Assembly (NCBI GenBank): GCA_003280995.1
Contig: QCDG01000005.1
Coordinates: 1-64,000 of the forward strand
Direction of reading: 5' to 3'
DNA from: Prochlorococcus sp. AG-355-A09
Lineage (GTDB): Bacteria; Cyanobacteriota; Cyanobacteriia; PCC-6307; Cyanobiaceae
Length of the DNA stretch: 64,000 bases
Part shown: positions 1 through 64,000 of the stretch, in pieces
Layout: each line of letters opens with the position of its first letter
Numbering within the stretch: position 1 is the stretch's first letter
Program-made: the position numbers and the translations under genes
The notes under the pieces: generated by a model
Told to the model about the DNA's origin: nothing
Database searches by the model: none
What the model saw: the letters and a program-made list of their open reading frames with translations, nothing else

Positions 1-501
1 GAAATACTCGAAACTGTAAGGAAATCAACTAATCTCCCTCTTCTTTGCAAAGATTTTATTATTTCTGCTTATCAGATTTATAAAGCAAGGGTATCTGGTG
101 CTGATGCAATATTATTAATCGCTGCGATTTTAAGTGATGATGATTTAATTTATTTAAAGAAAATAGCTGATAATTTAAAGATGAGTGTTCTTGTTGAAGT
201 CCATAACTCTAATGAATTAGAAAGGATTCTAAAGTTAAAATCTTTTAATTTGATTGGAATAAATAACAGGGACTTAAAGACTTTTAAAACGGATTTAAAA
301 ACATCAATAGAATTGATGCATACATATGCAGATATATTTTTAAAACAAAATATTATTCCCATAAGTGAATCGGGAATTAATTGTGCCGAAGATTTAGAAT
401 CGCTTAGATCTATTGGAATCATGGGAGTATTAATTGGTGAAACTTTTATGAGAGAAACTGATATTGAACAATCCTTCAAGAAATTATTTAACTCAATATA
501 A
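1..501 (+). CDS. trpC: Indole-3-glycerol phosphate synthase, C-terminal part
   Basis: The gene enters from the left edge, and 166 C-terminal residues are visible in frame 1. The ORF track starts it at 181, but the frame is open from base 1 and already reads as TrpC. Family motifs appear in the expected order: CKDFI (catalytic Lys region), [27 protein letters not shown] and LIGETFM. The enzyme closes the indole ring from carboxyphenylamino-deoxyribulose phosphate in tryptophan synthesis. The (beta/alpha)8 barrel's N-terminal half lies outside the window. The C-terminus is intact and ends in TAA. Known from the family: single-domain cytosolic enzyme. The identification is firm. Confidence 0.95.
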
Positions 502-556
502 TATTGACTTCAAATCGTGCTATAAAATTGAATAAACAGAGTTGTACTGAATATAT

Positions 557-1228
557 ATGCAGGCTGTAATTTTAACAGGTATAGTGGCAGGATTTGTGCA
601 TGTAGTTAGTGGCGCTGATCATCTAATTGCAATGGCACCTGCAGCGATTAATAATCCTCAAAAAGCTCTTAAAAATAGTTTCTCATGGGGTTTGGGACAT
701 TCTTCAGGAGTCCTCTTGTTAGCTTTTCTAGCGATTTTTATTAAGGATATTACGCCATTAAGCAAATTTTCTAGTATCGCCGAATTCCTAGTTGGAATTT
801 CACTTCTAATTGTTGGAGTATTTGCTATAAAAAATTCTTTTCAATTAAGTATTCACTCGCATTCCCATAAGCATGAGAATGGAATTGACCATCGTCACTT
901 TCACTTTCATGTTAAGGAACAAAAAAATAATAATAAGCACTCTCATGCTTTAACTGGTTTAGGCTTGCTTCACGGTATAGCTGGAGGTTCACATTTTCTT
1001 GCAGTTCTTCCTGCTTTAGCACTACCTCTAACAAGCGCTTGCTTATATTTGATTTCATATTTGATTGGTTCACTCATAAGTATGAATCTTTTTACTTGTT
1101 TAATATCTTTTACCACCTTTAAAGCAAGTAAAAAATTTATTAAAAGATTAATAGCTGCAGCAGGAGGGCTTTCCTTTTCTTTGGGATTATTTTGGATTCA
1201 AAGAAGTGCTTCTGTTTTTTTGAATTAA
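557..1228 (+). CDS. His-rich NicO/HupE-like nickel (or cobalt) transporter
   Basis: A 223-residue integral membrane protein with about six hydrophobic segments. The first segment carries HVVSGADH, resembling the metal-binding His/Asp motif of Ni/Co transporters. A second His motif lies near LGLLHGIAGGSH. The central loop (about residues 98-130) is extremely His-rich (HSHSHKH, HRHFHFH), as in NicO/RcnA-type and NiCoT-type proteins. The gene converges on sodX, overlapping its 3' end by 42 bases, and sodN follows. This makes nickel supply for Ni-superoxide dismutase the obvious role, but that is inferred from neighbourhood. Direction of transport (uptake or export) cannot be told from sequence. 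Start ATG at 557. Confidence 0.75.
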   Translation: MQAVILTGIVAGFVHVVSGADHLIAMAPAAINNPQKALKNSFSWGLGHSSGVLLLAFLAIFIKDITPLSKFSSIAEFLVGISLLIVGVFAIKNSFQLSIHSHSHKHENGIDHRHFHFHVKEQKNNNKHSHALTGLGLLHGIAGGSHFLAVLPALALPLTSACLYLISYLIGSLISMNLFTCLISFTTFKASKKFIKRLIAAAGGLSFSLGLFWIQRSASVFLN

Positions 1229-1579
1229 AAAATTTTTTAATTTAGGAATAATTAATTTAGAGGTGACAATCCCAATTATTTTTTCGTTATTGATTAATCC
1301 AAATTTATTACTATCTTCGCTAAATTCAATATTGTCTCCAATAACCTCAATGTTATTTTGATTTACTGAATTTATCCTTTTTATTAGATTTTTATTTTTA
1401 AATGGATGATTAAAAATAACTATTTGTCGATTTTTAAGTATTGATTTATTCCTTTTATATTTTTTAAAAAATACAATATCACCTTCTTTTAGGTAAGGAA
1501 ACATCGATTCACCACTAATAATCGCGGTTTTTCTTAAACCTAAAAAAAATAAAATAAAATCAAAAAAACTTTTGAAAAT
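1187..1579 (-). CDS. sodX: Nickel-SOD maturation signal peptidase-like protease (non-AUG start)
   Basis: An S26 (signal peptidase I-like) protease next to sodN, the standard partner that trims the Ni-SOD propeptide. The ORF track begins at the ATG at 1504, but the frame is open upstream to the sodN stop. The extension reads a hydrophobic anchor (IFKSFFDFILFFLGL), then KTAIISGESMFPYL, which contains the S26 catalytic serine motif SGESM. The track's start would remove this serine, so the real start must lie upstream. No ATG, GTG or TTG exists between the sodN stop and SGESM. The best candidate is ATT at 1577-1579, giving about 130 residues. The catalytic Lys is probably in LIKRI, followed by VIGDN. 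It may be co-translated with sodN, ten bases upstream. Identity is fairly sure; start codon is not. Confidence 0.8.
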   Translation of the reverse strand: MFKSFFDFILFFLGLRKTAIISGESMFPYLKEGDIVFFKKYKRNKSILKNRQIVIFNHPFKNKNLIKRINSVNQNNIEVIGDNIEFSEDSNKFGLINNEKIIGIVTSKLIIPKLKNFLIQKNRSTSLNPK

Positions 1580-1588
1580 AACTCTGAG

Positions 1589-2062
1589 TTAACTAGCTTT
1601 TACAAAAGCGTCTGATCTTCCTTTTGAAGCCCAGAAAATATTATGAATTTTTTCTACATAACTCATTAGTTCTTCAGATTGGGCTAAGTCAATATTAACT
1701 TTGCATGCACTGCATAATTTGGCCGCCTTCCAAATGGTTTCATGTAAGTCTGGATAAGTTTCTAAGTGAACTGGTTTAAAGTAATCTGTCCACAAAATTA
1801 GAATCTCTTTCTTTGTTTCTTTTGCTTGCTCTTCTTTAACTGCAACATATCTAGAAAATGTATTACTGTATGCAGCCCACTCTGCTGAATTAGTGCTAGA
1901 AGGAGCTTCTAATGCAATAAGTTTTTTTGTCATTGATAGAACTGCTTCTGCTGCAACTCTCGTAGATGCTGGGTCGTAAACACCACAAGGACCATCGCAG
2001 TGAGCGTGGACTGTAATTGGGGATTTTTTATCTAGAAAAGAATTGATGAATTTACTTAACAT
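1589..2062 (-). CDS. sodN: Nickel-dependent superoxide dismutase
   Basis: A 157-residue Ni-SOD precursor. Residues 1-20 (MLSKFINSF...ITVHA) are the leader. They are followed directly by the nickel-hook motif HCDGPCGVY, whose His1, Cys2 and Cys6 of the mature protein bind Ni. The rest is the expected four-helix-bundle sequence. The enzyme dismutates superoxide made by photosynthetic electron flow, and using nickel spares iron. Cleavage before HCDGPCG is expected from the downstream sodX product. The gene lies between the FKBP gene (upstream, same strand) and sodX (downstream, same strand). It is the marine picocyanobacterial form, and the hook motif makes the identification secure. Confidence 0.97.
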   Translation of the reverse strand: MLSKFINSFLDKKSPITVHAHCDGPCGVYDPASTRVAAEAVLSMTKKLIALEAPSSTNSAEWAAYSNTFSRYVAVKEEQAKETKKEILILWTDYFKPVHLETYPDLHETIWKAAKLCSACKVNIDLAQSEELMSYVEKIHNIFWASKGRSDAFVKAS

Positions 2063-2140
2063 TTCAAATATTTGGTGTTGTATATATATTACTTGGAGAT
2101 TAACTAAATTGAAAAGTCTTAGATATTTTTCTTACTTAAT

Positions 2141-2719
2141 TTAATTGACTTTTAATAATTCAACTTCGAAAATTAAAGTCGCATTAGCAGGTATTACATT
2201 TCCAGCTCCTCTTGATCCGTATCCAAGTTCTGGAGGTATTGTTAATTTTCTTTTGCCTCCAACTTTCATGCCTGCTACACCTTCGTCCCAACCTTTTATT
2301 ACTCGTCCGGCACCTAAGGGAAAGCTGAATGGAGCTCTTCCGATACTGGTATCAAATTGTGTCCCGTCCTCTAGAGTTCCTGTGTAATTTACAGTAACTG
2401 TTTGCCCAGCACTAGCTTCATCTCCTTCCCCGTTTACGATATCTGCAATAATTAGACCACTTTCTGTAGTCCTTGAATTGTTGTCTGATGGTGTTTCTTC
2501 TGCCATAGCGAAAAGTAAAGGATTTGGATCTGATGGGTCTAGTTCAAATAAATTATTATTTGAGACATTTGATGATTTTGCAACAGATGTAGGTGTTCTT
2601 TGAACTGACTGAGTTTCTGATTCAGCAGCACTAACAACTTGAGGTGAATTAAATTGACTGAAAAGAGTTAATGAAACACAAAAAACAAAAACTGCAAAAC
2701 TAATAAAGACTTCTTTCAC
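2141..2719 (-). CDS. FKBP-type peptidyl-prolyl cis-trans isomerase, exported
   Basis: A 192-residue protein in three parts. The N-terminal hydrophobic segment (about 5-30, [16 protein letters not shown]) looks like a signal peptide or membrane anchor. A low-complexity polar linker covers about 31-85. A complete FKBP domain runs from about residue 88 to the end, with [45 protein letters not shown] and IFEVELL. It should catalyse prolyl isomerisation of proteins in the periplasm or thylakoid lumen. sodN lies downstream on the same strand with a 78-base gap. Function within the cell cannot be narrowed further from sequence. Confidence 0.92.
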
Positions 2720-2805
2720 TTAAATTTTGAAAGTTACTAAACCTTAGTCTACAGAATGAAGGTACAATAAATGGGTGATTATAAATTTAATTTCGTAATT
2801 TTAGA

Positions 2806-4293
2806 TTGTTAATCCCAACTCAAATTAAAAGTCTAAGACAATATTTTTACCCTTGTTTAGGAGGGGTTTTAGGAGGAATTTCAGTTTCAACTCATTTTTG
2901 GCTGATTTTTATGCCGATATCTTTATTTATTTTATGGAAGGGAAGTGAAAGAAGAATAGCAAATTTTTGTTGGGGTTTTTTCTTTATCTTGATAAGTCAT
3001 TCTTGGCTCTATGATCTTCATCCATTGACATGGCTTGGGTTTTCATGGCTTGCAAGTTTAATAATTGCCATTTTAATATTATTACTTTGCGCTTTTCTGG
3101 GTGGGATATTAGTTTATTTATGGGGATTGTTAGTTGAAATTATTCTCTGGAAAGAGGATGTTTTCAAAATGAAAATATTATCTTTAACAGTAAAAGTATT
3201 TTTTTTATCCTTGACTTGGGGTATTGGTGAACTGATACTTTCTCAAACACCTTTTTTTTGGATAGGTTTAGGAGAGAGTATTATCCCAGGTGATATTTAT
3301 CTTGCTGGTTTAGCGAGATGGATTGGTGCAAGTGGTTTATGCGTATTACAAATATTAATTGGATTTTGGATTTTTTATATTCAAGGTGGATGGGAAAGAA
3401 AACTTCACTTTAAAAAAATATTTATTTTCGGACTTTTTATTATTTTTTTCTTACATCTTTTGGGGGGGGTATCAACCCCAATAAAAAGAGATTATGAATA
3501 TCCTGTGGCTATTTGGCAAACAAATATACCAACAAGAGAAAAATTAAAAATAAATGATGAATTTATTGAAGAAAAGCTATCTATCGCTCAAAAATATGCT
3601 TTATCAAACAAAGCGAAACTTCTTGTTGCTCCTGAAGGAACTCTATCCAATAATTTTAATTTTTCTAAAGGCATTAAGGTTAATACCTTGTCAGGAGGTT
3701 TCAGAAATTCAAATAATGAGTTAAGAAGTTCTTTACTCGGATTTCAAATTGGAGATAAATCTTTTAGCTCATTTATAGATAAAAACAGACTTGTTCCAAT
3801 AGGTGAAAAAATACCTAGATTTCTAGATAGTTTTTCAAGAGGATTATCAGCAGTAGGAGGAATTCAACCAGGCTCTGATTCAAGATTTTTTGATCCTAAA
3901 TTTACACAACCTCTAGCAGTGGCTATTTGTTATGAAATTAGTGATGGACTAGAAATAAGAAAAGCTGTTAATAGCGGTGCAAAACTAATAATAACTGCAG
4001 CAAATTTAGATCCCTATCCAGCTAAGCTTTATAATCAATTCCTATCTCTGGCTAGATTAAGAAGTATTGAAAATAAGAAAAATAATTTACTAGTATCAAA
4101 TACTGGCCCTACAGGCTTAGTTCAAGATGATGGAAAAATAATTAAACTTTTAGATTATGATGTCGAGCAAAATGAAATAGTGTACCCTAATTTTTCATCC
4201 GAAAAGACTTTCTATACAAAATTTGGAGATAAACCTATTTTGTTTTTGTTTATATTATTTATGGGATTAAATTTCTTTTGGAAAATTAACTAA
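2806..4293 (+). CDS. lnt: Apolipoprotein N-acyltransferase
   Basis: A 495-residue membrane enzyme that adds the third acyl chain to the N-terminal Cys of lipoproteins. Several hydrophobic segments fill the first 240 residues, followed by a nitrilase-like (carbon-nitrogen hydrolase) domain. The catalytic triad is recognisable as Glu277 in VAPEGT, Lys326 just before NRLVPIGE, and Cys375 in AICYEISDG. Spacing is close to that of E. coli Lnt. Translation appears to start at TTG (2806), because the first ATG would remove the first membrane segment. The 3' end overlaps mnmA on the opposite strand by 8 bases. The N-terminal membrane region is poorly conserved, but the triad makes the call firm. Confidence 0.92.
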
Positions 4294-5443
4294 TTATTCC
4301 ACCACCTAATAAAATTTCTCCTTTATAAAAAACTGCAGCTTGTCCGGGCGTTACCGAACTTTGACTTTCTTCAAAAATTAATTTAAATGTTGTAGTTGTA
4401 TTATCTAAATTTTTCAAAGGTATTAATGTACCTTTTACTGGATTACTTCTATATCTGATTTGTGCTTCTACTTCTATCTCTTGCTCAGGTTCTTCGATTG
4501 AAACCCAGTTAAGCTTATTAATTATTACTTCTTTATTAAATAGATCACTTTTATCTGCTACATAAACTATATTTTTTACCCTGTCTAAACTTTTTACATA
4601 TAGTGGTTTCGGCCAGGCAATGCCCAACCCTTTTCTCTGACCTACCGTAAAGTGCTGAATTCCATTGTGCGTTCCAAGGACTTTCCCATTTACATGCACA
4701 ATTTCTCCTTCTTTGGGTTCAATGTGTTTGTCGATAAATATCTGCATTGATCCATAATGCTCAACTAAACATAAATCTTGACTTTCTGGTTTTTGAGCAG
4801 TTCTAAGGCCTAATCTCAGAGCTTCCCTTCTTGTTTCTTCTTTTTTCATTTCACCAAGAGGAAATTCTAATCTGCTTAGTACATCTTGAGAAAGAGAATA
4901 AAGAAAATAACTTTGGTCTTTGTTTTCGTCAGCACCTCTAAGAAGAAGGAATTCTTTAAATACAAGGCTCTTGCAATCAAGTGTTTCAGCATAAGATGAT
5001 TTATTTATCCTTGCGTAATGTCCGGTCGCAATATGAGTAAAGTCTTTTTTGCTTATTGCGTAATTGAGCATTTCTTCAAACTTCACATTCTTGTTGCACA
5101 TCGAACATGGAAGTGGAGTGAATCCTTGCTCATAGCTTTCAGTAGTTTTTTTAATTACCTCTCTTTCGAAAATTTCTCTTGAGTCTATTATTTTATGATT
5201 TATTCCTAAATCTTCACAGAGGCCAGCAGCATCTACTAATCCTTCAGAACAACATGAGCCTTGTCCTTTCATTAGCCAAAGAGTTAGTCCCTCAACATTC
5301 CAGCCTCTTTCTACAAGAAGGGCAGCTGAAAGGGAACTATCTACGCCACCAGAAAGACCTACAATAATATTTTTCTTCTTTTTAGTTTTATCATTAGAAG
5401 AAAAAAAGTTCTCTAATTTTTTATCCTTTTGTGCCTTTAACAT
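4286..5443 (-). CDS. mnmA: tRNA-specific 2-thiouridylase MnmA
   Basis: A 385-residue enzyme that thiolates U34 of tRNA-Lys, Glu and Gln. The PP-loop GLSGGVDSS adenylates the uracil O2. The first catalytic cysteine region is [10 protein letters not shown] and the second is [25 protein letters not shown] and a C-terminal beta-barrel ending TPGQAAVFY are also present. A short insert with adjacent cysteines ([15 protein letters not shown]) is typical of cyanobacterial MnmA as far as I recall. Start ATG at 5443 gives a slightly extended Lys-rich N-terminus. The gene is convergent with lnt and divergent from nnrDE (46-base gap, so the two promoters must share that space). Confidence 0.95.
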
Positions 5444-5489
5444 GGAAGTTTAAATTTTTGAACAGTACTTCAATTGCTTTGTACTCATT

Positions 5490-7055
5490 ATGAATGAAAT
5501 TGTATGGCCAATAATTGACTCTGAACATTTAATTGTTGATTCAAAGCAAATGTTGATATTAGAGAAAGAAATGTTTTCTGATGGAATGCCACAAGAAGCA
5601 TTGATGGAAAAAGCTGGTATCCAAATTAGTAGATGGCTCTTAAAAAAGAAACCTCTTCTCAAGCATGGAATAACTGTTTTTATAGGTCCTGGGCATAATG
5701 GCGGGGATGGTGCAGTAATAGCTAGAGAGCTTTTTTTGAGAGGTTTTTATGTTCAGGTATGGTGTCCATTCCCGATTAAAAAAACATTAACAAATAACCA
5801 CCTTAATTATCTTACATCTATTGGTGTCACAAAATTAGTAGAGCCTCCTGATGTAAATGGGAAAGAGCTTTGGATTGATGCAGTTTTTGGTAATAATCAA
5901 ACAAGAAAAGTTGATGATAAATTAATTAAACTGTTTAATCAAAAATTTCATAAAAAAAATGGAAAGGTAATAAGTATTGATATTCCAACAGGATTATGTC
6001 CTGATAAAGGAGAGCCTTTTTTAGATAACGCAGTAAAGGCAGACTATACCTTGGCCATTGGTCTTTATAAGATTGGGTTGACCCAAGATTCTGCTTTGCC
6101 TTTTATTGGAGAATTGCACCACATAGATGTTGGGATGCCTACTAGTAAACTGTCCAAAGTTGATAAAAAGATTTTTAAGGTTTCTTACAAAGATATAAAA
6201 AATATTGATTTACCTTCTTTACCAAAAAACTACAACAAATATCAAAGAGGTAGGACATTACTAATAGCTGGAAGTGAAAAATATCCTGGTGCCGCATACT
6301 TGGCATTAAAAGGAGCTATATCAAGTGGTGCAGGCTTTATCTCTGCGGTCCTTCCTGGGAAAGTTGCTGAATCTATTTGGCAAGTTGCCCCAGAAATAGT
6401 TTTAAAAGAAACTATGCAATCTAACCAAAATGGGAATGCATCTTTATTTAGTGCATTAAGGAATATTGATTTAAGTGCATTTGATTCATTAGCTGTCGGT
6501 CCAGGAATAGGAATTGATAATGATGATTGGCAAAAATCAAAAGATTATCTTATGGATTTTGGAGGATTATTGATCTTGGATGCAGATGCACTTAATAGAA
6601 TTTCGGAATCTAAGTTGGGGGCAAATTTCTTTTTAGAGAGAAAGTTTAAGACATGGATTACACCACATAGCAAAGAATTTGGAAGATTATTTCCTAATAT
6701 CAATTCTAAGACCAATGTTGGGCTTGCTGGTGAAGCGGCAAAAGAATTCAATATCAGTATTTTGTTAAAAGGAGCTAACAGTGTAGTTGCTGACAATAAA
6801 AAAATATGGCAACTTTTTGGGACAGATTCTCAGACAGCTCGAGCTGGATTGGGTGATCTTTTATCTGGTTTTTTAGCTGGTAGTTCTGCGATTGATTTAA
6901 CTTTTTGCAGAAATATATCAACAGATTTTTTTGCTAAATATGTACTTCTGCATTCATTTGCTGCATCAAAGTGTAAAAAAGGGTCAAATGCTTCTGCTAT
7001 TGGTGACGAATTGTCAAAATTAATGAGAAATATAAAAATGAGACAAATATCTTGA
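5490..7055 (+). CDS. nnrDE: Bifunctional NAD(P)H-hydrate epimerase / ADP-dependent dehydratase
   Basis: A 521-residue fusion that repairs NAD(P)H hydrates. The N-terminal YjeF_N epimerase domain (about 1-220) carries GPGHNGGDGAVIAREL. The C-terminal ribokinase-like dehydratase (about 245-515) carries LLIAGSEKYPGAAYLAL, ITPHSKEFGRLF and the nucleotide/catalytic loop RAGLGDLLSGFLAG. ATG at 5490 is the first start after the divergent mnmA gene. Fusion of the two activities is normal in bacteria. Nothing is odd in length or motifs. Confidence 0.93.
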   Translation: MNEIVWPIIDSEHLIVDSKQMLILEKEMFSDGMPQEALMEKAGIQISRWLLKKKPLLKHGITVFIGPGHNGGDGAVIARELFLRGFYVQVWCPFPIKKTLTNNHLNYLTSIGVTKLVEPPDVNGKELWIDAVFGNNQTRKVDDKLIKLFNQKFHKKNGKVISIDIPTGLCPDKGEPFLDNAVKADYTLAIGLYKIGLTQDSALPFIGELHHIDVGMPTSKLSKVDKKIFKVSYKDIKNIDLPSLPKNYNKYQRGRTLLIAGSEKYPGAAYLALKGAISSGAGFISAVLPGKVAESIWQVAPEIVLKETMQSNQNGNASLFSALRNIDLSAFDSLAVGPGIGIDNDDWQKSKDYLMDFGGLLILDADALNRISESKLGANFFLERKFKTWITPHSKEFGRLFPNINSKTNVGLAGEAAKEFNISILLKGANSVVADNKKIWQLFGTDSQTARAGLGDLLSGFLAGSSAIDLTFCRNISTDFFAKYVLLHSFAASKCKKGSNASAIGDELSKLMRNIKMRQIS

Positions 7056-7195
7056 AAGAAACAATTAAAGAGAGTTATTTATAGTTTTAAACACATAAGT
7101 GTACAAATATTACTTGAAATCTGAAGCGCGCATTAAATATTTGGCCATTTGCTTAAAAATATAGGAAAGTTTTAATACCTTAATTAGGTCTAAAA

Positions 7196-8137
7196 ATGGT
7201 CTCATCATTACCAATTCAATCAGAACCACCTAAAAGGAGGAGTAATGATCCAATAAGTTGGTATTTGCAAAATATTGGTAGAGTCCCCTTATTAACACCT
7301 GCCGAAGAGATTGAACTGGGTAATCAAGTCCAGAAGATGATGATTCTTACAGAAGATGGACAATTAAATGAAAAGGTTAATGAATTTACAACTCAGCAAA
7401 AAAGAACTATAAAAATTGGTCGAAGAGCTAAAGAAAGAATGATGAAAGCTAATTTAAGATTAGTAGTCAGTGTGGCAAAAAAATATCAAGGTAAAGGACT
7501 GGAATTACTTGATTTAGTTCAAGAAGGTTCTCTTGGGTTGGAGAGGGCTGTTGAAAAATTTGATCCGACAAGAGGATATAAGTTTTCTACTTATGCATTT
7601 TGGTGGATTAGGCAGAGTATGACAAGAGCTATTGCATGTCAATCAAGAACAATCCGTTTACCTGTTCACTTAAGTGAAAGGTTGGCTTCTATTAGAAAAG
7701 TTAGTAGAGATTTGGCTCATAAGCTTGGTGCTATGCCAAGTAGAATTGAAATAGCAGAAGCAATGGAAATTGATGTAGAAGAATTGGATTCTGTTTTGAG
7801 ACAAGCCTTATCGACAAGTAGTTTAGATGCTCCAGTAAATGGTGATGATGGCAGAAGCTTTTTAGGTGATTTGATTGCAGATAGTAATAATGAAGAACCT
7901 CTTGATCAAGTTGAACAAAAAATGCATCAAGAGCAGCTTGGTAAGTGGTTAAGTCATTTAAGCGAGCAAGAACAACATGTTCTCAAACTAAGGTTTGGAC
8001 TTGATGCAAATGAGAGACATACGCTTGCAGAAATTGGAAGATTATTAGAAGTTTCTAGGGAAAGAGTAAGACAAGTTGAACTTAAGGCACTAAGAAAATT
8101 AAGGAATTTAACCAGAAAATTACCTAGCGGTATTTAA
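7196..8137 (+). CDS. Group 2 RNA polymerase sigma-70 factor
   Basis: A 313-residue sigma-70 family protein. Region 1.2 reads DPISWYLQNIGRVPLLTPAEE. Regions 2.1-2.4 read NLRLVVSVAKKYQGKGLELLDL through FSTYAFWWIRQSMTRAI. Region 3 follows, and region 4.2 is ERHTLAEIGRLLEVSRERVRQ with its helix-turn-helix. It lacks the long N-terminal region 1.1 of the principal sigma factor, so it is a group 2 (non-essential, RpoD-like) sigma. Such factors reprogramme transcription during light, nutrient or diel changes in cyanobacteria. Which Sig paralogue it is cannot be settled here. It ends 1 base short of convergent pdhA, and the 140-base upstream gap should hold its promoter. Confidence 0.93.
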   Translation: MVSSLPIQSEPPKRRSNDPISWYLQNIGRVPLLTPAEEIELGNQVQKMMILTEDGQLNEKVNEFTTQQKRTIKIGRRAKERMMKANLRLVVSVAKKYQGKGLELLDLVQEGSLGLERAVEKFDPTRGYKFSTYAFWWIRQSMTRAIACQSRTIRLPVHLSERLASIRKVSRDLAHKLGAMPSRIEIAEAMEIDVEELDSVLRQALSTSSLDAPVNGDDGRSFLGDLIADSNNEEPLDQVEQKMHQEQLGKWLSHLSEQEQHVLKLRFGLDANERHTLAEIGRLLEVSRERVRQVELKALRKLRNLTRKLPSGI

Positions 8138-8138
8138 T

Positions 8139-9212
8139 CTAATCTTCTGCCCAAATATATTTGGTTAATTCTTCTGAAGGAGGTTCAGGAGCTTCAATTG
8201 CATTTTTAACTGACTCCGATATTTCAGCATCAATCCTCTTTTCAATAATTTTTAATTCTTCTTCCGTAGCGAATTTACCGTCTATAATTTCTTGGGCTAA
8301 TTTCTTAATAGGATCTCTTTTCCCCCAAAACTCCTTCTCTTTTTCAGACCTTAATTCATCTGGATCTGCAAGAGAATGGCCTCTATATCTATAAGTTAAA
8401 CATTCTAAAAGTGTGGGACCTTCTCCTGCCCTAGCTCGCTCAATTGCTCTTTGTGCTGCCCCTCTTACTGCTAATACATCCATTCCATCAACTTCCTCGC
8501 CGTGCATGCCAAAAGCAGACGCTTTTCTCCAGATTTCAGGATTACTAGTAGCTCTATCATGAGCCATACCAATAGCCCATTTATTATTTTCAACAACAAA
8601 AATTATTGGTAATTTCCATAACTGGGCCATATTTAAACATTCAAAAAACTGCCCATTATTGCAAGTCCCATCCCCAAAAAATGCTGCAGTTACCGCATCA
8701 CTATTACTATTTCCAGCAACTTCCTTTTTGTATTTACTTGAAAAGGCTGCCCCTAAGGCAACTGGAATTCCCTCTCCAATAAATGCATATCCTCCGAGTA
8801 GGTGATGCTCTCTTGAAAATAAGTGCATGGATCCACCTCGGCCTTTGCTACAACCAGTGGATTTACCAAAAAGTTCACTCATTACTTCAAATGAGGGAAC
8901 ACCCGCACTTAGTGCATGAACATGATCGCGATAGGTACTACAAAACCAATCATGTTTCTTTTTCATGGCGCCAATTACTCCCGTGCTTATAGCCTCTTGA
9001 CCGTTATATAAATGAACGAAACCAAACATTTTTCCCCTGTAATACATTTCTGCACACTTATCTTCAAACCTACGCCCAAGCGTCATGTCTTCATAAAGGA
9101 ATAATCCGGTTTCTCGATCTAATTCGGCTTTTTTTATGTCTTGAAGATTTGAGATTCTCTCTACGTGTGTTTCCAAGAAAAATACCTTAACGAAGTTTTG
9201 ATTTGTTAACAT
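8139..9212 (-). CDS. pdhA: Pyruvate dehydrogenase E1 component, alpha subunit
   Basis: A 357-residue thiamine-diphosphate enzyme subunit that, with PdhB, decarboxylates pyruvate and feeds acetyl-CoA synthesis. The ThDP/Mg motif begins [17 protein letters not shown] and ends with [11 protein letters not shown]. The substrate/phospho-loop [14 protein letters not shown] and the signature [10 protein letters not shown] are also seen. ATG at 9212 leaves about 25 residues before the conserved start ([18 protein letters not shown]). A slightly later start is possible but no better one is obvious. It stands alone, convergent with the sigma factor, and pdhB is not in the window. Confidence 0.95.
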
Positions 9213-9325
9213 TCTAAGCCGTGATGGGCGATTTTCATGTTTTTTTTTAATAACTCTGTAAGACCTTGTGAAAAAATTTTTTAACTTGATAAAATTTGTC
9301 TAAGAATTTTCAATAGGATATTTGT

Positions 9326-11431
9326 TTGGAACTTCCTTTAGACCATTTTCGTTTAATTGGCGTAAGCCCCTCTGCAACTTCTGAGGAAATATTAAGGGCG
9401 TTTCAATTGCGGTTAGATAAAACACCTGATGAAGGTTTTACTTATGAAGTTTTAACCCAAAGATCTGAGCTGCTTCGCCTCACTGCCGATTTACTTACGG
9501 ATCCAGAAAGCAGAAGAGAGTATGAAAATTTGTTATTAAATGGGAATTCTGGATTGGATTTTTCCTCAAATAGAGAAGTAGCAGGATTAATACTTCTTTG
9601 GGAATCAGGTTCACCAAAAGAAGCTTTTAAAATAACGAGAAAAGCATTACAACCCCCACAAACTCCAGCTTTAGGAAGTAGTAGAGAAGCTGATTTAACA
9701 TTATTGGCTGCTTTAACAGCTAGAGATTCTGCAATTCAAGAACAACAGCTTAGATCCTATTCGAACGCGGCAGACTTTTTACATGAAGGTATACAACTTC
9801 TACAAAGAATGGGAAAGCTTGGAGAAAAAAGAAAAGAACTTGAAGAAGATTTGGTTGCTTTGCTTCCTTACAGAATCCTAGATCTACTTAGTAGAGATCT
9901 AAATGATCAAGAGTCTCATAAAAAAGGCTTAAGTATGTTGGAAAATTTAATAATCAAAAGAGGTGGCTTGGAAGGTAATAATAAATCTGAACATAAAGAT
10001 TATTTAAATCAGCAAGAGTTTGAAGTTTTTTTTCAACAAATTAAACCATTTTTGACAGTGCAAGAACAGATTGATTTGTTTCTTGAATTACAAAAGAGAG
10101 GATCATTAGAAGCAGGATTTTTAGCGTTTCTATCCTTAACAGCTATTGGTTTCTTTAGAAGAAAGCCAGAAAAATTATTTGAAGCGAGAAGAATTTTAAA
10201 GAAACTAAATTTATCAGGCCTTGATTCAATGCCTCTAGTTGGTTGTTTAGATTTGCTTTTAGCTGATATTGACCAAGCCTCTGCAAGGTTTTCAAGTAGT
10301 TCTGATGAAAATTTACGAGATTGGCTTAATAATTATCATGGAAATAAGTTAGAAGCGATATGTATTTTCTGTAAAAATTGGTTAGAGAATGATGTTTTAG
10401 TTGGGTATAGAGACATTGACTCAAAAGAGGTGGATTTAGATTCTTGGTTTGAAGATAGGGAAATTCAAGAATTTATTGAAAAATTAGAAAAGAAATCAAA
10501 TAAAATTGTAATTAGATCAAATCTTCAAAACCAACAAACTGAGAAGGAATACTCCACAAAAACGACTGAAGATTTTGATAATATATTTGGGAATATTGAT
10601 GAAAGAAGATTACCTTGGCCTGGTGGTATAAAACAAGGCTATGAACAGGTTGAGACCAAAGAAACAGAATTCAATGAGGAATACTTTAAGAAAAAACCAA
10701 TTGAGTTTTATAATTTTTTAATTGAAAAAATTGCTGAATTAAAGTTTAGTTTTGGGGAATTCTTAAAGGATAAAGAGATAATTAATCGGTCTCCTTATTT
10801 AATTTATATCTATGCGTTTTTAATCTTATTTGCATTTGGTATTGGTATTGGATTTTTAAGAAATAATTTTAAAAAATCAATTCAGAACGAATCTATTGCT
10901 GAAAAACCATTAATTCCAAAAGATAAAAATCAAAAGATTAGTGAGATAGATATTATTCAAGAAATAAAAAAAAATCCTTCAAATAAATTGAATTCCATTT
11001 CTGAGGAATCTACTTCAATTATTTCCTATGAATTTAAAGAACTTAATACTGCGTCACCTTCTTTGAAAGATATAACGAATTTAATTAATGGATGGCTTCT
11101 TAATAAAAGTAATTACTTAGCGGGAAAGGCTGAAATTAATCTTTCGAAGTTTGTTAGTAAAGGTCTAATTGATCGAACAATCGAAGAAAGACAGAACGAT
11201 ATCAAGAAAGGAATTTATAAGGAGATTAATTCCCAAATACGTAAAATTGATTTGGAATCGCAAACTTCATCTCGTATAGTTATTTTAGCAGAATTGAATT
11301 ATTTAGAGAGAGTAGTAAAGAATTCTGGGGAATTTATTAATGAAACATCTTTAAATCCCCTTAAAGTTAAATATATTTTGGGTTTTTCAAATAAATCGTG
11401 GAAATTGGTTGATTTCGTGAGCGGCTTGTAA
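9326..11431 (+). CDS. ftn2: ARC6/Ftn2-like (ZipN) cell division protein
   Basis: A 701-residue protein that tethers FtsZ to the membrane in cyanobacteria and chloroplasts. The N-terminal J-like domain (about 5-70: DHFRLIGVSPSATSEEILRAF) lacks an HPD triad and has DKTPDEG there. A long alpha-helical cytosolic region follows. One membrane span lies near residues 492-515 (LIYIYAFLILFAFGIGIGF). The C-terminal ARC6/DUF4101-type domain (about 585-701) includes INGWLLNKSNYLAGKAEI and ends WKLVDFVSG. Start is TTG at 9326; the sequence fits from the second codon (ELPLDHF). The gene is divergent from pdhA with a 113-base gap, and ffh follows after 47 bases. Confidence 0.9.
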   Translation: MELPLDHFRLIGVSPSATSEEILRAFQLRLDKTPDEGFTYEVLTQRSELLRLTADLLTDPESRREYENLLLNGNSGLDFSSNREVAGLILLWESGSPKEAFKITRKALQPPQTPALGSSREADLTLLAALTARDSAIQEQQLRSYSNAADFLHEGIQLLQRMGKLGEKRKELEEDLVALLPYRILDLLSRDLNDQESHKKGLSMLENLIIKRGGLEGNNKSEHKDYLNQQEFEVFFQQIKPFLTVQEQIDLFLELQKRGSLEAGFLAFLSLTAIGFFRRKPEKLFEARRILKKLNLSGLDSMPLVGCLDLLLADIDQASARFSSSSDENLRDWLNNYHGNKLEAICIFCKNWLENDVLVGYRDIDSKEVDLDSWFEDREIQEFIEKLEKKSNKIVIRSNLQNQQTEKEYSTKTTEDFDNIFGNIDERRLPWPGGIKQGYEQVETKETEFNEEYFKKKPIEFYNFLIEKIAELKFSFGEFLKDKEIINRSPYLIYIYAFLILFAFGIGIGFLRNNFKKSIQNESIAEKPLIPKDKNQKISEIDIIQEIKKNPSNKLNSISEESTSIISYEFKELNTASPSLKDITNLINGWLLNKSNYLAGKAEINLSKFVSKGLIDRTIEERQNDIKKGIYKEINSQIRKIDLESQTSSRIVILAELNYLERVVKNSGEFINETSLNPLKVKYILGFSNKSWKLVDFVSGL

Positions 11432-11478
11432 TTACAAACTTCAAGATCATCTATAATAATTAAAATTACTTTTAAATA

Positions 11479-12948
11479 ATGTTTGATGAACTCTCGTCAC
11501 GCTTTGAAGACGCAGTAAAGGGTTTAAGAGGCGAAGCAAAAATTAGTGAAAATAATATAAACGATGCCTTGAAGGAGGTAAAAAGAGCACTCCTTGAGGC
11601 AGATGTTAGTTTGTCTGTAGTAAAAGAGTTTATATCAGATGTCAAAGATAAAGCTATTGGAGAAGAAGTTGTTAGGGGTGTAAACCCAGGTCAAAAATTT
11701 ATTGAAGTTGTAAATAAAGAATTGATTAACATTATGGGGAATGAAAATTCTCCATTAAATGAAAATGAAAATAGTCCTACAGTCATTTTGATGGCTGGAC
11801 TTCAGGGAGCAGGTAAAACAACTGCAACAGGAAAATTAGGACTTTATTTAAAGGAAAAAGAAAAAAAAGTTCTTTTGGTGGCTGCAGATATTTATCGACC
11901 AGCAGCTGTAGAGCAGCTTAAAACATTGGGAAGTCAATATGAATTGGAAGTTTTTTCAGTTAAAGAAAAAAATAGCAAACCAGAAGAAATAGCAAAGGAA
12001 GCATTGAATTTTGCTAGTGAAAATGATTTTAATTCGATAATTATTGATACCGCAGGAAGACTGCAAATTGATGATTCCATGATGAGTGAAATGGTTCGAA
12101 TAAAAGAAGTTTCTAACCCTGATGAAGTTTTGCTTGTTGTTGATTCAATGATTGGGCAAGAAGCTGCAGACTTAACAAAAACATTTCATGAAAAAGTAGG
12201 AATCACGGGGGCGATATTAACTAAGTTGGATGGTGACTCAAGAGGTGGAGCTGCTTTGTCGATAAGAAAAATTAGTGGTAAACCAATCAAATTTATAGGT
12301 GTAGGGGAAAGAATAGAGGCATTGCAACCATTTCATCCAGAGAGAATGGCCAGCAGAATTTTAGGTATGGGCGATGTATTGACTCTTGTTGAAAAAGCAC
12401 AAAAAGAAGTTGAACTTGCTGATGCAGAAGTGATGCAAAAGAAACTTCAAGAAGCGACTTTTGATTTTAATGATTTTGTAAAGCAAATGAGATTAATTAA
12501 AAGAATGGGTTCACTTGGTGGATTGATTAAATTGATTCCTGGAATGAATAAAATAGATGATGGGATGATAAAAGATGGAGAAGATCAACTTAAGAAAATA
12601 GAATCTATGATCTCTTCAATGACTCTTGAGGAGAAACAAAAACCCGAAGTTCTTGCCGCTCACCCCTCAAGAAGACAAAGAATCGCTCAAGGTAGCGGTT
12701 ATGAAGCAAAAGATGTAGATAAAGTTTTAGCTGATTTTCAAAGAATGAGAGGTTTTATGAAACAAATGTCTAACGGAGGAATGCCAGGGATGGGAGGAAT
12801 GCCAGGAATGGGAGGAATGCCAGGAATGGGAGGAATGCCAGGAATGGGAGGAATGGGAGGAATGCCAGGAATGGGAGGAATGAGTGGTAATAAGCCAATG
12901 AAAAAACAAAAAAATAATAAAAAGAAAAAAGGTTTTGCAGATCTATAA
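11479..12948 (+). CDS. ffh: Signal recognition particle GTPase Ffh
   Basis: A 489-residue SRP54 homologue that binds signal sequences and delivers ribosomes to FtsY. The N domain is at about 1-90. The G domain has GLQGAGKTTATGKLG (P-loop), DTAGRL and TKLDGD. The methionine-rich M domain includes GGLIKLIPGMNKIDD. The tail is a run of GGMPGM units (residues about 432-470), longer than in most Ffh proteins, followed by a Lys-rich end. A TATAAT-like hexamer about 20 bases upstream of the ATG could be its -10 box. rpsP and a phoH-like gene follow on the same strand. Confidence 0.96.
   Translation: MFDELSSRFEDAVKGLRGEAKISENNINDALKEVKRALLEADVSLSVVKEFISDVKDKAIGEEVVRGVNPGQKFIEVVNKELINIMGNENSPLNENENSPTVILMAGLQGAGKTTATGKLGLYLKEKEKKVLLVAADIYRPAAVEQLKTLGSQYELEVFSVKEKNSKPEEIAKEALNFASENDFNSIIIDTAGRLQIDDSMMSEMVRIKEVSNPDEVLLVVDSMIGQEAADLTKTFHEKVGITGAILTKLDGDSRGGAALSIRKISGKPIKFIGVGERIEALQPFHPERMASRILGMGDVLTLVEKAQKEVELADAEVMQKKLQEATFDFNDFVKQMRLIKRMGSLGGLIKLIPGMNKIDDGMIKDGEDQLKKIESMISSMTLEEKQKPEVLAAHPSRRQRIAQGSGYEAKDVDKVLADFQRMRGFMKQMSNGGMPGMGGMPGMGGMPGMGGMPGMGGMGGMPGMGGMSGNKPMKKQKNNKKKKGFADL
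12775..12885 (+). repeat. Tandem 18-bp coding repeat in the ffh tail
   Basis: Near-perfect direct repeats of the unit gga-gga-atg-cca-gga-atg encode GGMPGM. There are about five copies with one shortened unit (GGM). The repeat lies in the M-domain tail of ffh, and only one silent difference (ggg for gga) is seen in the first copy. Identity at the DNA level suggests recent expansion or contraction by slippage. Confidence 0.9.
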
Positions 12949-13002
12949 TTTCTATATTTTTACCTTTAAATGTTATTATTATTAAAAACGCATTAATTTA
13001 AG

Positions 13003-13368
13003 ATGATTAAATTGCGCCTTAAGCGCTTTGGAAAGAAAAAAGAGGCAAGTTTCAGAATTGTTGCATGCAACAGTACTTCCAGAAGAGATGGTAGACCCCT
13101 GCAAGAACTAGGTTTTTATAATCCAAGAACTAAGGAAACCAGGCTTGACACAGAAGCTTTAAGAACAAGACTTACTCAGGGTGCTCAGCCAACTGATGTT
13201 GTGAGAACTTTATTAGAAAAGGGAGGGTTATTAGAAAAAACAGAAAGACCCTCTATCGCAATTGGTCAAGCAAAGTTAGAGAAGGAAAAATTAGCTAAGG
13301 CTAAAACTAAAGACGAAGAAATTGATAGTAGTAAAGTTGAAAGCGAGGGTAATGAAGCTGAAAGCTAG
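13003..13368 (+). CDS. rpsP: 30S ribosomal protein S16
   Basis: A 121-residue S16. The N-terminal core reads [20 protein letters not shown], then [15 protein letters not shown], the family signature, with a Lys/Glu-rich acidic-basic tail (about 85-121) typical of cyanobacterial S16. It helps assemble the 5' domain of 16S rRNA. It follows ffh with a 54-base gap and precedes the phoH-like gene by 36 bases, so co-transcription is likely. Confidence 0.96.
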
Positions 13369-13404
13369 TGAGTTGATAAATTTTTATTCTTATTCAATAA
13401 CTAG

Positions 13405-14361
13405 ATGAAGGAAGTTTCCAAAACTGGTCACTTCAAAATAGATTTGCCAAGCTCTGATGCCGCCACAGCATTATCTGGACCTGGTAATTCTTTCTTAAAA
13501 AAATTTGAGTCTCTTACAGGAGTTTCTTTAACTATAAGAGGCTTACAACTTGAGATGAACGGTGTCATATCTAAAATTGAGAGAGCCTCAGCATTAGTAG
13601 AACTAACAAGACCAATTTGGGAACAAGGGTTAGAAGTCCCAGAGGTAGATCTTAAAGCGGCTTTAAGTTCTTTAAATATGGGAGAGTCATCTTCCCATGC
13701 TGAACTCGGAAAAAAAATTCTTGCGCGTTCCAAAGAAGGAAGATATTTAAGACCAAGAACTATAAGGCAAAAAGAATATGTTGAATCAATTGAAAACTTT
13801 GATCTTACCTTTGCGATTGGTCCAGCTGGAACTGGGAAGACATTTTTAGCAACTGTTTGCGCGGCACGACTATTGAACGAGAAAAAAATTGAAAAAATTG
13901 TTTTAACTAGACCAGCTGTAGAAGCTGGCGAAAGTTTGGGATTCCTACCTGGTGATTTGCAACAAAAAGTAGATCCATATTTAAGACCCTTATTTGATTC
14001 TTTACATAGTATTTTCGGGATTGAAAGAACAAATTCGTTAATTGATAAGGGAATTATTGAAGTTGCTCCTTTGGCATTTATGAGAGGCAGAACCTTAGAC
14101 AACTCCATAGTTATCCTAGATGAAGCACAAAATACTACTTGCTCTCAAATGAGAATGTTTTTGACCAGATTAGGAGAGAGATCAAAAATGGTTGTAAATG
14201 GAGATATTACACAAATTGATTTAAAAAAAGATCAGGAAAGCGGCCTCATCGAAGCATCGAGAATTTTCTCTGAAACTCAAGGTATAAAATTTTGTTTTTT
14301 AAGTGTTGAAGATGTAGTTCGTCATCCTTTAGTTCAGAAAATTATTGAGGCTTATCTATAA
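13405..14361 (+). CDS. PhoH-like ATPase
   Basis: A 318-residue PhoH-family P-loop protein. An N-terminal KH-like part (about 30-90, including SLTIRGLQLEMNG) precedes the ATPase domain. Walker A is AIGPAGTGKTFLA and Walker B is VILDEAQNTT. The conserved block EAGESLGFLPGDLQQKVDPY and the sensor NGDITQIDL are present. Known members (PhoL/YbeZ) act in RNA metabolism and ribosome maturation, usually beside ybeY. Here it follows rpsP and ffh and precedes a membrane protein gene. The name phoH derives from phosphate control in E. coli, for which no evidence is visible here. Confidence 0.92.
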   Translation: MKEVSKTGHFKIDLPSSDAATALSGPGNSFLKKFESLTGVSLTIRGLQLEMNGVISKIERASALVELTRPIWEQGLEVPEVDLKAALSSLNMGESSSHAELGKKILARSKEGRYLRPRTIRQKEYVESIENFDLTFAIGPAGTGKTFLATVCAARLLNEKKIEKIVLTRPAVEAGESLGFLPGDLQQKVDPYLRPLFDSLHSIFGIERTNSLIDKGIIEVAPLAFMRGRTLDNSIVILDEAQNTTCSQMRMFLTRLGERSKMVVNGDITQIDLKKDQESGLIEASRIFSETQGIKFCFLSVEDVVRHPLVQKIIEAYL

Positions 14362-14434
14362 CTTCATAACTCTGGAGATCCGTACCCTGAAATTTTAAAA
14401 ATCGAGTAGAATAAAATCATATTTAAAAAAGAAA

Positions 14435-15172
14435 ATGCCAGCAAGTAGTAATTTCAATCAAGCTATTCGTGAAGCACAAACTAGTTCAATTGTTGGACCT
14501 AATGTTGTTCAAAAAGCTTTACCTTTCGTTGGTGGAGGTATGGTTCTAACTTCTTTAGGCGTTTTAGCAGGTGTCTCACTCATAGCAACAAATCCTGGGC
14601 TTTTCCAGCCTCTTTCAATAGTTGCATTAATCGCAGAATTGATTTTGTTTTTTATAGCCACAAGTGCTGCAAATAATGCAAATAATGCGAAGGCCCTGCC
14701 CTTGTTGACAGGATTTAGTTTGTTAACTGGATTCACCTTAAGTGGAATAGTTGCTTTAGCAATAGGAACAATTGGTATTGGTTCGGTTGGTACAGCTGCC
14801 TTAGCCACTGGAATAACTTTCGTTATTGCCTCTTATACGGGCCAAAGAATGAGTGATAGTGTTGGTCAAGCACTAAGCGGAGTAGTTGGTCTTGGATTGA
14901 TAGGTCTGCTTATAGCAATGTTCGTCCAATTAATTGGAGGATTCTTTGCTCCAGGAGTTTTTGGAGGTTCAGGACTCGAATTGATAATTGCAGGATTTGG
15001 AACTGTCTTATTTGTTGCAATGTCTTTTGTTGATTTCTATACAATGCCAAGAAGATATAATGATGATCAATACCTTGCAGGAGCTTTAGGTATGTATCTA
15101 ACTTATATAAATCTTTTTGTTTTTATATTAAGATTAATGATTGCACTACAAGGCGGTGGTAGAAGGGACTAA
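14435..15172 (+). CDS. Bax inhibitor-1-like multi-span membrane protein
   Basis: A 245-residue protein with about seven hydrophobic segments and a cytosolic N-terminus (MPASSNFNQAIREAQTSS). The end motif FVDFYTMPRRYNDDQYLAGALGMYLTYINLFVFILRL matches the bacterial Bax inhibitor-1 (YccA/YetJ) pattern, in which a late Asp controls a pH-sensitive calcium leak. No mature function is known in picocyanobacteria. A strong intrinsic terminator follows directly. The nearest upstream gene (phoH-like) is 73 bases away, so it may have its own promoter. Confidence 0.75.
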   Translation: MPASSNFNQAIREAQTSSIVGPNVVQKALPFVGGGMVLTSLGVLAGVSLIATNPGLFQPLSIVALIAELILFFIATSAANNANNAKALPLLTGFSLLTGFTLSGIVALAIGTIGIGSVGTAALATGITFVIASYTGQRMSDSVGQALSGVVGLGLIGLLIAMFVQLIGGFFAPGVFGGSGLELIIAGFGTVLFVAMSFVDFYTMPRRYNDDQYLAGALGMYLTYINLFVFILRLMIALQGGGRRD

Positions 15173-15196
15173 ACAAACTATTTAGATAACCAATCC

Positions 15197-15225
15197 AAAG
15201 CGTAGATTAGTCTCTACGCTTTTTT
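15197..15225 (+). terminator. Rho-independent terminator
   Basis: A ten-base-pair stem aaagcgtaga / tctacgcttt with loop ttagtc is followed by a T-run. It sits 24 bases after the Bax-inhibitor-like gene and just touches the stop codon of the convergent hypothetical gene. The U-tract is only on the plus-strand transcript, so it ends the plus-strand unit. Confidence 0.85.
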
Positions 15226-15751
15226 ATTGGGCGATATCAAAAATTTGTTTTTTTATAAATTCCTTTTGCTCTGAGTCATACTTTACTGAATTATTAAAAC
15301 TATTGCCCATATCATCTAAGTCTCGAAGGACTTGATTGACAGACTTTGTAACTGACTTAGTTTCTAACAGTCTTAAAATAGCCTTGCATCTATCTGAAAT
15401 GTTTCCCGATGTTATCTCATATTCATGATTATTATCTCTTCGATGAATAATAATTTGAGCGGAACTCATTATTAAATTTTTAACTACGATGTCTGTTACA
15501 GCATCTCCACCTTCATTCAGTTTGTAAATTAGTGAAAAAGGAAGTTTATCTAACAAAAAACAATCTTTATCTGATAAAGCGTATGCAAAAAATCCTCTTA
15601 GTCCATTTCTTGTTTTAATTAGCTCTGAGATTCTATCTGCTAAAACCTCTTCGCTGAGTAAATCTTCACTCCACTCTTTACACCATTGTGCGGATATGTT
15701 TATTGCTTGCGAGAACGAAGCTTCTTTAAAATTTATGGTTTTTTTTTCCAT
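15224..15751 (-). CDS. Conserved cyanobacterial protein of unknown function
   Basis: A 175-residue soluble protein, predicted mostly alpha-helical, with no signal peptide or membrane span. Recognisable stretches are AINISAQWCKEWSEDLLSEE, RNGLRGFFAYALSD and SSAQIIIHRRDNNHEYE. I do not recognise a named domain. It faces the plus-strand terminator at its 3' end and is divergent from era with a 38-base gap, so the two may share a control region. Length and codon pattern look like a real gene. Function unknown. Confidence 0.8.
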   Translation of the reverse strand: MEKKTINFKEASFSQAINISAQWCKEWSEDLLSEEVLADRISELIKTRNGLRGFFAYALSDKDCFLLDKLPFSLIYKLNEGGDAVTDIVVKNLIMSSAQIIIHRRDNNHEYEITSGNISDRCKAILRLLETKSVTKSVNQVLRDLDDMGNSFNNSVKYDSEQKEFIKKQIFDIAQ

Positions 15752-15789
15752 TTTTGATCAGAATTTTATTATTGATGCATTAAAAGTCT

Positions 15790-16701
15790 TTGGCCAATTA
15801 TAGATCTGGGTTTGTAACTTTACTAGGAAGGCCAAATGTGGGTAAATCTACTTTAATAAATAAATTGATTGGAGAAAAAATAACAATTACTTCTCCAATA
15901 GCGCAAACTACTAGAAATAAATTAAAAGGAATACTTACTACTGACAACGGGCAAATAATTTTTGTTGATACTCCAGGTGTTCATAAACCTCATCATCGAC
16001 TTGGAGAGATATTAGTAAAAAACGCAAAATCTGCAATTAATGGAGTTGATATGGTAATTTTTGTAATTGATTCAAGTGAAGAACCTGGTAGAGGTGATGA
16101 ATATATTTTGAACTTTCTTATCGCAAACAAAACTGAGTTTATTGTGGCATTAAATAAATGGGATTTGGTTAATAAAGAATTTAGGAATTTACGATTAGAT
16201 CAATATAGAAGATTTTTTGGAATTAACAGAAACTTCCAAATTGTAAGTGCTTCTCAAGGAGAGGGATGTTCTGAACTAGTCGATATGGCTCTTGATTTTC
16301 TCCCTGCGGGTCCAAAACTTTATGGCGAAGAGACAATTTGCGACCAACCATTAGATAACTTATTATCTGATTTAGTAAGAGAGCAGGTATTAAAAAATAC
16401 AAGAGAAGAGGTACCTCACAGTGTCGCAGTAAAGATAGAAAAGAGAGAGGAAATGAAAAGAAAAAATGGCAAAGTTTTTACAGCTATTTTGGCTACTATT
16501 ATTGTTGAAAGATCAACTCAAAAAGGCATTCTTATTGGAAAGAAAGGGTCAATGTTAAAAATGATCGGTCAGTCAGCAAGATCAAATATGTCAAAATTAA
16601 TTGATGGTCCAGTTCACCTTGAGTTGTTTGTGAAAGTTGTTCCAAATTGGAGAAAAAAAGAATCAAGGTTAATTGAGTTTGGTTATGAGGAAGATTTCTA
16701 G
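15790..16701 (+). CDS. era: GTPase Era
   Basis: A 303-residue ribosome-assembly GTPase. G1 is GRPNVGKSTL, followed by TSPIAQTTRN (switch I), DTPGVHKPHH (G3), NKWDL (G4) and a C-terminal KH domain with GILIGKKGSMLKMIGQ that binds the 3' end of 16S rRNA. The start is TTG at 15790 (the track shows it as M); residues 2-10 (ANYRSGFVT) fit the family. Its stop is followed immediately by the trmD ATG, indicating translational coupling. Confidence 0.96.
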   Translation: MANYRSGFVTLLGRPNVGKSTLINKLIGEKITITSPIAQTTRNKLKGILTTDNGQIIFVDTPGVHKPHHRLGEILVKNAKSAINGVDMVIFVIDSSEEPGRGDEYILNFLIANKTEFIVALNKWDLVNKEFRNLRLDQYRRFFGINRNFQIVSASQGEGCSELVDMALDFLPAGPKLYGEETICDQPLDNLLSDLVREQVLKNTREEVPHSVAVKIEKREEMKRKNGKVFTAILATIIVERSTQKGILIGKKGSMLKMIGQSARSNMSKLIDGPVHLELFVKVVPNWRKKESRLIEFGYEEDF

Positions 16702-17484
16702 ATGAGTGGTTTTAATTTTGATGTAATTACATTGTTCCCTAAAGCTTTTGAATTAATAAATAATTTAGGGGTCATAACAAAAGCTCTAGATAAGAGTTTG
16801 ATCAATGTAAATTTACATGATTTAAGAGAATATGGAGATGGTTCTTACAGACAAGTAGACGATAAGCCTTATGGAGGAGGAGCAGGTATGGTATTAAAAC
16901 CTGAACCTATTTATAAGGCACATGAATCAATTAGAAAATTGCCTAAAAGTAAAACTTTGCTGATGACCCCACAGGGTAAAGTCCTAAAGCAAAAGGATTT
17001 TGCGAGATGGTCCACTTTGGATCAAATAATAATTATTTGTGGTCAATATGAAGGTTTTGATGAAAGGATTAGATGTTTAGCTGATGAAGAGATATCGATA
17101 GGCGATTATGTCCTTTCTGGAGGTGAAATACCTGCTATATCAATAATTAATGGTTTGACTAGGTTATTACCAGGGACTCTTGGTGATCCAGACTCCTTAG
17201 TCGATGAGAGTCATAATTCTTCTTTACTAGAATATCCTCACTACACAAGGCCGTTAACTTTTAAAGATATGCAAGTGCCAGATATTTTGGTGAGCGGTAA
17301 TCACGAAGAGATTAAATCGTGGAGAAGAAAAAAAAGTTTTGAAAGAACATTGGAGAGAAGAAGTGACTTAATTTCAAATGAAAACTGTAAAAAATTCCCG
17401 CAAAGTCATAGATTTATAAAAGAATATAAACAATTTATTAATTTTAAAATAGGTAATGAAAACGAAATTTATCCTGATTGGTAG
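16702..17484 (+). CDS. trmD: tRNA (guanine-N1)-methyltransferase TrmD
   Basis: A 260-residue SPOUT methyltransferase that makes m1G37 in tRNAs and prevents frameshifting. Motifs are [24 protein letters not shown], the trefoil-knot SAM site [15 protein letters not shown], and [10 protein letters not shown]. The ATG abuts the era stop with no gap. The C-terminal tail after residue 235 is a little longer than usual and Lys/Phe-rich. Confidence 0.96.
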
Positions 17485-17538
17485 TTATTAAACGGTTTCA
17501 CTATTGTTATTATTGAAAACTTAAAGGAAAAATTTTAA

Positions 17539-18324
17539 ATGCAGAAGTTCAACTTTTTAAATGTTTTAAAACAGTCATTAAAACCAACAAGATTTTTTGT
17601 AATATTAAAGAAAGTTTATAGCAGGTTCTTTTCTTATGAAGGATCATTAAGTAAAGATCAAAATTTAAAATGGATTAAAAGTAATATTTCTGAGGTTTCC
17701 ACTTTTGCAAAAACTATTTCTTCTACTCTTTGGGAAGAGGCAATAACACAATCTAATATTTTAGAAAAGAATGCTCATAAAACTTTAGAAACAATAAATT
17801 ATGATCTTGGAGGAGGTGCTGCTTATCCATTGCTTTATTTCTTGACGAGGCACTTGAGACCAGACAATGTCTTGGAAACTGGTGTTGCAGCAGGTTTTTC
17901 ATCATATGCAATTTTGTCTGCATTAAAAAAAAATGGAAAAGGAACACTTTACAGTAGTGATTTTCCATATTTCAGAATTAATAATCCTGAAAAATATATT
18001 GGAATAGTGGTAGAAAAAGATTTAAAAAAGGATTGGAATCTTTTTGTTGAAGGTGATGATAATAATTTGCCCAAAATATTCAAAAGTGTAAAAAAAATAG
18101 ATTTGTTTAGTTATGACTCTGATAAAACTTATTCCGGGAGGTCAAAAACTTTAAAAAAAGTTTCTAATTTCTTATCTGAACATTATGTAATAATTATGGA
18201 CGACATACAGGATAATTCATTTTTTCATGATTTCATAAAAGAAAATAATATTTCTCATTGGAAAATCTTTGAATTTGAAAATAAATATTTAGGACTTATT
18301 GGCCAAGTCGCAAATATAAAATAA
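17539..18324 (+). CDS. Class I SAM-dependent methyltransferase-like protein
   Basis: A 261-residue protein. The central Rossmann-type part (about 85-215) begins NVLETGVAAGFSSYAILSAL (motif I-like, TGVAAG), then YSSDFPYF and DLFSYDSDKTYSGRSKTL, ending with IIMDDIQDNSFF. This resembles the CmcI/TylF-like family of class I methyltransferases, some of which modify sugars or small molecules. The substrate is unknown. It lies 54 bases after trmD but need not be part of that unit, and a 264-base gap with inverted repeats follows. It is more A/T-rich and Lys-rich than trmD. Confidence 0.65.
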   Translation: MQKFNFLNVLKQSLKPTRFFVILKKVYSRFFSYEGSLSKDQNLKWIKSNISEVSTFAKTISSTLWEEAITQSNILEKNAHKTLETINYDLGGGAAYPLLYFLTRHLRPDNVLETGVAAGFSSYAILSALKKNGKGTLYSSDFPYFRINNPEKYIGIVVEKDLKKDWNLFVEGDDNNLPKIFKSVKKIDLFSYDSDKTYSGRSKTLKKVSNFLSEHYVIIMDDIQDNSFFHDFIKENNISHWKIFEFENKYLGLIGQVANIK

Positions 18325-18481
18325 ATAAAGAGAAATACCTTAGGTTAGTAATATATGAAGTTAGCAAGTCATGTAGTTATTTATTTTTTTTTAAAAAATA
18401 GATTTGAGTTTCAAAATTGTTTTAGAGGATTTTTAATATGTTAAATGGCTAAATTTACTTTTAAAAATAAAGTAGGTACTT

Positions 18482-18561
18482 AATGTGATGTAGCATAACC
18501 AGACTGGTAAAAACGACAAGTTATCTATGCTAAGTTTAGAATAAGAGATAAGTTTCACATT
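18482..18561 (+). ncRNA. Possible structured RNA or leader (nested inverted repeats) upstream of ispF
   Basis: Within the 264-base gap before ispF there are two nested 7-base inverted repeats. The outer pair is aatgtga (18482) with tcacatt (18555), and the inner pair is tagcata (18491) with tatgcta (18526). A small accagactggt palindrome lies inside. The arrangement could fold into one branched RNA, but no known family is recognised and no promoter or terminator is clear. It ends about 27 bases before the ispF ATG, so it could also be a 5' leader. Confidence 0.25.
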
Positions 18562-18588
18562 GTTTTAAGGTAGTTTTATACCGTTGTT

Positions 18589-19089
18589 ATGACAAAATCT
18601 TCTTCAAAATTTCGTATTGGTAATGGATACGATATGCACAGATTAGTAGAGGATAGAGATTTAATTATTGGAGGTGTGAAATTACATCATCCTGATAAAT
18701 TAGGATTGGATGGTCATAGTGATGCTGATGTTTTATGTCACTCAATAATGGATGCACTATTGGGAGCACTTTCGCTGGGAGACATAGGAAAGTATTTCCC
18801 ACCATCTGATGAAAAATGGAAAAATGCTGATAGCTTGTTTTTGTTATCAAAAGTAATTGACATGATAAGACAAGATGGTTGGGAAATAAATAATATAGAC
18901 AGTGTTCTTATCGCTGAAAGGCCAAAAATTATGCCACACATAATACTTATGAAAAAAAACATTTCTGAGATCTTAAATATTGATGAAAATTTAATTGGGA
19001 TTAAAGCAACTACAAATGAAAAATTGGGGCCCGAAGGAAGAGAAGAAGGTATAAGTTGCCATTCAGTAGTTCTACTTGAGAAAAAATGA
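18589..19089 (+). CDS. ispF: 2-C-methyl-D-erythritol 2,4-cyclodiphosphate synthase
   Basis: A 166-residue MEP-pathway enzyme that cyclises CDP-ME-2-phosphate to MEcPP for isoprenoid (carotenoid, phytyl, quinone) synthesis. The metal site is GNGYDMHRL with a later His in [30 protein letters not shown] and the C-terminal [15 protein letters not shown] are diagnostic. It overlaps the following gene by 4 bases (ATGA), so the two are translationally coupled. Confidence 0.97.
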
Positions 19090-19532
19090 GATTTAATTTA
19101 AATTTGAAAAAAAAAATTCAGATATTTTGTTTATTATTAATTTGCTTTATAATTTTAATTTTTCAATCTGATATTACCAATTTAAAAGCTCTTACAATGG
19201 ATAGTTATCAAAGTGAAATGGTCATAGAGGAATTAAGACTTAAAGTACCTGCCGACGAAAAAGCAGCTTGGTTAAATGCTGAAAAAGAAATATGGGAGCC
19301 ATGGTTATCTTCTCAAGATGGTTTTTTGGGAAGACAACTATTTTGGGATAAAGAAAAAGAAGAAGCTTTAATATTAGTAAATTGGAAAAGTAAGAAATTA
19401 TGGAAAAGTATACCAATGTCAGAAGTAAATTTAGTTCAACAAAAATTTGAAGATAATGTTAAAGCTGCTCTAAAAGTAGGCGAAAATCCTTTTGAATTAA
19501 TTTATGAGGGAGAATTAGATAAGCAAAGATGA
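19086..19532 (+). CDS. TIGR03792-like exported protein of unknown function
   Basis: A 148-residue protein. The N-terminal 30-35 residues ([18 protein letters not shown]) form a signal anchor. The rest is a small domain: [42 protein letters not shown], a ferredoxin-like (dimeric alpha-beta barrel, ABM-type) pattern. I recall this cyanobacterial family as TIGR03792; its function is not known. ATGA overlaps at both ends tie it to ispF and larB in one unit. Confidence 0.7.
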
Positions 19533-20185
19533 ATTTTGATATCAAGTTTGATTTTCAAAGAAGAGATAGGCTTGGACTGATTGAGGCTATTTGGGGTCAA
19601 GATAAGAGTATCGACCAGTTAGAGAGATTATCTGAAAATGTATTAAGTAAAAATGAGGTTGTTTTCATTACTAGGATTAATAGTAAAAAGGCTAATTATC
19701 TTATAAGTTTGTACGATGATGCAAGATTCTATGAAGAAGCAAATTGCCTAACAATTGGGGAAAATTTTAATAAAGTAAATACGAATAAAAAAGTTGCCAT
19801 AATTTCTGGTGGCTCAAGCGATTTGGCCGTAACACTTGAAGCAAAATTAGCGCTTGAAATTTATGGAGTGAATTGTCAATCTTTTATAGATGTTGGAGTA
19901 GCGGGACTTCATCGATTAATGAGTCAGTTAGAAGAAATTAATAAATATGATGTATTAATAGTTTGTGCTGGAATGGAAGGAGCTTTGGCAACAGTTGTGG
20001 GCGGATTATTGGCTCAACCGATAATTGCAGTACCTGTCTCAGTAGGATACGGAGTTAGCAAGGATGGAGAAACAGCTTTAAATAGTATGTTATCAAGCTG
20101 TTCTCCAGGTATTGCAGTTATGAATATAGATAATGGTTACGGAGCAGCAATGGCGGCTCTCAGAATTATTAAAAGTATTTCCTAA
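19529..20185 (+). CDS. larB: LarB/CpmA-like AIR-carboxylase-related protein
   Basis: A 218-residue protein of the PurE-like LarB family. The N-terminal part reads RRDRLGLIEAIWGQDKS. The Rossmann-like domain has VAIISGGSSDLAVTLEA, FIDVGVAGLHRL, VCAGMEGALATVVGGL and PIIAVPVSVGYG. In lactobacilli LarB carboxylates and activates nicotinate adenine dinucleotide for the nickel-pincer cofactor. In Synechococcus the homologue CpmA alters circadian phase. larC and larE are not seen in this window, so the role here is open. It overlaps the upstream gene by 4 bases. Confidence 0.85.
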   Translation: MNFDIKFDFQRRDRLGLIEAIWGQDKSIDQLERLSENVLSKNEVVFITRINSKKANYLISLYDDARFYEEANCLTIGENFNKVNTNKKVAIISGGSSDLAVTLEAKLALEIYGVNCQSFIDVGVAGLHRLMSQLEEINKYDVLIVCAGMEGALATVVGGLLAQPIIAVPVSVGYGVSKDGETALNSMLSSCSPGIAVMNIDNGYGAAMAALRIIKSIS

Positions 20186-20189
20186 ATAA

Positions 20190-20321
20190 TCACTTTTTTT
20201 CTATTTCTAATAGGTTTTCTATCCATAAATTTAGTTGTTTTGATAGCATTCCTTCTTCTCTCATTTTGATTGCTTTTATCACGACTTCTGTATTTACCCA
20301 CTCAGGAAATCTTTTCGGCAT
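20190..20321 (-). CDS. Small conserved-looking protein, 43 residues
   Basis: Too short for the ORF track. An ATG at 20321 opens 43 codons ending TGA: MPKRFPEWVNTEVV, then KAIKMREEGMLSKQLNLWIENLL. It is hydrophilic, Glu/Lys-rich and helical, with no signal sequence. It lies in the gap between larB and thiS, in tandem with another small ORF on the same strand. Its amphipathic, well-formed composition suggests a real gene, but there is no homology evidence here. Function unknown. Confidence 0.5.
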   Translation of the reverse strand: MPKRFPEWVNTEVVIKAIKMREEGMLSKQLNLWIENLLEIEKK

Positions 20322-20388
20322 TTATTTTTATATTCAGTATTTTTAATTTGGTACAAATTTTTATAAAAACAAGATCTAAGTAACAAAT

Positions 20389-20556
20389 TTAATCTTTTAT
20401 GTTTGATTTTGTACCTAATCTAGAAAGCTCAGATGAGGTATGTTCACTTTCTACATTTTTTAATCTTTCAATTAGCTCAGAGAGATCTTTATGTGCTAAC
20501 TCCCCATTTTGCTCCCATTTAAGAGACCTTGAGTTGCTATCAATTTTTTCTTTCAT
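20389..20556 (-). CDS. Small hydrophilic protein, 55 residues
   Basis: Too short for the ORF track. It runs ATG at 20556 to TAA at 20389: MKEKIDSNSRSLKWEQNG, then HKDLSELIERLKNVESEHTS. It is highly charged with heptad-like Leu spacing and probably helical or a short coiled coil. It sits upstream of the 43-residue ORF on the same strand. Likely a real small protein from composition; function unknown. Confidence 0.5.
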   Translation of the reverse strand: MKEKIDSNSRSLKWEQNGELAHKDLSELIERLKNVESEHTSSELSRLGTKSNIKD

Positions 20557-20669
20557 TATTAAATTTAAGTATTAAAAATATAAAACGAAAACAGGAGAAA
20601 TTTGGTTATTGTTTCAAGCCTAAACTTAAAAAAATATGAAGATTTTTAATACATTAAATTTTTTTTCTT

Positions 20670-20879
20670 TTATCCGCCACCAACTATTGAAACAATTTCT
20701 AAATTATCACCCTCTTTAAGCTTCACTTTTTCCCATTTCATTGAATTTATAATTAAATTATTTAACTCCACTACAATTGTGTTTGGTTTATATCCCATAT
20801 TTTGAAGAGCTTTAGATAGTAGAGCATTTTCTTGATCAAGTTCTATTTTTTTTTCTTCACCATTTACCCTAATTTTCAT
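20670..20879 (-). CDS. thiS: Sulfur carrier protein ThiS
   Basis: A 69-residue ubiquitin-like protein, with beta-grasp pattern MKIRVNGEEKKIEL and a C-terminal IVGGG. The terminal glycine is thiocarboxylated and donates sulfur to the thiazole of thiamine. Family members usually end GG; here there are three glycines. The start lies inside the thiE coding region (11-base overlap), so the two are coupled. Confidence 0.93.
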   Translation of the reverse strand: MKIRVNGEEKKIELDQENALLSKALQNMGYKPNTIVVELNNLIINSMKWEKVKLKEGDNLEIVSIVGGG

Positions 20880-21924
20880 GAGACAACTCTTTTAAAATCA
20901 TAATAGCGTCTTCTTTAGGATCTTCAGAATTCATTAATTCCGAAACTAAGGCAAATTTTTTAAACCCATTTCTTTTTAAATATGAAATATTATTTGACTT
21001 GATTCCTCCAATAGCAAACCAAGGAATATTTAAATCCTTTGTTAATGTTTTGATATTTTCAATACCTAAAGGTTTTTTATTCTTTTTTGTTGTAGTTTCA
21101 AATACTGGCCCTATTCCTATGTAGTCACAACCATCGTTAAGAGCATTTGAAATATCAATTACATTATTTGCACTTATACCGATTATTTTTGAGTATCCTA
21201 ATAGTTTTCTTGCTGTTTTTAAGTCTAAATCGTCTTGTCCAAGATGAATTCCATCCGCGTTAGATGCTAGAGCTATATCAAGTCTATCGTTAACGATAAA
21301 CAAAGAATTATATCTTTTACATAGATTTTTAATCTGAATTGCTTCTTGTAGATGATCTTGATCAGTTCCCGTTTTAAATCTATGCTGAATAATTTTTACT
21401 CCCGCAATTAAAATCTCTTCTATTATTTCTAATAAATTGTCCTTTTGATCTGTGATTACGTATAAGTCATTTTCTTTTAAAATTTTCTCCGACTTCTTAC
21501 AATTGTTATAACTTAACAAGTCAATTTCAATTGTATAAATTTCATATCTAATTTCAGAAGCGATTTTTGAAAGCTCATGATTCTTCAGCCTTGAGAATTC
21601 TTCTATGACTCGTAATGCTTCTTGAACTCTGGCTGAATTAGAACTTATAATTTGCTCAGAAGTTTTTCTTTTGAATTGCTCTTGATGAGTCAATCCTTTA
21701 CATTTGTCCTCGATGTGATTTCTAGATTGTTTATAAACTTCTAAATGATTTTTTCCTAAAATTTGTCTAAAATTTTTTATCTTTTCAACATGTTTTTCTT
21801 TGCCTAGGCCAAATCTAGCCCAATCCTCTAATACTCTTAGTCCTTCTCTAGCTCTATCTAGATTAGCGTCAATAATTTGATAAATTCTTAAATCTTCAGA
21901 GTCTTTAGTATTGGAATTCGGCAT
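20869..21924 (-). CDS. thiE: Thiamine-phosphate synthase with cyanobacterial N-terminal extension
   Basis: A 351-residue protein. The C-terminal half (about 148-345) is a ThiE barrel: LYVITDQKDN, IQHRFKTGTDQ (canonical Q.R.K), IVNDRLDIALASNADGIHLGQ, and IGIGPVFETTTK. It couples the pyrimidine and thiazole phosphates. The N-terminal 140 residues (IIDANLDRAREGLRVLEDWA) form an extra helical domain found in cyanobacterial ThiE proteins; its role is not known to me. It lies between ribF (7-base gap upstream) and thiS (overlap). Confidence 0.93.
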   Translation of the reverse strand: MPNSNTKDSEDLRIYQIIDANLDRAREGLRVLEDWARFGLGKEKHVEKIKNFRQILGKNHLEVYKQSRNHIEDKCKGLTHQEQFKRKTSEQIISSNSARVQEALRVIEEFSRLKNHELSKIASEIRYEIYTIEIDLLSYNNCKKSEKILKENDLYVITDQKDNLLEIIEEILIAGVKIIQHRFKTGTDQDHLQEAIQIKNLCKRYNSLFIVNDRLDIALASNADGIHLGQDDLDLKTARKLLGYSKIIGISANNVIDISNALNDGCDYIGIGPVFETTTKKNKKPLGIENIKTLTKDLNIPWFAIGGIKSNNISYLKRNGFKKFALVSELMNSEDPKEDAIMILKELSHEN

Positions 21925-21931
21925 TTGTAAT

Positions 21932-22855
21932 TTATTTTTTGTAGTTTTTAAAAATTTTCAGAGCATTATCTCTATCTTTTTTAATTTGATTAGAAAGTTG
22001 ATCTATATTTTTGAACTTGATTTGAGATCTAAGTTTTTCAACTGGTTCAACAGATAGATTTAAACCATATAGATCGATATCTTTATTTATTAAATGAACT
22101 TCAACTGCAGATGGCAATAAAGGATTAATTGTTGGTTGAGAGCCAAGATTCATAACTGATTCAATTTTTTTGTTGGAATTTTCTATGGTTGTCCAAGATG
22201 CGTAAACTCCTTCTCCAGGTAAAAATTTTCTGCCATCTATTTCAAGATTTGCGGTAGGCCATCCTATACTTTTTCCAATTCCTTTACCTTTAACAACCTT
22301 TCCATTAAAACTATAAGGCCTATTAAGAATTTTGAAAGCATTTTTCAGATCACTTTTTTCTAATAGATCTCTTATTCTACTGCTGCTGATTCTACCTTCC
22401 TGGTCTTCTAAAATTGGAATAATTTTTAGTTTAATATCCGTATCCTTAATCATATTTTTTATTGTATTTATATCTCCACTTCTTCTGAAACCAAATTTAA
22501 AATTAGCACCTACAGAAATGTTTTTTGCTTGTAATTGATTTATCAAAATATCTCTTACAAACCTTTCTGCACTTAATTTGGATAGTTCCATATCAAAAGG
22601 AATCAGAACTAATTGTTCAATCCCCAGATCTTCAAGAATAGATAGTTTTTCATTGGGGAGATCAAGTCTAAGACGCATCTCTTTGTAAAGAACTTCTCGG
22701 GGATGAGGCCAAAAGCTTGCAATTGTTGGTGTATATTGATTTTCTTCAACTACACTTTTTATTAATTGTCTGTGGCCAGCATGAAGGCCATCAAAACTTC
22801 CAATAGCTATTGAGGTAGGATTCTTAACTTCAGATGGCGATATTAAAGAGATCAA
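21932..22855 (-). CDS. ribF: Bifunctional riboflavin kinase / FAD synthetase
   Basis: A 307-residue RibF. The N-terminal FMN adenylyltransferase has SIAIGSFDGLHAGHRQLI, GANFKFGFRRSGD and ISSSRIRDLLEK. The C-terminal riboflavin kinase has NGKVVKGKGIGKSIGWPTANL and the PGEGVYASW loop. It makes FMN and FAD from riboflavin. First gene of a probable ribF-thiE-thiS unit; it is divergent from the DUF3611 gene with 68 bases between. Confidence 0.95.
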   Translation of the reverse strand: MISLISPSEVKNPTSIAIGSFDGLHAGHRQLIKSVVEENQYTPTIASFWPHPREVLYKEMRLRLDLPNEKLSILEDLGIEQLVLIPFDMELSKLSAERFVRDILINQLQAKNISVGANFKFGFRRSGDINTIKNMIKDTDIKLKIIPILEDQEGRISSSRIRDLLEKSDLKNAFKILNRPYSFNGKVVKGKGIGKSIGWPTANLEIDGRKFLPGEGVYASWTTIENSNKKIESVMNLGSQPTINPLLPSAVEVHLINKDIDLYGLNLSVEPVEKLRSQIKFKNIDQLSNQIKKDRDNALKIFKNYKK

Positions 22856-22923
22856 AAGATTTCGTGCAATTTTATGATTTTAGTGGCAAATTTGGATTGA
22901 TTACAGTTTATTCAATCAAATGA

Positions 22924-23457
22924 ATGTCTGACAAAATGGATTTTCAGTCCCTTTCATTTGGAATGCGGCGCATTGGATGGATACGCTTTTGGGTTCAATC
23001 CATTTTAGGTGTTGTTGTCGCAGCTGTTTTGCTTTTTTCAAATGTTGTAAATAACAGCGAAGGACAGCTTGGCTTAGCTCCTGGTCTATCACTTACAACA
23101 ATATCCCTGATTTTACTACTTTTTAGTCTTTGGCAAGGTTGGTTAATAGTTAGAACAGGAAGAGCAATCGCAAGCAACGCAAGACCCTCAAGAGGACAAA
23201 CCGGTAAATTGATAAAAAGAGGTCTAATAGTTGATTTATTGGGAATTTTGTTTGGATTAATTGGATATCAAGCTCTTATGGGAGCCTTATTTATACAAGC
23301 ATCCTCTCAAACAACTGGACAATTGATAACAGCGACATCTGATATCCCAATTACTGGTCTTGAGATATTATCAGTTCTCAGTAACACACAAGTTATCGCT
23401 GCTCATTTTTTTGGACTTTGCTTTTCTTTATGGCTTTTAAGAAGGATTTACAAATGA
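22924..23457 (+). CDS. DUF3611 (Tic21-like) membrane protein
   Basis: A 177-residue protein with about four membrane spans: [59 protein letters not shown] and [16 protein letters not shown]. The N-terminal [19 protein letters not shown] fits the DUF3611 family. Chloroplast relatives (Tic21/PIC1) are debated as protein-import or iron-permease components; the cyanobacterial role is unknown. It overlaps surE (opposite strand) by 21 bases at the 3' end. Confidence 0.75.
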
Positions 23458-24246
23458 ATTATTAATTTTAGGTAAGTCATCGAAATTACCTCTCCAAAAT
23501 AAATCTGGTTCTACAGGTGTAAGAGATATTTTATTTTCTTGTATTTGAGATACATCGCTAGGCCAATTCTTAGGACCGTAACCTTTCGATTTAAGATCTA
23601 AAACAACCTCACCTGCTAACCAATAATAATCGTCACCCCTTGGGTCTTCCCTTTTGGAAAATTGATTTTTATATTTTCTTATCGATAATCTTGTCCAGGA
23701 TAATTCTTTTATCTTGTTTTTTTCGCAGGGGGGTATGTTCAAATTTAATAAAAGTGAAGCTGGCCAACTATCGTTAATTGCTTGTTCGACAATATTCATT
23801 GCAATTTCACCAGCAAATTCAAAATTCTTCCATTTAAAACTAGCAACACTTATTGCCATGGAGGGAACATTTTCTAAAGTACCTTCCATAGCTGCAGCGA
23901 CTGTGCCTGAACAAAAAATATCCGTCCCTAAATTGGGCCCGTGATTTATTCCAGACAGTACCAAATCAGGTTTATGATCCAAGAGTTCAGATAGTGCTAA
24001 TTTGACACAATCAGCAGGTGTGCCGGAACATCCCCAAGCTTCAATTCCTTCTCCAAATAATTCGTCAGCTCTTTCCACTCTTAATGGGGATTGTAAAGTA
24101 AGACCATGACCAGTGGCTGATCTTTCTTGGTCAGGACATACTACTTTTACCTTGTGTCCTCTTTTTTGGGCTGATTTTGCTAAAGCTCTTATCCCAGCTG
24201 CGAAAACACCATCATCATTGCTAATTAATATATTTAACGGTTTCAT
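23437..24246 (-). CDS. surE: 5'/3'-nucleotidase SurE
   Basis: A 269-residue survival-protein E phosphatase. The metal-site motifs are [14 protein letters not shown] (Asp-Asp), [23 protein letters not shown] and [15 protein letters not shown]. It dephosphorylates nucleoside monophosphates. The N-terminal start at ATG 24246 is exact for the family. Divergent from pheS with a 68-base gap. Confidence 0.96.
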
Positions 24247-24314
24247 TAATCAAGACATTTTATTTATGGACAATATTTAAGTAAGATAAAGTAATACTTA
24301 TTTTTACTATATCA

Positions 24315-25322
24315 GTGGGTCAAATTGAATCATTAAGTCAAATTGAGGAAAAACTAAATTATCTTTCTCTAACAGCAAAAAACAATATAGATAATTCTAA
24401 TACTCATGAAGAACTGGATCAATTGAGAGTTTCCTTGCTAGGGAAAAAAGGTGATTTATCAAGTATTTTGAAAACAATGGGTCAATTATCTGCTACTGAT
24501 AGACCAATTATTGGCCAGAAGGCAAATTTAATAAAGATAAATTTGCAAGAACTAATAACTGAAAGAAAAAATAAACTAAACAGCGAAGCCTTAGATAAAA
24601 AGATTAAAGAAGAAAAAATTGATGTAACAATCCCTTCAATTGGAACACCCCCTGGGAATAAACATCCTTTGATTTCAACTCAAGATGAAATAATAGATAT
24701 TTTTTGTGGTTTAGGGTACTCAGTCGAAAGTGGACCTGAAATAGAAACTGATTTTTATAATTTTGAGTCTCTCAACATACCCAAAAATCATCCCGCAAGA
24801 GATATGCAGGATACTTTCTACTTAGATGAAAATCGACTTTTAAGGACCCATACTTCTCCTGTTCAGATAAGATACTTGGAGAAAAATCCTCCTCCAGTAA
24901 GAATCATTGCTCCCGGGAGAGTATATAGGCGAGATGCGGTAGATGCCACTCATTCCCCTGTATTTAATCAAGTTGAGGTTTTATGCATCGATCAAGACAT
25001 TAATTTTAGTCATTTAAGAGGAACAGTCCTTACATTTTTAAAAGCCTTTTTTGGAGATATCCCTGTAAGATTTAGAGCTAGTTATTTCCCATTTACTGAA
25101 CCTTCAGCAGAAGTAGACGTCCAGTGGAAAGGTAAATGGTTAGAAGTAATGGGTTGCGGAATGGTTGATCCAAAGGTCTTAGAAAAATTAGGAATAGATT
25201 CTGAGCGATGGACTGGTTTTGCAGCAGGATTAGGAGTTGAGAGATTTTGTATGGTGAGACATCAGATCGACGACATCAGAAAATTTTATACAAATGATAT
25301 TAGATTCTTAGAACAGTTCTAA
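24315..25322 (+). CDS. pheS: Phenylalanyl-tRNA synthetase alpha subunit
   Basis: A 335-residue class II synthetase subunit. The N-terminal coiled coil (about 1-90) includes [18 protein letters not shown]. The catalytic core has FDFYNFE-like [21 protein letters not shown], motif 2 [19 protein letters not shown] and motif 3 [14 protein letters not shown]. Start is GTG at 24315, the only start giving the full N-terminus. pheT is not adjacent, as in other cyanobacteria. Confidence 0.96.
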
Positions 25323-25336
25323 TAGTATTTAATTCT

Positions 25337-25386
25337 AAAATTAGGATTGTCCAACAAATTAGTTTAAAATAGTCCTAGTTTTAATT
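25337..25386 (+). terminator. Possible weak terminator after pheS
   Basis: The arms aaaattaggatt and agtcctagtttt pair with two wobble/mismatch positions across a 22-base loop and run into a T-rich stretch. It ends just before the nadK TTG start. The long loop makes it weak; it could equally be chance pairing. Confidence 0.25.
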
Positions 25387-25393
25387 TTTTTGA

Positions 25394-26302
25394 TTGGTAC
25401 GTAAAGCAGGACTAATCGTTAATGATGGAAAGGAACTAGCTGTTCAAACTGCAACTTCTGTTCAACAAAAATTGGAAAAATCTAATTTTGAAGTTGTAAG
25501 AGTAAGTAGCTCTGGAGGCATGGTTGGTTTCGCAAATCCTGATCAACACGTTCGTCCTTTGGGATATACGAATTGTGTCCCCGAAGGTTTTGATTCATCA
25601 ATGGAATTTGCAATTGTTCTTGGCGGAGATGGGACTGTACTTTCTGCTGCAAGGCAAACGGCACCTGCTAAAATTCCAATTCTTACAATAAATACTGGCC
25701 ATTTAGGATTTCTTGCGGAAGCTTACTTATCTAACCTAGATGAGGCTATTGATAAAATAATTGCTGGAAATTGGGATATTGAAGAAAGAACTTGCTTTAT
25801 AATTAGTGTAATGAGGAATGATCAGAGGAGATGGGAGTCTCTTTGCCTTAATGAGATGGCTCTTCATAGAGAACCTCTAACAAGTATGTGTCACTTTGAA
25901 ATTTCTATAGGGCGACATGCTCCTGTGGATATTTCAGCTGATGGAGTAATTTTATCTACTCCAACTGGTTCTACCGCCTATTCTTTAAGTGCTGGAGGAC
26001 CAGTTATTACGCCTGATTGTCCAGTCGTGCAATTAACTCCGATTGCTCCACATTCTTTGGCATCTAGGGCATTGGTTTTTAATGATTCAGAGCCAGTAAC
26101 TGTTTTTCCTGCAACTCCTGAGAGGTTAGTAATGGTTGTTGATGGCAATGCGGGTTGTTATGTTTGGCCTGAAGATAGGGTTTTAATAAGAAAAAGTAAA
26201 CACTCAGTAAAATTTATTAGACTTGAAGATCACGAATTTTTTCAAGTTTTAAGAAATAAACTAGGTTGGGGTTTACCCCATGTGGCTAAACCTGACAAAT
26301 AA
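25394..26302 (+). CDS. nadK: NAD kinase
   Basis: A 302-residue ATP-NAD kinase that makes NADP, the terminal electron acceptor of photosynthesis. Motifs are [13 protein letters not shown] (GGDG), [20 protein letters not shown] (conserved NE) and [23 protein letters not shown]. Start is TTG at 25394 (MVRKAGLI). Cyanobacteria usually carry two NAD kinases; which of the two this is cannot be told with certainty. A 71-base gap separates it from pheS. Confidence 0.95.
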
Positions 26303-26315
26303 CAATTACTAGAAT

Positions 26316-27590
26316 TTATTTTTTTCCTTTTAATAGAAAAACAGGATTATTTGGTTCTAGTCTCATTCCCTCAGCAATACTTAAGCTTTTATAGGTCTGA
26401 ATCAAATCCAAATTTGTTTTGAAATTTTTATGTTCTAATTCCTCTTTCAATTCTTTAATAGTTTGAATATTAATTATTGGGATAACGATAATGTCTCCAA
26501 AATCCATACCTGGTGCTAGTTTATTAATAATCTGGAGTTTAGTTTTTTTATCGCATCCTCCAATTATTAATCTATTAGGTTTCTCAAGAGAACTTAAATT
26601 ATTCATATTCAAGGTGTAATTTATGTCTTCCTCAAAAATAAATTTTGGTTTAACATCAAGCCTCTTCGAGTTTTCTAGTATTAATTCTTTTGAGCCAATC
26701 CTTTTATCGATACAAAACAAATCCAAATTAGGCCTTAACTTTAGTGCCTCTAGACCAATTGACCCACAACCTGCTCCTATATCCCAGATTACACCATTTC
26801 TTGGGAGCTCTAAAGCAGCTAATATTTGAACGCGAACCTCTCTTTTAGTTAATAAGTTTGGTCTATCATCAAAAGTCTTAAAAATATGGTCACTGATTCC
26901 GAAAAGAGGGAGATTATTATTTGAGTAATTTGTCTTTGTTTTTGTAAGAACAACAATGTTCAAACTTGATATATCAGATGGTAATGATTCTTTAAGATTT
27001 AACTTTCTTATCTTTTCATTCTCGAAGCCAATCTCTTCACAGAGCCAAAAATCATATAAGTCAATAAGATTTAATTCTGATAAGTTTTTTTTGATTATTT
27101 CTAAACTTTTGTTATTTGAATCTGTAATAATAGCCAAACTTGAAGGTTTTGTTTTAAGAGCCTCTACTAACCTATTCGAATCTCTGCCGTGAATACTCAC
27201 ATTAACAGTATCTTGCCATGGGATCTTTAACTTACTAAATGCTAATTGAATACAAGTATTTGAAGGGTAGAAACTTAATTCATCTTTTGAAAAATTTTCT
27301 AGTAGTATTCTCCCAATGCCAAACCAAAGTGGATCTCCTCTCGAAATTAAAATAACATCAGTTTTTTGAGATTTAAGCCAGTTAACAAGTTCCTTATTAC
27401 TATTGCTCGAAAAAAATAATTTCTTTTTTTCTAAACCATTTTCGCTCCATGATTTTATTTCTTCAAAATATGAATTTGGAACTGCAATAGAAACTGTCTC
27501 TTGAAATAGATTTTGTAATTTGAAAGATAGATCCTTAAATTTATAAGAATTAATTCCTATTACATGAATTTTTCTTTTTTTTTCAGTCAT
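26316..27590 (-). CDS. cobL: Precorrin-6Y C5,15-methyltransferase (decarboxylating)
   Basis: A 424-residue fusion of CbiE and CbiT for cobalamin ring synthesis. The N-terminal tetrapyrrole methylase (about 6-215) has VIGINSYKFKDLSF and ILISRGDPLWFGIGRIL. The C-terminal CbiT domain (about 245-424) has LTKREVRVQILAAL and the SAM motif VIWDIGAGCGSIGLEAL. Together they methylate C5 and C15 and decarboxylate the ring-C acetate. ATG at 27590 is convincing. It is convergent with nadK (13-base gap). Confidence 0.93.
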   Translation of the reverse strand: MTEKKRKIHVIGINSYKFKDLSFKLQNLFQETVSIAVPNSYFEEIKSWSENGLEKKKLFFSSNSNKELVNWLKSQKTDVILISRGDPLWFGIGRILLENFSKDELSFYPSNTCIQLAFSKLKIPWQDTVNVSIHGRDSNRLVEALKTKPSSLAIITDSNNKSLEIIKKNLSELNLIDLYDFWLCEEIGFENEKIRKLNLKESLPSDISSLNIVVLTKTKTNYSNNNLPLFGISDHIFKTFDDRPNLLTKREVRVQILAALELPRNGVIWDIGAGCGSIGLEALKLRPNLDLFCIDKRIGSKELILENSKRLDVKPKFIFEEDINYTLNMNNLSSLEKPNRLIIGGCDKKTKLQIINKLAPGMDFGDIIVIPIINIQTIKELKEELEHKNFKTNLDLIQTYKSLSIAEGMRLEPNNPVFLLKGKK

Positions 27591-27643
27591 GAATATTCAA
27601 TTAAAAGAGTCTTATCTATTTGAATGTTTTATTAAATTATCTT

Positions 27644-27925
27644 ATGATTGTTCGAGCTTTCATAATAAATCAATTGTCTGAAAGGAGAAAGAGATTGCAT
27701 GATTTACTGTTAACTCTAATTAATAAAGATAGTGAGTTTGAGTTAATTGAAGAAGATTCTAGTGATTTAACATCTAGCTATTCTGAAAAAGACACTTTGA
27801 ATTTATCTCGAGTTATAGAAAAAAATCGTAAAATAATTAAAAGATATCAAGCTATTGTAAGAACAGCTGTAACTCTAGATGCCCTGATGGATTCTGAAAA
27901 TGAAGAAAATTACAAAATCAAATAA
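27644..27925 (+). CDS. Small helical protein of unknown function
   Basis: The ORF track starts at a TTG (27620); the ATG at 27644 (MIVRAFIINQL) gives a better 93-residue protein. It is rich in charged residues with leucines in helical spacing: LSERRKRLHDLLLTL and VIEKNRKIIKRYQAIVRTA. There is no signal peptide. It overlaps the DUF3122-like gene start by 26 bases, so the two are probably co-expressed, and ribD follows. No family recognised. Confidence 0.65.
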   Translation: MIVRAFIINQLSERRKRLHDLLLTLINKDSEFELIEEDSSDLTSSYSEKDTLNLSRVIEKNRKIIKRYQAIVRTAVTLDALMDSENEENYKIK

Positions 27926-28400
27926 AAATATTTTTTTTAAAGGAATATTTGCTTTATTTTTACTAATATCCTTTATTTTTAACCCATTAAAAGTATTTGC
28001 GGAAGTTGCAGAAACAGAAATAAATGGGGAATTCATAAATGCTAGTAGTGAGTTTTTAAGGGACTTGGACTTTGAAACTTGGCAATTAGTGGCTTACAAA
28101 TCACCTCTTTTTGAAAATAAGTTAATCTTGAGGGTAATAGGTTATCCGGGAAACCTTAGGATTGATCATCCCACTGAATTAAGGGTGGAATCAGGAAGGA
28201 AACAGTGGGTTTTAGATGATAAAACATTACTTAATGTGGAATTAGCAAATGATGGAAGACAAGCTGCTGCAGAATTTGATCTTAATGAACTTATTCAAAA
28301 CATCGAAAAAAATAGACCGTTGAGATTATCTTTACCAGGTGTTTTTTCAGAGTTACCTGTACCTCCTTTTCTGGTTAAAGAATGGAGAACACTCAGTTGA
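27900..28400 (+). CDS. DUF3122-like exported protein
   Basis: A 166-residue precursor. Residues about 10-34 (NIFFKGIFALFLLISFIFN) form a signal peptide, with probable cleavage near VFAEVAE. The mature part is a small beta-rich domain: ETWQLVAYKSP, LILRVIGYPGNLRIDHPTEL, PLRLSLPGVFSELPVPPFLVKEWRTL. The proline-rich end and overall pattern match DUF3122 of marine cyanobacteria as I recall it. Function unknown. Flanked by a helical small protein (overlapping) and ribD (15-base gap). Confidence 0.7.
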   Translation: MKKITKSNKNIFFKGIFALFLLISFIFNPLKVFAEVAETEINGEFINASSEFLRDLDFETWQLVAYKSPLFENKLILRVIGYPGNLRIDHPTELRVESGRKQWVLDDKTLLNVELANDGRQAAAEFDLNELIQNIEKNRPLRLSLPGVFSELPVPPFLVKEWRTLS

Positions 28401-28415
28401 TTATTAATAGAGGAG

Positions 28416-29510
28416 ATGTCTGAAAACATTATAAGCCATGCAAGATGGATGAAAAGAGCGATCTTTTTGGCTTCTTTAGGCAAAAATACAACGAGTCCTA
28501 ACCCTAGGGTGGGAGCAGTGATAATTGATAAGAATGGGAAGCTCATTGCAGAAGGATTTCATTACAAGGCTGGTATGCCCCATGCTGAAGCGATGGCTTT
28601 TAATAATCTAAAAAAAGATGCTAGAGGTGGGTCAATTTATGTAAATCTAGAACCTTGCTGTCACCAGGGTAGAACACCTCCATGTGTAGATAAGGTGATA
28701 TCCTCTGGGATAAAAAAGGCTTATATATCTATTGAAGATCCTGATGTAAGAGTCTCTGGTAAAGGTATTAAGTTGCTAAAAGAAGCTGGAATACAAGTTC
28801 ACTTAGGATTATGTAAAAGGGAATCCTTAGATTTAAATAAGGCTTTCATTCATAGGAATATTACTAAAAAGGCATTTGGTGTTTTCAAATGGGCAATGAG
28901 TATTGATGGAAGAATAGCTTTAAAAAATGGAAAAAGTAAATGGATTACTAATGAAGAATCAAGGGCATTAGTACACTCTTTTAGAGCAGAATTTGATGCA
29001 TTAATCATTGGTGGAAACACATTAAGAATAGATAATCCTCTATTGACTACAAGAGGTTTAAAAAATCCTGAGCCTTTGCGAGTTGTCTTTACAAAAAGTT
29101 TAGACCTGCCAACAAAATCTAATCTTTGGGATTGTAATAAGGCAAAAACAATAGTTATTTATGATTCTTCTACAGCAAATGAAAAATATCTCACTAGGAT
29201 CCCAAAGTGTGTTGAAGTTGAAAGAGTATCATCAGATAATCCAGAGTTGATTTCAAAAATACTTGCTAAAAGGGGGTGTAATAAAGTTTTGTGGGAATGT
29301 GGTCCTCGATTGGCTACTGCCGCTATTAAATCTAATTGTATTCAGGAAATTATAACTTTTATTGCTCCAAAAATTTTAGGCGGAGAAAATAGCATGAATC
29401 CCCTTGGGGATTTTGATTTTGGAGAAATGCATGAAATTATTAAATTAGGCGAATCTCAGCTTAGTTTGATTGGAAATGATATGTGTGTTAAGAGTTCATT
29501 CAAAAATTAA
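28416..29510 (+). CDS. ribD: Bifunctional riboflavin deaminase/reductase RibD
   Basis: A 364-residue enzyme for two successive riboflavin-pathway steps. The N-terminal zinc deaminase has GMPHAEAMAF and NLEPCCHQGRTPPCVDKV. The C-terminal reductase has FKWAMSIDGRIAL, SKWITNEESRALVHSFRAE, GGNTLRIDNPLLTTR and LWECGPRLATAAI. It supplies flavin for RibF, encoded about 6 kb away. The 103-base gap to ftsH contains a palindrome. Confidence 0.95.
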   Translation: MSENIISHARWMKRAIFLASLGKNTTSPNPRVGAVIIDKNGKLIAEGFHYKAGMPHAEAMAFNNLKKDARGGSIYVNLEPCCHQGRTPPCVDKVISSGIKKAYISIEDPDVRVSGKGIKLLKEAGIQVHLGLCKRESLDLNKAFIHRNITKKAFGVFKWAMSIDGRIALKNGKSKWITNEESRALVHSFRAEFDALIIGGNTLRIDNPLLTTRGLKNPEPLRVVFTKSLDLPTKSNLWDCNKAKTIVIYDSSTANEKYLTRIPKCVEVERVSSDNPELISKILAKRGCNKVLWECGPRLATAAIKSNCIQEIITFIAPKILGGENSMNPLGDFDFGEMHEIIKLGESQLSLIGNDMCVKSSFKN

Positions 29511-29540
29511 TTTTTTAAGATATTTTTTATGGGTCAAAGT

Positions 29541-29550
29541 ACCGTACGGT
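29541..29550. promoter_or_regulatory. Perfect 10-bp palindrome upstream of ftsH
   Basis: The site accgtacggt is fully self-complementary and unusually G/C-rich for this gap. Outside it, gggt (29531) pairs with accc (29555), so the dyad can be extended. It lies about 75 bases before the ftsH ATG and 48 bases before a TATAAT at 29598-29603. An operator is the simplest reading; the protein that binds it is unknown. Confidence 0.35.
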
Positions 29551-29597
29551 TCTTACCCCAAAAAAACAATACAGATACGGAAATTGTTGGATTAGTT

Positions 29598-29603
29598 TAT
29601 AAT
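29598..29603 (+). promoter_or_regulatory. Candidate -10 box for ftsH
   Basis: A perfect TATAAT lies 22 bases before the ftsH ATG at 29626. No convincing -35 hexamer is seen 16-18 bases upstream, which is usual for Prochlorococcus promoters. In DNA this A/T-rich the hexamer can occur by chance. Confidence 0.35.
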
Positions 29604-29625
29604 AAGTTCAAAATTGATCACAATT

Positions 29626-31488
29626 ATGCCAATAAGACAAGACGATAATCAACCTAATAGAAGATTTGGAATTGTAAATATCATCTTGATAGGAGTTGGA
29701 GCACTACTTTTATTTAGTAGCCTTTTCCCTAATCAAAATATGCAAATCCCTAGGGTTCCTTACTCATTATTTATTGATCAAGTTAATGATGGAGAGGTAA
29801 AGAGAGCATACATTACTCAAGAACAAATCAGATATGAGTTAAATGGAGCTGAAGAGGGCGCACCTTCAGTGTTAGCAACGACCCCAATTTTTGATATGGA
29901 TCTACCCCAAAGGTTAGAAAGTAAAGGTGTGGAATTCGCTGCTGCTCCTCCAAAGAAACCTAATTTCTTTTCAACCATCTTGAGCTGGGTTGTTCCTCCT
30001 CTAATCTTTATCCTTGTTTTACAATTTTTTGCTAGAAGAAGCATGGGAGGCGGGGGTGCTCAAGGAGCTCTTAGTTTTACCAAAAGCAAAGCAAAAGTTT
30101 ATGTTCCAGATGACGAATCAAAAGTGACATTTTCTGATGTCGCTGGAGTTGATGAAGCTAAGGATGAATTAACAGAAATTGTAGATTTTTTAAAGAAACC
30201 TGAAAGATATACAGATATCGGCGCTCGAATACCAAAAGGAGTTCTTCTTGTAGGCCCTCCAGGAACTGGAAAAACTCTTCTATCAAAAGCTGTTGCGGGA
30301 GAGGCAGAAGTACCCTTCTTTATTATTTCAGGCTCTGAATTCGTAGAGCTTTTTGTTGGTGCAGGTGCTGCAAGAGTTAGAGATTTATTTGAACAAGCTA
30401 AGAAAAAAGCTCCTTGCATTATTTTTATTGATGAATTAGATGCTATTGGTAAAAGTCGTTCAGGATCAATGGGTGTTGTTGGTGGAAATGACGAGAGAGA
30501 ACAAACTCTTAATCAGTTACTTACTGAGATGGATGGATTTGCTTCAGCTGATAAACCAGTCATTGTTCTCGCAGCAACAAACCAACCAGAGGTTCTTGAT
30601 GCTGCCTTACTTAGACCTGGAAGATTCGACAGGCAAGTATTAGTCGATAGACCTGATTTGTCTGGAAGAAAAACAATTCTAGAAATTTATACAAAAAAAG
30701 TTAAATTAGCAGAATCAATTGACTTGGATTCAATTGCACAAGCGACAAGTGGTTTTGCTGGAGCTGATTTAGCTAACATGGTAAATGAGGCTGCTTTACT
30801 TGCGGCTAGAGCTAAAAGGAAAAGTGTAGAACAACAAGATTTAAGCGAAGCTATTGAGAGAGTTGTAGCTGGTTTAGAGAAGAAAAGTAGAGTCCTTCAG
30901 GATGATGAAAAGAAAGTTGTTGCTTATCACGAAGTTGGTCACGCAATCGTGGGTCATCTGATGCCAGGAGGATCGAAAGTTGCAAAAATTTCAATTGTTC
31001 CAAGAGGTATGAGTGCTTTGGGTTACACACTTCAACTCCCTACAGAAGAAAGATTTTTAAATTCTAAAGAAGAATTAAAAGGTCAAATTGCAACACTCTT
31101 AGGGGGGAGGTCAGCAGAAGAGGTGGTATTTGGAAAAATAACCACTGGAGCTTCAAACGATCTCCAAAGAGCAACAGATATAGCGGAACAAATGGTAGGA
31201 ACTTTTGGAATGAGTGATATTCTTGGCCCATTAGCTTACGACAAGCAGGGCGGTGGACAGTTCCTTGGTAATGGTAATAATCCCAGAAGATCAGTCAGTG
31301 ATGCTACAGCTCAAGCGATAGATAAGGAAGTTAGAGATCTCGTTGATGATGCACATGAAACTGCATTGAATATTTTAAGAAATAATTTACCCTTGCTTGA
31401 ATCAATATCTCAAAAAATCCTTCAAGAAGAGGTTATAGAGGGTGAAGATTTAAAGAATTTGCTTGCAGAAAGCAAGATGCCTGCGTAG
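29626..31488 (+). CDS. ftsH: ATP-dependent zinc metalloprotease FtsH
   Basis: The track begins at a TTG (29614); the ATG at 29626 (MPIRQDDNQ) is a better start and gives 620 residues. An N-terminal span ([17 protein letters not shown]) and a second span ([17 protein letters not shown]) flank a lumenal/periplasmic loop. The AAA+ domain has [13 protein letters not shown] (from residue 210), FIDELDAIG and the [22 protein letters not shown]. The zinc protease motif is HEVGH, from residue 435. FtsH hexamers degrade damaged membrane proteins such as photosystem II D1. Which of the several cyanobacterial FtsH paralogues this is was not determined. Confidence 0.96.
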
Positions 31489-31517
31489 TAGAATTTAATC
31501 CCCTTAAATAGAAATTG

Positions 31518-32441
31518 ATGATAAAAGTCAATAAGCTTGTTAACAAAAATTTTTTATCTAGCTTCGATATTTCAATTCAAGAAGCGCATCATATTTTAGA
31601 ACTTGCAAAAAACTTTAAGAACAAAGATTTGAATATTAACCGCGAAGGTAAAGTTTTAGGATTGATTTTTGATAAGTCATCAACTAGAACAAGAGTTAGT
31701 TTTCAAGTTGCCATGGCAAGATTAGGAGGTACTACTGTAGATTTAAATCCAACTACATCCCAAATTGGGAGAGGGGAGCCTGTTAGAGATACAGCAAGGG
31801 TTTTAAGTAGATATTGTGACGTTTTAGCAATAAGAACTTTTAAACAATCAGTTTTGGAAGAATATGCAAAATGGGCAACTATTCCTGTAATAAATGCACT
31901 TACTGATTTAGAACATCCTTGCCAAGCATTAGCAGATTTCTTGACTATAAAAGAAGAATTTGGAGAGTTAAAGGGTAAAGTACTGTCATATATTGGAGAT
32001 GGAAACAATGTTGCTAATTCCCTAATTATATGTGGAGCTTTATTAGGAGTAGAGGTCAGAATTGCATGCCCAAAAGGTTACGAACCAAATTCTTTTTTAA
32101 TAGATAAAGCTCGCAAAATTAACGATAATAAAAGTTTATTGAAAATCACTAATGACCCGTCTTACGCATGTTTAGGTGCTAATGTTTTGTATACCGATGT
32201 TTGGTCTTCTATGGGTGAGGAAAATCAAAAGGAGCAGAAAGATAAAGAATTTAAAGGCTTTACCATTGATTCAAATTTTTTAAGTAAAGCTGCTAAAGAT
32301 GCAATTGTGTTGCATTGCTTACCAGCTTACAGAGATAAAGAAATCACTGATGCAGTAATTGAAAGTAAAAACAGCAGGATTTTTGATCAAGCAGAAAATA
32401 GAATGCATGTGCAGCAAGCACTTTTATCATGTCTTCTTTAA
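31518..32441 (+). CDS. argF: Ornithine carbamoyltransferase
   Basis: Starting from the ATG at 31518 rather than the track's TTG gives 307 residues. The carbamoyl-phosphate site is SSTRTRVSF, followed by DLEHPCQALAD (HPCQ) and VLHCLPAYRDKEI (HCLP), the signature of ornithine rather than aspartate transcarbamylase. It makes citrulline in arginine synthesis. The gene lies 29 bases after ftsH and 55 bases before lexA, whose operator-like sites occupy that second gap. Confidence 0.95.
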   Translation: MIKVNKLVNKNFLSSFDISIQEAHHILELAKNFKNKDLNINREGKVLGLIFDKSSTRTRVSFQVAMARLGGTTVDLNPTTSQIGRGEPVRDTARVLSRYCDVLAIRTFKQSVLEEYAKWATIPVINALTDLEHPCQALADFLTIKEEFGELKGKVLSYIGDGNNVANSLIICGALLGVEVRIACPKGYEPNSFLIDKARKINDNKSLLKITNDPSYACLGANVLYTDVWSSMGEENQKEQKDKEFKGFTIDSNFLSKAAKDAIVLHCLPAYRDKEITDAVIESKNSRIFDQAENRMHVQQALLSCLL

Positions 32442-32466
32442 GTACTTGCAAAATAGATAAAAAGCA

Positions 32467-32480
32467 GGTACAAATGTATT
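32467..32480 (+). promoter_or_regulatory. LexA-box-like site 1
   Basis: ggtacaaatgtatt matches the cyanobacterial LexA consensus RGTACNNNDGTWCB at all but one position, and contains TACA-N2-TGTA. It lies 17 bases before the lexA start, as expected for autorepression. This is a consensus comparison from memory, not a scan. Confidence 0.55.
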
Positions 32481-32482
32481 AG

Positions 32483-32496
32483 AGTACATTTGTTTT
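32483..32496 (+). promoter_or_regulatory. LexA-box-like site 2, abutting the lexA start
   Basis: agtacatttgtttt also differs from RGTACNNNDGTWCB at one position and ends at the base before the lexA ATG. Sites 1 and 2 together contain a perfect 9-bp inverted repeat, acaaatgta/tacatttgt, with a 6-base spacer. Confidence 0.45.
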
Positions 32497-33114
32497 ATGA
32501 ATGCTTCCCCAGGAGAAAATCTTACTGAAGCCCAGAATGAACTATATCAATGGATTAAAAATTATTTAAGAGACTTTCAACATAGCCCATCAATTAGACA
32601 AATGATGCAAGCTATGAACTTAAAATCTCCTGCACCAATTCAAAGCCGTTTGAGACATTTGCAGGAAAAAGGCTACTTAAAATGGCAGGAGGGAAAAGCT
32701 AGAACACTACAAATAGTAGAAGAAATTGTTGAGGGTGTTCCCATTTTGGGTTCTGTCGCAGCAGGCGGTTTGATTGAAACCTACTCTGATATACAGGAGA
32801 ATTTAGACATAACTGATGTTTTCAAAAAGAAGAATATTTTCGCATTGACAGTAAATGGAGATTCAATGATTGATGCATGCATAGCTCACGGAGATATGGT
32901 TTTAATGGAACCAATTACTGATTCTTATTCTTTAAAAAATGGAACAATAGTTAGTGCTTTAGTTCCTGGCTTGGGAACTACTTTAAAATATTTTGTTAAA
33001 AGAGGTAATAAAATTTTTCTAGAGGCGGCTAATCCAAATTATGAACCTATTGAATTAAATGAGGACAATGTTGTTTTTCAAGGTAAATTGCTTGCTGTGT
33101 GGCGTAAGGTTTAA
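32497..33114 (+). CDS. lexA: LexA repressor
   Basis: A 205-residue SOS repressor. The N-terminal winged helix (about 1-70) includes HSPSIRQMMQAMNLKSPAPI. The autocleavage site is Ala89-Gly90 in GSVAAGGLIE. The catalytic dyad is Ser123 in NGDSMIDA and Lys164 in TTLKYFV, so the protein appears able to self-cleave with RecA. Some cyanobacterial LexA proteins have lost these residues; this one has not. Two LexA-like boxes directly upstream indicate autoregulation. Confidence 0.95.
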   Translation: MNASPGENLTEAQNELYQWIKNYLRDFQHSPSIRQMMQAMNLKSPAPIQSRLRHLQEKGYLKWQEGKARTLQIVEEIVEGVPILGSVAAGGLIETYSDIQENLDITDVFKKKNIFALTVNGDSMIDACIAHGDMVLMEPITDSYSLKNGTIVSALVPGLGTTLKYFVKRGNKIFLEAANPNYEPIELNEDNVVFQGKLLAVWRKV

Positions 33115-33202
33115 GAAATTCTTTTTTGAACAAAACTAAAGAATTTAGAGTTTGTGTTTTTTTGAAAAATTTATTTGTAAAATAAATTATTAGCTATAAA
33201 AA

Positions 33203-34246
33203 ATGTTCAAAATTTATATTTTATTTTTATTCTCTCTGATCATTAATTTAAATATTTCTAACTTATTTGCTGAAAATAATAAAGTAAAAATAAACCCTAA
33301 TTCAATAAAAAAACTTGATTGGGAATATAGTGATTTAAATACTGAAGAAGAGTTAAATTGGCATGAAGTTGATACCGAGGAAATTTATAAAAATCAAATA
33401 AAAATTAAAAATATTGGTAAAAAAAGTAATAGATTTTCCGTCAGATCTATTGGTAAAGGGGTAACTGTTAATGGTTCTTATTATCCAGATATTTCCAATT
33501 ATGTCCCAAACGCATATGTGGAGGATCCTAATAAATTTTTTGGTTTGAGTTCAAGAGGTATTAGTAAAACGAGATTTTGTAATGGTAATAATTTCTCAAC
33601 AAGCTGTATGGATGGTATATTAGATTTGGATTTTAAGTTGTTTAATAATAATAACTTTAGTATTTATCCCAAAATAAATGTCCAAAGTTTGACTAACAGA
33701 GGAACTAATTTTGGAGATGGGGTTAGTATGGGTGTAAAAGTTGCCAAAGAACTTTCATCTAATTGGTCTTTCGCATTTGGTGGGGAAAATATTTTCCATT
33801 TTGATGAAACAATAGATCTAGGACATAATTTTTATTTTATTGCAAGTACATATATTCCTTTGAGTAAGAGAGAAAAATCAAATATCCTATTTCTTAATGC
33901 AGGAATAGGATCCGATTTTTATGGTTATAAAGGTAATGGATTTTTATTCAGAACACCATGCGGGAATAATACATTAACTGGGACCTCAGATGAACCAAAT
34001 TCTTGTAGCTGGGGTCCAATTGGTTCTATTGCTTACTCTCTAAATGATAGGTTTTCTATCATTAGTGAGTGGTTTGGTTATAGTTATGGAGCAGGATTTT
34101 CAATAAGACCTTTTAAGGAAAACTCCCTAAGTATCTCGCTTTTTGCTACTGATTTTATAAGGGGATTTCCCAAGTATGCTGAAGATTACTGTACTGTAGG
34201 AATGTGTGAAACAAGATTTTATGGTAGTATTGGCTTAAATTTTTAA
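33203..34246 (+). CDS. Probable outer-membrane beta-barrel protein
   Basis: A 347-residue precursor. Residues 1-23 are a signal peptide (ILFLFSLIINLNISNLFA, cleavage likely before ENN). The mature part has many alternating short strands with aromatic ends (NFSIYPKINVQSL, WSFAFGGENIFHF, FYFIASTYIPL, FSIISEWFGYSYGAGFSI) and finishes with a C-terminal Phe (YGSIGLNF), the mark of outer-membrane barrels. Four or more cysteines may form disulfides. No named family recognised. The next gene, 7 bases downstream, is also exported, so the two may function together. Confidence 0.7.
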   Translation: MFKIYILFLFSLIINLNISNLFAENNKVKINPNSIKKLDWEYSDLNTEEELNWHEVDTEEIYKNQIKIKNIGKKSNRFSVRSIGKGVTVNGSYYPDISNYVPNAYVEDPNKFFGLSSRGISKTRFCNGNNFSTSCMDGILDLDFKLFNNNNFSIYPKINVQSLTNRGTNFGDGVSMGVKVAKELSSNWSFAFGGENIFHFDETIDLGHNFYFIASTYIPLSKREKSNILFLNAGIGSDFYGYKGNGFLFRTPCGNNTLTGTSDEPNSCSWGPIGSIAYSLNDRFSIISEWFGYSYGAGFSIRPFKENSLSISLFATDFIRGFPKYAEDYCTVGMCETRFYGSIGLNF

Positions 34247-34253
34247 AATCAAA

Positions 34254-34889
34254 GTGAGACTAGTTAAGTTAAAAAAATTATTTTTATCAAGTTTATTTTT
34301 GTCAATACCTTTTAATTCCTCTGCAATCTTTGCTAACGAACTTTATAGGCAGGATCTTAAGCCAGTATTAATCGCTCAAACGACTGAAGATTATAGAGAG
34401 CATGAAGATGAAAGTGAAAATGAGGATGATATTCATTCAATAAATCATGATTGGAAAAATCATTATCATACAATTCGTTCTATAAGGTTAAAATCTAATG
34501 GCAATTTGAAAATTAGATTTTGTGAGAAAGTTGAGTTGTTAGAGGGACATGTTTATGCAGACGATGTCAAATATGATGTTAAAAACGCATATAAAATAAG
34601 AAAAAAAAGTATTGTATGGCGTCTTAATGAAAAAGGTACTTTTGAAAAGGGAAGTTCAGTTTTTATAAATACAAAAGATTTCCTTGGTAGACCAATTGAG
34701 AAAGAACCTAATCCAAATGAAATAAGATCACTTGAAAGAGGTTGTGGAATCCCTTTATTATATTTACCTCCAGGTGTTCAAGTTATAGCGGGTTCTAATG
34801 GTTTTGCAATCCTTGGATTAGTTTTGGCGATTGGAGCAGCAGCAGGAGGAGGAGGCTCAGGAGGATCTGGATCTTCATCAAGTAATTAA
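34254..34889 (+). CDS. Secreted protein with Gly/Ser-rich hydrophobic tail, unknown function
   Basis: A 211-residue precursor starting at GTG (34254). The signal peptide is LKKLFLSSLFLSIPFNSSAIFA, cut probably before NELYRQ. An acidic stretch follows (EHEDESENEDDIHS), then a domain with IRSIRLKSNGNLKIRFCEKVELLEGHVYADDVKYDV. The end is a hydrophobic segment (FAILGLVLAIGAAAGG) leading into a GGGGSGGSGSSSS tail. That tail could be a C-terminal anchor or sorting element. It is 7 bases after the barrel gene and likely forms one operon with it. Family not recognised. Confidence 0.65.
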   Translation: MRLVKLKKLFLSSLFLSIPFNSSAIFANELYRQDLKPVLIAQTTEDYREHEDESENEDDIHSINHDWKNHYHTIRSIRLKSNGNLKIRFCEKVELLEGHVYADDVKYDVKNAYKIRKKSIVWRLNEKGTFEKGSSVFINTKDFLGRPIEKEPNPNEIRSLERGCGIPLLYLPPGVQVIAGSNGFAILGLVLAIGAAAGGGGSGGSGSSSSN

Positions 34890-35062
34890 ATTATTTAATT
34901 ACATACTTACCTATTGTTTTTTAACAACAAATCATAATAAATATTTTCAATAGTTTTTGAGAAAAGGAATAATAAATTAGTGAATATATATATATTTCTG
35001 GGTTTTATTGTTCCCTAAAATATTGAAATTATTCACTAAAAGTAGATAACTTTTTAGACAGC

Positions 35063-35617
35063 TTATTCAAGCAATTTATTTTTGAAATTTGCCTCTCTGC
35101 GTGCGCCACTTATAAAGTTTTGCATAGGCTTAGTTAACTTTTTAAGGGGTTGTTTAGAAACTTTCAGTTTTTGAGAAGGTAGATCCATTTGTATTAAACA
35201 ATTAAACTCACAAGAGGGATCTGTCTCTTGGTAGCCGCTATCTTGATGAGGCATCCATGAAGTTTCTTTGTATGGCGTCTTAAAAGAAATTTTTGAATGA
35301 GTGACAAAATATTTTCTTTTTGTATCGCATAAAACTTCGTATGAAGATTTTATTTTTGGTGAATTTATTAATTTTCTTATTGGAGAATTTTTATCTTTTA
35401 AAACATTGATAATATGCCTTGGTTGTCCATCTTTATTTCTAAAGTGGAATATAGTTTTCTTTGCATTTTTGCTTTTTCTTGAAACCTCTGCACTATATTA
35501 ATTCAAACATGTTTTTATATTTTGAACATATTTTTCACTTGAAATACCTGATATGTGAACATAACCATTTTCTTGATAAAACTTTTTAATTCCATAAGAA
35601 TCTGAAGCATCAAACAT
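35063..35617 (-). pseudogene. Decayed phytanoyl-CoA dioxygenase-like gene (in-frame TAA)
   Basis: The track shows only the 63-residue 3' end (35063-35254). The same frame is open from an ATG at 35617, broken by a single TAA at codon 40 (35498-35500). Before it reads GIKKFYQENGYVHISGI, like the start of PhyH-family iron/2-oxoglutarate oxygenases. After it the frame continues for about 144 codons, including FRNKDGQPRH and WMPHQDSGY, whose HxD is the iron-binding pair. The distal His and the remaining half of the barrel are missing, since the frame ends soon after FNCLIQMDLP. Reading: a once-functional oxygenase gene, truncated and interrupted. The family assignment is tentative; the broken frame is direct. 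Confidence 0.6.
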
Positions 35618-36022
35618 AAATAAAAAGGTTATTATTATAAATAATAAGTTTAATTATACACTGCATATAAGTATAAAATTTAAAGTAAATTTTTCTAGAT
35701 TAAGTGCTTCTTATTAGAAGCTGACTCATACTATTCAAAGGCATCAAGAGATTGATACAAGATAATGCTCTAAACTTTCTTTGATTTATTTAAATTATTT
35801 TGATTTTTTAGCTCCGTCCAAATACTTTTCATTACATTATTAATTTTTAAGTATTTGTGGAATTGCTTTAGAAAGCTCTAGAAAGCATGCTACAACTTGT
35901 AAATCTCTAAGTGCATTTTAAGGTGCAAATTTTAATAATCAAACGCTATAAAGTACTATAAGAATTAGGGACGTTGCGAAAAAAATCTTTAGATTGATTG
36001 ATATGAATGACGTTTCTAGATT
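35618..36022. other. Intergenic region upstream of tRNA-Ala
   Basis: About 400 bases with no credible coding frame. It holds the presumed tRNA promoter (tataa-like ctataagaat around 35954) and a gctttagaaagc short dyad near 35870. I see no insertion sequence or integrase remnant. Confidence 0.5.
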
Positions 36023-36095
36023 GGGGCCATAGCTCAGCTGGTAGAGCACCTGCATGGCATGCAGGGGGCCAGCGGTTCGAGTCCGCTTGGCTCCA
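36023..36095 (+). tRNA. tRNA-Ala (anticodon GGC)
   Basis: A complete 73-base cloverleaf. The acceptor arm is ggggcca/tggctcc with one G-U pair and discriminator A. The D stem is gctc/gagc, the anticodon stem cctgc/gcagg with loop atggcat (anticodon GGC), and the T arm agcgg-ttcgagt-ccgct. The CCA is not encoded. A damaged second copy of its 3' part lies 1.2 kb downstream, and the surface-polysaccharide island extends from its 3' side, marking this gene as the probable integration site. Confidence 0.97.
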
Positions 36096-36175
36096 TCAGG
36101 ATTTTAGCTAGTTATACTAATTATTTTAGTTAATCTATGATAACAAAAGATAGCATAATAAATCCTAAAATATGC

Positions 36176-36216
36176 TTAATTATGCCCCCTCTGCGAGCAA
36201 ACCTGCGAGCTAAATT
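36176..36216. repeat. TGCGAGC repeat motif, copy 1
   Basis: ttaattatgc is followed by two TGCGAGC words with starts 12 bases apart (36192 and 36204), then taaatt. The same layout recurs at 37195-37232, on the other side of the methyltransferase-like gene, before the tRNA remnant. G/C-rich words in A/T-rich DNA suggest a recombinase or regulatory site. Confidence 0.6.
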
Positions 36217-36270
36217 ATAAAGTATATTAATTTGTATTTAACTTTTTTAATTATTTAAAATAGTAAAATT

Positions 36271-37134
36271 TTAAGAATTTTTTATTCTTGCAAAACAAAT
36301 CCAAGTATAACTTTTGCATTCATTTTTATAAAAATCATTAGAGGAATTTACCTCCTCATCAGATATCTCTTCAATTAGTGGATTTAAAGTAGGATAATTT
36401 TCCTCGTCCCAAGGATCGCCCCAACGAGTAGTAGGAGCTTTATATATTGGTGGAAATTCAAAATAAATATCTAGATTATTTTCTAGAAAAAATTTGTCTT
36501 GTTTATTAGGTTTTACTGCAATTTCTTGAAATTGTTCCATTTGCGATGGAAGCTTAGTAAATTTTTTATAAAAAGAATTAAATATTTTTTTTATATAATT
36601 TCTAAATTTTGAATTTTCTTGGAGAAATTCTGAACGAAATCCAGAACAACTAATTATTTTTTTTATGCTATAACAGTCGCCTTGAGTAATAGGATAATTA
36701 TCTTCAAAAATTATATTTTTAAATCCGAACCATTTGCATTGCTGCAAGCGATTATAAGCATTCTGATGATCATCAAATAAAACTAGTGAATCATTTGTTA
36801 TCCCAGACCAATCATATTGTGAGAAATCACAAGATTCATAAAAAATTCCTTCGCACGAAATTTCCCTAAATTTTTTCTGAGGATCGAAAGAAATTATTTT
36901 TGAATTTGGACAAGCCTCCTTTAGGAGCCATGCACTTTGTCCTTTATAAGTTCCACTATCAACTATAAGTTTTGGTTTAAGTGTTTTGGCTGTAACCCAC
37001 ACATAAAACATATGGGTAGATAACATACCTCCATTATTATTCTTAATGGGACGTTTTTCATATATAGTTCTGAACTCTTCTAGCAGATTTACTAAATTAA
37101 GTTCTTCAAACCATTTAGGAAACTTTATTTCCAA
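36271..37134 (-). CDS. Methyltransferase-like (Rossmann) protein between tRNA-Ala copies
   Basis: A 287-residue protein. The middle resembles a class I SAM-binding fold: KPKLIVDSGTYKGQSAWLL (motif I-like), IISFDPQKKF (acidic end of beta2), DSLVLFDDHQNAYNRL and NIIFEDNYPITQGDC. It is probably a sugar or surface-polymer modifying enzyme, but no family name can be assigned. It lies alone between tRNA-Ala and the tRNA remnant, transcribed toward the intact tRNA. An equal-length paralogue at 46393-47256 carries two nonsense codons. ATG at 37134 is the only good start. Confidence 0.65.
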   Translation of the reverse strand: MEIKFPKWFEELNLVNLLEEFRTIYEKRPIKNNNGGMLSTHMFYVWVTAKTLKPKLIVDSGTYKGQSAWLLKEACPNSKIISFDPQKKFREISCEGIFYESCDFSQYDWSGITNDSLVLFDDHQNAYNRLQQCKWFGFKNIIFEDNYPITQGDCYSIKKIISCSGFRSEFLQENSKFRNYIKKIFNSFYKKFTKLPSQMEQFQEIAVKPNKQDKFFLENNLDIYFEFPPIYKAPTTRWGDPWDEENYPTLNPLIEEISDEEVNSSNDFYKNECKSYTWICFARIKNS

Positions 37135-37194
37135 AATATAAATTTAAGATAAGTTTATTATCTCACGAAATTAGTTTTTTAGTTAAACCATTTT

Positions 37195-37232
37195 TAATTA
37201 TGCAGTGTGTGCGAGCAGCCCTGCGAGCAAAT
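37195..37232. repeat. TGCGAGC repeat motif, copy 2
   Basis: ttaattatgc, then two TGCGAGC words with starts 12 bases apart (37210 and 37222), then aaatt. It matches copy 1 in order and spacing and lies 22 bases before the tRNA remnant. Confidence 0.6.
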
Positions 37233-37253
37233 TGCCAGAAACACCTGCAAAAC

Positions 37254-37322
37254 CTAGTTATAGCTTAGTTGGTGATCTGCATGGCATGCAGGGGGGCAGC
37301 GGTTCGAGTCCGCTTGGCTCCA
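37254..37322 (+). pseudogene. Degenerate tRNA-Ala copy (possible attachment-site remnant)
   Basis: The 3' 47 bases, from the anticodon stem through the T arm to the acceptor, match tRNA-Ala(GGC) at 46 positions (one C to G in the variable loop). The 5' half is changed: the first acceptor strand no longer pairs, the D arm is mutated (tagcttagttggt), and four bases are lost before the anticodon stem. It cannot form a cloverleaf. A conserved 3' half with a decayed 5' half is the usual product of integration into a tRNA gene. Confidence 0.85.
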
Positions 37323-37592
37323 TATAATATTTCGATATTATTTTTGTAGAAAAATCTATTTAACCACATCTATTATTTTCTCCATTGTTAAACTTATTAC
37401 TTAAATGAAAATTATTTCCGCAGGCTTTATATTTAACAAGACTAAATTTATTAAAACGATAATATGCTCTATAGATATTTAAAAAAATAAATTAATTAGG
37501 ATAAAGTAGCAAATATTTTATTTTAATAAAAATAATTTAGGCTTTAATCTATTGAGGGTTAATTTATAATTTATAAGATAAAAATTCATTTA

Positions 37593-38627
37593 ATGATCAA
37601 ATTTAAGTTAAATATAATTAATGTTCCTTTGACAGATAATTTATATCAAAGAATAGGTCTTTTAATTAAATGGCTTTATATGCGCTTATTAAAAAAAAAT
37701 AAATATGTTACTGAAAGATATAGGCCTATTTTTGTAAATAAATTAAATGAAAGTTTGTTGGACAAAACATTTGATGTGGCGATATTAATGAGAGGGCAAA
37801 TTATTAAAAATGATGAATTTACTTTAAATACCTTAAAGATCTATAGAGCAAATTTCCCAAAAGCACCCATTTATCTTTCAACATGGGATTATTGCGTAGA
37901 TGATGATTTATGTTTATTTTCAAAAAAAAATAATATAAAGCTTATCATATCTGAATTTAACAAACCAACTAGTGGATATGGAGCTGACAATTTACAAATA
38001 ATTGGAAACGTTAACGGTCTTAATGCCATATGTGAAGATAAAGTTAAGTATTGCATATCTACAAGAACTGATCAAAGGTTCTATTCCAGTAATATTCTTA
38101 TATATCTAAAAAATTTAATTTCACATTATCAATATAAAAAATCAAATCCTAATGATAAGCAGCTAAATCGTTTAATAGCAATGAGCTTTGATACTTTTCT
38201 TTATAGATTGTACGGTCTTGGAGATATGTTTCTTTTTGGTTTAACAGAAGACGTTCTAAATTATTGGAATAGTGAAAAAGATACAAGAGTATTCACCAAA
38301 GAAGATTTAAGTAAAGTAATAACTTTAAGAGATTTATCAAACTTAAGAGTTGATGAGGTTTATTTTATGACTGAATTTCTTAAAAGAAATGGCCACAAAC
38401 TAGAATGGTCAATAGAAGATTATCTTGATGTTTTAAGAAAAAGATTTATTATTATTGATAGTAATTCTCTTGATTTCTTATGGCCAAAATATAGTTTTTT
38501 TGAAGAAAGGTATAAAGACTTTAGAGATATTAGATTTAAAGAAGTCAGCTATCTTGATTGGTTATTAATTAAAAATTATAAACTTAAATTTGATGATAAA
38601 ATCTTAGATTCTAAAAGGCATTCTTAA
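37593..38627 (+). CDS. WavE-like LPS core/surface glycan biosynthesis protein
   Basis: A 344-residue soluble protein. The stretch DVAILMRGQIIKNDEFTLNTL, followed by YRANFPKAPIYLSTWDY, fits the WavE family start (GPI..T..T...YR..FP...I.LSTW). CISTRTDQRFY matches its later RTD motif. WavE is a putative glycosyltransferase for Vibrio LPS core. The catalytic activity of this protein is inferred. First plus-strand gene after the tRNA remnant, with a 270-base leader of very A/T-rich sequence. The N-terminus is Lys-rich without a signal peptide. Confidence 0.65.
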   Translation: MIKFKLNIINVPLTDNLYQRIGLLIKWLYMRLLKKNKYVTERYRPIFVNKLNESLLDKTFDVAILMRGQIIKNDEFTLNTLKIYRANFPKAPIYLSTWDYCVDDDLCLFSKKNNIKLIISEFNKPTSGYGADNLQIIGNVNGLNAICEDKVKYCISTRTDQRFYSSNILIYLKNLISHYQYKKSNPNDKQLNRLIAMSFDTFLYRLYGLGDMFLFGLTEDVLNYWNSEKDTRVFTKEDLSKVITLRDLSNLRVDEVYFMTEFLKRNGHKLEWSIEDYLDVLRKRFIIIDSNSLDFLWPKYSFFEERYKDFRDIRFKEVSYLDWLLIKNYKLKFDDKILDSKRHS

Positions 38628-38727
38628 TAAATATCATTTTAATTTAACATGAATAATTTGATATGTATTAGCTAAAAATAATGATAAAACTCTATAATAT
38701 TTGAATTTAATATTAAAATATAATTTT

Positions 38728-39627
38728 ATGAAAGTGAACTTAAAGAAAATATTGGCTGAAGCTAAAAGAAGAATTAAATTACCGCTGTCAATATTCAAAA
38801 CTAACCTAATTGTATTAAAATCTAAATTAATTAGAAATACAGAACATAAATCATCTTATGAAAATGGTGAGTATCCTGAACTAGCTTTGAAAGCTGCCTT
38901 AAATCCAGCAATCTTTTCTGTTTTCAGAAGACACCACATGTACACACCTATACTCGAACATGTTTCTAGGAACCAAGGAGAAGAATATCTTAAAATAATT
39001 AGGGATAAATATAAATTGAAAGATGATGAGATATTTCAACTTCTCAAACCCTTAATGAAATTAGGCAGCCCGAAATTGTTAAGGATAAAGGGCTTATCTA
39101 ATAAAATATCAACTACTGGATTAAGGTATCTAAAAATTGGCTTAGATATAAGAGAATTTAGTGGAAATAATATTGGAAATGTTGTTGAAATTGGTTGTGG
39201 ATATGGAGGTCAAGCTATCATTCTTGATAAACTTTTAGAAATAGAAAGTTATACCTTCTACGATTTATGGCAAGTTAACTTCCTTATAAGAAGATTTATA
39301 GATAATTCAAATTTCAGTACTAAATATACTATCTCAACCATAAATGAAGACTCGTTCAATATTAGAAATTCATGGGACTTTTGTATCAGTAATTATGCTT
39401 TCAGTGAATTTCCCAAGTCACTTCAAGAAATTTATATAGATAGAATTCTTAAAAAAACTCCAAAAGGGTTTATGTTGATGAATAGTGGAGTAAACGGAGA
39501 ATTCGGCAATATTAGAAATCATAATCAAAAAGAACTTTTGGACAAATTAGCTAATTCAAATATAAAGAATGAAGTTCCATTGACTTATAAAAATAATTAT
39601 CTTTTGACCTGGGGTATGGAGAATTAG
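38728..39627 (+). CDS. Putative sugar O-methyltransferase
   Basis: The track starts at TTG 38701; ATG at 38728 (MKVNLKKILAEAKRR) is more likely and gives 299 residues. The SAM motif I is NVVEIGCGYGGQAIILD, followed by YTFYDLWQV and the conserved DFCISNYAFSEFP near the active site. Overall this matches the putative sugar O-methyltransferase family (TIGR04371, as I recall). It would cap or modify a surface glycan. Follows the WavE-like gene on the same strand after 100 bases. Confidence 0.75.
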   Translation: MKVNLKKILAEAKRRIKLPLSIFKTNLIVLKSKLIRNTEHKSSYENGEYPELALKAALNPAIFSVFRRHHMYTPILEHVSRNQGEEYLKIIRDKYKLKDDEIFQLLKPLMKLGSPKLLRIKGLSNKISTTGLRYLKIGLDIREFSGNNIGNVVEIGCGYGGQAIILDKLLEIESYTFYDLWQVNFLIRRFIDNSNFSTKYTISTINEDSFNIRNSWDFCISNYAFSEFPKSLQEIYIDRILKKTPKGFMLMNSGVNGEFGNIRNHNQKELLDKLANSNIKNEVPLTYKNNYLLTWGMEN

Positions 39628-40011
39628 TTACTTACAAAATAAATAAAAAAGTTTCTAAGAAATTTGTTTGATATCAAGTGATCAAAATTATTATTACCCT
39701 AAAAAAGTGATTTAAAAAAACTAAATTTGTGAATTTTATATGATTTTTTGAACTGAGATCCTACCAGTAGTTTTTGAGTTAGATCAAGTATACGATATAT
39801 CTTGGAAGTATTTCTTAAAAGGTTTGATACTTTTTCATTGGTAACATAGTTATAATTTATATTTTGATTTCTCACTACTTAATATTTAGATGAAAAGATA
39901 ATTTAATGAAAAGTAATCAGGCAATATTGATTTATGGATATCTATCAGATTTATTTGGATGAATTTAATTTGGAATTTATTTTTTGATGATTGGATTTAG
40001 GTTGTTTATAT
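39628..40011. other. Intergenic gap with possible gene remnant on the minus strand
   Basis: A 384-base gap. On the minus strand a 58-codon frame (39699-39875, GTG start) reads NQNINYNYVTNEKVSNLL through KIHKFSFFKSLF. Its composition looks protein-like, but there is no start of good quality and no family match. It may be debris from an older island gene. Nothing else recognised. Confidence 0.3.
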
Positions 40012-41013
40012 TTAACTATTAACGATACTCTTGCTTTTTAATATTATCGCAACTGCAAGTTTTTTTGGGTTTTTAAATAATAACCTAAAAAATAATCTAA
40101 ATTTATAAAACTTAGGCTTTGTAAAATACTTTCTAATGAGATCTACCATAATTTTATCTTCTTTAACTATTATGGGGAACTTAATTTTTTCATCTAAAGA
40201 TACTTTGTTAAACAGTTCAGAAGAATATATATTGTCTTTCCCGCAATTCGTTCCAGAACCATCAAATCCATTATTGTAAACAAGGGTTCTAACTGGATTT
40301 AAACATAGTCCATTATTTCTGAAGATATGGGCATACCAAAAGATTGCCCAACTATATATTTTCTTTGATGCATTATCCTCGATTTGTTGCCAAAAATCCA
40401 TTGTTGATTCACTTATATCTAAATCTAATTGAAATTTCTTTTTCATCTCTTCAGTAAATATACTCTTAAGGAAATAAGGATCTTTGGCCAAAATATCATT
40501 TTCAAAACTCTCATATCGGTCTTTCCAAGTTGCCCATCCCCAACAAGTCATTACTCTCCAAAAAAAGGCATCTTTTGAAAAGGAATATGATTCTTCATCG
40601 AATACAGGGTAATTAAATCCAGAAACATGCCATATTTTTTTATTTTCCTTGTATTTTTCAATTGATTTATTCATAAAAAATAAGAAATCCCTAGAAGTTA
40701 AAATATCATCGTCGAGGATAATGCTTGCACTTGCTTTGTGCTCAAAGAAAATACTCCTCAGGGCATCTCTCATATTTTTGGCCATGCCATTATTCTTATC
40801 AGATTTACTAATTAAAATGCTATTGAATGATTTATTAAAGCTTTCGACGACTTTAAGGGTTCTTTCTATTTGTTCTTCATCTTGAGATCCTTTTGGACCA
40901 TCACTATATACATATAAATTTGTATCTTTAGCTTGATGGTTTTGAGAAAGTGCTTCTAAAGTTTTATAAGTATGAAAAGGTCTGTTATAAGTAATTAATG
41001 TGATTGGGTACAT
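40012..41013 (-). CDS. GT-A fold glycosyltransferase
   Basis: A 333-residue glycosyltransferase with no signal or membrane span. PITLITYNRPFHTYKTLEAL begins the GT-A fold, and SIILDDDILTSRDFL carries the metal-binding Asp cluster. FWRVMTCWGWATWKDRYESF is a block typical of GT2/GT13-like enzymes in capsule and O-antigen clusters. Donor and acceptor are unknown. Divergent from the membrane glycosyltransferase gene 41115-42761, about 100 bases apart. Confidence 0.8.
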   Translation of the reverse strand: MYPITLITYNRPFHTYKTLEALSQNHQAKDTNLYVYSDGPKGSQDEEQIERTLKVVESFNKSFNSILISKSDKNNGMAKNMRDALRSIFFEHKASASIILDDDILTSRDFLFFMNKSIEKYKENKKIWHVSGFNYPVFDEESYSFSKDAFFWRVMTCWGWATWKDRYESFENDILAKDPYFLKSIFTEEMKKKFQLDLDISESTMDFWQQIEDNASKKIYSWAIFWYAHIFRNNGLCLNPVRTLVYNNGFDGSGTNCGKDNIYSSELFNKVSLDEKIKFPIIVKEDKIMVDLIRKYFTKPKFYKFRLFFRLLFKNPKKLAVAIILKSKSIVNS

Positions 41014-41114
41014 AAATTCTTTCAGACTTTTTTATTCTTTTATATTATCAGAGAAAAATTAGACTATTTTTATAAATATGTACAATTTTCAAAATATTTA
41101 TTTTAAATTTGATA

Positions 41115-42761
41115 ATGAATCTTGATATATTAAATTTACAATTTAAATATATAAACAGAGTCTCTAAATATTTATTCTTCCTTGTTTCGGGAATAATGTT
41201 AATCACTCTTATTGAGTTTAATAATTTAGGAGGTTTAACATTAGATGAACCCCAACAACTTCAGAGAGTTTATAATCAAATTCATTCTGGCTTATCAGTT
41301 TATTTGGATAGGGATTCATCATATTTTGATCCCTATGGATTAATTCAAAAATTGCCAGCCTTTATTACGTCGCAGATTTTTTCATTATTAACTACTGGAT
41401 CATTTAATGATGAAGTTTTGCCAAACAAATTATATTACAACCTTAGCCATATATTTACTTGTATTTTTTCAATTGGTACATGCTGGACTTTATATGCTTC
41501 AAGTAAGGAGGTTGGTTTTAAAAACAAATGGGTTGCTCCTACCTTATTAATTTGTTCTCCAGTTTATTTAGGCCACAGTATATTCAACATAAAAGATATA
41601 CCTTTTGCTTTCTTCTATAGTTTATTCTCATGGTATCTATTGAAAATTTATAAAAATAAAAATTGGGATACAATATCTCCTTTTTTTATAGCAATGGTTA
41701 GTTCGATGAAGTTAACAACTTTGCCAGTAATGATAGGAAGTTTTTTAATAGCTTCTTTTTGTAGAGATTTTATAGATAAAAAAATATATGAAAAATTCTA
41801 TTTTTATAAATTTCTTTTTCAAAGAATAATTCTAGTTTTTTTTACTTTTATATTAGTTTTTACTTTTTTACCATCTTCATGGTCGGAACCAATAAGATAC
41901 TTTAAATCAAGTTTCTTAACCTTCATCAGTTATGAATGGACAGGTTGCGTAACATTTGCAGGCACGTGTTCAGGGAAATACAATATTGGCGGACTCAATA
42001 CATTTCCTGATATCAATAGTGATTGGTCAGTCTTTAAATATATAATCAACTGGTTTTCAATAAAACTTTCTTTTCTTAATTTAATTTCAATTATATTTTC
42101 TATAGTTTTATTTAGCAGATCAGTTTTTCATTTATTTAAGAAAAATTCTATTTCTTTTAGAGAATATGCACGTATTATTTTTGGACTGCAAGTTTTATCC
42201 TTACCAATATTAATAATTATTGCTAATTCTAATCTTTACGATGGAATTAGACATTTATTATTTTTACTCCCGGCGGCATCTTATCTATTGGCTGATGGCC
42301 TAAATTCAATTTTTTTAGAATTAAAAATACAGATTTTTAAAATTGCTATAGTTCTAATTATCTTTGTTTCATTAATATTCAATATTTTTGACATAGTTGC
42401 TTTATCTCCTTACCAATATATTTATATGAATGAATTTGGAATAATATCTCAACGATACGAAGATACTGATTTAGATTACTGGGGGGCAAGTTTAGGAGAG
42501 CTCTATAAAAAAAGTAAATTAAAATATGATATTTTCCCTAAAGGAGGTAAATTTTTACCAAATTTTAGAGCTTTTAATAACATCAAATTGTCAAACCAAA
42601 CAGAAAAAAATAATATTAAATTAAACACTAGACCTCCCGATGTTTTGGAATTTGATCGATCAAGATGTAGTAAAACTATTACAGTAAATAGGAGATATCC
42701 AATTACTAATAAGAAAATAGAGATTTCCTCTCTAATAAATTGCTTTAGTTCAAACAAATGA
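41115..42761 (+). CDS. GT39-like membrane glycosyltransferase
   Basis: ATG at 41115 (the track's TTG is 6 bases earlier) gives 548 residues with about ten membrane spans. The first outer loop has LTLDEPQQLQRVYNQI, with the acidic pair expected at the active site of GT39/ArnT-type enzymes. NSNLYDGIRHLLFLLPAASYL resembles a recurring late motif of this group. Such enzymes use polyprenyl-phosphate sugars on the periplasmic side. The last 100 residues are a soluble tail. It overlaps the next gene by 4 bases (ATGA) and leads a three-gene coupled unit. Confidence 0.65.
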   Translation: MNLDILNLQFKYINRVSKYLFFLVSGIMLITLIEFNNLGGLTLDEPQQLQRVYNQIHSGLSVYLDRDSSYFDPYGLIQKLPAFITSQIFSLLTTGSFNDEVLPNKLYYNLSHIFTCIFSIGTCWTLYASSKEVGFKNKWVAPTLLICSPVYLGHSIFNIKDIPFAFFYSLFSWYLLKIYKNKNWDTISPFFIAMVSSMKLTTLPVMIGSFLIASFCRDFIDKKIYEKFYFYKFLFQRIILVFFTFILVFTFLPSSWSEPIRYFKSSFLTFISYEWTGCVTFAGTCSGKYNIGGLNTFPDINSDWSVFKYIINWFSIKLSFLNLISIIFSIVLFSRSVFHLFKKNSISFREYARIIFGLQVLSLPILIIIANSNLYDGIRHLLFLLPAASYLLADGLNSIFLELKIQIFKIAIVLIIFVSLIFNIFDIVALSPYQYIYMNEFGIISQRYEDTDLDYWGASLGELYKKSKLKYDIFPKGGKFLPNFRAFNNIKLSNQTEKNNIKLNTRPPDVLEFDRSRCSKTITVNRRYPITNKKIEISSLINCFSSNK

Positions 42762-43612
42762 AGCGAAATATTGATTCTAAATTAGCTTTAGTTGTGGGTT
42801 CTGGAAGATGGGGAAAGATTATGATTAAAGTTCTTTTGTCTTTGGGATTTTCAGTTAAATATGCGACAAGAAATTTAATAAGAGATTATGATCTTGAAAG
42901 AAAATTTGAGGGACAGAAAATATCACTTCTGAAAAAAAAATTTAGTTTTAAATTTGATTTAATTATTCTTTGTGTTAGGCCAAATGATATTTTCGAGGTT
43001 TGGGAAAAGTATCATTCATTTGGTAAATCAATTCTAATTGAAAAACCGGGGCCAATTTCATTAATCAAGCTTCAAAATATAATTAAGGCTTCAGAATCAA
43101 TTAATCAGCCTACACTAATAAATTATGAATACTACTATACTCAAACAAGTAGAGACTTAAGGGAAATACTTAGAGAAAATTTTTCGAATATCAAATCTAT
43201 TGAAATGACATGGGAAAAAACTTTTATATCTGAGGGAGGAATTGAATGGAGATTACTTCCACATTTAATTGGAGAACTTTTTATTCGCCCAGATGTAAGA
43301 ATTCAAAATTTAAATGCTAACATAAGTCTTAAATCAGCATTTTTAGATGGAACTTTAGACCATATACCATTTAAAATAAATGTCTTAGACTCAAAACAAC
43401 TTATTCATAATTTAAAAATAACCATGGTTAATGGTGATTACTACTATAAAGATAGAGATGAATTATCAATTAATGGAAATATAATTTCAAGAAATACTTT
43501 TTCTAGCCTTGCTAATATACTGAATTTATTTGAATCTCCCCACCCAAATTTATATTCTGAAAATGCAAATTTAGCACTTTTCGTGAGTAGAAACCTTTCT
43601 TTAATTTATTGA
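42758..43612 (+). CDS. Gfo/Idh/MocA-type NAD(P)-dependent oxidoreductase
   Basis: A 284-residue protein. The N-terminal Rossmann site is LALVVGSGRWGKIMIKVLLS. The fold continues through DLIILCVRPNDIFEVWEKY and SILIEKPGPISL, which carries the family's EKP motif with the catalytic Lys. YEYYYTQTSRDLREIL follows. The C-terminal domain is somewhat short. It probably oxidises or reduces a sugar or sugar-derived acid in the island's glycan pathway. ATGA overlap upstream and TTGA overlap downstream tie it to its neighbours. Confidence 0.75.
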   Translation: MKRNIDSKLALVVGSGRWGKIMIKVLLSLGFSVKYATRNLIRDYDLERKFEGQKISLLKKKFSFKFDLIILCVRPNDIFEVWEKYHSFGKSILIEKPGPISLIKLQNIIKASESINQPTLINYEYYYTQTSRDLREILRENFSNIKSIEMTWEKTFISEGGIEWRLLPHLIGELFIRPDVRIQNLNANISLKSAFLDGTLDHIPFKINVLDSKQLIHNLKITMVNGDYYYKDRDELSINGNIISRNTFSSLANILNLFESPHPNLYSENANLALFVSRNLSLIY

Positions 43613-44670
43613 TTTTGAGAAGTAAGCCTAGAATCGCAATAGTTGGAGGGGGGATTTTTGGATGCACTTGTGCAATTCGGTTAGCCAATAGTTCATATAG
43701 TTGTACTCTATATGAAAAAAATGATGACATAATGTTAGGAGCATCTAGAGTAAATCAATACCGTCTACATAAGGGTTATCATTACCCCAGAAGTAATTCC
43801 ACCGTTGAACAATTAAAAAACACTGCAAATTATTTTATAGAGGAATATTCTGAAGCTATTTGTCAGGAATATAAGCATATATATGCTGTTGGTGCAGAAG
43901 ATTCCAACATAAATGGAGATCAATACCTTAAGTTCCTAAGTGAATGTAACTTGAAGCACAGAATAATTAGTTCTCACCCCTCTATAAACAGCGATAAAGT
44001 TTCTCTTGTTGTAGAAGTTGATGAGGCTCTCATAAACTATAAAGAACTCAAAAAATTAATTTCTTTTAGAATTAGTCAATGTCCCTCTCTTGAGGTTAAA
44101 CTTAACACTCCTTTTACAACTGAATTTTGTGATAAATATGACTACATAATAAATTGTAGTTACGGAATGGGAAACCAATTATTACCTCAAAGTATGAGGC
44201 GTAATTATAAGTATCAATTAGTAGAAAAAATTGTCGTAAAACCTCCTCCTCTTTTAAAAAATGTGAGTTTAGTAATAATAGATGGCCCATTTATGTGTAT
44301 AGATCCCATCCCAAACAGTAATTGCTCTATCTTGGGAAATGTAAAATTAGCAATACATGATACGTCTTATGGCTATCAGCCAAATAATAAAAAGAGTAAA
44401 TTGATACCTTGGAAAAATATTACAAATGATGGTGATTCTAGATTCTCAGATTTTATTTCCCATGGGAGTCAATTCATAAATGAATTTGAAAGGTGTACAT
44501 TTTCCTATTCAATGACAGGTTATAGAGTTATCTTTCCCGATGTAGAAGCAACCGATGAAAGGTTAACCTCAATTTCTCATTACGGTAATTTCATAGAAGT
44601 ATTTTCAGGAAAGATCGATACCTGTTCTTGGGCTGCAAATAAGGTTTTAAGAATTATTAATTCTGATTAG
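43609..44670 (+). CDS. FAD-dependent oxidoreductase (DAO-like)
   Basis: A 353-residue flavoprotein starting at TTG (43609), overlapping the preceding stop by four bases (TTGA). The FAD dinucleotide motif is IAIVGGGIFGCTCAIRLANS, followed by LYEKNDDIMLGAS and RLHKGYHYPRS, the latter common in the island-borne DAO family. It should oxidise an amine or hydroxy acid or sugar; the substrate is unknown. Pairing with a Gfo/Idh oxidoreductase suggests sequential steps on one intermediate. A TTG six bases further on is an alternative start. Confidence 0.75.
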   Translation: MILRSKPRIAIVGGGIFGCTCAIRLANSSYSCTLYEKNDDIMLGASRVNQYRLHKGYHYPRSNSTVEQLKNTANYFIEEYSEAICQEYKHIYAVGAEDSNINGDQYLKFLSECNLKHRIISSHPSINSDKVSLVVEVDEALINYKELKKLISFRISQCPSLEVKLNTPFTTEFCDKYDYIINCSYGMGNQLLPQSMRRNYKYQLVEKIVVKPPPLLKNVSLVIIDGPFMCIDPIPNSNCSILGNVKLAIHDTSYGYQPNNKKSKLIPWKNITNDGDSRFSDFISHGSQFINEFERCTFSYSMTGYRVIFPDVEATDERLTSISHYGNFIEVFSGKIDTCSWAANKVLRIINSD

Positions 44671-45009
44671 TTATTAGATAAATCATTTTAATTTCATACT
44701 TTCAAAAATATCTTTCTGCTTCTTATCAAATCTTTAATGCTTATTATTGTGAGAAAGAACAGTCAATAATTAAGAAAAACGATTTCTATTGCAAAGAAAG
44801 TCTAAGATGTTCCTAACCTTTTTAAAAATTAAATAGTAAGTATTCAATAAGTATATGGAACAATTGTTTTTTCAAAAAATGGGACTCAATTCATTCGATA
44901 TACAAATAAAAGATTTCTTCAAATATTTTTTTGGTATTTATATTATCTTGATATTAGGAAGTGAAATTAGAAGATATCATTTTAAAAAATAATAAAAATT
45001 CAAAAATTT
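44671..45009. other. Intergenic gap containing one small ORF
   Basis: Apart from the 45-residue frame listed separately, the 339 bases are A/T-rich without recognisable sites. No terminator hairpin of note. Confidence 0.4.
44855..44992 (+). CDS. Small single-span membrane protein, 45 residues
   Basis: Too short for the ORF track: ATG at 44855 to TAA at 44992. It reads MEQLFFQKMGLNSFDIQIKD, then a hydrophobic segment (FFKYFFGIYIILILG) and a basic tail (RRYHFKK), which predicts one membrane span with the tail inside. It sits in a gap between convergent genes. Coding status rests only on composition, and the function is unknown. Confidence 0.4.
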   Translation: MEQLFFQKMGLNSFDIQIKDFFKYFFGIYIILILGSEIRRYHFKK

Positions 45010-46263
45010 TTAAAAATGATTATTTAAAACCTTTTTATAAATTTCCTCATATTTATCTGTTATTACTTTTTGATTCCATAAAGTTAATGCTCTTTTTCTA
45101 GACTCAATAGAAAGACATTTGTAATTTTCTTTTTTTAATACCCACTCAATTCCATTACATAAGTCATCAGACTCAAAAGGTTTTGCCAGAAAACCAGTAA
45201 CAAGATTATCAACCACATCAACCAATCCAGTACATTTAAATGCAACTACTGGTATTCCGCAACTTTGAGCCTCTTGAGCGGTTTGACAAAGTGTTTCCAT
45301 CAATGATGGAACAACCATTACACTTGCTGCAGAATATAGCATTGCTAATGATTGATCATCATTTAATTCCCCAATATACGTAAGTGGCATACCAATATCT
45401 GGTTTAATTTTAGGTTCATACTGACCAAAAATAATTGCATGTAAGTTTTTATTTCTTCGTCCAAGCTTTACTAAAGCATTTTTAAGGTATGACCACCCTT
45501 TTCGGAAATCATCTGTACCCCCAAGAGCGCCAAAAAGAATTAAGTCTTTATCTAACGGAAGATTGAATAAATTCCTTGCTATTTCTTTTGGCCAAGGTTT
45601 ATAAATTTGAGTAGGTATTGGGTTGGGTATTACCGTTACTGGCCATGAACTCATTAATGAAGATTTTTTTACACATTTTGCCAACCAATTACTATTACAA
45701 ACTATTTGCATAGGTTTTTTAAAGTAATTTCTTTTCAATCTCCAAGATATTAGATCTAAATCAATACCTTTTTCGTCTTTAAAACGATTTTTCTTATGAT
45801 ATCCCTCAATAAATCTCCTATCGTTAAAATCTCTTGGATAATGTTCGGTTCCCAAGAAGGGCCATAAATCATGAAATGTCCAGACTATGGGCTTCTTGAT
45901 CAACGATATTGATTTTATTGATATAAACTCTCCCTGAACCCAGTGTAAATTTATAAGGTCTGCGTCACAATTATTAATTTCTCTATGAATTAAAGATGGC
46001 AATAAAGCTGAAGAATGAAAGACTTTATTTTGACTTTTTTGAATTTTCTGTACGAGACCACCTAAGAATCTTCTACTTTTATGCCAAGTTGCCTTTAAAG
46101 TTGAATTTGGTTTGATGACATTATTTATATCTCTCTTGTATTCAGCAACTTGCATCTCGGATTTGCAATTAATTCCATAATAATAAATAGAATTATTGAG
46201 CCTCGAAGCTGCTCTCGCAGCACCCCCATTATGGTTTGATGTAGAAAGAATCCTAACTTTCAT
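45010..46263 (-). CDS. GT4-family glycosyltransferase
   Basis: A 417-residue GT-B glycosyltransferase. The N-terminal domain begins VRILSTSNHNGGAARAASRL, with the GGA loop, and has IVWTFHDLWPFLGTEHY. The C-terminal donor domain has LILFGALGGTDDFRKGWSYL, SAASVMVVPSLMETLCQTAQEAQSCG (the E..GxP region) and GIPVVAFKCTGLVDVV. It is a retaining enzyme for surface glycan assembly; the sugar is unknown. Start ATG 46263. Confidence 0.9.
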   Translation of the reverse strand: MKVRILSTSNHNGGAARAASRLNNSIYYYGINCKSEMQVAEYKRDINNVIKPNSTLKATWHKSRRFLGGLVQKIQKSQNKVFHSSALLPSLIHREINNCDADLINLHWVQGEFISIKSISLIKKPIVWTFHDLWPFLGTEHYPRDFNDRRFIEGYHKKNRFKDEKGIDLDLISWRLKRNYFKKPMQIVCNSNWLAKCVKKSSLMSSWPVTVIPNPIPTQIYKPWPKEIARNLFNLPLDKDLILFGALGGTDDFRKGWSYLKNALVKLGRRNKNLHAIIFGQYEPKIKPDIGMPLTYIGELNDDQSLAMLYSAASVMVVPSLMETLCQTAQEAQSCGIPVVAFKCTGLVDVVDNLVTGFLAKPFESDDLCNGIEWVLKKENYKCLSIESRKRALTLWNQKVITDKYEEIYKKVLNNHF

Positions 46264-46392
46264 TAAATGTAAATAATATATAATCAGGATATATTAGATA
46301 AATATTAATTAATAAGAAACCCTTTTTTTGAAATATATTTGTTCCTTTCTAAAAACTTAGCTTTTTGTTTAATTAAAAAATTAATTAGAATC

Positions 46393-47256
46393 TTAATGGT
46401 TTTTTATTCTTGCAAAACACATCCAGGTATAATATTTGCATTCATTTTTATAAAAATCACTTGAGTTATTTACTTCTTCTTCAGTTATTTCATCAATTAA
46501 TGGCTTTGGAGTGGGATAGTTGTCACTGGTCCAAGGGTCATCCCAAAGAGTATTTGGCGGTTTATAAATGGGTGGAAATTCAAAATAAATTTCTAAATTT
46601 TTTTCTAAAAAAAACTTGTCTTGTTTATTAGGCTTCACTGCAATTGTTTGAAATTGTTCCATTTGTGATGGAGATCTAGTAATTTTTTTATATAAATAAT
46701 TAAATAGTTTTTTAGAGTAATTTCTTAATTTAGAATCTTTTTGAATCAATTCTGAACGAAATCCAGAACAACTAATCACTTTTTTCAAGCTATAACAATC
46801 TCCTTTTGAAATAGGATAATTATCCTCAAAAATAATATTTTTAAATCCAAACCATTTGCATTGCTATAAACGGGTATAAGCATTCTGATAATCGTCAAAA
46901 AAAACTAAAGAATCATTTGTTATTTCTGACCAATCGTATTGTGAAAAATCACAAGATTCATATCTAACTCCTTCGCATGTAATTTGTCTATATTTTGCTA
47001 CTGGATCGAATGAAATTATTTCTGAGTTTGGGCAAGCTTCTTTCAAAAGTCATGCACTTTGTCCCTTATAAGTACCACTTTCAACTATCAGTTTTGGTTT
47101 AAGTGTCTTAGCTGTTATCCAAACATAAAACATATGAGTAGATAACATGCCACCCATATTATTCCTAATGGGACGTTTTAAATATACAGTCTTGAATTCC
47201 TCTAAAAGATCCAATAAATTAAGACTTTCAAACCAATCAGGGGGTTTAATTATCAA
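46393..47256 (-). pseudogene. Inactivated paralogue of the 36271-37134 methyltransferase-like gene
   Basis: The track shows three pieces (47050-47256, 46864-47046, 46393-46788) that are all in one frame. Joined, they match the 287-residue intact protein end to end, with the same total length of 864 bases. Two in-frame stops replace conserved codons: TGG to TGA at codon 69 (GTYKGQSA then stop) and CAG to TAG at codon 131 (before QCKWFGFKNIIF). Both are single transitions, and no frameshift is present. Residual similarity is very high (CDFSQYDWS, ISCSGFRSE). The promoter region differs from the intact copy. It is a recent pseudogene unless the stops are assembly errors. Confidence 0.85.
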
Positions 47257-47613
47257 AGTTCTAAAATTTTAACATGATTTTATTCTCCCATGAAAAAATA
47301 TTTTTGTCAGTCAAATACTTTCCTTTTTTAAAACATTCTGCCACTAATTGCAGCTGATGATCATGAAGACATAGCTTAAAAAATTGTATCTTTTATATGC
47401 ATTGTGGAAGCTTAATGATTTTATTAAAATTCTGATTGAAATTTATAGGTAAGTCTAAGAACTAGAAGCTCTCTATTTAATCAAATCGGAAATTGAATAA
47501 ACTAGAACAATAGAATTTCTTTTGCTTAAAAACTAAACCCATTATATTTTTGTTATTTATCCCAATTAAGTGCCTGTTTTGTTGATATAGTAATACTTAA
47601 TTTATTAATCATA
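47257..47613. other. Intergenic gap, no recognisable feature
   Basis: About 357 A/T-rich bases between divergent units (the pseudogene and the sulfotransferase gene). No coding frame, RNA or repeat was recognised; promoters for the sulfotransferase gene must be here. Confidence 0.4.
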
Positions 47614-48438
47614 ATGCCGATAATAAGTGACTCTGAATATTGCATTGATCGTAGAAAATTAGAATTTACTCTAATTAATAAAGATTTATATAAAAAGAAA
47701 CTTTTTAATTCAAAAGTTTCAAAAACACAAAGATTTTTGAATAAATATTTAAAGAGTATTCCAGTGCTAAGACGCTTAGTTCAAGTCGAGATGAGAGATA
47801 CTAGTAATTGGGAAAACTACCCACTTAGCGATAAAAAGTACATATTTATTTGTGTAGCTAAATCTGCTTCTACAAGTATAAATTTAGCCTTAAATCACTA
47901 TTTGCATTCTGAGCCTAAATACCATCATATGTCTATAAATGATTTAAAAGAATACTATAATAAATTAAATTTTGATGAGTATTATAAATTCGCTTTTGTT
48001 AGAAACCCTTGGGATAGATTTGTATCTTTGTATCACGATATGAGTGTCAAGAGAAATGGAAATTCAAAAATAATGAATTATTCATTATTAGAAAATAAAT
48101 ACAAGACCATATTTTATAATAAAAAAACCTTTAAGGAATTTGCAAAATCTTTTGAACAAACTAGTTGGATTAATGAAGCTCATTTTAGGCCTCAATTTGA
48201 TTCTTTAACATGTAATGGTGAGTTGGCTATGGATTTTGTTGGAAGATTTGAAAATTTGCAAGATGATTGGAATAAGATAAAAAAAAATATCGGATTCAAG
48301 AAACTAGGAGATCTTAAACATGAAATGAAATCAAAAGTAAAAATAGACAATTATAAAAGATTTTATGAAAATGAAACTATAGATATTGTCGCAAGAATTT
48401 ATAAAAAAGATATTGAATTCTTTGGTTATGATTATTAA
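47614..48438 (+). CDS. Sulfotransferase family 2 (carbohydrate sulfotransferase-like)
   Basis: A 274-residue protein without a signal peptide. The PAPS-binding elements are present: 5'-phosphosulfate loop FICVAKSASTSINLALN (KS.STS) and 3'-phosphate site FAFVRNPWDRFVSLYHDM (RNPWDR). The later block LAMDFVGRFENLQDDWNKI fits Sulfotransfer_2. It would transfer sulfate from PAPS to a sugar. In bacteria such enzymes modify exopolysaccharide or LPS. Location in the surface island supports that, but no acceptor is known. Confidence 0.85.
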   Translation: MPIISDSEYCIDRRKLEFTLINKDLYKKKLFNSKVSKTQRFLNKYLKSIPVLRRLVQVEMRDTSNWENYPLSDKKYIFICVAKSASTSINLALNHYLHSEPKYHHMSINDLKEYYNKLNFDEYYKFAFVRNPWDRFVSLYHDMSVKRNGNSKIMNYSLLENKYKTIFYNKKTFKEFAKSFEQTSWINEAHFRPQFDSLTCNGELAMDFVGRFENLQDDWNKIKKNIGFKKLGDLKHEMKSKVKIDNYKRFYENETIDIVARIYKKDIEFFGYDY

Positions 48439-48542
48439 ATAAAAATTTTTCAAAAATTTCATTTAATAATAAAAATTTTAATTTTTGCTTAATAATTACT
48501 TTTTAAGATAAATTAATAATAATAATAATTTTTAAATCTAAT

Positions 48543-50438
48543 TTGAAACATATATTGTTGTGTGGTGGCTCTGGAAAGAGACTTAAAAAGGAACACTTTT
48601 TTGATAAGCCTTTAAATTTAATAAAAGGTTTACCGATGTTGCAATATGTATTGGAGAGTATACCTTCTGATGAAATTTATATTATTGCAGGAAAGCATTT
48701 ACAAAAATATCAGCTAGATACATTAATACATCATATGACCAAAAAAAAAATTGATTTAATCTATATTGATAGGCCTACAAGAGGCCCAGTTGAAACTGCT
48801 TTTTTGGGACTTAAAAAAGCCGCTCAAATACCTAATAAAGAACCTATTATTTTTTATGACAACGATACGATCTACAAGAATATTAACCTGCCTAATCAAT
48901 TCGATAATGCAATAGGATATTTGAAATTGGAAAATAATAATCAAAAATATCAATATTGCTTTTTGGATTTTGATGGAGAAAATATAAAAGGTATACATGA
49001 AAAAAATCAAGTCTCATCATATTATGCGGCTGGTATATATATGTTTGAGTCAAAAAACTTTTTTTTAAAACATTCATTTCCATTAATTAAGAACGCCAAA
49101 AATAATGAAATATTTATGTCTTGCTTCTATCAAGAACTTTTAAATAAAAAAGTGCAAATTAAGAAATTTAATGTTGAAGAGGGTATTTGTCTCGGAACAG
49201 CTGAAGATATTCATCGAAATATCTCTAAAATTCCATTTAAGAAGTTAAGATTTTGTTTTGATCTTGATAATACACTTTTTAAATATAGGCTCCCTGACGA
49301 AAAATATTCAGATATAAAACCAATCAAGGAAGTTCTAGATCTTTTAATTCAGTTGAAAAGTTTTGGTCATACAATAATCATTTATACAGCCAGAGGAATG
49401 GCTACAGCTAAGCAAAATCTTGGCAGCTCATTGAAAAGAGTGGGTAAGGACACTTTTGATGTGCTAGACAAATACAAAGTTCCATATGATGAAATTTATT
49501 TTGGCAAACCTAATGCTGATATATATATTGATGATAAGGCATTTAATACTTTTAATCATTTAAATAAATCAATTGGTTTCCCTTTTCTTAGAGAGAAAAT
49601 ATTTAATCCAACTAATAAGTTTAATTCTATTATTGTAGATGAAGACTATATCTACAAATCTGGACCTAATGGTTCTATGAAGGGAGAAATATATTTTTAT
49701 AATCAAATTAAAAATCTTCGAATATCAAATTATTATCCTACATTTTTGGGCGTTAATAATGATGATAAAATTTCAACAATTCAATTATCAAGAGTTTCAG
49801 GATTTGAAATTTTTAAGTTGGTAAAAGATCAACTTTTAAGTTTTCAACATTTAGATAGTTTAATAGATGCTTTTAATGATATACATTCTTTTAAATCAGA
49901 AATAAAAATAACTGTCGATGATATATATGAAAATTATATTGGAAAGTTAAATAAAAGAATACAATCTGAAACAGATTATCCATTTTCAAATAAATATGAA
50001 TTATTTAACAAAATAGATCCTATTATTAAGGATTATTTATTCTCTGATAGCTTTGAAATTTGCGGCTTTGTTCATGGAGATCCATGGTTTAGTAATACGA
50101 TGTTAGATACAAAATCAAATATAAAATTTTTAGATATGAAGGGTGATATTGCTGGCAAATTAACAACTAATGGAGATAAATTAACTGATCATTGTAAAAT
50201 CCTACAATCCTTATATGGTTTTGATTATATAGTTAATGATCTTGATATAGATTATGATTACCTAAGTTCATTAAGAAAATACTACATAACAAAACTAATT
50301 AATTCTGGCTATGAAATTAAGGTAATAAATGCTATTACTGCATGTCTAATTGCTAAAACAGTTTCATTTTTTGAAACTCACTCAAAATATAAGAAAGATA
50401 TATGGACATTATCTATTGATCTAATGAATTTGATATAG
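48543..50438 (+). CDS. Three-domain nucleotidyltransferase - HAD phosphatase - kinase fusion
   Basis: A 631-residue protein starting at TTG (48543). Domain 1 (about 1-225) is a sugar-nucleotidyltransferase-like fold: ILLCGGSGKRL, DKPLNLIKGLPML, and metal site IFYDNDTIY. Domain 2 (about 235-345) is a HAD phosphatase: FCFDLDNTLF with Asp240/Asp242, HTIIIYTARGM, and YFGKPNADIYIDDKAFN. Domain 3 (about 365-631) is an aminoglycoside/choline-kinase-like fold: FVHGDPWFSNTMLD with His511/Asp513, and FLDMKGD. One chain could phosphorylate, dephosphorylate and activate a sugar, polyol or aminoalcohol for the glycan. The substrate and order of reactions are unknown, and I recall no characterised protein with this exact architecture. 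Confidence 0.75.
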   Translation: MKHILLCGGSGKRLKKEHFFDKPLNLIKGLPMLQYVLESIPSDEIYIIAGKHLQKYQLDTLIHHMTKKKIDLIYIDRPTRGPVETAFLGLKKAAQIPNKEPIIFYDNDTIYKNINLPNQFDNAIGYLKLENNNQKYQYCFLDFDGENIKGIHEKNQVSSYYAAGIYMFESKNFFLKHSFPLIKNAKNNEIFMSCFYQELLNKKVQIKKFNVEEGICLGTAEDIHRNISKIPFKKLRFCFDLDNTLFKYRLPDEKYSDIKPIKEVLDLLIQLKSFGHTIIIYTARGMATAKQNLGSSLKRVGKDTFDVLDKYKVPYDEIYFGKPNADIYIDDKAFNTFNHLNKSIGFPFLREKIFNPTNKFNSIIVDEDYIYKSGPNGSMKGEIYFYNQIKNLRISNYYPTFLGVNNDDKISTIQLSRVSGFEIFKLVKDQLLSFQHLDSLIDAFNDIHSFKSEIKITVDDIYENYIGKLNKRIQSETDYPFSNKYELFNKIDPIIKDYLFSDSFEICGFVHGDPWFSNTMLDTKSNIKFLDMKGDIAGKLTTNGDKLTDHCKILQSLYGFDYIVNDLDIDYDYLSSLRKYYITKLINSGYEIKVINAITACLIAKTVSFFETHSKYKKDIWTLSIDLMNLI

Positions 50439-50460
50439 AAATTATTTAAAGTAACTTTAA

Positions 50461-51411
50461 ATGAAAATTATGGATAACGATAAATGTTGTATATTAATTA
50501 GTCAAGTTTGGTTAAACGAAGAAAGATATATTTTTAGAGAGATGTTAGAAATAGCAACTATAATATGTAGAAATTTGAATCCAAATTCATTTATAATTTT
50601 ATCTGGATCTGGTACAGATATTTCGAATAAGACTCGTGAATTATGTGATAAGGTTTTGTGGAAATCAGAAAATACAGAATTCCCAGGTAATGGCTTTCCT
50701 GAGATGATATCAAGAGGATTATCGTATGCAAAAAGTAAGGGGTATAAATATGTATTTAAATTTAGAGGAGATGCAATAATTTATAGGCGGAATATTTGTA
50801 GTTATTGTCTAAATATTATAAATAAAGAATCAAAAAGTTTACTAATTAGTCAAGAAAGTACTTTTAATAATTGGTTAGGCGATATGGTTATTTTTGGAAA
50901 AATTGATGTGCTAATCGAATTATTTAACCCTGATTTTTGGCTTAAAGCCCCAAAAATTAGTGGAAATTATGCGCTCGCTAAAAGATATAAAGATTTTTTT
51001 AAAATAAAATCTTCAAAAAGTTGGATTTCCTCTTTGAGGTTAAATTGTAGTTTTAGAGATATTCCATCATTCAAGTGGGTTGATTTAAGATTTAATCATA
51101 ATGATCTTCTTAATGGCAAAAAAGATCTTTATAATCTTAGTAATAAAGATCAAATTAATTATTATTGGGGAAAAAAATCGTCAGTTCATATATTTGATGA
51201 AAATAATTTTTTAGTTTTTAATAAAATAAACTGGATTCAAAATTGGATATACGAATATAATTTTTATAAGAAATCAAACAAATATATTAATATTAATTCT
51301 GTCATCAGAAAATATATATTATTGTCTCTAAATTATATAAATAGAAAATTGTATTTTTACTATATAAAAATTTATTTAAAAAAAATTCTTTTATTATTTG
51401 GAATTTTATAG
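50461..51411 (+). CDS. Putative glycosyltransferase, WavE-like island protein
   Basis: A 316-residue protein. The early part reads CCILISQVWLNEERYIFREM; the central KGYKYVFKFRGDAIIYRR resembles the (K)xRGD/DxD region seen in WavE-like and related GT-A proteins. FNNWLGDMVIFG follows. The C-terminal third is basic and hydrophobic without a clear span. It follows the three-domain gene by 22 bases on the same strand, so the two are likely co-transcribed. Family assignment is weak. Confidence 0.5.
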   Translation: MKIMDNDKCCILISQVWLNEERYIFREMLEIATIICRNLNPNSFIILSGSGTDISNKTRELCDKVLWKSENTEFPGNGFPEMISRGLSYAKSKGYKYVFKFRGDAIIYRRNICSYCLNIINKESKSLLISQESTFNNWLGDMVIFGKIDVLIELFNPDFWLKAPKISGNYALAKRYKDFFKIKSSKSWISSLRLNCSFRDIPSFKWVDLRFNHNDLLNGKKDLYNLSNKDQINYYWGKKSSVHIFDENNFLVFNKINWIQNWIYEYNFYKKSNKYININSVIRKYILLSLNYINRKLYFYYIKIYLKKILLLFGIL

Positions 51412-51767
51412 ACATTAAGTTTCAATTTGATCTTAAAGTATTATTTCTAAAAAAGAATTACAGAGCTATTATTTTTATTAAATGCTTTCTAATTATCTAT
51501 TCAAATTAAATTTCTAGTTATTAACTTCATCTTTAATTATTAAAGATCTTTTTATCAAAAAAATAAATTATTTAAAAAGAGATGTTAATAAAATTTGGAA
51601 ATTAATAAAGAAAAAACCAGACTATCCTTATATATTAATAAGCTAAAAAAATTTTTCTGATTCATGTTTTAGAAACGGCATGACATTTTTCAATTTGAAA
51701 ATACGGATAAAGAAAAATTAAATAACTATTTTTTTTTAAAGTTTATATTAGTTAGTTCTTGATAATA
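51412..51767. other. Intergenic gap with possible coding remnant
   Basis: About 356 bases. The plus strand holds a start-less frame of some 40 codons with protein-like text (FIKKINYLKRDVNKIWKL, KKKPDYPYI), ending near 51646. It may be the tail of a lost gene. Nothing else was recognised. Confidence 0.3.
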
Positions 51768-52154
51768 TTAAGTCTTCTTTATAAAAACAAAATTTTTCTG
51801 AAATATATATGAGATTAATCCCAAAGGAAGAATTATAATTAATGCAGAGATGTTTCTTGATAATCCAGTTGAGCTTAATTGTTCAATAAAAATCCAGTTT
51901 AAATTCCAAACTAAAGTATTCAGAAAAAAATATTTTAATAATTGTTTTCTCTTTAAAGCATTAACCTTAAATACTTTTTTCCCATAGAAATAAAATCCAA
52001 AAAGAAAATTAAATATTTGACTTATTAGTGTCGCATAAAAACTAGAGATTATTAGCAATAAGCATTGTAAAACTATATTAGTAAATAAAACATTTATCAC
52101 TCCATAAACAAAAAATAAACTTTTACTTTTTCCTTTAAGCCTCGTTTTTAACAT
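51768..52154 (-). CDS. GtrA-like small membrane protein
   Basis: A 128-residue protein with four predicted membrane spans (FVYGVINVLFTNIVLQCLLL; SQIFNFLFGFYFYGKKVF; YFFLNTLVWNLNWIFI; SALIIILPLGLISYIFQKNFVF). The end motif F.QKNFVF is characteristic of GtrA family proteins, thought to help move polyprenyl-linked sugars across the membrane. It is last in the ugd direction of transcription, 29 bases after that gene. A basic N-terminus (KTRLKGKSK) faces the cytosol. Confidence 0.8.
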   Translation of the reverse strand: MLKTRLKGKSKSLFFVYGVINVLFTNIVLQCLLLIISSFYATLISQIFNFLFGFYFYGKKVFKVNALKRKQLLKYFFLNTLVWNLNWIFIEQLSSTGLSRNISALIIILPLGLISYIFQKNFVFIKKT

Positions 52155-52183
52155 TAATTTAAAGAAGGATTAAATTCACATTT

Positions 52184-53596
52184 TTAATTATTCTTAGTTT
52201 GATTTCCAACTTGCCAAATATCAAACCCTACACCTTTTGCTTTTTTTACATCGATTAAAGATCTAGTGTCGAAAATCCAAGCTGGTTTTTTCATTTTTTT
52301 TATAGTTTCTTCCCATGCAATATCTTTGAATTGCTTCCATTCTGTTAGTATGATCACTGCATGAGCATCTTGCGTGGCACTTTCTATGGAATTAGCGAAT
52401 AAACAATTCCCCATATCCTTAGTCTCCGATTTGATTTCTAAATCTTTTTTTATCTGATGTATATCAACTTTTGGATCATAAATTGATAAAATTGCACCCT
52501 CTTCCAATAAGTCACGACAAATATCTATAGAAGCAGAATTTCTCGTATCATTAGTATTCGCTTTGAATGAGAAACCAAGTATTGCTAACTTCTTACCCGA
52601 AACTGTATCAAAAAGACTATTTACAATTAATTTTGCTATCCTATCCTTCTGCCAGTTATTAATATTAATAACTTCTTCCCAATATCTAGCTACTTCATCA
52701 AGATTATAATATTCACATAAATAAACAAGATTCAAGATATCTTTTTGAAAGCAGCTCCCACCAAATCCAGGCCCTGGGGAAAGAAATTCATTCCCAATTC
52801 GCTTATCAAGTCCAATAGCCTTTGAAACTTGAGTTATATCAGCTTCAGTAGCTTCGCACAAAGCAGAAATTGCATTAATAGAGGATATTCTTTGTGCTAA
52901 AAAAGCATTGGCTGTTAATTTAGATAATTCTGAACTCCAAAGATTAGTACAAATAATTTTTTCACATGGAACCCAATTTGTATATAAATCTACTAGAGAG
53001 TTTATGGCTATTTGATCTTCACCACCTATTAATACTCTATCAGGCTCTTGTAGATCTTTGATTGCAGTGCCCTCAGAAAGAAATTCAGGATTTGATAAAA
53101 CTGAAAAACTTTTCTTTGGTTTTTTTAGATTTATTTCTTGAGAATTTGTGAGTATCCTTTGAATCGTCTTTGCAGTCCTTACAGGTAATGTACTCTTTTC
53201 TATGACAATTGTGTGACCTTGGGCAAATTTTGCTACTTGCCTCGCAGATGCTTCTACCCATCTCAGATCGCTAGCTTTGCCAGCTCCAACACCTTTAGAC
53301 TTTGTAGGAGTATTTACAGATAGGAAAATCATATCTGCATTTGCAATAGATTCTTGTATATTATTAGTGAAAAAAAGATTTTTATTTCTGCAATTAGAAA
53401 TTAATTTGTCTAAACCTGGTTCATATATTGGCAAATTAGAAGTATCTGAATCATTCCACAATTTAATTCTAGATTCATTTATATCAGCAACAGTTACCTT
53501 AACATTAGGACAATGTTGTGCAAAAACCGCCATGGTTGGACCTCCCACATATCCTGCCCCAATACAACAAATATTTTTTATTTTTAATGAGGCCAT
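52184..53596 (-). CDS. ugd: UDP-glucose 6-dehydrogenase
   Basis: The track's start (TTG, 53608) is less likely than the ATG at 53596 (MASLKIKNICCIGAG), giving 470 residues. The NAD motif is CIGAGYVGGPTMAVFA. The catalytic Cys lies in GPGFGGSCFQKDILNL. The C-terminal domain has GFSFKANTNDTRNSASIDI. The pattern is that of the eukaryote-like UGDH group. It oxidises UDP-glucose to UDP-glucuronate, the precursor for the decarboxylase and 4-epimerase encoded nearby. A 154-base gap separates it from the Gfo/Idh gene upstream. Confidence 0.95.
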   Translation of the reverse strand: MASLKIKNICCIGAGYVGGPTMAVFAQHCPNVKVTVADINESRIKLWNDSDTSNLPIYEPGLDKLISNCRNKNLFFTNNIQESIANADMIFLSVNTPTKSKGVGAGKASDLRWVEASARQVAKFAQGHTIVIEKSTLPVRTAKTIQRILTNSQEINLKKPKKSFSVLSNPEFLSEGTAIKDLQEPDRVLIGGEDQIAINSLVDLYTNWVPCEKIICTNLWSSELSKLTANAFLAQRISSINAISALCEATEADITQVSKAIGLDKRIGNEFLSPGPGFGGSCFQKDILNLVYLCEYYNLDEVARYWEEVININNWQKDRIAKLIVNSLFDTVSGKKLAILGFSFKANTNDTRNSASIDICRDLLEEGAILSIYDPKVDIHQIKKDLEIKSETKDMGNCLFANSIESATQDAHAVIILTEWKQFKDIAWEETIKKMKKPAWIFDTRSLIDVKKAKGVGFDIWQVGNQTKNN

Positions 53597-53762
53597 AAAA
53601 TTTAACAATCAGGTTAGATAAAAAGATTATGAATAAAATTTTGCTTTTTCTATAAAATTAGTCAATTTAGAAAATCCTATACTAATCCTACATGTAAAAA
53701 GACAATTTTAATTTATTAAATGCAAATTTATTAATAACCTATAAGAAAGATTAATTGATACC

Positions 53763-54749
53763 CTATTGTTCAGTTTTGGAGATAAGTTTTTTCAATTCTG
53801 TATCTGCATTCTCTAAAATAGAAATTACATTTTTTGATAGAAGTAAGTCTGATAGATAAAATTCTGAATTAATTATTTCTGATGAAAATTGCCTTAGAAG
53901 AAGTTCTAAAGGACTTTGATTTAAGTCTTCATATTTTGCTGAATTTTCATAAATAATCTCCATTAATTTATTATCAGTTTCTTTTGTAATTTTTAAATTA
54001 TTAATTGGATCAAAGATTAAATTTGAAGACTGACTTTTTACTTTGAAATATCTTTTCTTATTTTTCATTAAATTTCCAAAATTTAAATCTGCAAATTTAT
54101 CATCTTGAAAGAAAAGTTTGATATTAATATTTGATCTATTATTTGAAGACGAAATTTCTCTTTTAATATATTTCGCTTCTATTCTTTCTGGAAAATTATT
54201 CATTATTGCTAGACACATTGCAATATCATGTGGCCCCCAATCCCATAATGGAGAAACATCATTTCTAAAAGGCCCAAAATTTCCAGATAAGCTATAGATT
54301 GATTTAAGATTAAATCCTTTAGAAATATTTCTTTGTAATATCCTAAATTCTGGATGATAAAGATATATATGATTTACTTTGACATTTATTTTATTTTTTT
54401 CTGCTAATAGAATTAAAGATTCGGCATCTTCAATACAAAGAGTCAAGGGTTTTTCGATTATGGTGGGCTTCCCATTCTTTATACAACTTGAGGCAATCTC
54501 ATAATGCATGCCAGGGGGAGAGGCTATAATTATGGCATCAACTTCTTTTGATTGAACCACCTCCTCCCAACTATCTGTGAATTTATAACCTTTGAATAAG
54601 CCCTTTTTTTTTGAGTGTAAATTTTTACAAGCTATTATTCTTAATTCTATGCCTTCTATTGATTCTATAGTCTTTATATAGTTAACCCCCCATTTCCCAG
54701 CTCCTATAAGACCAAAACGAACGTTAGAGTTCATTTTATTGTTTGCCAA
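53763..54749 (-). CDS. Gfo/Idh/MocA-type oxidoreductase
   Basis: A 328-residue NAD(P)-dependent oxidoreductase. The Rossmann motif is VRFGLIGAGKWGVNYIKTI. The catalytic EKP motif is PTIIEKPLTLCIEDAESL, followed by KVNHIYLYHPEF and WDWGPHDIAMCLAIM, typical of sugar dehydrogenases of this superfamily. A nucleotide-sugar or sugar-acid substrate is expected. It overlaps the upstream epimerase gene by 14 bases, consistent with joint control. Paralogous in general family to the 42758 gene but clearly different in sequence. Confidence 0.85.
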   Translation of the reverse strand: MANNKMNSNVRFGLIGAGKWGVNYIKTIESIEGIELRIIACKNLHSKKKGLFKGYKFTDSWEEVVQSKEVDAIIIASPPGMHYEIASSCIKNGKPTIIEKPLTLCIEDAESLILLAEKNKINVKVNHIYLYHPEFRILQRNISKGFNLKSIYSLSGNFGPFRNDVSPLWDWGPHDIAMCLAIMNNFPERIEAKYIKREISSSNNRSNINIKLFFQDDKFADLNFGNLMKNKKRYFKVKSQSSNLIFDPINNLKITKETDNKLMEIIYENSAKYEDLNQSPLELLLRQFSSEIINSEFYLSDLLLSKNVISILENADTELKKLISKTEQ

Positions 54750-55797
54750 GATATACTTGATCAGACCAATTAATAAACCTTTTTAAACCTTCATTAAGTT
54801 CGATTTTTGGATTATATTTTATTTGATTATTTGCTTTAATTATATCTGGACATCTTCTATTTGGCTCATCAGCTGGATAACTTTCTGGATAACCAACAAG
54901 ATTATATTCAACTTTTTTATTTAAAATATCTGACATTTTTTCAAGTAACTCAATTACTGAGATTTCTGGGTTTGGATTGCCAATGTTATAAGCCTCGCCA
55001 GGCACTCCGTTTAAAACAACTCTTATAAAACCCTCCATAGCATCAGTTATGTAGCAAAATGTTCTTGTTTGGTTGCCCGTTCCATATATTTGAAGTGGAA
55101 TTTTGCCTTTTATCCTACTTGTGAAGTTCGGCAATACTCTGTAATCTGTTTCTTGCATGCCGGGGCCAAAAACATTGAATGGTCTAATAGTATTTGTGTG
55201 AACTCCGTATAAAGAATGATAAATATTGCATAAGGTCTCTCCAACCCTTTTACTTTCGTCATAACATGCTCGAGGTCCTTGACAAGAAACATTGCCGCGA
55301 TAGCTCTCTTTAGTAGGAATATTTTTAGAATCAGGATCACCATAAATTTCTGATGAAGAAAAGAATATTAAATTCGCAGATTTCTCCCTAGCTAATTTCA
55401 ACATATTTTGAGTTCCATTTATAGCAACTTCAAGTGTTTCAAGTGGATATGCTCTGTAATAATAAGGACTGGCAATACCAGCAGCATGAATAATGTAATC
55501 TAAAGAACTTTCTGTTTTGAAAGGCTCAATTACATTATGATTTATAAATTCAATATTTTTATAATTAGGAATTTCTGAGCCTTCTTTCCCAGAAGTTATT
55601 AGATTATCTAAAACAATAACTTTCATCTTTTCATTTAAGACAGTCTCATTGAGAAGATTAAAAATTTCCATAAAATACCTTCCTAAGAAACCTCTGCCTC
55701 CGGTTAAAAGTACTTTCTTACCTGAGAAACTTGCAGAAATATCATTAATATTTACTAGTATTTCTTGAATATCTTCTTTTAACAAAAAGTTTTTCAT
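54736..55797 (-). CDS. NAD-dependent epimerase/UDP-glucuronate decarboxylase-like SDR
   Basis: A 353-residue extended SDR. The cofactor loop is VLLTGGRGFLGRYFMEIF. YDESKRVGETL carries the catalytic Tyr/Lys, with the Ser nearby in FFSSSEIYGDP. The end block EPNRRCPDIIKANNQI matches the Uxs (UDP-xylose synthase) signature R.PDI. A 30-residue N-terminal helix precedes the domain. With ugd in the same cluster, UDP-glucuronate to UDP-xylose (or a 4-keto intermediate) is the likely reaction. Substrate choice is inference. Confidence 0.8.
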   Translation of the reverse strand: MKNFLLKEDIQEILVNINDISASFSGKKVLLTGGRGFLGRYFMEIFNLLNETVLNEKMKVIVLDNLITSGKEGSEIPNYKNIEFINHNVIEPFKTESSLDYIIHAAGIASPYYYRAYPLETLEVAINGTQNMLKLAREKSANLIFFSSSEIYGDPDSKNIPTKESYRGNVSCQGPRACYDESKRVGETLCNIYHSLYGVHTNTIRPFNVFGPGMQETDYRVLPNFTSRIKGKIPLQIYGTGNQTRTFCYITDAMEGFIRVVLNGVPGEAYNIGNPNPEISVIELLEKMSDILNKKVEYNLVGYPESYPADEPNRRCPDIIKANNQIKYNPKIELNEGLKRFINWSDQVYLGKQ

Positions 55798-55798
55798 T

Positions 55799-57046
55799 CT
55801 AAATAACCTCTAAGTTGGGAAGGGGGACGATAAATTTACCGCCATGATCTGCGAATTTTTGATTCTTTTTTATAATTGAATCAGCAAAATTCCAAGCAAG
55901 TATAAGTAAATAGTCAGGCTTAAAATCAATTATTGAGTCCGAGGAGAGTACTGGTATGTGCAAGCCAGGACTAAATAGTCCTTGTTTTAAAGGACTATCG
56001 TCAACTATAAAATCTAAAATATCTTTCTTCAGTCCAAATTCATACATTAGAGTTGTGGCTTTAGCTGGTGCGCCAAATCCAGCTATAGATTTTCCTTGAG
56101 ATTTTATTAAATCTAAAAAATTATTTAGTTCTTCTTTTCTCTGTTGAATATTTAGGGCAAAGTCTGAAAAAGTTGATTTTTTGTTTAGACCTATTGACTT
56201 TTCAAGTTCAACGCAATTTTTAACAGATTCACTAATATCTTTTTCCTCATTTTTATTTTTAACGGCACATCTTATTGATCCACCATGTGTATTGACTCTA
56301 GATACATCTATTAAAGTCATTCCATTATTCTTGAAAAATGAAATAAGTGGGATTACAGAGTGATATGAGAGATGTTCATGATAAATAGTATCAAAAAGAG
56401 TTTTTTGGTACACATCCAACAAATATGATACCTCGAAGATAAATATCCCATCTTTTGTCAACAAATTTGATATTGCCCTTGTCATTTCTTTTAAATTATC
56501 GGAATGAGCAAAAACATTATTTGCAGTAATGATCGAAGATTCCCCATGTTTTTGTTTGATTTTATTTGATGTTTCTAATGTGAAAAAGTCGTTAATCGTA
56601 TCTATTCCTTCCTGTTGTGCCTTTTCAGATATTTTTTTGGCAGGATCGACTCCTAGTACAGAAAATCCCATCTCTTTAAAAAATTTTAAGAAAGTGCCAT
56701 CATTGGATCCTATGTCTAGGATATAACTTTGATTTGAGGGACTATATTTATCTACGATGGATTTTGCGTATTCTGAAAAATGATTAATAAAAACTTTGGA
56801 GGTTCCAGAAACGTAAACATAGTTTTCAAAAAGTTCTTTAGGATCAACTACTTCAACAAGTTGCACATGACAACAAGATTCACAAAAGAAAACCTCAAGA
56901 GGGTATTTCTTCTGTTCTTTATTTAAATCCTCCTTATGGATAAATGCATTAGCTGGAGGAGTTGATTCTAATTTTAGAACCAATGATAATTCAGATGAAT
57001 TACAAAGCCTGCAAACAGGTTTTAATTTTATTTCTTTTTTAACCAT
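55799..57046 (-). CDS. Zinc-finger C-methyltransferase (NovU/TylCIII-like)
   Basis: A 415-residue sugar C-methyltransferase-like enzyme with three parts. The N-terminal zinc domain (about 8-62) has CRLCNSSELSLVLKL, FFCESCCHVQLVEVV and SGTSKVFINHFSEYA. The SAM domain (from about 98) has ILDIGSNDGTFLKFFKE and VLGVDPA. The C-terminal domain has IAGFGAPAKATTLMYEFGL. Members add a methyl to C3 or C5 of dTDP- or other nucleotide 4-keto sugars, so a branched or deoxy sugar is probable. It ends 1 base before the epimerase gene start. Confidence 0.85.
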   Translation of the reverse strand: MVKKEIKLKPVCRLCNSSELSLVLKLESTPPANAFIHKEDLNKEQKKYPLEVFFCESCCHVQLVEVVDPKELFENYVYVSGTSKVFINHFSEYAKSIVDKYSPSNQSYILDIGSNDGTFLKFFKEMGFSVLGVDPAKKISEKAQQEGIDTINDFFTLETSNKIKQKHGESSIITANNVFAHSDNLKEMTRAISNLLTKDGIFIFEVSYLLDVYQKTLFDTIYHEHLSYHSVIPLISFFKNNGMTLIDVSRVNTHGGSIRCAVKNKNEEKDISESVKNCVELEKSIGLNKKSTFSDFALNIQQRKEELNNFLDLIKSQGKSIAGFGAPAKATTLMYEFGLKKDILDFIVDDSPLKQGLFSPGLHIPVLSSDSIIDFKPDYLLILAWNFADSIIKKNQKFADHGGKFIVPLPNLEVI

Positions 57047-57506
57047 CCCCAGGTTTCCATGATATTGAGTCGCTTGGGTCGATTAAATTTACCCTAACAA
57101 CATCTTTTTCATAAGTCTCTTGATCCCTCGGATTTCTTGAAAGAGTTAAAAATAATGTATTCACATTAAATTTCATGCAATGTTCTACTAAAGGTGGGGT
57201 AAAAACCATATTGCCCTTTTTTACGATAAGTAAATCAGGTTTTTTGTCTGATTTTAGATCCTTATAGTAATATCTAATTTCGCCTGAGATTACATAACAG
57301 TAATGCCAGTCAGTTTTATGATAGTGATTAGCTCTTAGTGAACCTGCTTTAGATTCAATCATTACTGCACTTCGCATCATTAAATCAACTAAAGGTTGGA
57401 TCGAACCTCTAGCGTCAACAAAAGGTTTTTCAAGATTAACTAGCGGTGAAGAAGGCCACTGCTCCATTTCCTTCAAAGTTAACGGATTAATTTTAGAGGA
57501 GGACAT
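57039..57506 (-). CDS. Cupin-fold sugar-pathway protein
   Basis: A 155-residue single cupin. ANHYHKTDWHYCYVISGEIRYYY holds the metal-binding His and Glu of cupin motif 1, and MVFTPPLVEHCMKF is motif 2. It resembles WxcM/RmlC-type sugar isomerases and epimerases. It overlaps the methyltransferase gene by 8 bases, and the glycosyltransferase gene lies 13 bases upstream. Likely an isomerase acting on the same nucleotide sugar as the neighbours; the precise reaction is unknown. Confidence 0.75.
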   Translation of the reverse strand: MSSSKINPLTLKEMEQWPSSPLVNLEKPFVDARGSIQPLVDLMMRSAVMIESKAGSLRANHYHKTDWHYCYVISGEIRYYYKDLKSDKKPDLLIVKKGNMVFTPPLVEHCMKFNVNTLFLTLSRNPRDQETYEKDVVRVNLIDPSDSISWKPGDG

Positions 57507-57519
57507 AAATAAAAATTAG

Positions 57520-58215
57520 CTAGCGCAACAATCTTTTAGATACTATTGTTAATATTACAGCAAAAGCATGTCTAGCTCTAATCTTTTTCCCCTCTTCGTA
57601 AGTTCTGCCATAATAATTAACAGGAACCTCATAAAAAATATCACTTTTTGAGATAATCTGAGATAAAATTTCCGCTTGTTGTTCCCATCCAGTCTTTGAT
57701 AATTTATCTGGGTTCACTCTATTTCGTTTAAATAACAAATAACAACTATAAATGTCTGTAAATGTTGTGTTATTAAGAATATTAAAGAGAAGTGTTATAA
57801 ATTTGTTGCCTAATTTATGCCAGAAATAATAAACCCTCGTTAATTGGGATGCCACTAATCTACTACCAATAACCAAGTCAGCATTAAAACGCAAAACTGG
57901 TTCAAGTAATTTAGGGTAATCATGTGGATCATATTCAAGATCAGCATCTTGAAAAAGAATGTATTCTCCAGAAGCTTCTTTCAATCCCTTTTTAACAGCT
58001 GCTCCTTTACCGCTATTAAATTCTAATTTGACTAACTTATTATATAAAGAAGGATTAGATTCAAGAAGTTTCAATGTGTTGTCACTTGAACAATCATCAA
58101 TAACAATTATCTCTTTTTCTACACCAGAAATTTCGACTGAATTTACTTTTTTAAGAATTTCTAAAATTGTCTTTTCTTCGTTAAATGCAGGAACTATTAT
58201 CGAGAGCCTTAGCAT
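57520..58215 (-). CDS. GT2 family glycosyltransferase (dolichyl-P-mannose synthase-like)
   Basis: A 231-residue cytosolic glycosyltransferase: LSIIVPAFNEEKTILEILKK, IIVIDDCSSDNTL, FNSGKGAAVKKGLKEASGEYILFQDADLEYDP with its Asp pair, and VIGSRLV. This is a DPMS/DesVII-like GT2 that usually loads a sugar onto a polyprenyl phosphate. No membrane span follows. First gene of the minus-strand operon reaching down to GtrA, which fits supply of lipid-linked sugars to the membrane glycosyltransferases. Confidence 0.88.
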   Translation of the reverse strand: MLRLSIIVPAFNEEKTILEILKKVNSVEISGVEKEIIVIDDCSSDNTLKLLESNPSLYNKLVKLEFNSGKGAAVKKGLKEASGEYILFQDADLEYDPHDYPKLLEPVLRFNADLVIGSRLVASQLTRVYYFWHKLGNKFITLLFNILNNTTFTDIYSCYLLFKRNRVNPDKLSKTGWEQQAEILSQIISKSDIFYEVPVNYYGRTYEEGKKIRARHAFAVILTIVSKRLLR

Positions 58216-58539
58216 GAAAAATTAATACTATATAATAATAATACTTTAAATTAAGCTAGAAAAGATATTCAATAAATATTTTTTGTTGCTATTTTTTACA
58301 GGTATTTAATTTAATTTCAAATAATTTATTTATAATATTTCCAGTTGAATTATTAAAAATTTTTTCTTATAAATATTTATACAGTCTTAAAAAACTTTTT
58401 CCTAAAATTTTAAAAAATCTAACATTTATTTTAATCGATATAGTTTTTTACTATAACTGATTGATTTTATATAGAAGATAGTAAAAAGAACTAATTATTT
58501 ATTTAAAGAATTCTATTTATGATTAAATTTACTTTTTTC
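58216..58539. other. Intergenic gap, very A/T-rich
   Basis: A 324-base gap. The plus strand has an open stretch of about 70 codons without ATG, GTG or TTG (58259-58461, FIIFPVELLKIFSYK). It is probably a chance open frame on a T-rich strand, or else a decayed membrane gene. Promoter elements for the minus-strand operon should lie near 58216-58260. Confidence 0.3.
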
Positions 58540-60444
58540 TTATTTTAAGAAAGTTTGTATGGGTGTACATGGAGGTTCAATTCCCCAGCATTGATCACCA
58601 TTTAATGGTACAGAAATTGTGAGATGTTTTGATGATCCAGGCTTTTCAAAAGAAACCCATTTTTTAGTAATTATGTCGAATTTTTCATGATCGGGAATTT
58701 TTAAAACCGGTTCTTTAAAAATTGAAGAGGGGATGTTTTTTATAATTAAAGAATTGGAATAAGAAAAAATAGAATTTAAAATTACAAATAATAAAAGTGA
58801 TAAAAAAGTCATTTTTAAGAAATTTATTTTTATTTTTTTTATGATAATTATCCTATTAATTAGAATAAGCATTAAAAAAACTATATAGTGAGGAGTCCAA
58901 GGATAATAGTTAACTAAAGGTATCAGGGTAAAAAAACAAATCAGCATAACAAGTGTTGATGAAAATAATAGATTATTTATATTGAATTTAAATTGCTGAT
59001 TTCTATGATATTTTCTAATAAAACTTGCCATTGTTAAAGAGGATATACAAGGTATTAACCATAGAAGAATATTTATGAATCCATTTCTAGAACTTAAATA
59101 GATAAGAAACCAAGACTTGGAACTTTCAGTGGTATTTTGAAAACGATGCCAATTGACAATTCCGGAGCTTAGACGTTTTACAAAATCTGGATCAATAGAA
59201 TAACTGTGTAAAGGACCTAATACGTCTGATGGGTAAAGTGCATAACCGGTGATAACATAATTAGTTAATATGAAAACTAATAAAGTAATAATTATGATAA
59301 ATATAGATAACTTATAATTAATATATGATTTTATATCGTTTAAGTCATTTGTGAATGCTATAAGTTTTTTATTATTTGATTTAAATATATTTTTAAGGCC
59401 ATATTTTTTATAATCTAGAATTAAAAAACTTAAGTATTTAAAAAATAATAAAAAAATAAAAAATAACGTGATTGTAATTCCAGTTAATTTTATTATTGGG
59501 CTAAAAAATGCCAACCAGAAAATAGGTACAAAATATTTGTAATTGTAATTTTTAAAGAAAGATAATAGTGTTAGATGAAAACCTACTGAAGCACATATAA
59601 ATAATGGTAAATCTAATGAGTATGATGCTAAAGATTTAAAAATTCCACCAGTAAATAAAATTATTGATAGACAAAAATAAAGTGCACTAATTGAATTAAT
59701 ATTTTCAATAAATATTATTTTATTATCAATCATCTTGCTAAAAAAACTAATCCTAAAATCTTTTATATAAGGTATAAAATAAGATATGTATATTGCTAAA
59801 AACCCTATATTTAAAGAAGGCGATAAATAATTAGTATTTTTATAAAGCATCTGAAATGGGACTTGTCCAAAGAAGGAGATTCCATAATGTCCATATCTAA
59901 AGTGTAAGTTTCCCAATCCTGGTTCTATGGCAAATCGACTTATATGATTTATAAATGGTAAATGGTAAAGGCCAGTATCATAATGAACACCACTCAGAAT
60001 TGACTTTGGTGCAAATATTAAATATATTAATGAACTAATAAAAAGACTTATAAATAGATTTTGAGTATATTTAAAAATTAATTTATTTTTTTTATTCTTA
60101 AATATTTGATTAATTTTTACAAAATCATTTAAACCAATTAAAGAAATAAAAATTACAATTATTTTTAATGAATTAGTTGAAAAATTCACATAATGGTTAA
60201 TGTCACTAATTTTACCGCTAAGCAAAAATATTAAAGATGGGATTAGTAGGATTAAATTTGAAAGTATACAAAATAAAAATAATCCCAATAATATAGCTAT
60301 TGTAAAATTGCTTAAGTCTTCTTTATTTCTACTATTAAAGGGTAATATTTTAAATTTTAAAAAACTTAAAATCGATATTTTATTTATGCCAAGTACAAAT
60401 AAATTGAGTAAAAATAATATCAAAAAGTTATTTGTTATGAACAT
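58540..60444 (-). CDS. LIC_10190-like multi-span membrane protein
   Basis: A 634-residue protein with about 12-14 membrane spans. The first large outer loop contains SGVHYDTGLYHLPFINHISRF, then GLGNLHFRYGHYGISFFG; YD.GLYHLP...GL.NLH.R.G is what I recall of LIC_10190-type proteins. Members occur in polysaccharide clusters and look like GT-C glycosyltransferases or polymerases. A small soluble C-terminus carries several cysteines and ends near PPCTPIQTFLK. Function inferred from topology and place. Confidence 0.65.
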   Translation of the reverse strand: MFITNNFLILFLLNLFVLGINKISILSFLKFKILPFNSRNKEDLSNFTIAILLGLFLFCILSNLILLIPSLIFLLSGKISDINHYVNFSTNSLKIIVIFISLIGLNDFVKINQIFKNKKNKLIFKYTQNLFISLFISSLIYLIFAPKSILSGVHYDTGLYHLPFINHISRFAIEPGLGNLHFRYGHYGISFFGQVPFQMLYKNTNYLSPSLNIGFLAIYISYFIPYIKDFRISFFSKMIDNKIIFIENINSISALYFCLSIILFTGGIFKSLASYSLDLPLFICASVGFHLTLLSFFKNYNYKYFVPIFWLAFFSPIIKLTGITITLFFIFLLFFKYLSFLILDYKKYGLKNIFKSNNKKLIAFTNDLNDIKSYINYKLSIFIIIITLLVFILTNYVITGYALYPSDVLGPLHSYSIDPDFVKRLSSGIVNWHRFQNTTESSKSWFLIYLSSRNGFINILLWLIPCISSLTMASFIRKYHRNQQFKFNINNLLFSSTLVMLICFFTLIPLVNYYPWTPHYIVFLMLILINRIIIIKKIKINFLKMTFLSLLLFVILNSIFSYSNSLIIKNIPSSIFKEPVLKIPDHEKFDIITKKWVSFEKPGSSKHLTISVPLNGDQCWGIEPPCTPIQTFLK

Positions 60445-60580
60445 AGCGAAATTTTTCTTGTCATAAATTTAGCATATATTTTTCAACAATATTTTTTTGC
60501 TCAAAGGGTATATAAATAACCTAAATTAAAGTAAGCTTGCTTTAGATAATCTAAATTGTTTTTCTTCTAGAATATTATTT

Positions 60581-61603
60581 TTAATTTAAACCATAAAACT
60601 TTTTATACCATTTTACAAACTTACCAATACCTACTTTTATTGACGTGTTAGGTTTGTAGCCTATATATGAATTCAAAGCTAAACAATTAGATTCTGTAGC
60701 AGGTACATCCCCCACGTGCAAAGGTAAGTATTTTTTTATTGCTTTAATTCCAAGCTCATCTTCTATTGCCGCAACATAATCAAGAAGTTGATTCGGTTCA
60801 GAATTTCCAATATTGAATATCTGATAAGGACACCAACTCGTAGATGGATTAGGTATTTGTGTATTAAATTTATGATCAGGCATTGGTGTTTTTTCTATAA
60901 TTTTTATCATAGAAAAAACTATGTCATCAATATAAGTAAAATCCCTTATCATTTCCCCATTATTGAAAATTTCGATTGGTTTTCCTTCTATAATTGCTTT
61001 TGTAAATAAAAACAAAGCCATATCTGGCCGTCCCCATGGACCATAAACTGTAAAAAATCTCAGGCCAGTAGTTGGTAATCCGTAAATATGACTATAGGTA
61101 TGTGCAATTAATTCATTAGATTTTTTCGTAGCTGCATATAAACTGATTGGATGATCTACCGAATGACTCTCAGAAAAAGGCATATTCGTATTCCCTCCAT
61201 AAACTGAACTACTACTGGCATATAAAAAATGTTCTACAGAATATTTTCTGCAAATATCTATAACATTAAAAAAACCATTTAAATTTGTTTCGATATATGC
61301 ATCAGGATTTTTTAGTGAATATCTAACACCTGCTTGTGCAGCAAGATGGATTACTTTGTTGGGTCTATATTTCTCGAAAATTAGCTCGATTGAATTTTTT
61401 ATTTTTATATCTTCAAAAATAATATTAAATATTGTTCCTTTATTTTTTGAAATACTCTTTAATTCTTCTACTCTTGCTTTTTTTAAAGATGGATCATAAT
61501 AATCATTCATATTATCTATGCCAATAACATTTATTCCTTTTAATAAAAGTTCCCTACAAAAATTAAATCCTATAAATCCAGCTGCTCCTGTAACTAGATA
61601 CAT
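60581..61603 (-). CDS. UDP-glucuronate 4-epimerase
   Basis: A 340-residue SDR. The cofactor loop is YLVTGAAGFIGFNFCRELL, then VIGIDNMNDYYDPSLKKAR. Catalytic SSSSVYGGNTNMPFSE and YAATKKSNEL are present. GLRFFTVYGPWGRPDMALF and MIRDFTYIDDIV mark the CapI/GAE subgroup, which interconverts UDP-GlcA and UDP-GalA. The upstream substrate is provided by Ugd. Single gene on the minus strand between the two large membrane protein genes. Confidence 0.9.
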   Translation of the reverse strand: MYLVTGAAGFIGFNFCRELLLKGINVIGIDNMNDYYDPSLKKARVEELKSISKNKGTIFNIIFEDIKIKNSIELIFEKYRPNKVIHLAAQAGVRYSLKNPDAYIETNLNGFFNVIDICRKYSVEHFLYASSSSVYGGNTNMPFSESHSVDHPISLYAATKKSNELIAHTYSHIYGLPTTGLRFFTVYGPWGRPDMALFLFTKAIIEGKPIEIFNNGEMIRDFTYIDDIVFSMIKIIEKTPMPDHKFNTQIPNPSTSWCPYQIFNIGNSEPNQLLDYVAAIEDELGIKAIKKYLPLHVGDVPATESNCLALNSYIGYKPNTSIKVGIGKFVKWYKKFYGLN

Positions 61604-61853
61604 CTTTAATATCTTTAGTTTATTTTCTTAATTATACAAAAGCTAGATATTTTAATTCAGAAAAAAAAATATTTTAATATAAATCTTTCTTGAAATTAAA
61701 TATAAAGGAGATTTGGATAACTTAAGGTAATTCTTGTTTACAATAATTATTTTCAGAAAAAATATTTATTTTAAAATAGTTATAATTACCTTAGATATAG
61801 CTATTTAATAAAATAATTTCAGAAAATCAATTTGGGGCATCCTAATAAAAAAA

Positions 61854-63860
61854 ATGAATCATTTTTCGACTAGATACAAACCTGAAATTGACGGTCTAAG
61901 AGGGTTCGCTGTTATTGCTGTAATAATAAATCATTTTAATAATAATTTACTTTCAAGTGGTTATTTAGGAGTAGATATCTTTTTTGTGATTTCGGGTTAT
62001 GTAATTACATCTTCAATCTCTGCCAGAAGCAATAAGAACTTTTTAAACTTTATTTCAAGTTTTTTCATAAGAAGAATAAAAAGATTACTACCTGCTCTTA
62101 TTTTTTTTATTTTAATAATGTCTATTTGCATTTGCTTATTTAATCCAGAACCTCGTTTTTCTCTTAGAACAGGAATTTCTTCTTTATTTGGATTATCAAA
62201 TTTATATCTAATAAAACAGTCAACAGACTATTTTGGTGAGTTAAGTAAGCTGAATATCTTTACTCATACTTGGTCACTAGGGGTAGAAGAACAATTCTAT
62301 TTCTTATTTCCTTTTTTAGCATGGCTTTCAGGATTCGCAGAGAAAAAAGAAAAAGGTTTAAAAAATCTTTTATTTATTACTTTATTTTTAACTATAACTT
62401 CATTGATTTTGTATTTTTATTATTCAGTTTCTAATCAATCTATTGCTTATTTCTCAATGCCTACAAGATTTTGGGAAATATCAATTGGAGTCATACTATA
62501 TTTATTAATTGAAAAAAATAATTTCTTAATAAAAAAACTAGAAAGTATTTCGCCTTTTTTTATCTTTGTTGCAATTATATTAATCATGTTTTTACCAAGT
62601 AATTATTCTTCATTCTCAACTATTTCAATTGTTACTTTAGTTTCGATATTAATTATTTGCTTAAAAAAAGGAACAATTCTATATGAATTATTAACAAAAA
62701 AAAATCTTGTATTTGTGGGTTTAATCTCTTACTCTCTTTATCTATGGCATTGGGGGATTTTAGTTTTAAGCAGATGGACAATAGGAATTCATTGGTGGTC
62801 AATTCCTTTTCAAATTACTTTAATTTTTATCTTAGCCTATTTATCTTTTAAATATATTGAAAATCCATTAAGAAAAATCAATTTTTCTAATTCTAATTTT
62901 ACAAGTATAGTTATTGTTTTTTCTGCTTTATCATCCTCATCATTTTCAATAATAGGATTAGAGAAATTTTTTAGTACTAAATTTTATCTTGGAGATAAGC
63001 AAGTTTTAGAAGCAGTAAAGAAAGGTAATAGTTTATCAGCAGCTTCTAATATTTATGAAAATAAAACTTTTGGTGGAGGAAAATGTTATCTTATGCGAAA
63101 TAAAGATGTTGGCAAATTGATTGATTTTGATCAATGTATATTGGGGGATTTTGAAAAAGCAGATAGTCGATTATTAATAATTGGAAATTCTTTTTCTTCA
63201 TCTTTCATTAATTCCTTTAAAGAAGTATTAAAAGATAATAATTCCGTTTTATTAACATCTTCTTGGGGGTCATCGCCAGTTCCTAATATTCCTAATAATT
63301 CAGATTGGGATCTTGCTAATAAATATTATTGGAATAAATTAATCCCTGAACTTTTAAAAAAGTTAAAAAAAGGTGATGTAGTGTTCATAATGAGCGCACT
63401 TACAGAATTTATTTCAGGAGAAAAAGATTTAGTCTTATTAGAGGAAGGTATAAGAGATTTCTCTAATAAACTTTCGCAAAATTCTATAAAGCTATTATTT
63501 CTTGAAAGCATACCTTTTAATTTTAGGGATAAAAAAGATAATAAATGTGATCCAATTAATTCAACAAAAACTTGGTATAATTTTTTGAATGCTTGTGATC
63601 CCATATACCAAAGTAAAAAAGATTTTTTAAAGGAAAGGTATGATTTGCATAATATGTTAAATAAATTAGAGAATGAGAATCTTTTAGTTACTGTTGATTT
63701 ATTAGATATCTTTTGTCCAGAAAAAATTTGTACTTTTAGAAATAAAGATGGAACTTTTTTATATAGAGATATAATTCATCCTTCTTCGAAAGCTGCAGAA
63801 TTATCTTCAAAAAAAATTAAGCAAAGCTTTGATAAATTAATTAAATCCAGTATAGACTAA
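61854..63860 (+). CDS. OafA-like acyltransferase 3 with SGNH domain
   Basis: A 668-residue two-part protein. The N-terminal acyltransferase-3 membrane domain (about 1-375, ten spans) has RYKPEIDGLRGFAVIAVI, LGVDIFFVISGYV, FTHTWSLGVEEQFYFLFPF and SYSLYLWHWGILVLSRW. The C-terminal soluble domain (about 400-668) is SGNH-like: LLIIGNSFSSSF for the serine block and YRDIIHPSSKAA for the Asp/His block. It likely O-acetylates a surface polysaccharide in the periplasm. Start ATG 61854. Confidence 0.9.
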   Translation: MNHFSTRYKPEIDGLRGFAVIAVIINHFNNNLLSSGYLGVDIFFVISGYVITSSISARSNKNFLNFISSFFIRRIKRLLPALIFFILIMSICICLFNPEPRFSLRTGISSLFGLSNLYLIKQSTDYFGELSKLNIFTHTWSLGVEEQFYFLFPFLAWLSGFAEKKEKGLKNLLFITLFLTITSLILYFYYSVSNQSIAYFSMPTRFWEISIGVILYLLIEKNNFLIKKLESISPFFIFVAIILIMFLPSNYSSFSTISIVTLVSILIICLKKGTILYELLTKKNLVFVGLISYSLYLWHWGILVLSRWTIGIHWWSIPFQITLIFILAYLSFKYIENPLRKINFSNSNFTSIVIVFSALSSSSFSIIGLEKFFSTKFYLGDKQVLEAVKKGNSLSAASNIYENKTFGGGKCYLMRNKDVGKLIDFDQCILGDFEKADSRLLIIGNSFSSSFINSFKEVLKDNNSVLLTSSWGSSPVPNIPNNSDWDLANKYYWNKLIPELLKKLKKGDVVFIMSALTEFISGEKDLVLLEEGIRDFSNKLSQNSIKLLFLESIPFNFRDKKDNKCDPINSTKTWYNFLNACDPIYQSKKDFLKERYDLHNMLNKLENENLLVTVDLLDIFCPEKICTFRNKDGTFLYRDIIHPSSKAAELSSKKIKQSFDKLIKSSID

Positions 63861-63966
63861 GTTATTCAAATAAAAATAAAAGACAAATCTTTAAAATATA
63901 TAATTTTTTATGCTCAAAAATTTTAAAAATTCTTATTAACATCTTTAATGCAATAATTTGAAAAAA

Positions 63967-64000
63967 ATGAAAAGAATTCAAAAAGTTATTTTCTATATTT
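63967..64000 (+). CDS. Start of a gene running off the right edge (partial)
   Basis: Only the first 11 codons (MKRIQKVIFYI) fall inside the window, after a purine-rich tract. The basic, hydrophobic start would fit a signal or membrane segment, but nothing further can be said. Confidence 0.3.
   Translation, partial: MKRIQKVIFYI

Follow-up and report, generated by a model that had tools for sequence, protein, structure and literature searches.

A probable trans-mobilised, integrase-less cassette at tRNA-Ala(GGC) of Prochlorococcus sp. AG-355-A09

An intact tRNA-Ala(GGC) gene that is followed, 1.2 kb downstream, by a second copy of its own 3' half raises the question of what placed the DNA between the two. 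We studied this arrangement in a window of 64 kb at the start of contig C5 (108,955 bp), which belongs to a 1.5 Mb genome in 28 contigs (~92% complete). The original prediction read it as site-specific integration into a tRNA gene, possibly of a minimal cargo element mobilised in trans and similar to the tycheposons of Prochlorococcus, which were reportedly described by Hackl et al. in Cell in 2023. We compared 121 tRNA-Ala loci, i.e., the window's own and those of 120 other genomes (one genome per species; 1.93 Mb in total), all oriented by the tRNA. Searches for integrases and for relatives of the cargo gene covered 266 species.

The tRNA gene, its displaced 3' half and the cassette ends

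ARAGORN and Rfam call a single tRNA at 36022-36097, i.e., Ala(GGC), and the sequence match of its 3' half with the downstream copy extends over 46 of 47 bases, such that gene and duplicate are both confirmed. ARAGORN calls no tRNA at the copy. Since the longer match around it reaches an E-value of ~3e-17 in a whole-genome search, the copy is not a chance similarity. Between tRNA and copy lies a cassette of 1,179 bp (36098-37276) with one gene, and the locus is composed as follows.

36022-36097 (+): intact tRNA-Ala(GGC), target gene and attL
36050-36063 (+): putative recombination core in the anticodon arm, CTGCATGGCATGCA, placed by half-copy breakpoints in relatives
36098-36191 (+): conserved left-end spacer of 94 nt, with ~70-83% identity to the left ends of cassettes that are otherwise unrelated
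36192-36210 (+): left arm-like motif R, TGCGAGCAAACCTGCGAGC, at the same position in 14 left ends
36271-37134 (-): cargo ORF of 287 aa with TTG start, weakly methyltransferase-like, sole enclosed ORF
37210-37228 (+): right arm-like motif R', TGCGAGCAGCCCTGCGAGC, at the same position in 17 right ends
37229-37276 (+): conserved right end of the element, with the putative element half of the core as its last 28 nt (37249-37276)
37277-37323 (+): displaced tRNA-Ala 3' half, attR, matching 36050-36096

The DNA directly before the copy had been taken for a decayed 5' half of the tRNA, which does not hold. Elements of three other species (L195, L209, L204) have exactly the same 28 nt from 37249 to 37276, and the 67 nt before the copy agree with other elements by 96% (AG-321-E21), 94% (MIT 9302) and 90% (G090), again with all of the last 28 nt identical. 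The last 26 nt, on the other hand, show an ungapped identity of ~31% to the 5' half of the host tRNA. Because this stretch is conserved across elements yet only ~31% like the host tRNA, it is best seen as the element's own attP DNA. That is, an attachment site should carry such a sequence as its element half once integration has taken place. A gapped alignment reveals a faint resemblance to the D-arm, and the DNA before the copy may once have been tRNA-derived; it now travels with the element. Concerning the crossover, 3'-half copies in relatives start mostly at tRNA position 27-33 and 5'-half copies end at tRNA position 40-42; the anticodon arm of tRNA-Ala is nearly palindromic (CCTGCATGGCATGCAGG).

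Both ends of the cassette contain the tandem motif TGCGAGC-N5-TGCGAGC (at 36192 and 37210), which is found nowhere else in the window. Both instances are perfect and located ~95 nt (95-96) after the tRNA and 67 nt before the copy, respectively. A genus-wide pattern scan places the tandem motif beside tRNA-Ala in many other species. Allowing for at most one mismatch, we count 38 R motifs within the 1.93 Mb of the 121 loci, every one on the tRNA strand, and none in shuffled sequence. They are found 64-70 nt before a 3'-half core (17/38), 93-98 nt after the tRNA end (14/38), at slightly shifted left-end distances (3/38) or elsewhere (4/38), i.e., 34 of the 38 are at or near the two fixed positions. 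Scanning a wider contig collection for R yielded chance matches, with MIT 9302 and AG-321-E21 excepted. The arm-type sites of tyrosine integrases (lambda-type, Tn916-type) are paired repeats at fixed spacing on both sides of a core. The R repeats appear to be laid out in the same way; we hence call them arm-like.

A family of cassettes with common ends

Extra copies of the tRNA 3' half are present in 31 of the 121 loci, at varying distances and with varying cargo. Window-type ends occur in 24/121 loci and are common to otherwise unrelated cassettes in ~20 other species. Elements with both ends (n=13) span 160-2749 bp, while six have the right end only. Of the 84 loci whose downstream sequence extends over at least 10 kb, 57 show neither copy nor window-type ends. 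Since 31/121 loci have copies and 57/84 have neither copy nor ends, the same duplicate in all relatives, without any empty site, is ruled out. The comparison across tRNA-Ala loci that had been proposed as a check therefore strongly supports the integration reading, and we regard site-specific integration into tRNA-Ala as practically certain. An exact empty site for the window cassette was not among the loci, i.e., its right flank (37324-38700) matches no relative's tRNA-Ala locus.

Among the matches listed, all-against-all nucleotide similarity is found for the first 110-150 and the last 60-110 nt of the elements, and the left-end similarity between cassettes stops where the arm motif ends. 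Cargo similarity amounts, again among the matches listed, to a few short matches plus integrase remnants. According to Pfam, L192, L195, L207, L208, L268 and L221 carry an FkbM methyltransferase, and L231 has FkbM-type cargo beside a more degenerate end. Further cargo comprises other methyltransferases, a sulfotransferase, an arylsulfotransferase, a GT10 glycosyltransferase, an acyltransferase with SGNH domain, a GDSL protein and a nitroreductase-family protein. Judging from these domains, the family often seems to carry surface-modifying enzymes.

For the window cassette, the original prediction of one enclosed methyltransferase-like gene and no integrase is right with regard to the single ORF, which does not encode a recombinase. 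The methyltransferase label is weak: the protein has no match in Pfam, its best relevant NCBIfam hint is FkbM with E 0.068, and nothing both significant and relevant is found in PDB, Pfam and NCBIfam. Its AlphaFold model (pLDDT 33) provides no usable fold. Sensitive tblastn detects no integrase remnant inside the cassette, and no other genome of the 266 species holds a relative of the cargo gene at E <= 1e-30. A paralogue is located within the window itself.

46390-47253 (-): pseudogene paralogue of the cargo gene, with one TGA and one TAG, without element ends

The two proteins are 79% identical, with a dS of 0.74 and a dN/dS of 0.17. A dS of this size implies that they do not stem from a recent duplication, and the low dN/dS that the cargo family was under purifying selection. 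The DNA they have in common (36244-37170) is confined to the interval between the arm motifs and leaves out the ends, and the paralogue probably represents an independent acquisition.

Tandem arrays of elements are observed in L204, L208 and L209, and L204 carries fused end sequences. In L208, a cargo-less unit of 160 bp (4047-4206, oriented) has a single R motif that is left and right arm at once, as would be expected from recombination between direct arm repeats that removes the cargo. Other cargo-less units, each ~95 bp long and enclosed by two tRNA copies, are found in L206 (2687-2782), L227 (2624-2720) and L290 (2743-2839; all oriented). Two of these three show TTCGCAAT-type repeats, and the units may be another att family reduced to its bare site.

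Integrases and the 5' side of the tRNA

No element of the family has an intact integrase except L264, where it comes with the right end of a different att family. Integrase N-terminal remnants are present behind the left arm of L264, L274, L202 and L343. In L264, an 82-aa N-terminus begins 171 nt after the tRNA, directly behind the arm motif. The remnants thus show what the other elements lost and suggest autonomous, tycheposon-like ancestors. G094 has a truncated relative of 263 aa near the tRNA. Among intact homologues, the closest are those of G059 and G113, which are 51-53% identical over the N-terminus, sited elsewhere and preceded by TGAGTGACC-type repeats, unlike the arms of the window cassette. 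At tRNA-Ala, no intact integrase of the expected ancestry was detected in the 266 species. The genus-wide PF00589 profile search mostly returns phage-type integrases and the chromosomal 389-aa recombinase, and deep-branching tycheposon recombinases escape it. Pattern and homology searches of viral contigs and phage genomes returned neither the element's attP nor its integrase.

Two larger elements at the same tRNA, L193 (6.7 kb) and L201 (13 kb), encode an integrase of 429/430 aa and end with a tRNA 3' half. Their plan is tRNA, ~95 nt, two arm-like repeats with a period of 12-13 nt, and the integrase 136 nt from the tRNA. We take both to be tycheposons. As a side observation, L201 and L277 (elements of 8.6-13 kb at tRNA-Ala) contain genes that by reading resemble TonB-dependent iron uptake, i.e., a FecCD-like permease, an ABC ATPase, a receptor and ExbB/ExbD/TonB-like genes.

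The window's own genome yielded two recombinases, the chromosomal one of 389 aa and another located at tRNA-Thr, with TGCACTAA-type arms. To the right of the cassette, where further tRNA fragments or a tyrosine recombinase had been proposed as a check, neither was found up to position 103,955 of the 108,955 of C5. Elsewhere in the genome, L344 (G000:C8:48000-66000) contains a 449-aa tyrosine recombinase adjoining tRNA-Thr(GGT) (7231-8580). It also has, at 13-5179, a helicase/ATPase gene and three genes that by reading resemble DISARM drmA, drmB and a phospholipase-D protein. L344 is probably a defence-carrying tycheposon.

The 5' side of the tRNA is occupied as well. The distance between lexA and the tRNA is 65-66 nt in eight relatives, while 2.9 kb intervene in the window.

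33115-36021 (no strand assigned): 2.9-kb insertion between lexA and tRNA, absent in the eight relatives, probable remnant of a 5'-side element
35845-35889 (-): remnant of a divergent tyrosine integrase (5'-side element), i.e., its first codons
35911-35927 (+): arm-like repeat GTGCATTTTAAGGTGCA of the 5'-side element

L223/L228 match positions 35845-36020 at 90% identity and encode an intact integrase of 439 aa, which begins 135 nt from the tRNA and points away from it. The arm-like repeat GTGCATTTTAAGGTGCA is similar to the left arm of 3'-side elements that carry an integrase, when this arm is reverse-complemented. In five loci, an intact divergent integrase is found 135-136 nt upstream of the tRNA; L270 is similar. 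Copies of the tRNA 5' half mark the far ends in L348 (10292-10333; G143, 12.9 kb upstream) and L350 (8741-8780; G129, 6.4 kb upstream). In front of the copy in G129, the sequence agrees with the empty lexA-tRNA spacer of relatives. Given these flanking copies and the short lexA spacer in relatives, the upstream integrases belong to 5'-side elements. We also considered a stationary integrase, i.e., an integron-like platform, which is rejected by the far-end 5'-half copies in G143 and G129 and by lexA lying 65-66 nt away in eight relatives. Since the 5'-side insertions in G143 and G129 are closed by 5'-half copies ending at position 40-42, the same anticodon arm appears to accept elements on both sides. 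This indicates one tRNA that is open to invasion from its 5' and 3' sides, with the crossover in the near-palindromic anticodon arm. Elements upstream of tRNA-Ala were seen in L348, L350, L223, L228, L197, L206 and L264.

Candidate mechanism, alternatives and known systems

At the sequence level we observe att halves, arm motifs at fixed spacing, presence and absence among species, unrelated cargo, a missing integrase and integrase remnants in relatives. We consider it fairly probable that 36098-37276 is an integrated, integrase-less cassette that derives from a tRNA-targeting tyrosine-recombinase element and is mobilised in trans. A tyrosine recombinase would have joined a circular attP to the anticodon arm of tRNA-Ala(GGC). 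The order of this attP would be right arm motif, 67-nt left flank, tRNA 3'-half core, 96-nt right flank and left arm motif, and its joined form would read ...CTAGTTATAGCTTAGTTGGTGAT + tRNA 3' half + CAGGATTTTAGC... On integration, the 3' half of the element would have restored an intact tRNA and displaced the host's own to 37277-37323. The ancestor would have been an autonomous, tycheposon-like element, from which the integrase was lost and both ends were kept. A related recombinase acting in trans would move the cassette, or did so until recently, and the cargo, here one gene, would have been exchanged repeatedly within the family. The trans mobilisation that had been predicted fits the absent integrase, the conserved ends and the swapped cargo, from which mobility itself is deduced. 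Excision, the circle, the trans-acting enzyme and the route between cells are what we infer from these data; neither excision nor a circular form was seen for the window cassette.

The strongest alternative, though rather unlikely, is a decayed and immobile remnant, i.e., a CIME: a full tycheposon would have lost its integrase and most of its genes, such that its ends and one useful gene persist. Integrase remnants in some family members and the tandem accretion agree with such decay, and similar elements have been described, namely 15 Dehalococcoides ssrA islands without integration module (PMC3146451). However, arm motifs are perfect and ends conserved while the cargo differs in every element, and the left-end similarity repeatedly stops just past the arm motif, a pattern not favoured if elements decayed independently and at random. 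A second alternative, which we consider improbable, is that the ends are kept as sites of homologous exchange (or as regulatory RNA or terminator), such that cargo is swapped between R motifs and not by an integrase. The R motifs are indeed direct repeats, and both the 160-bp unit of L208 with one R for both ends and the fused ends of L204 are in line with it. This leaves unexplained why a tRNA 3' half is displaced, why the crossover is in the anticodon arm and why integrase-bearing elements have the same plan; homologous exchange may still be an additional route of cargo exchange. Finally, plain local duplication or gene conversion of the tRNA without a mobile element, for which the 1.2 kb between the copies would speak, can be practically dismissed given the conserved foreign sequence inside both ends, the arm motifs at fixed distance and the same arrangement with different cargo in ~20 species next to other loci without it.

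Returning to trans mobilisation of an integrase-less cassette, a wider reading is possible that we put forward tentatively and with more doubt than confidence. Prochlorococcus might maintain an open pool of cassettes that hold one gene each, often for an enzyme that modifies the cell surface, and that have in common no more than an attP of two arm repeats plus the tRNA-Ala 3' half. Tycheposon-type recombinases would insert, stack and exchange them in trans at tRNA-Ala(GGC), i.e., an integron-like sampling of genes at the edge of the surface-polysaccharide island. In any case, we obtain a base-resolved candidate mechanism by which the most abundant photosynthetic organism could take up genes one by one into its hypervariable surface island, and changes in this island may alter phage susceptibility. 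Now that the attP, the core and the spacing of the arms are defined, one can search directly for the trans-acting recombinase and for the excised circle.

Integron gene cassettes are small, mostly hold one gene, bear a recombination site without a recombinase and form arrays at one site. The elements described here resemble them in all these respects. In contrast, the window cassette has neither an attC nor a resident integron integrase, its target is a tRNA and its ends are tRNA halves with arm-like repeats.

Tycheposons, as reported in PMC10872708, span 4-200 kb, use seven tRNA genes and encode a tyrosine recombinase. With the window cassette they share the genus, a tRNA target with a partial tRNA at the far end, and the role of genomic-island cargo. 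Integrase-bearing tycheposon-like elements at the same tRNA-Ala also share its end plan. Compared to this size and recombinase (PMC10872708), and to the hallmark genes of tycheposons, the window cassette has 1,179 bp, one gene and no recombinase. The predicted likeness to tycheposons thus stands for the working principle and the probable ancestry and fails for the recombinase and the published size range. The remnants in L264, L274, L202 and L343 and the end geometry of L193 and L201 are what a non-autonomous tycheposon relative would show.

CIMEs (cis-mobilizable elements; defined in PMC5704250) keep attL and attR and have lost their integration and transfer genes, as found for the window cassette, and undergo tandem accretion, as found in its family. 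No conjugation or mobilisation genes were identified in the family; relatives have integrase remnants and the cargo differs throughout. A CIME, however, results from the decay of one ICE or IME, while here many cassettes share their ends with different cargo, which suggests repeated reuse. In the ssrA islands of Dehalococcoides, elements likewise inserted one after another downstream of an RNA gene, whose 3' end recurs as direct repeats, and there are islands without integrase (PMC3146451). They differ by a serine recombinase, by rdhA and other genes as cargo and by their location at most 100 kb downstream of ssrA (PMC3146451). Overall, CIMEs (PMC5704250) and the integrase-less ssrA islands of Dehalococcoides (PMC3146451) come closest among the situations that have been described.
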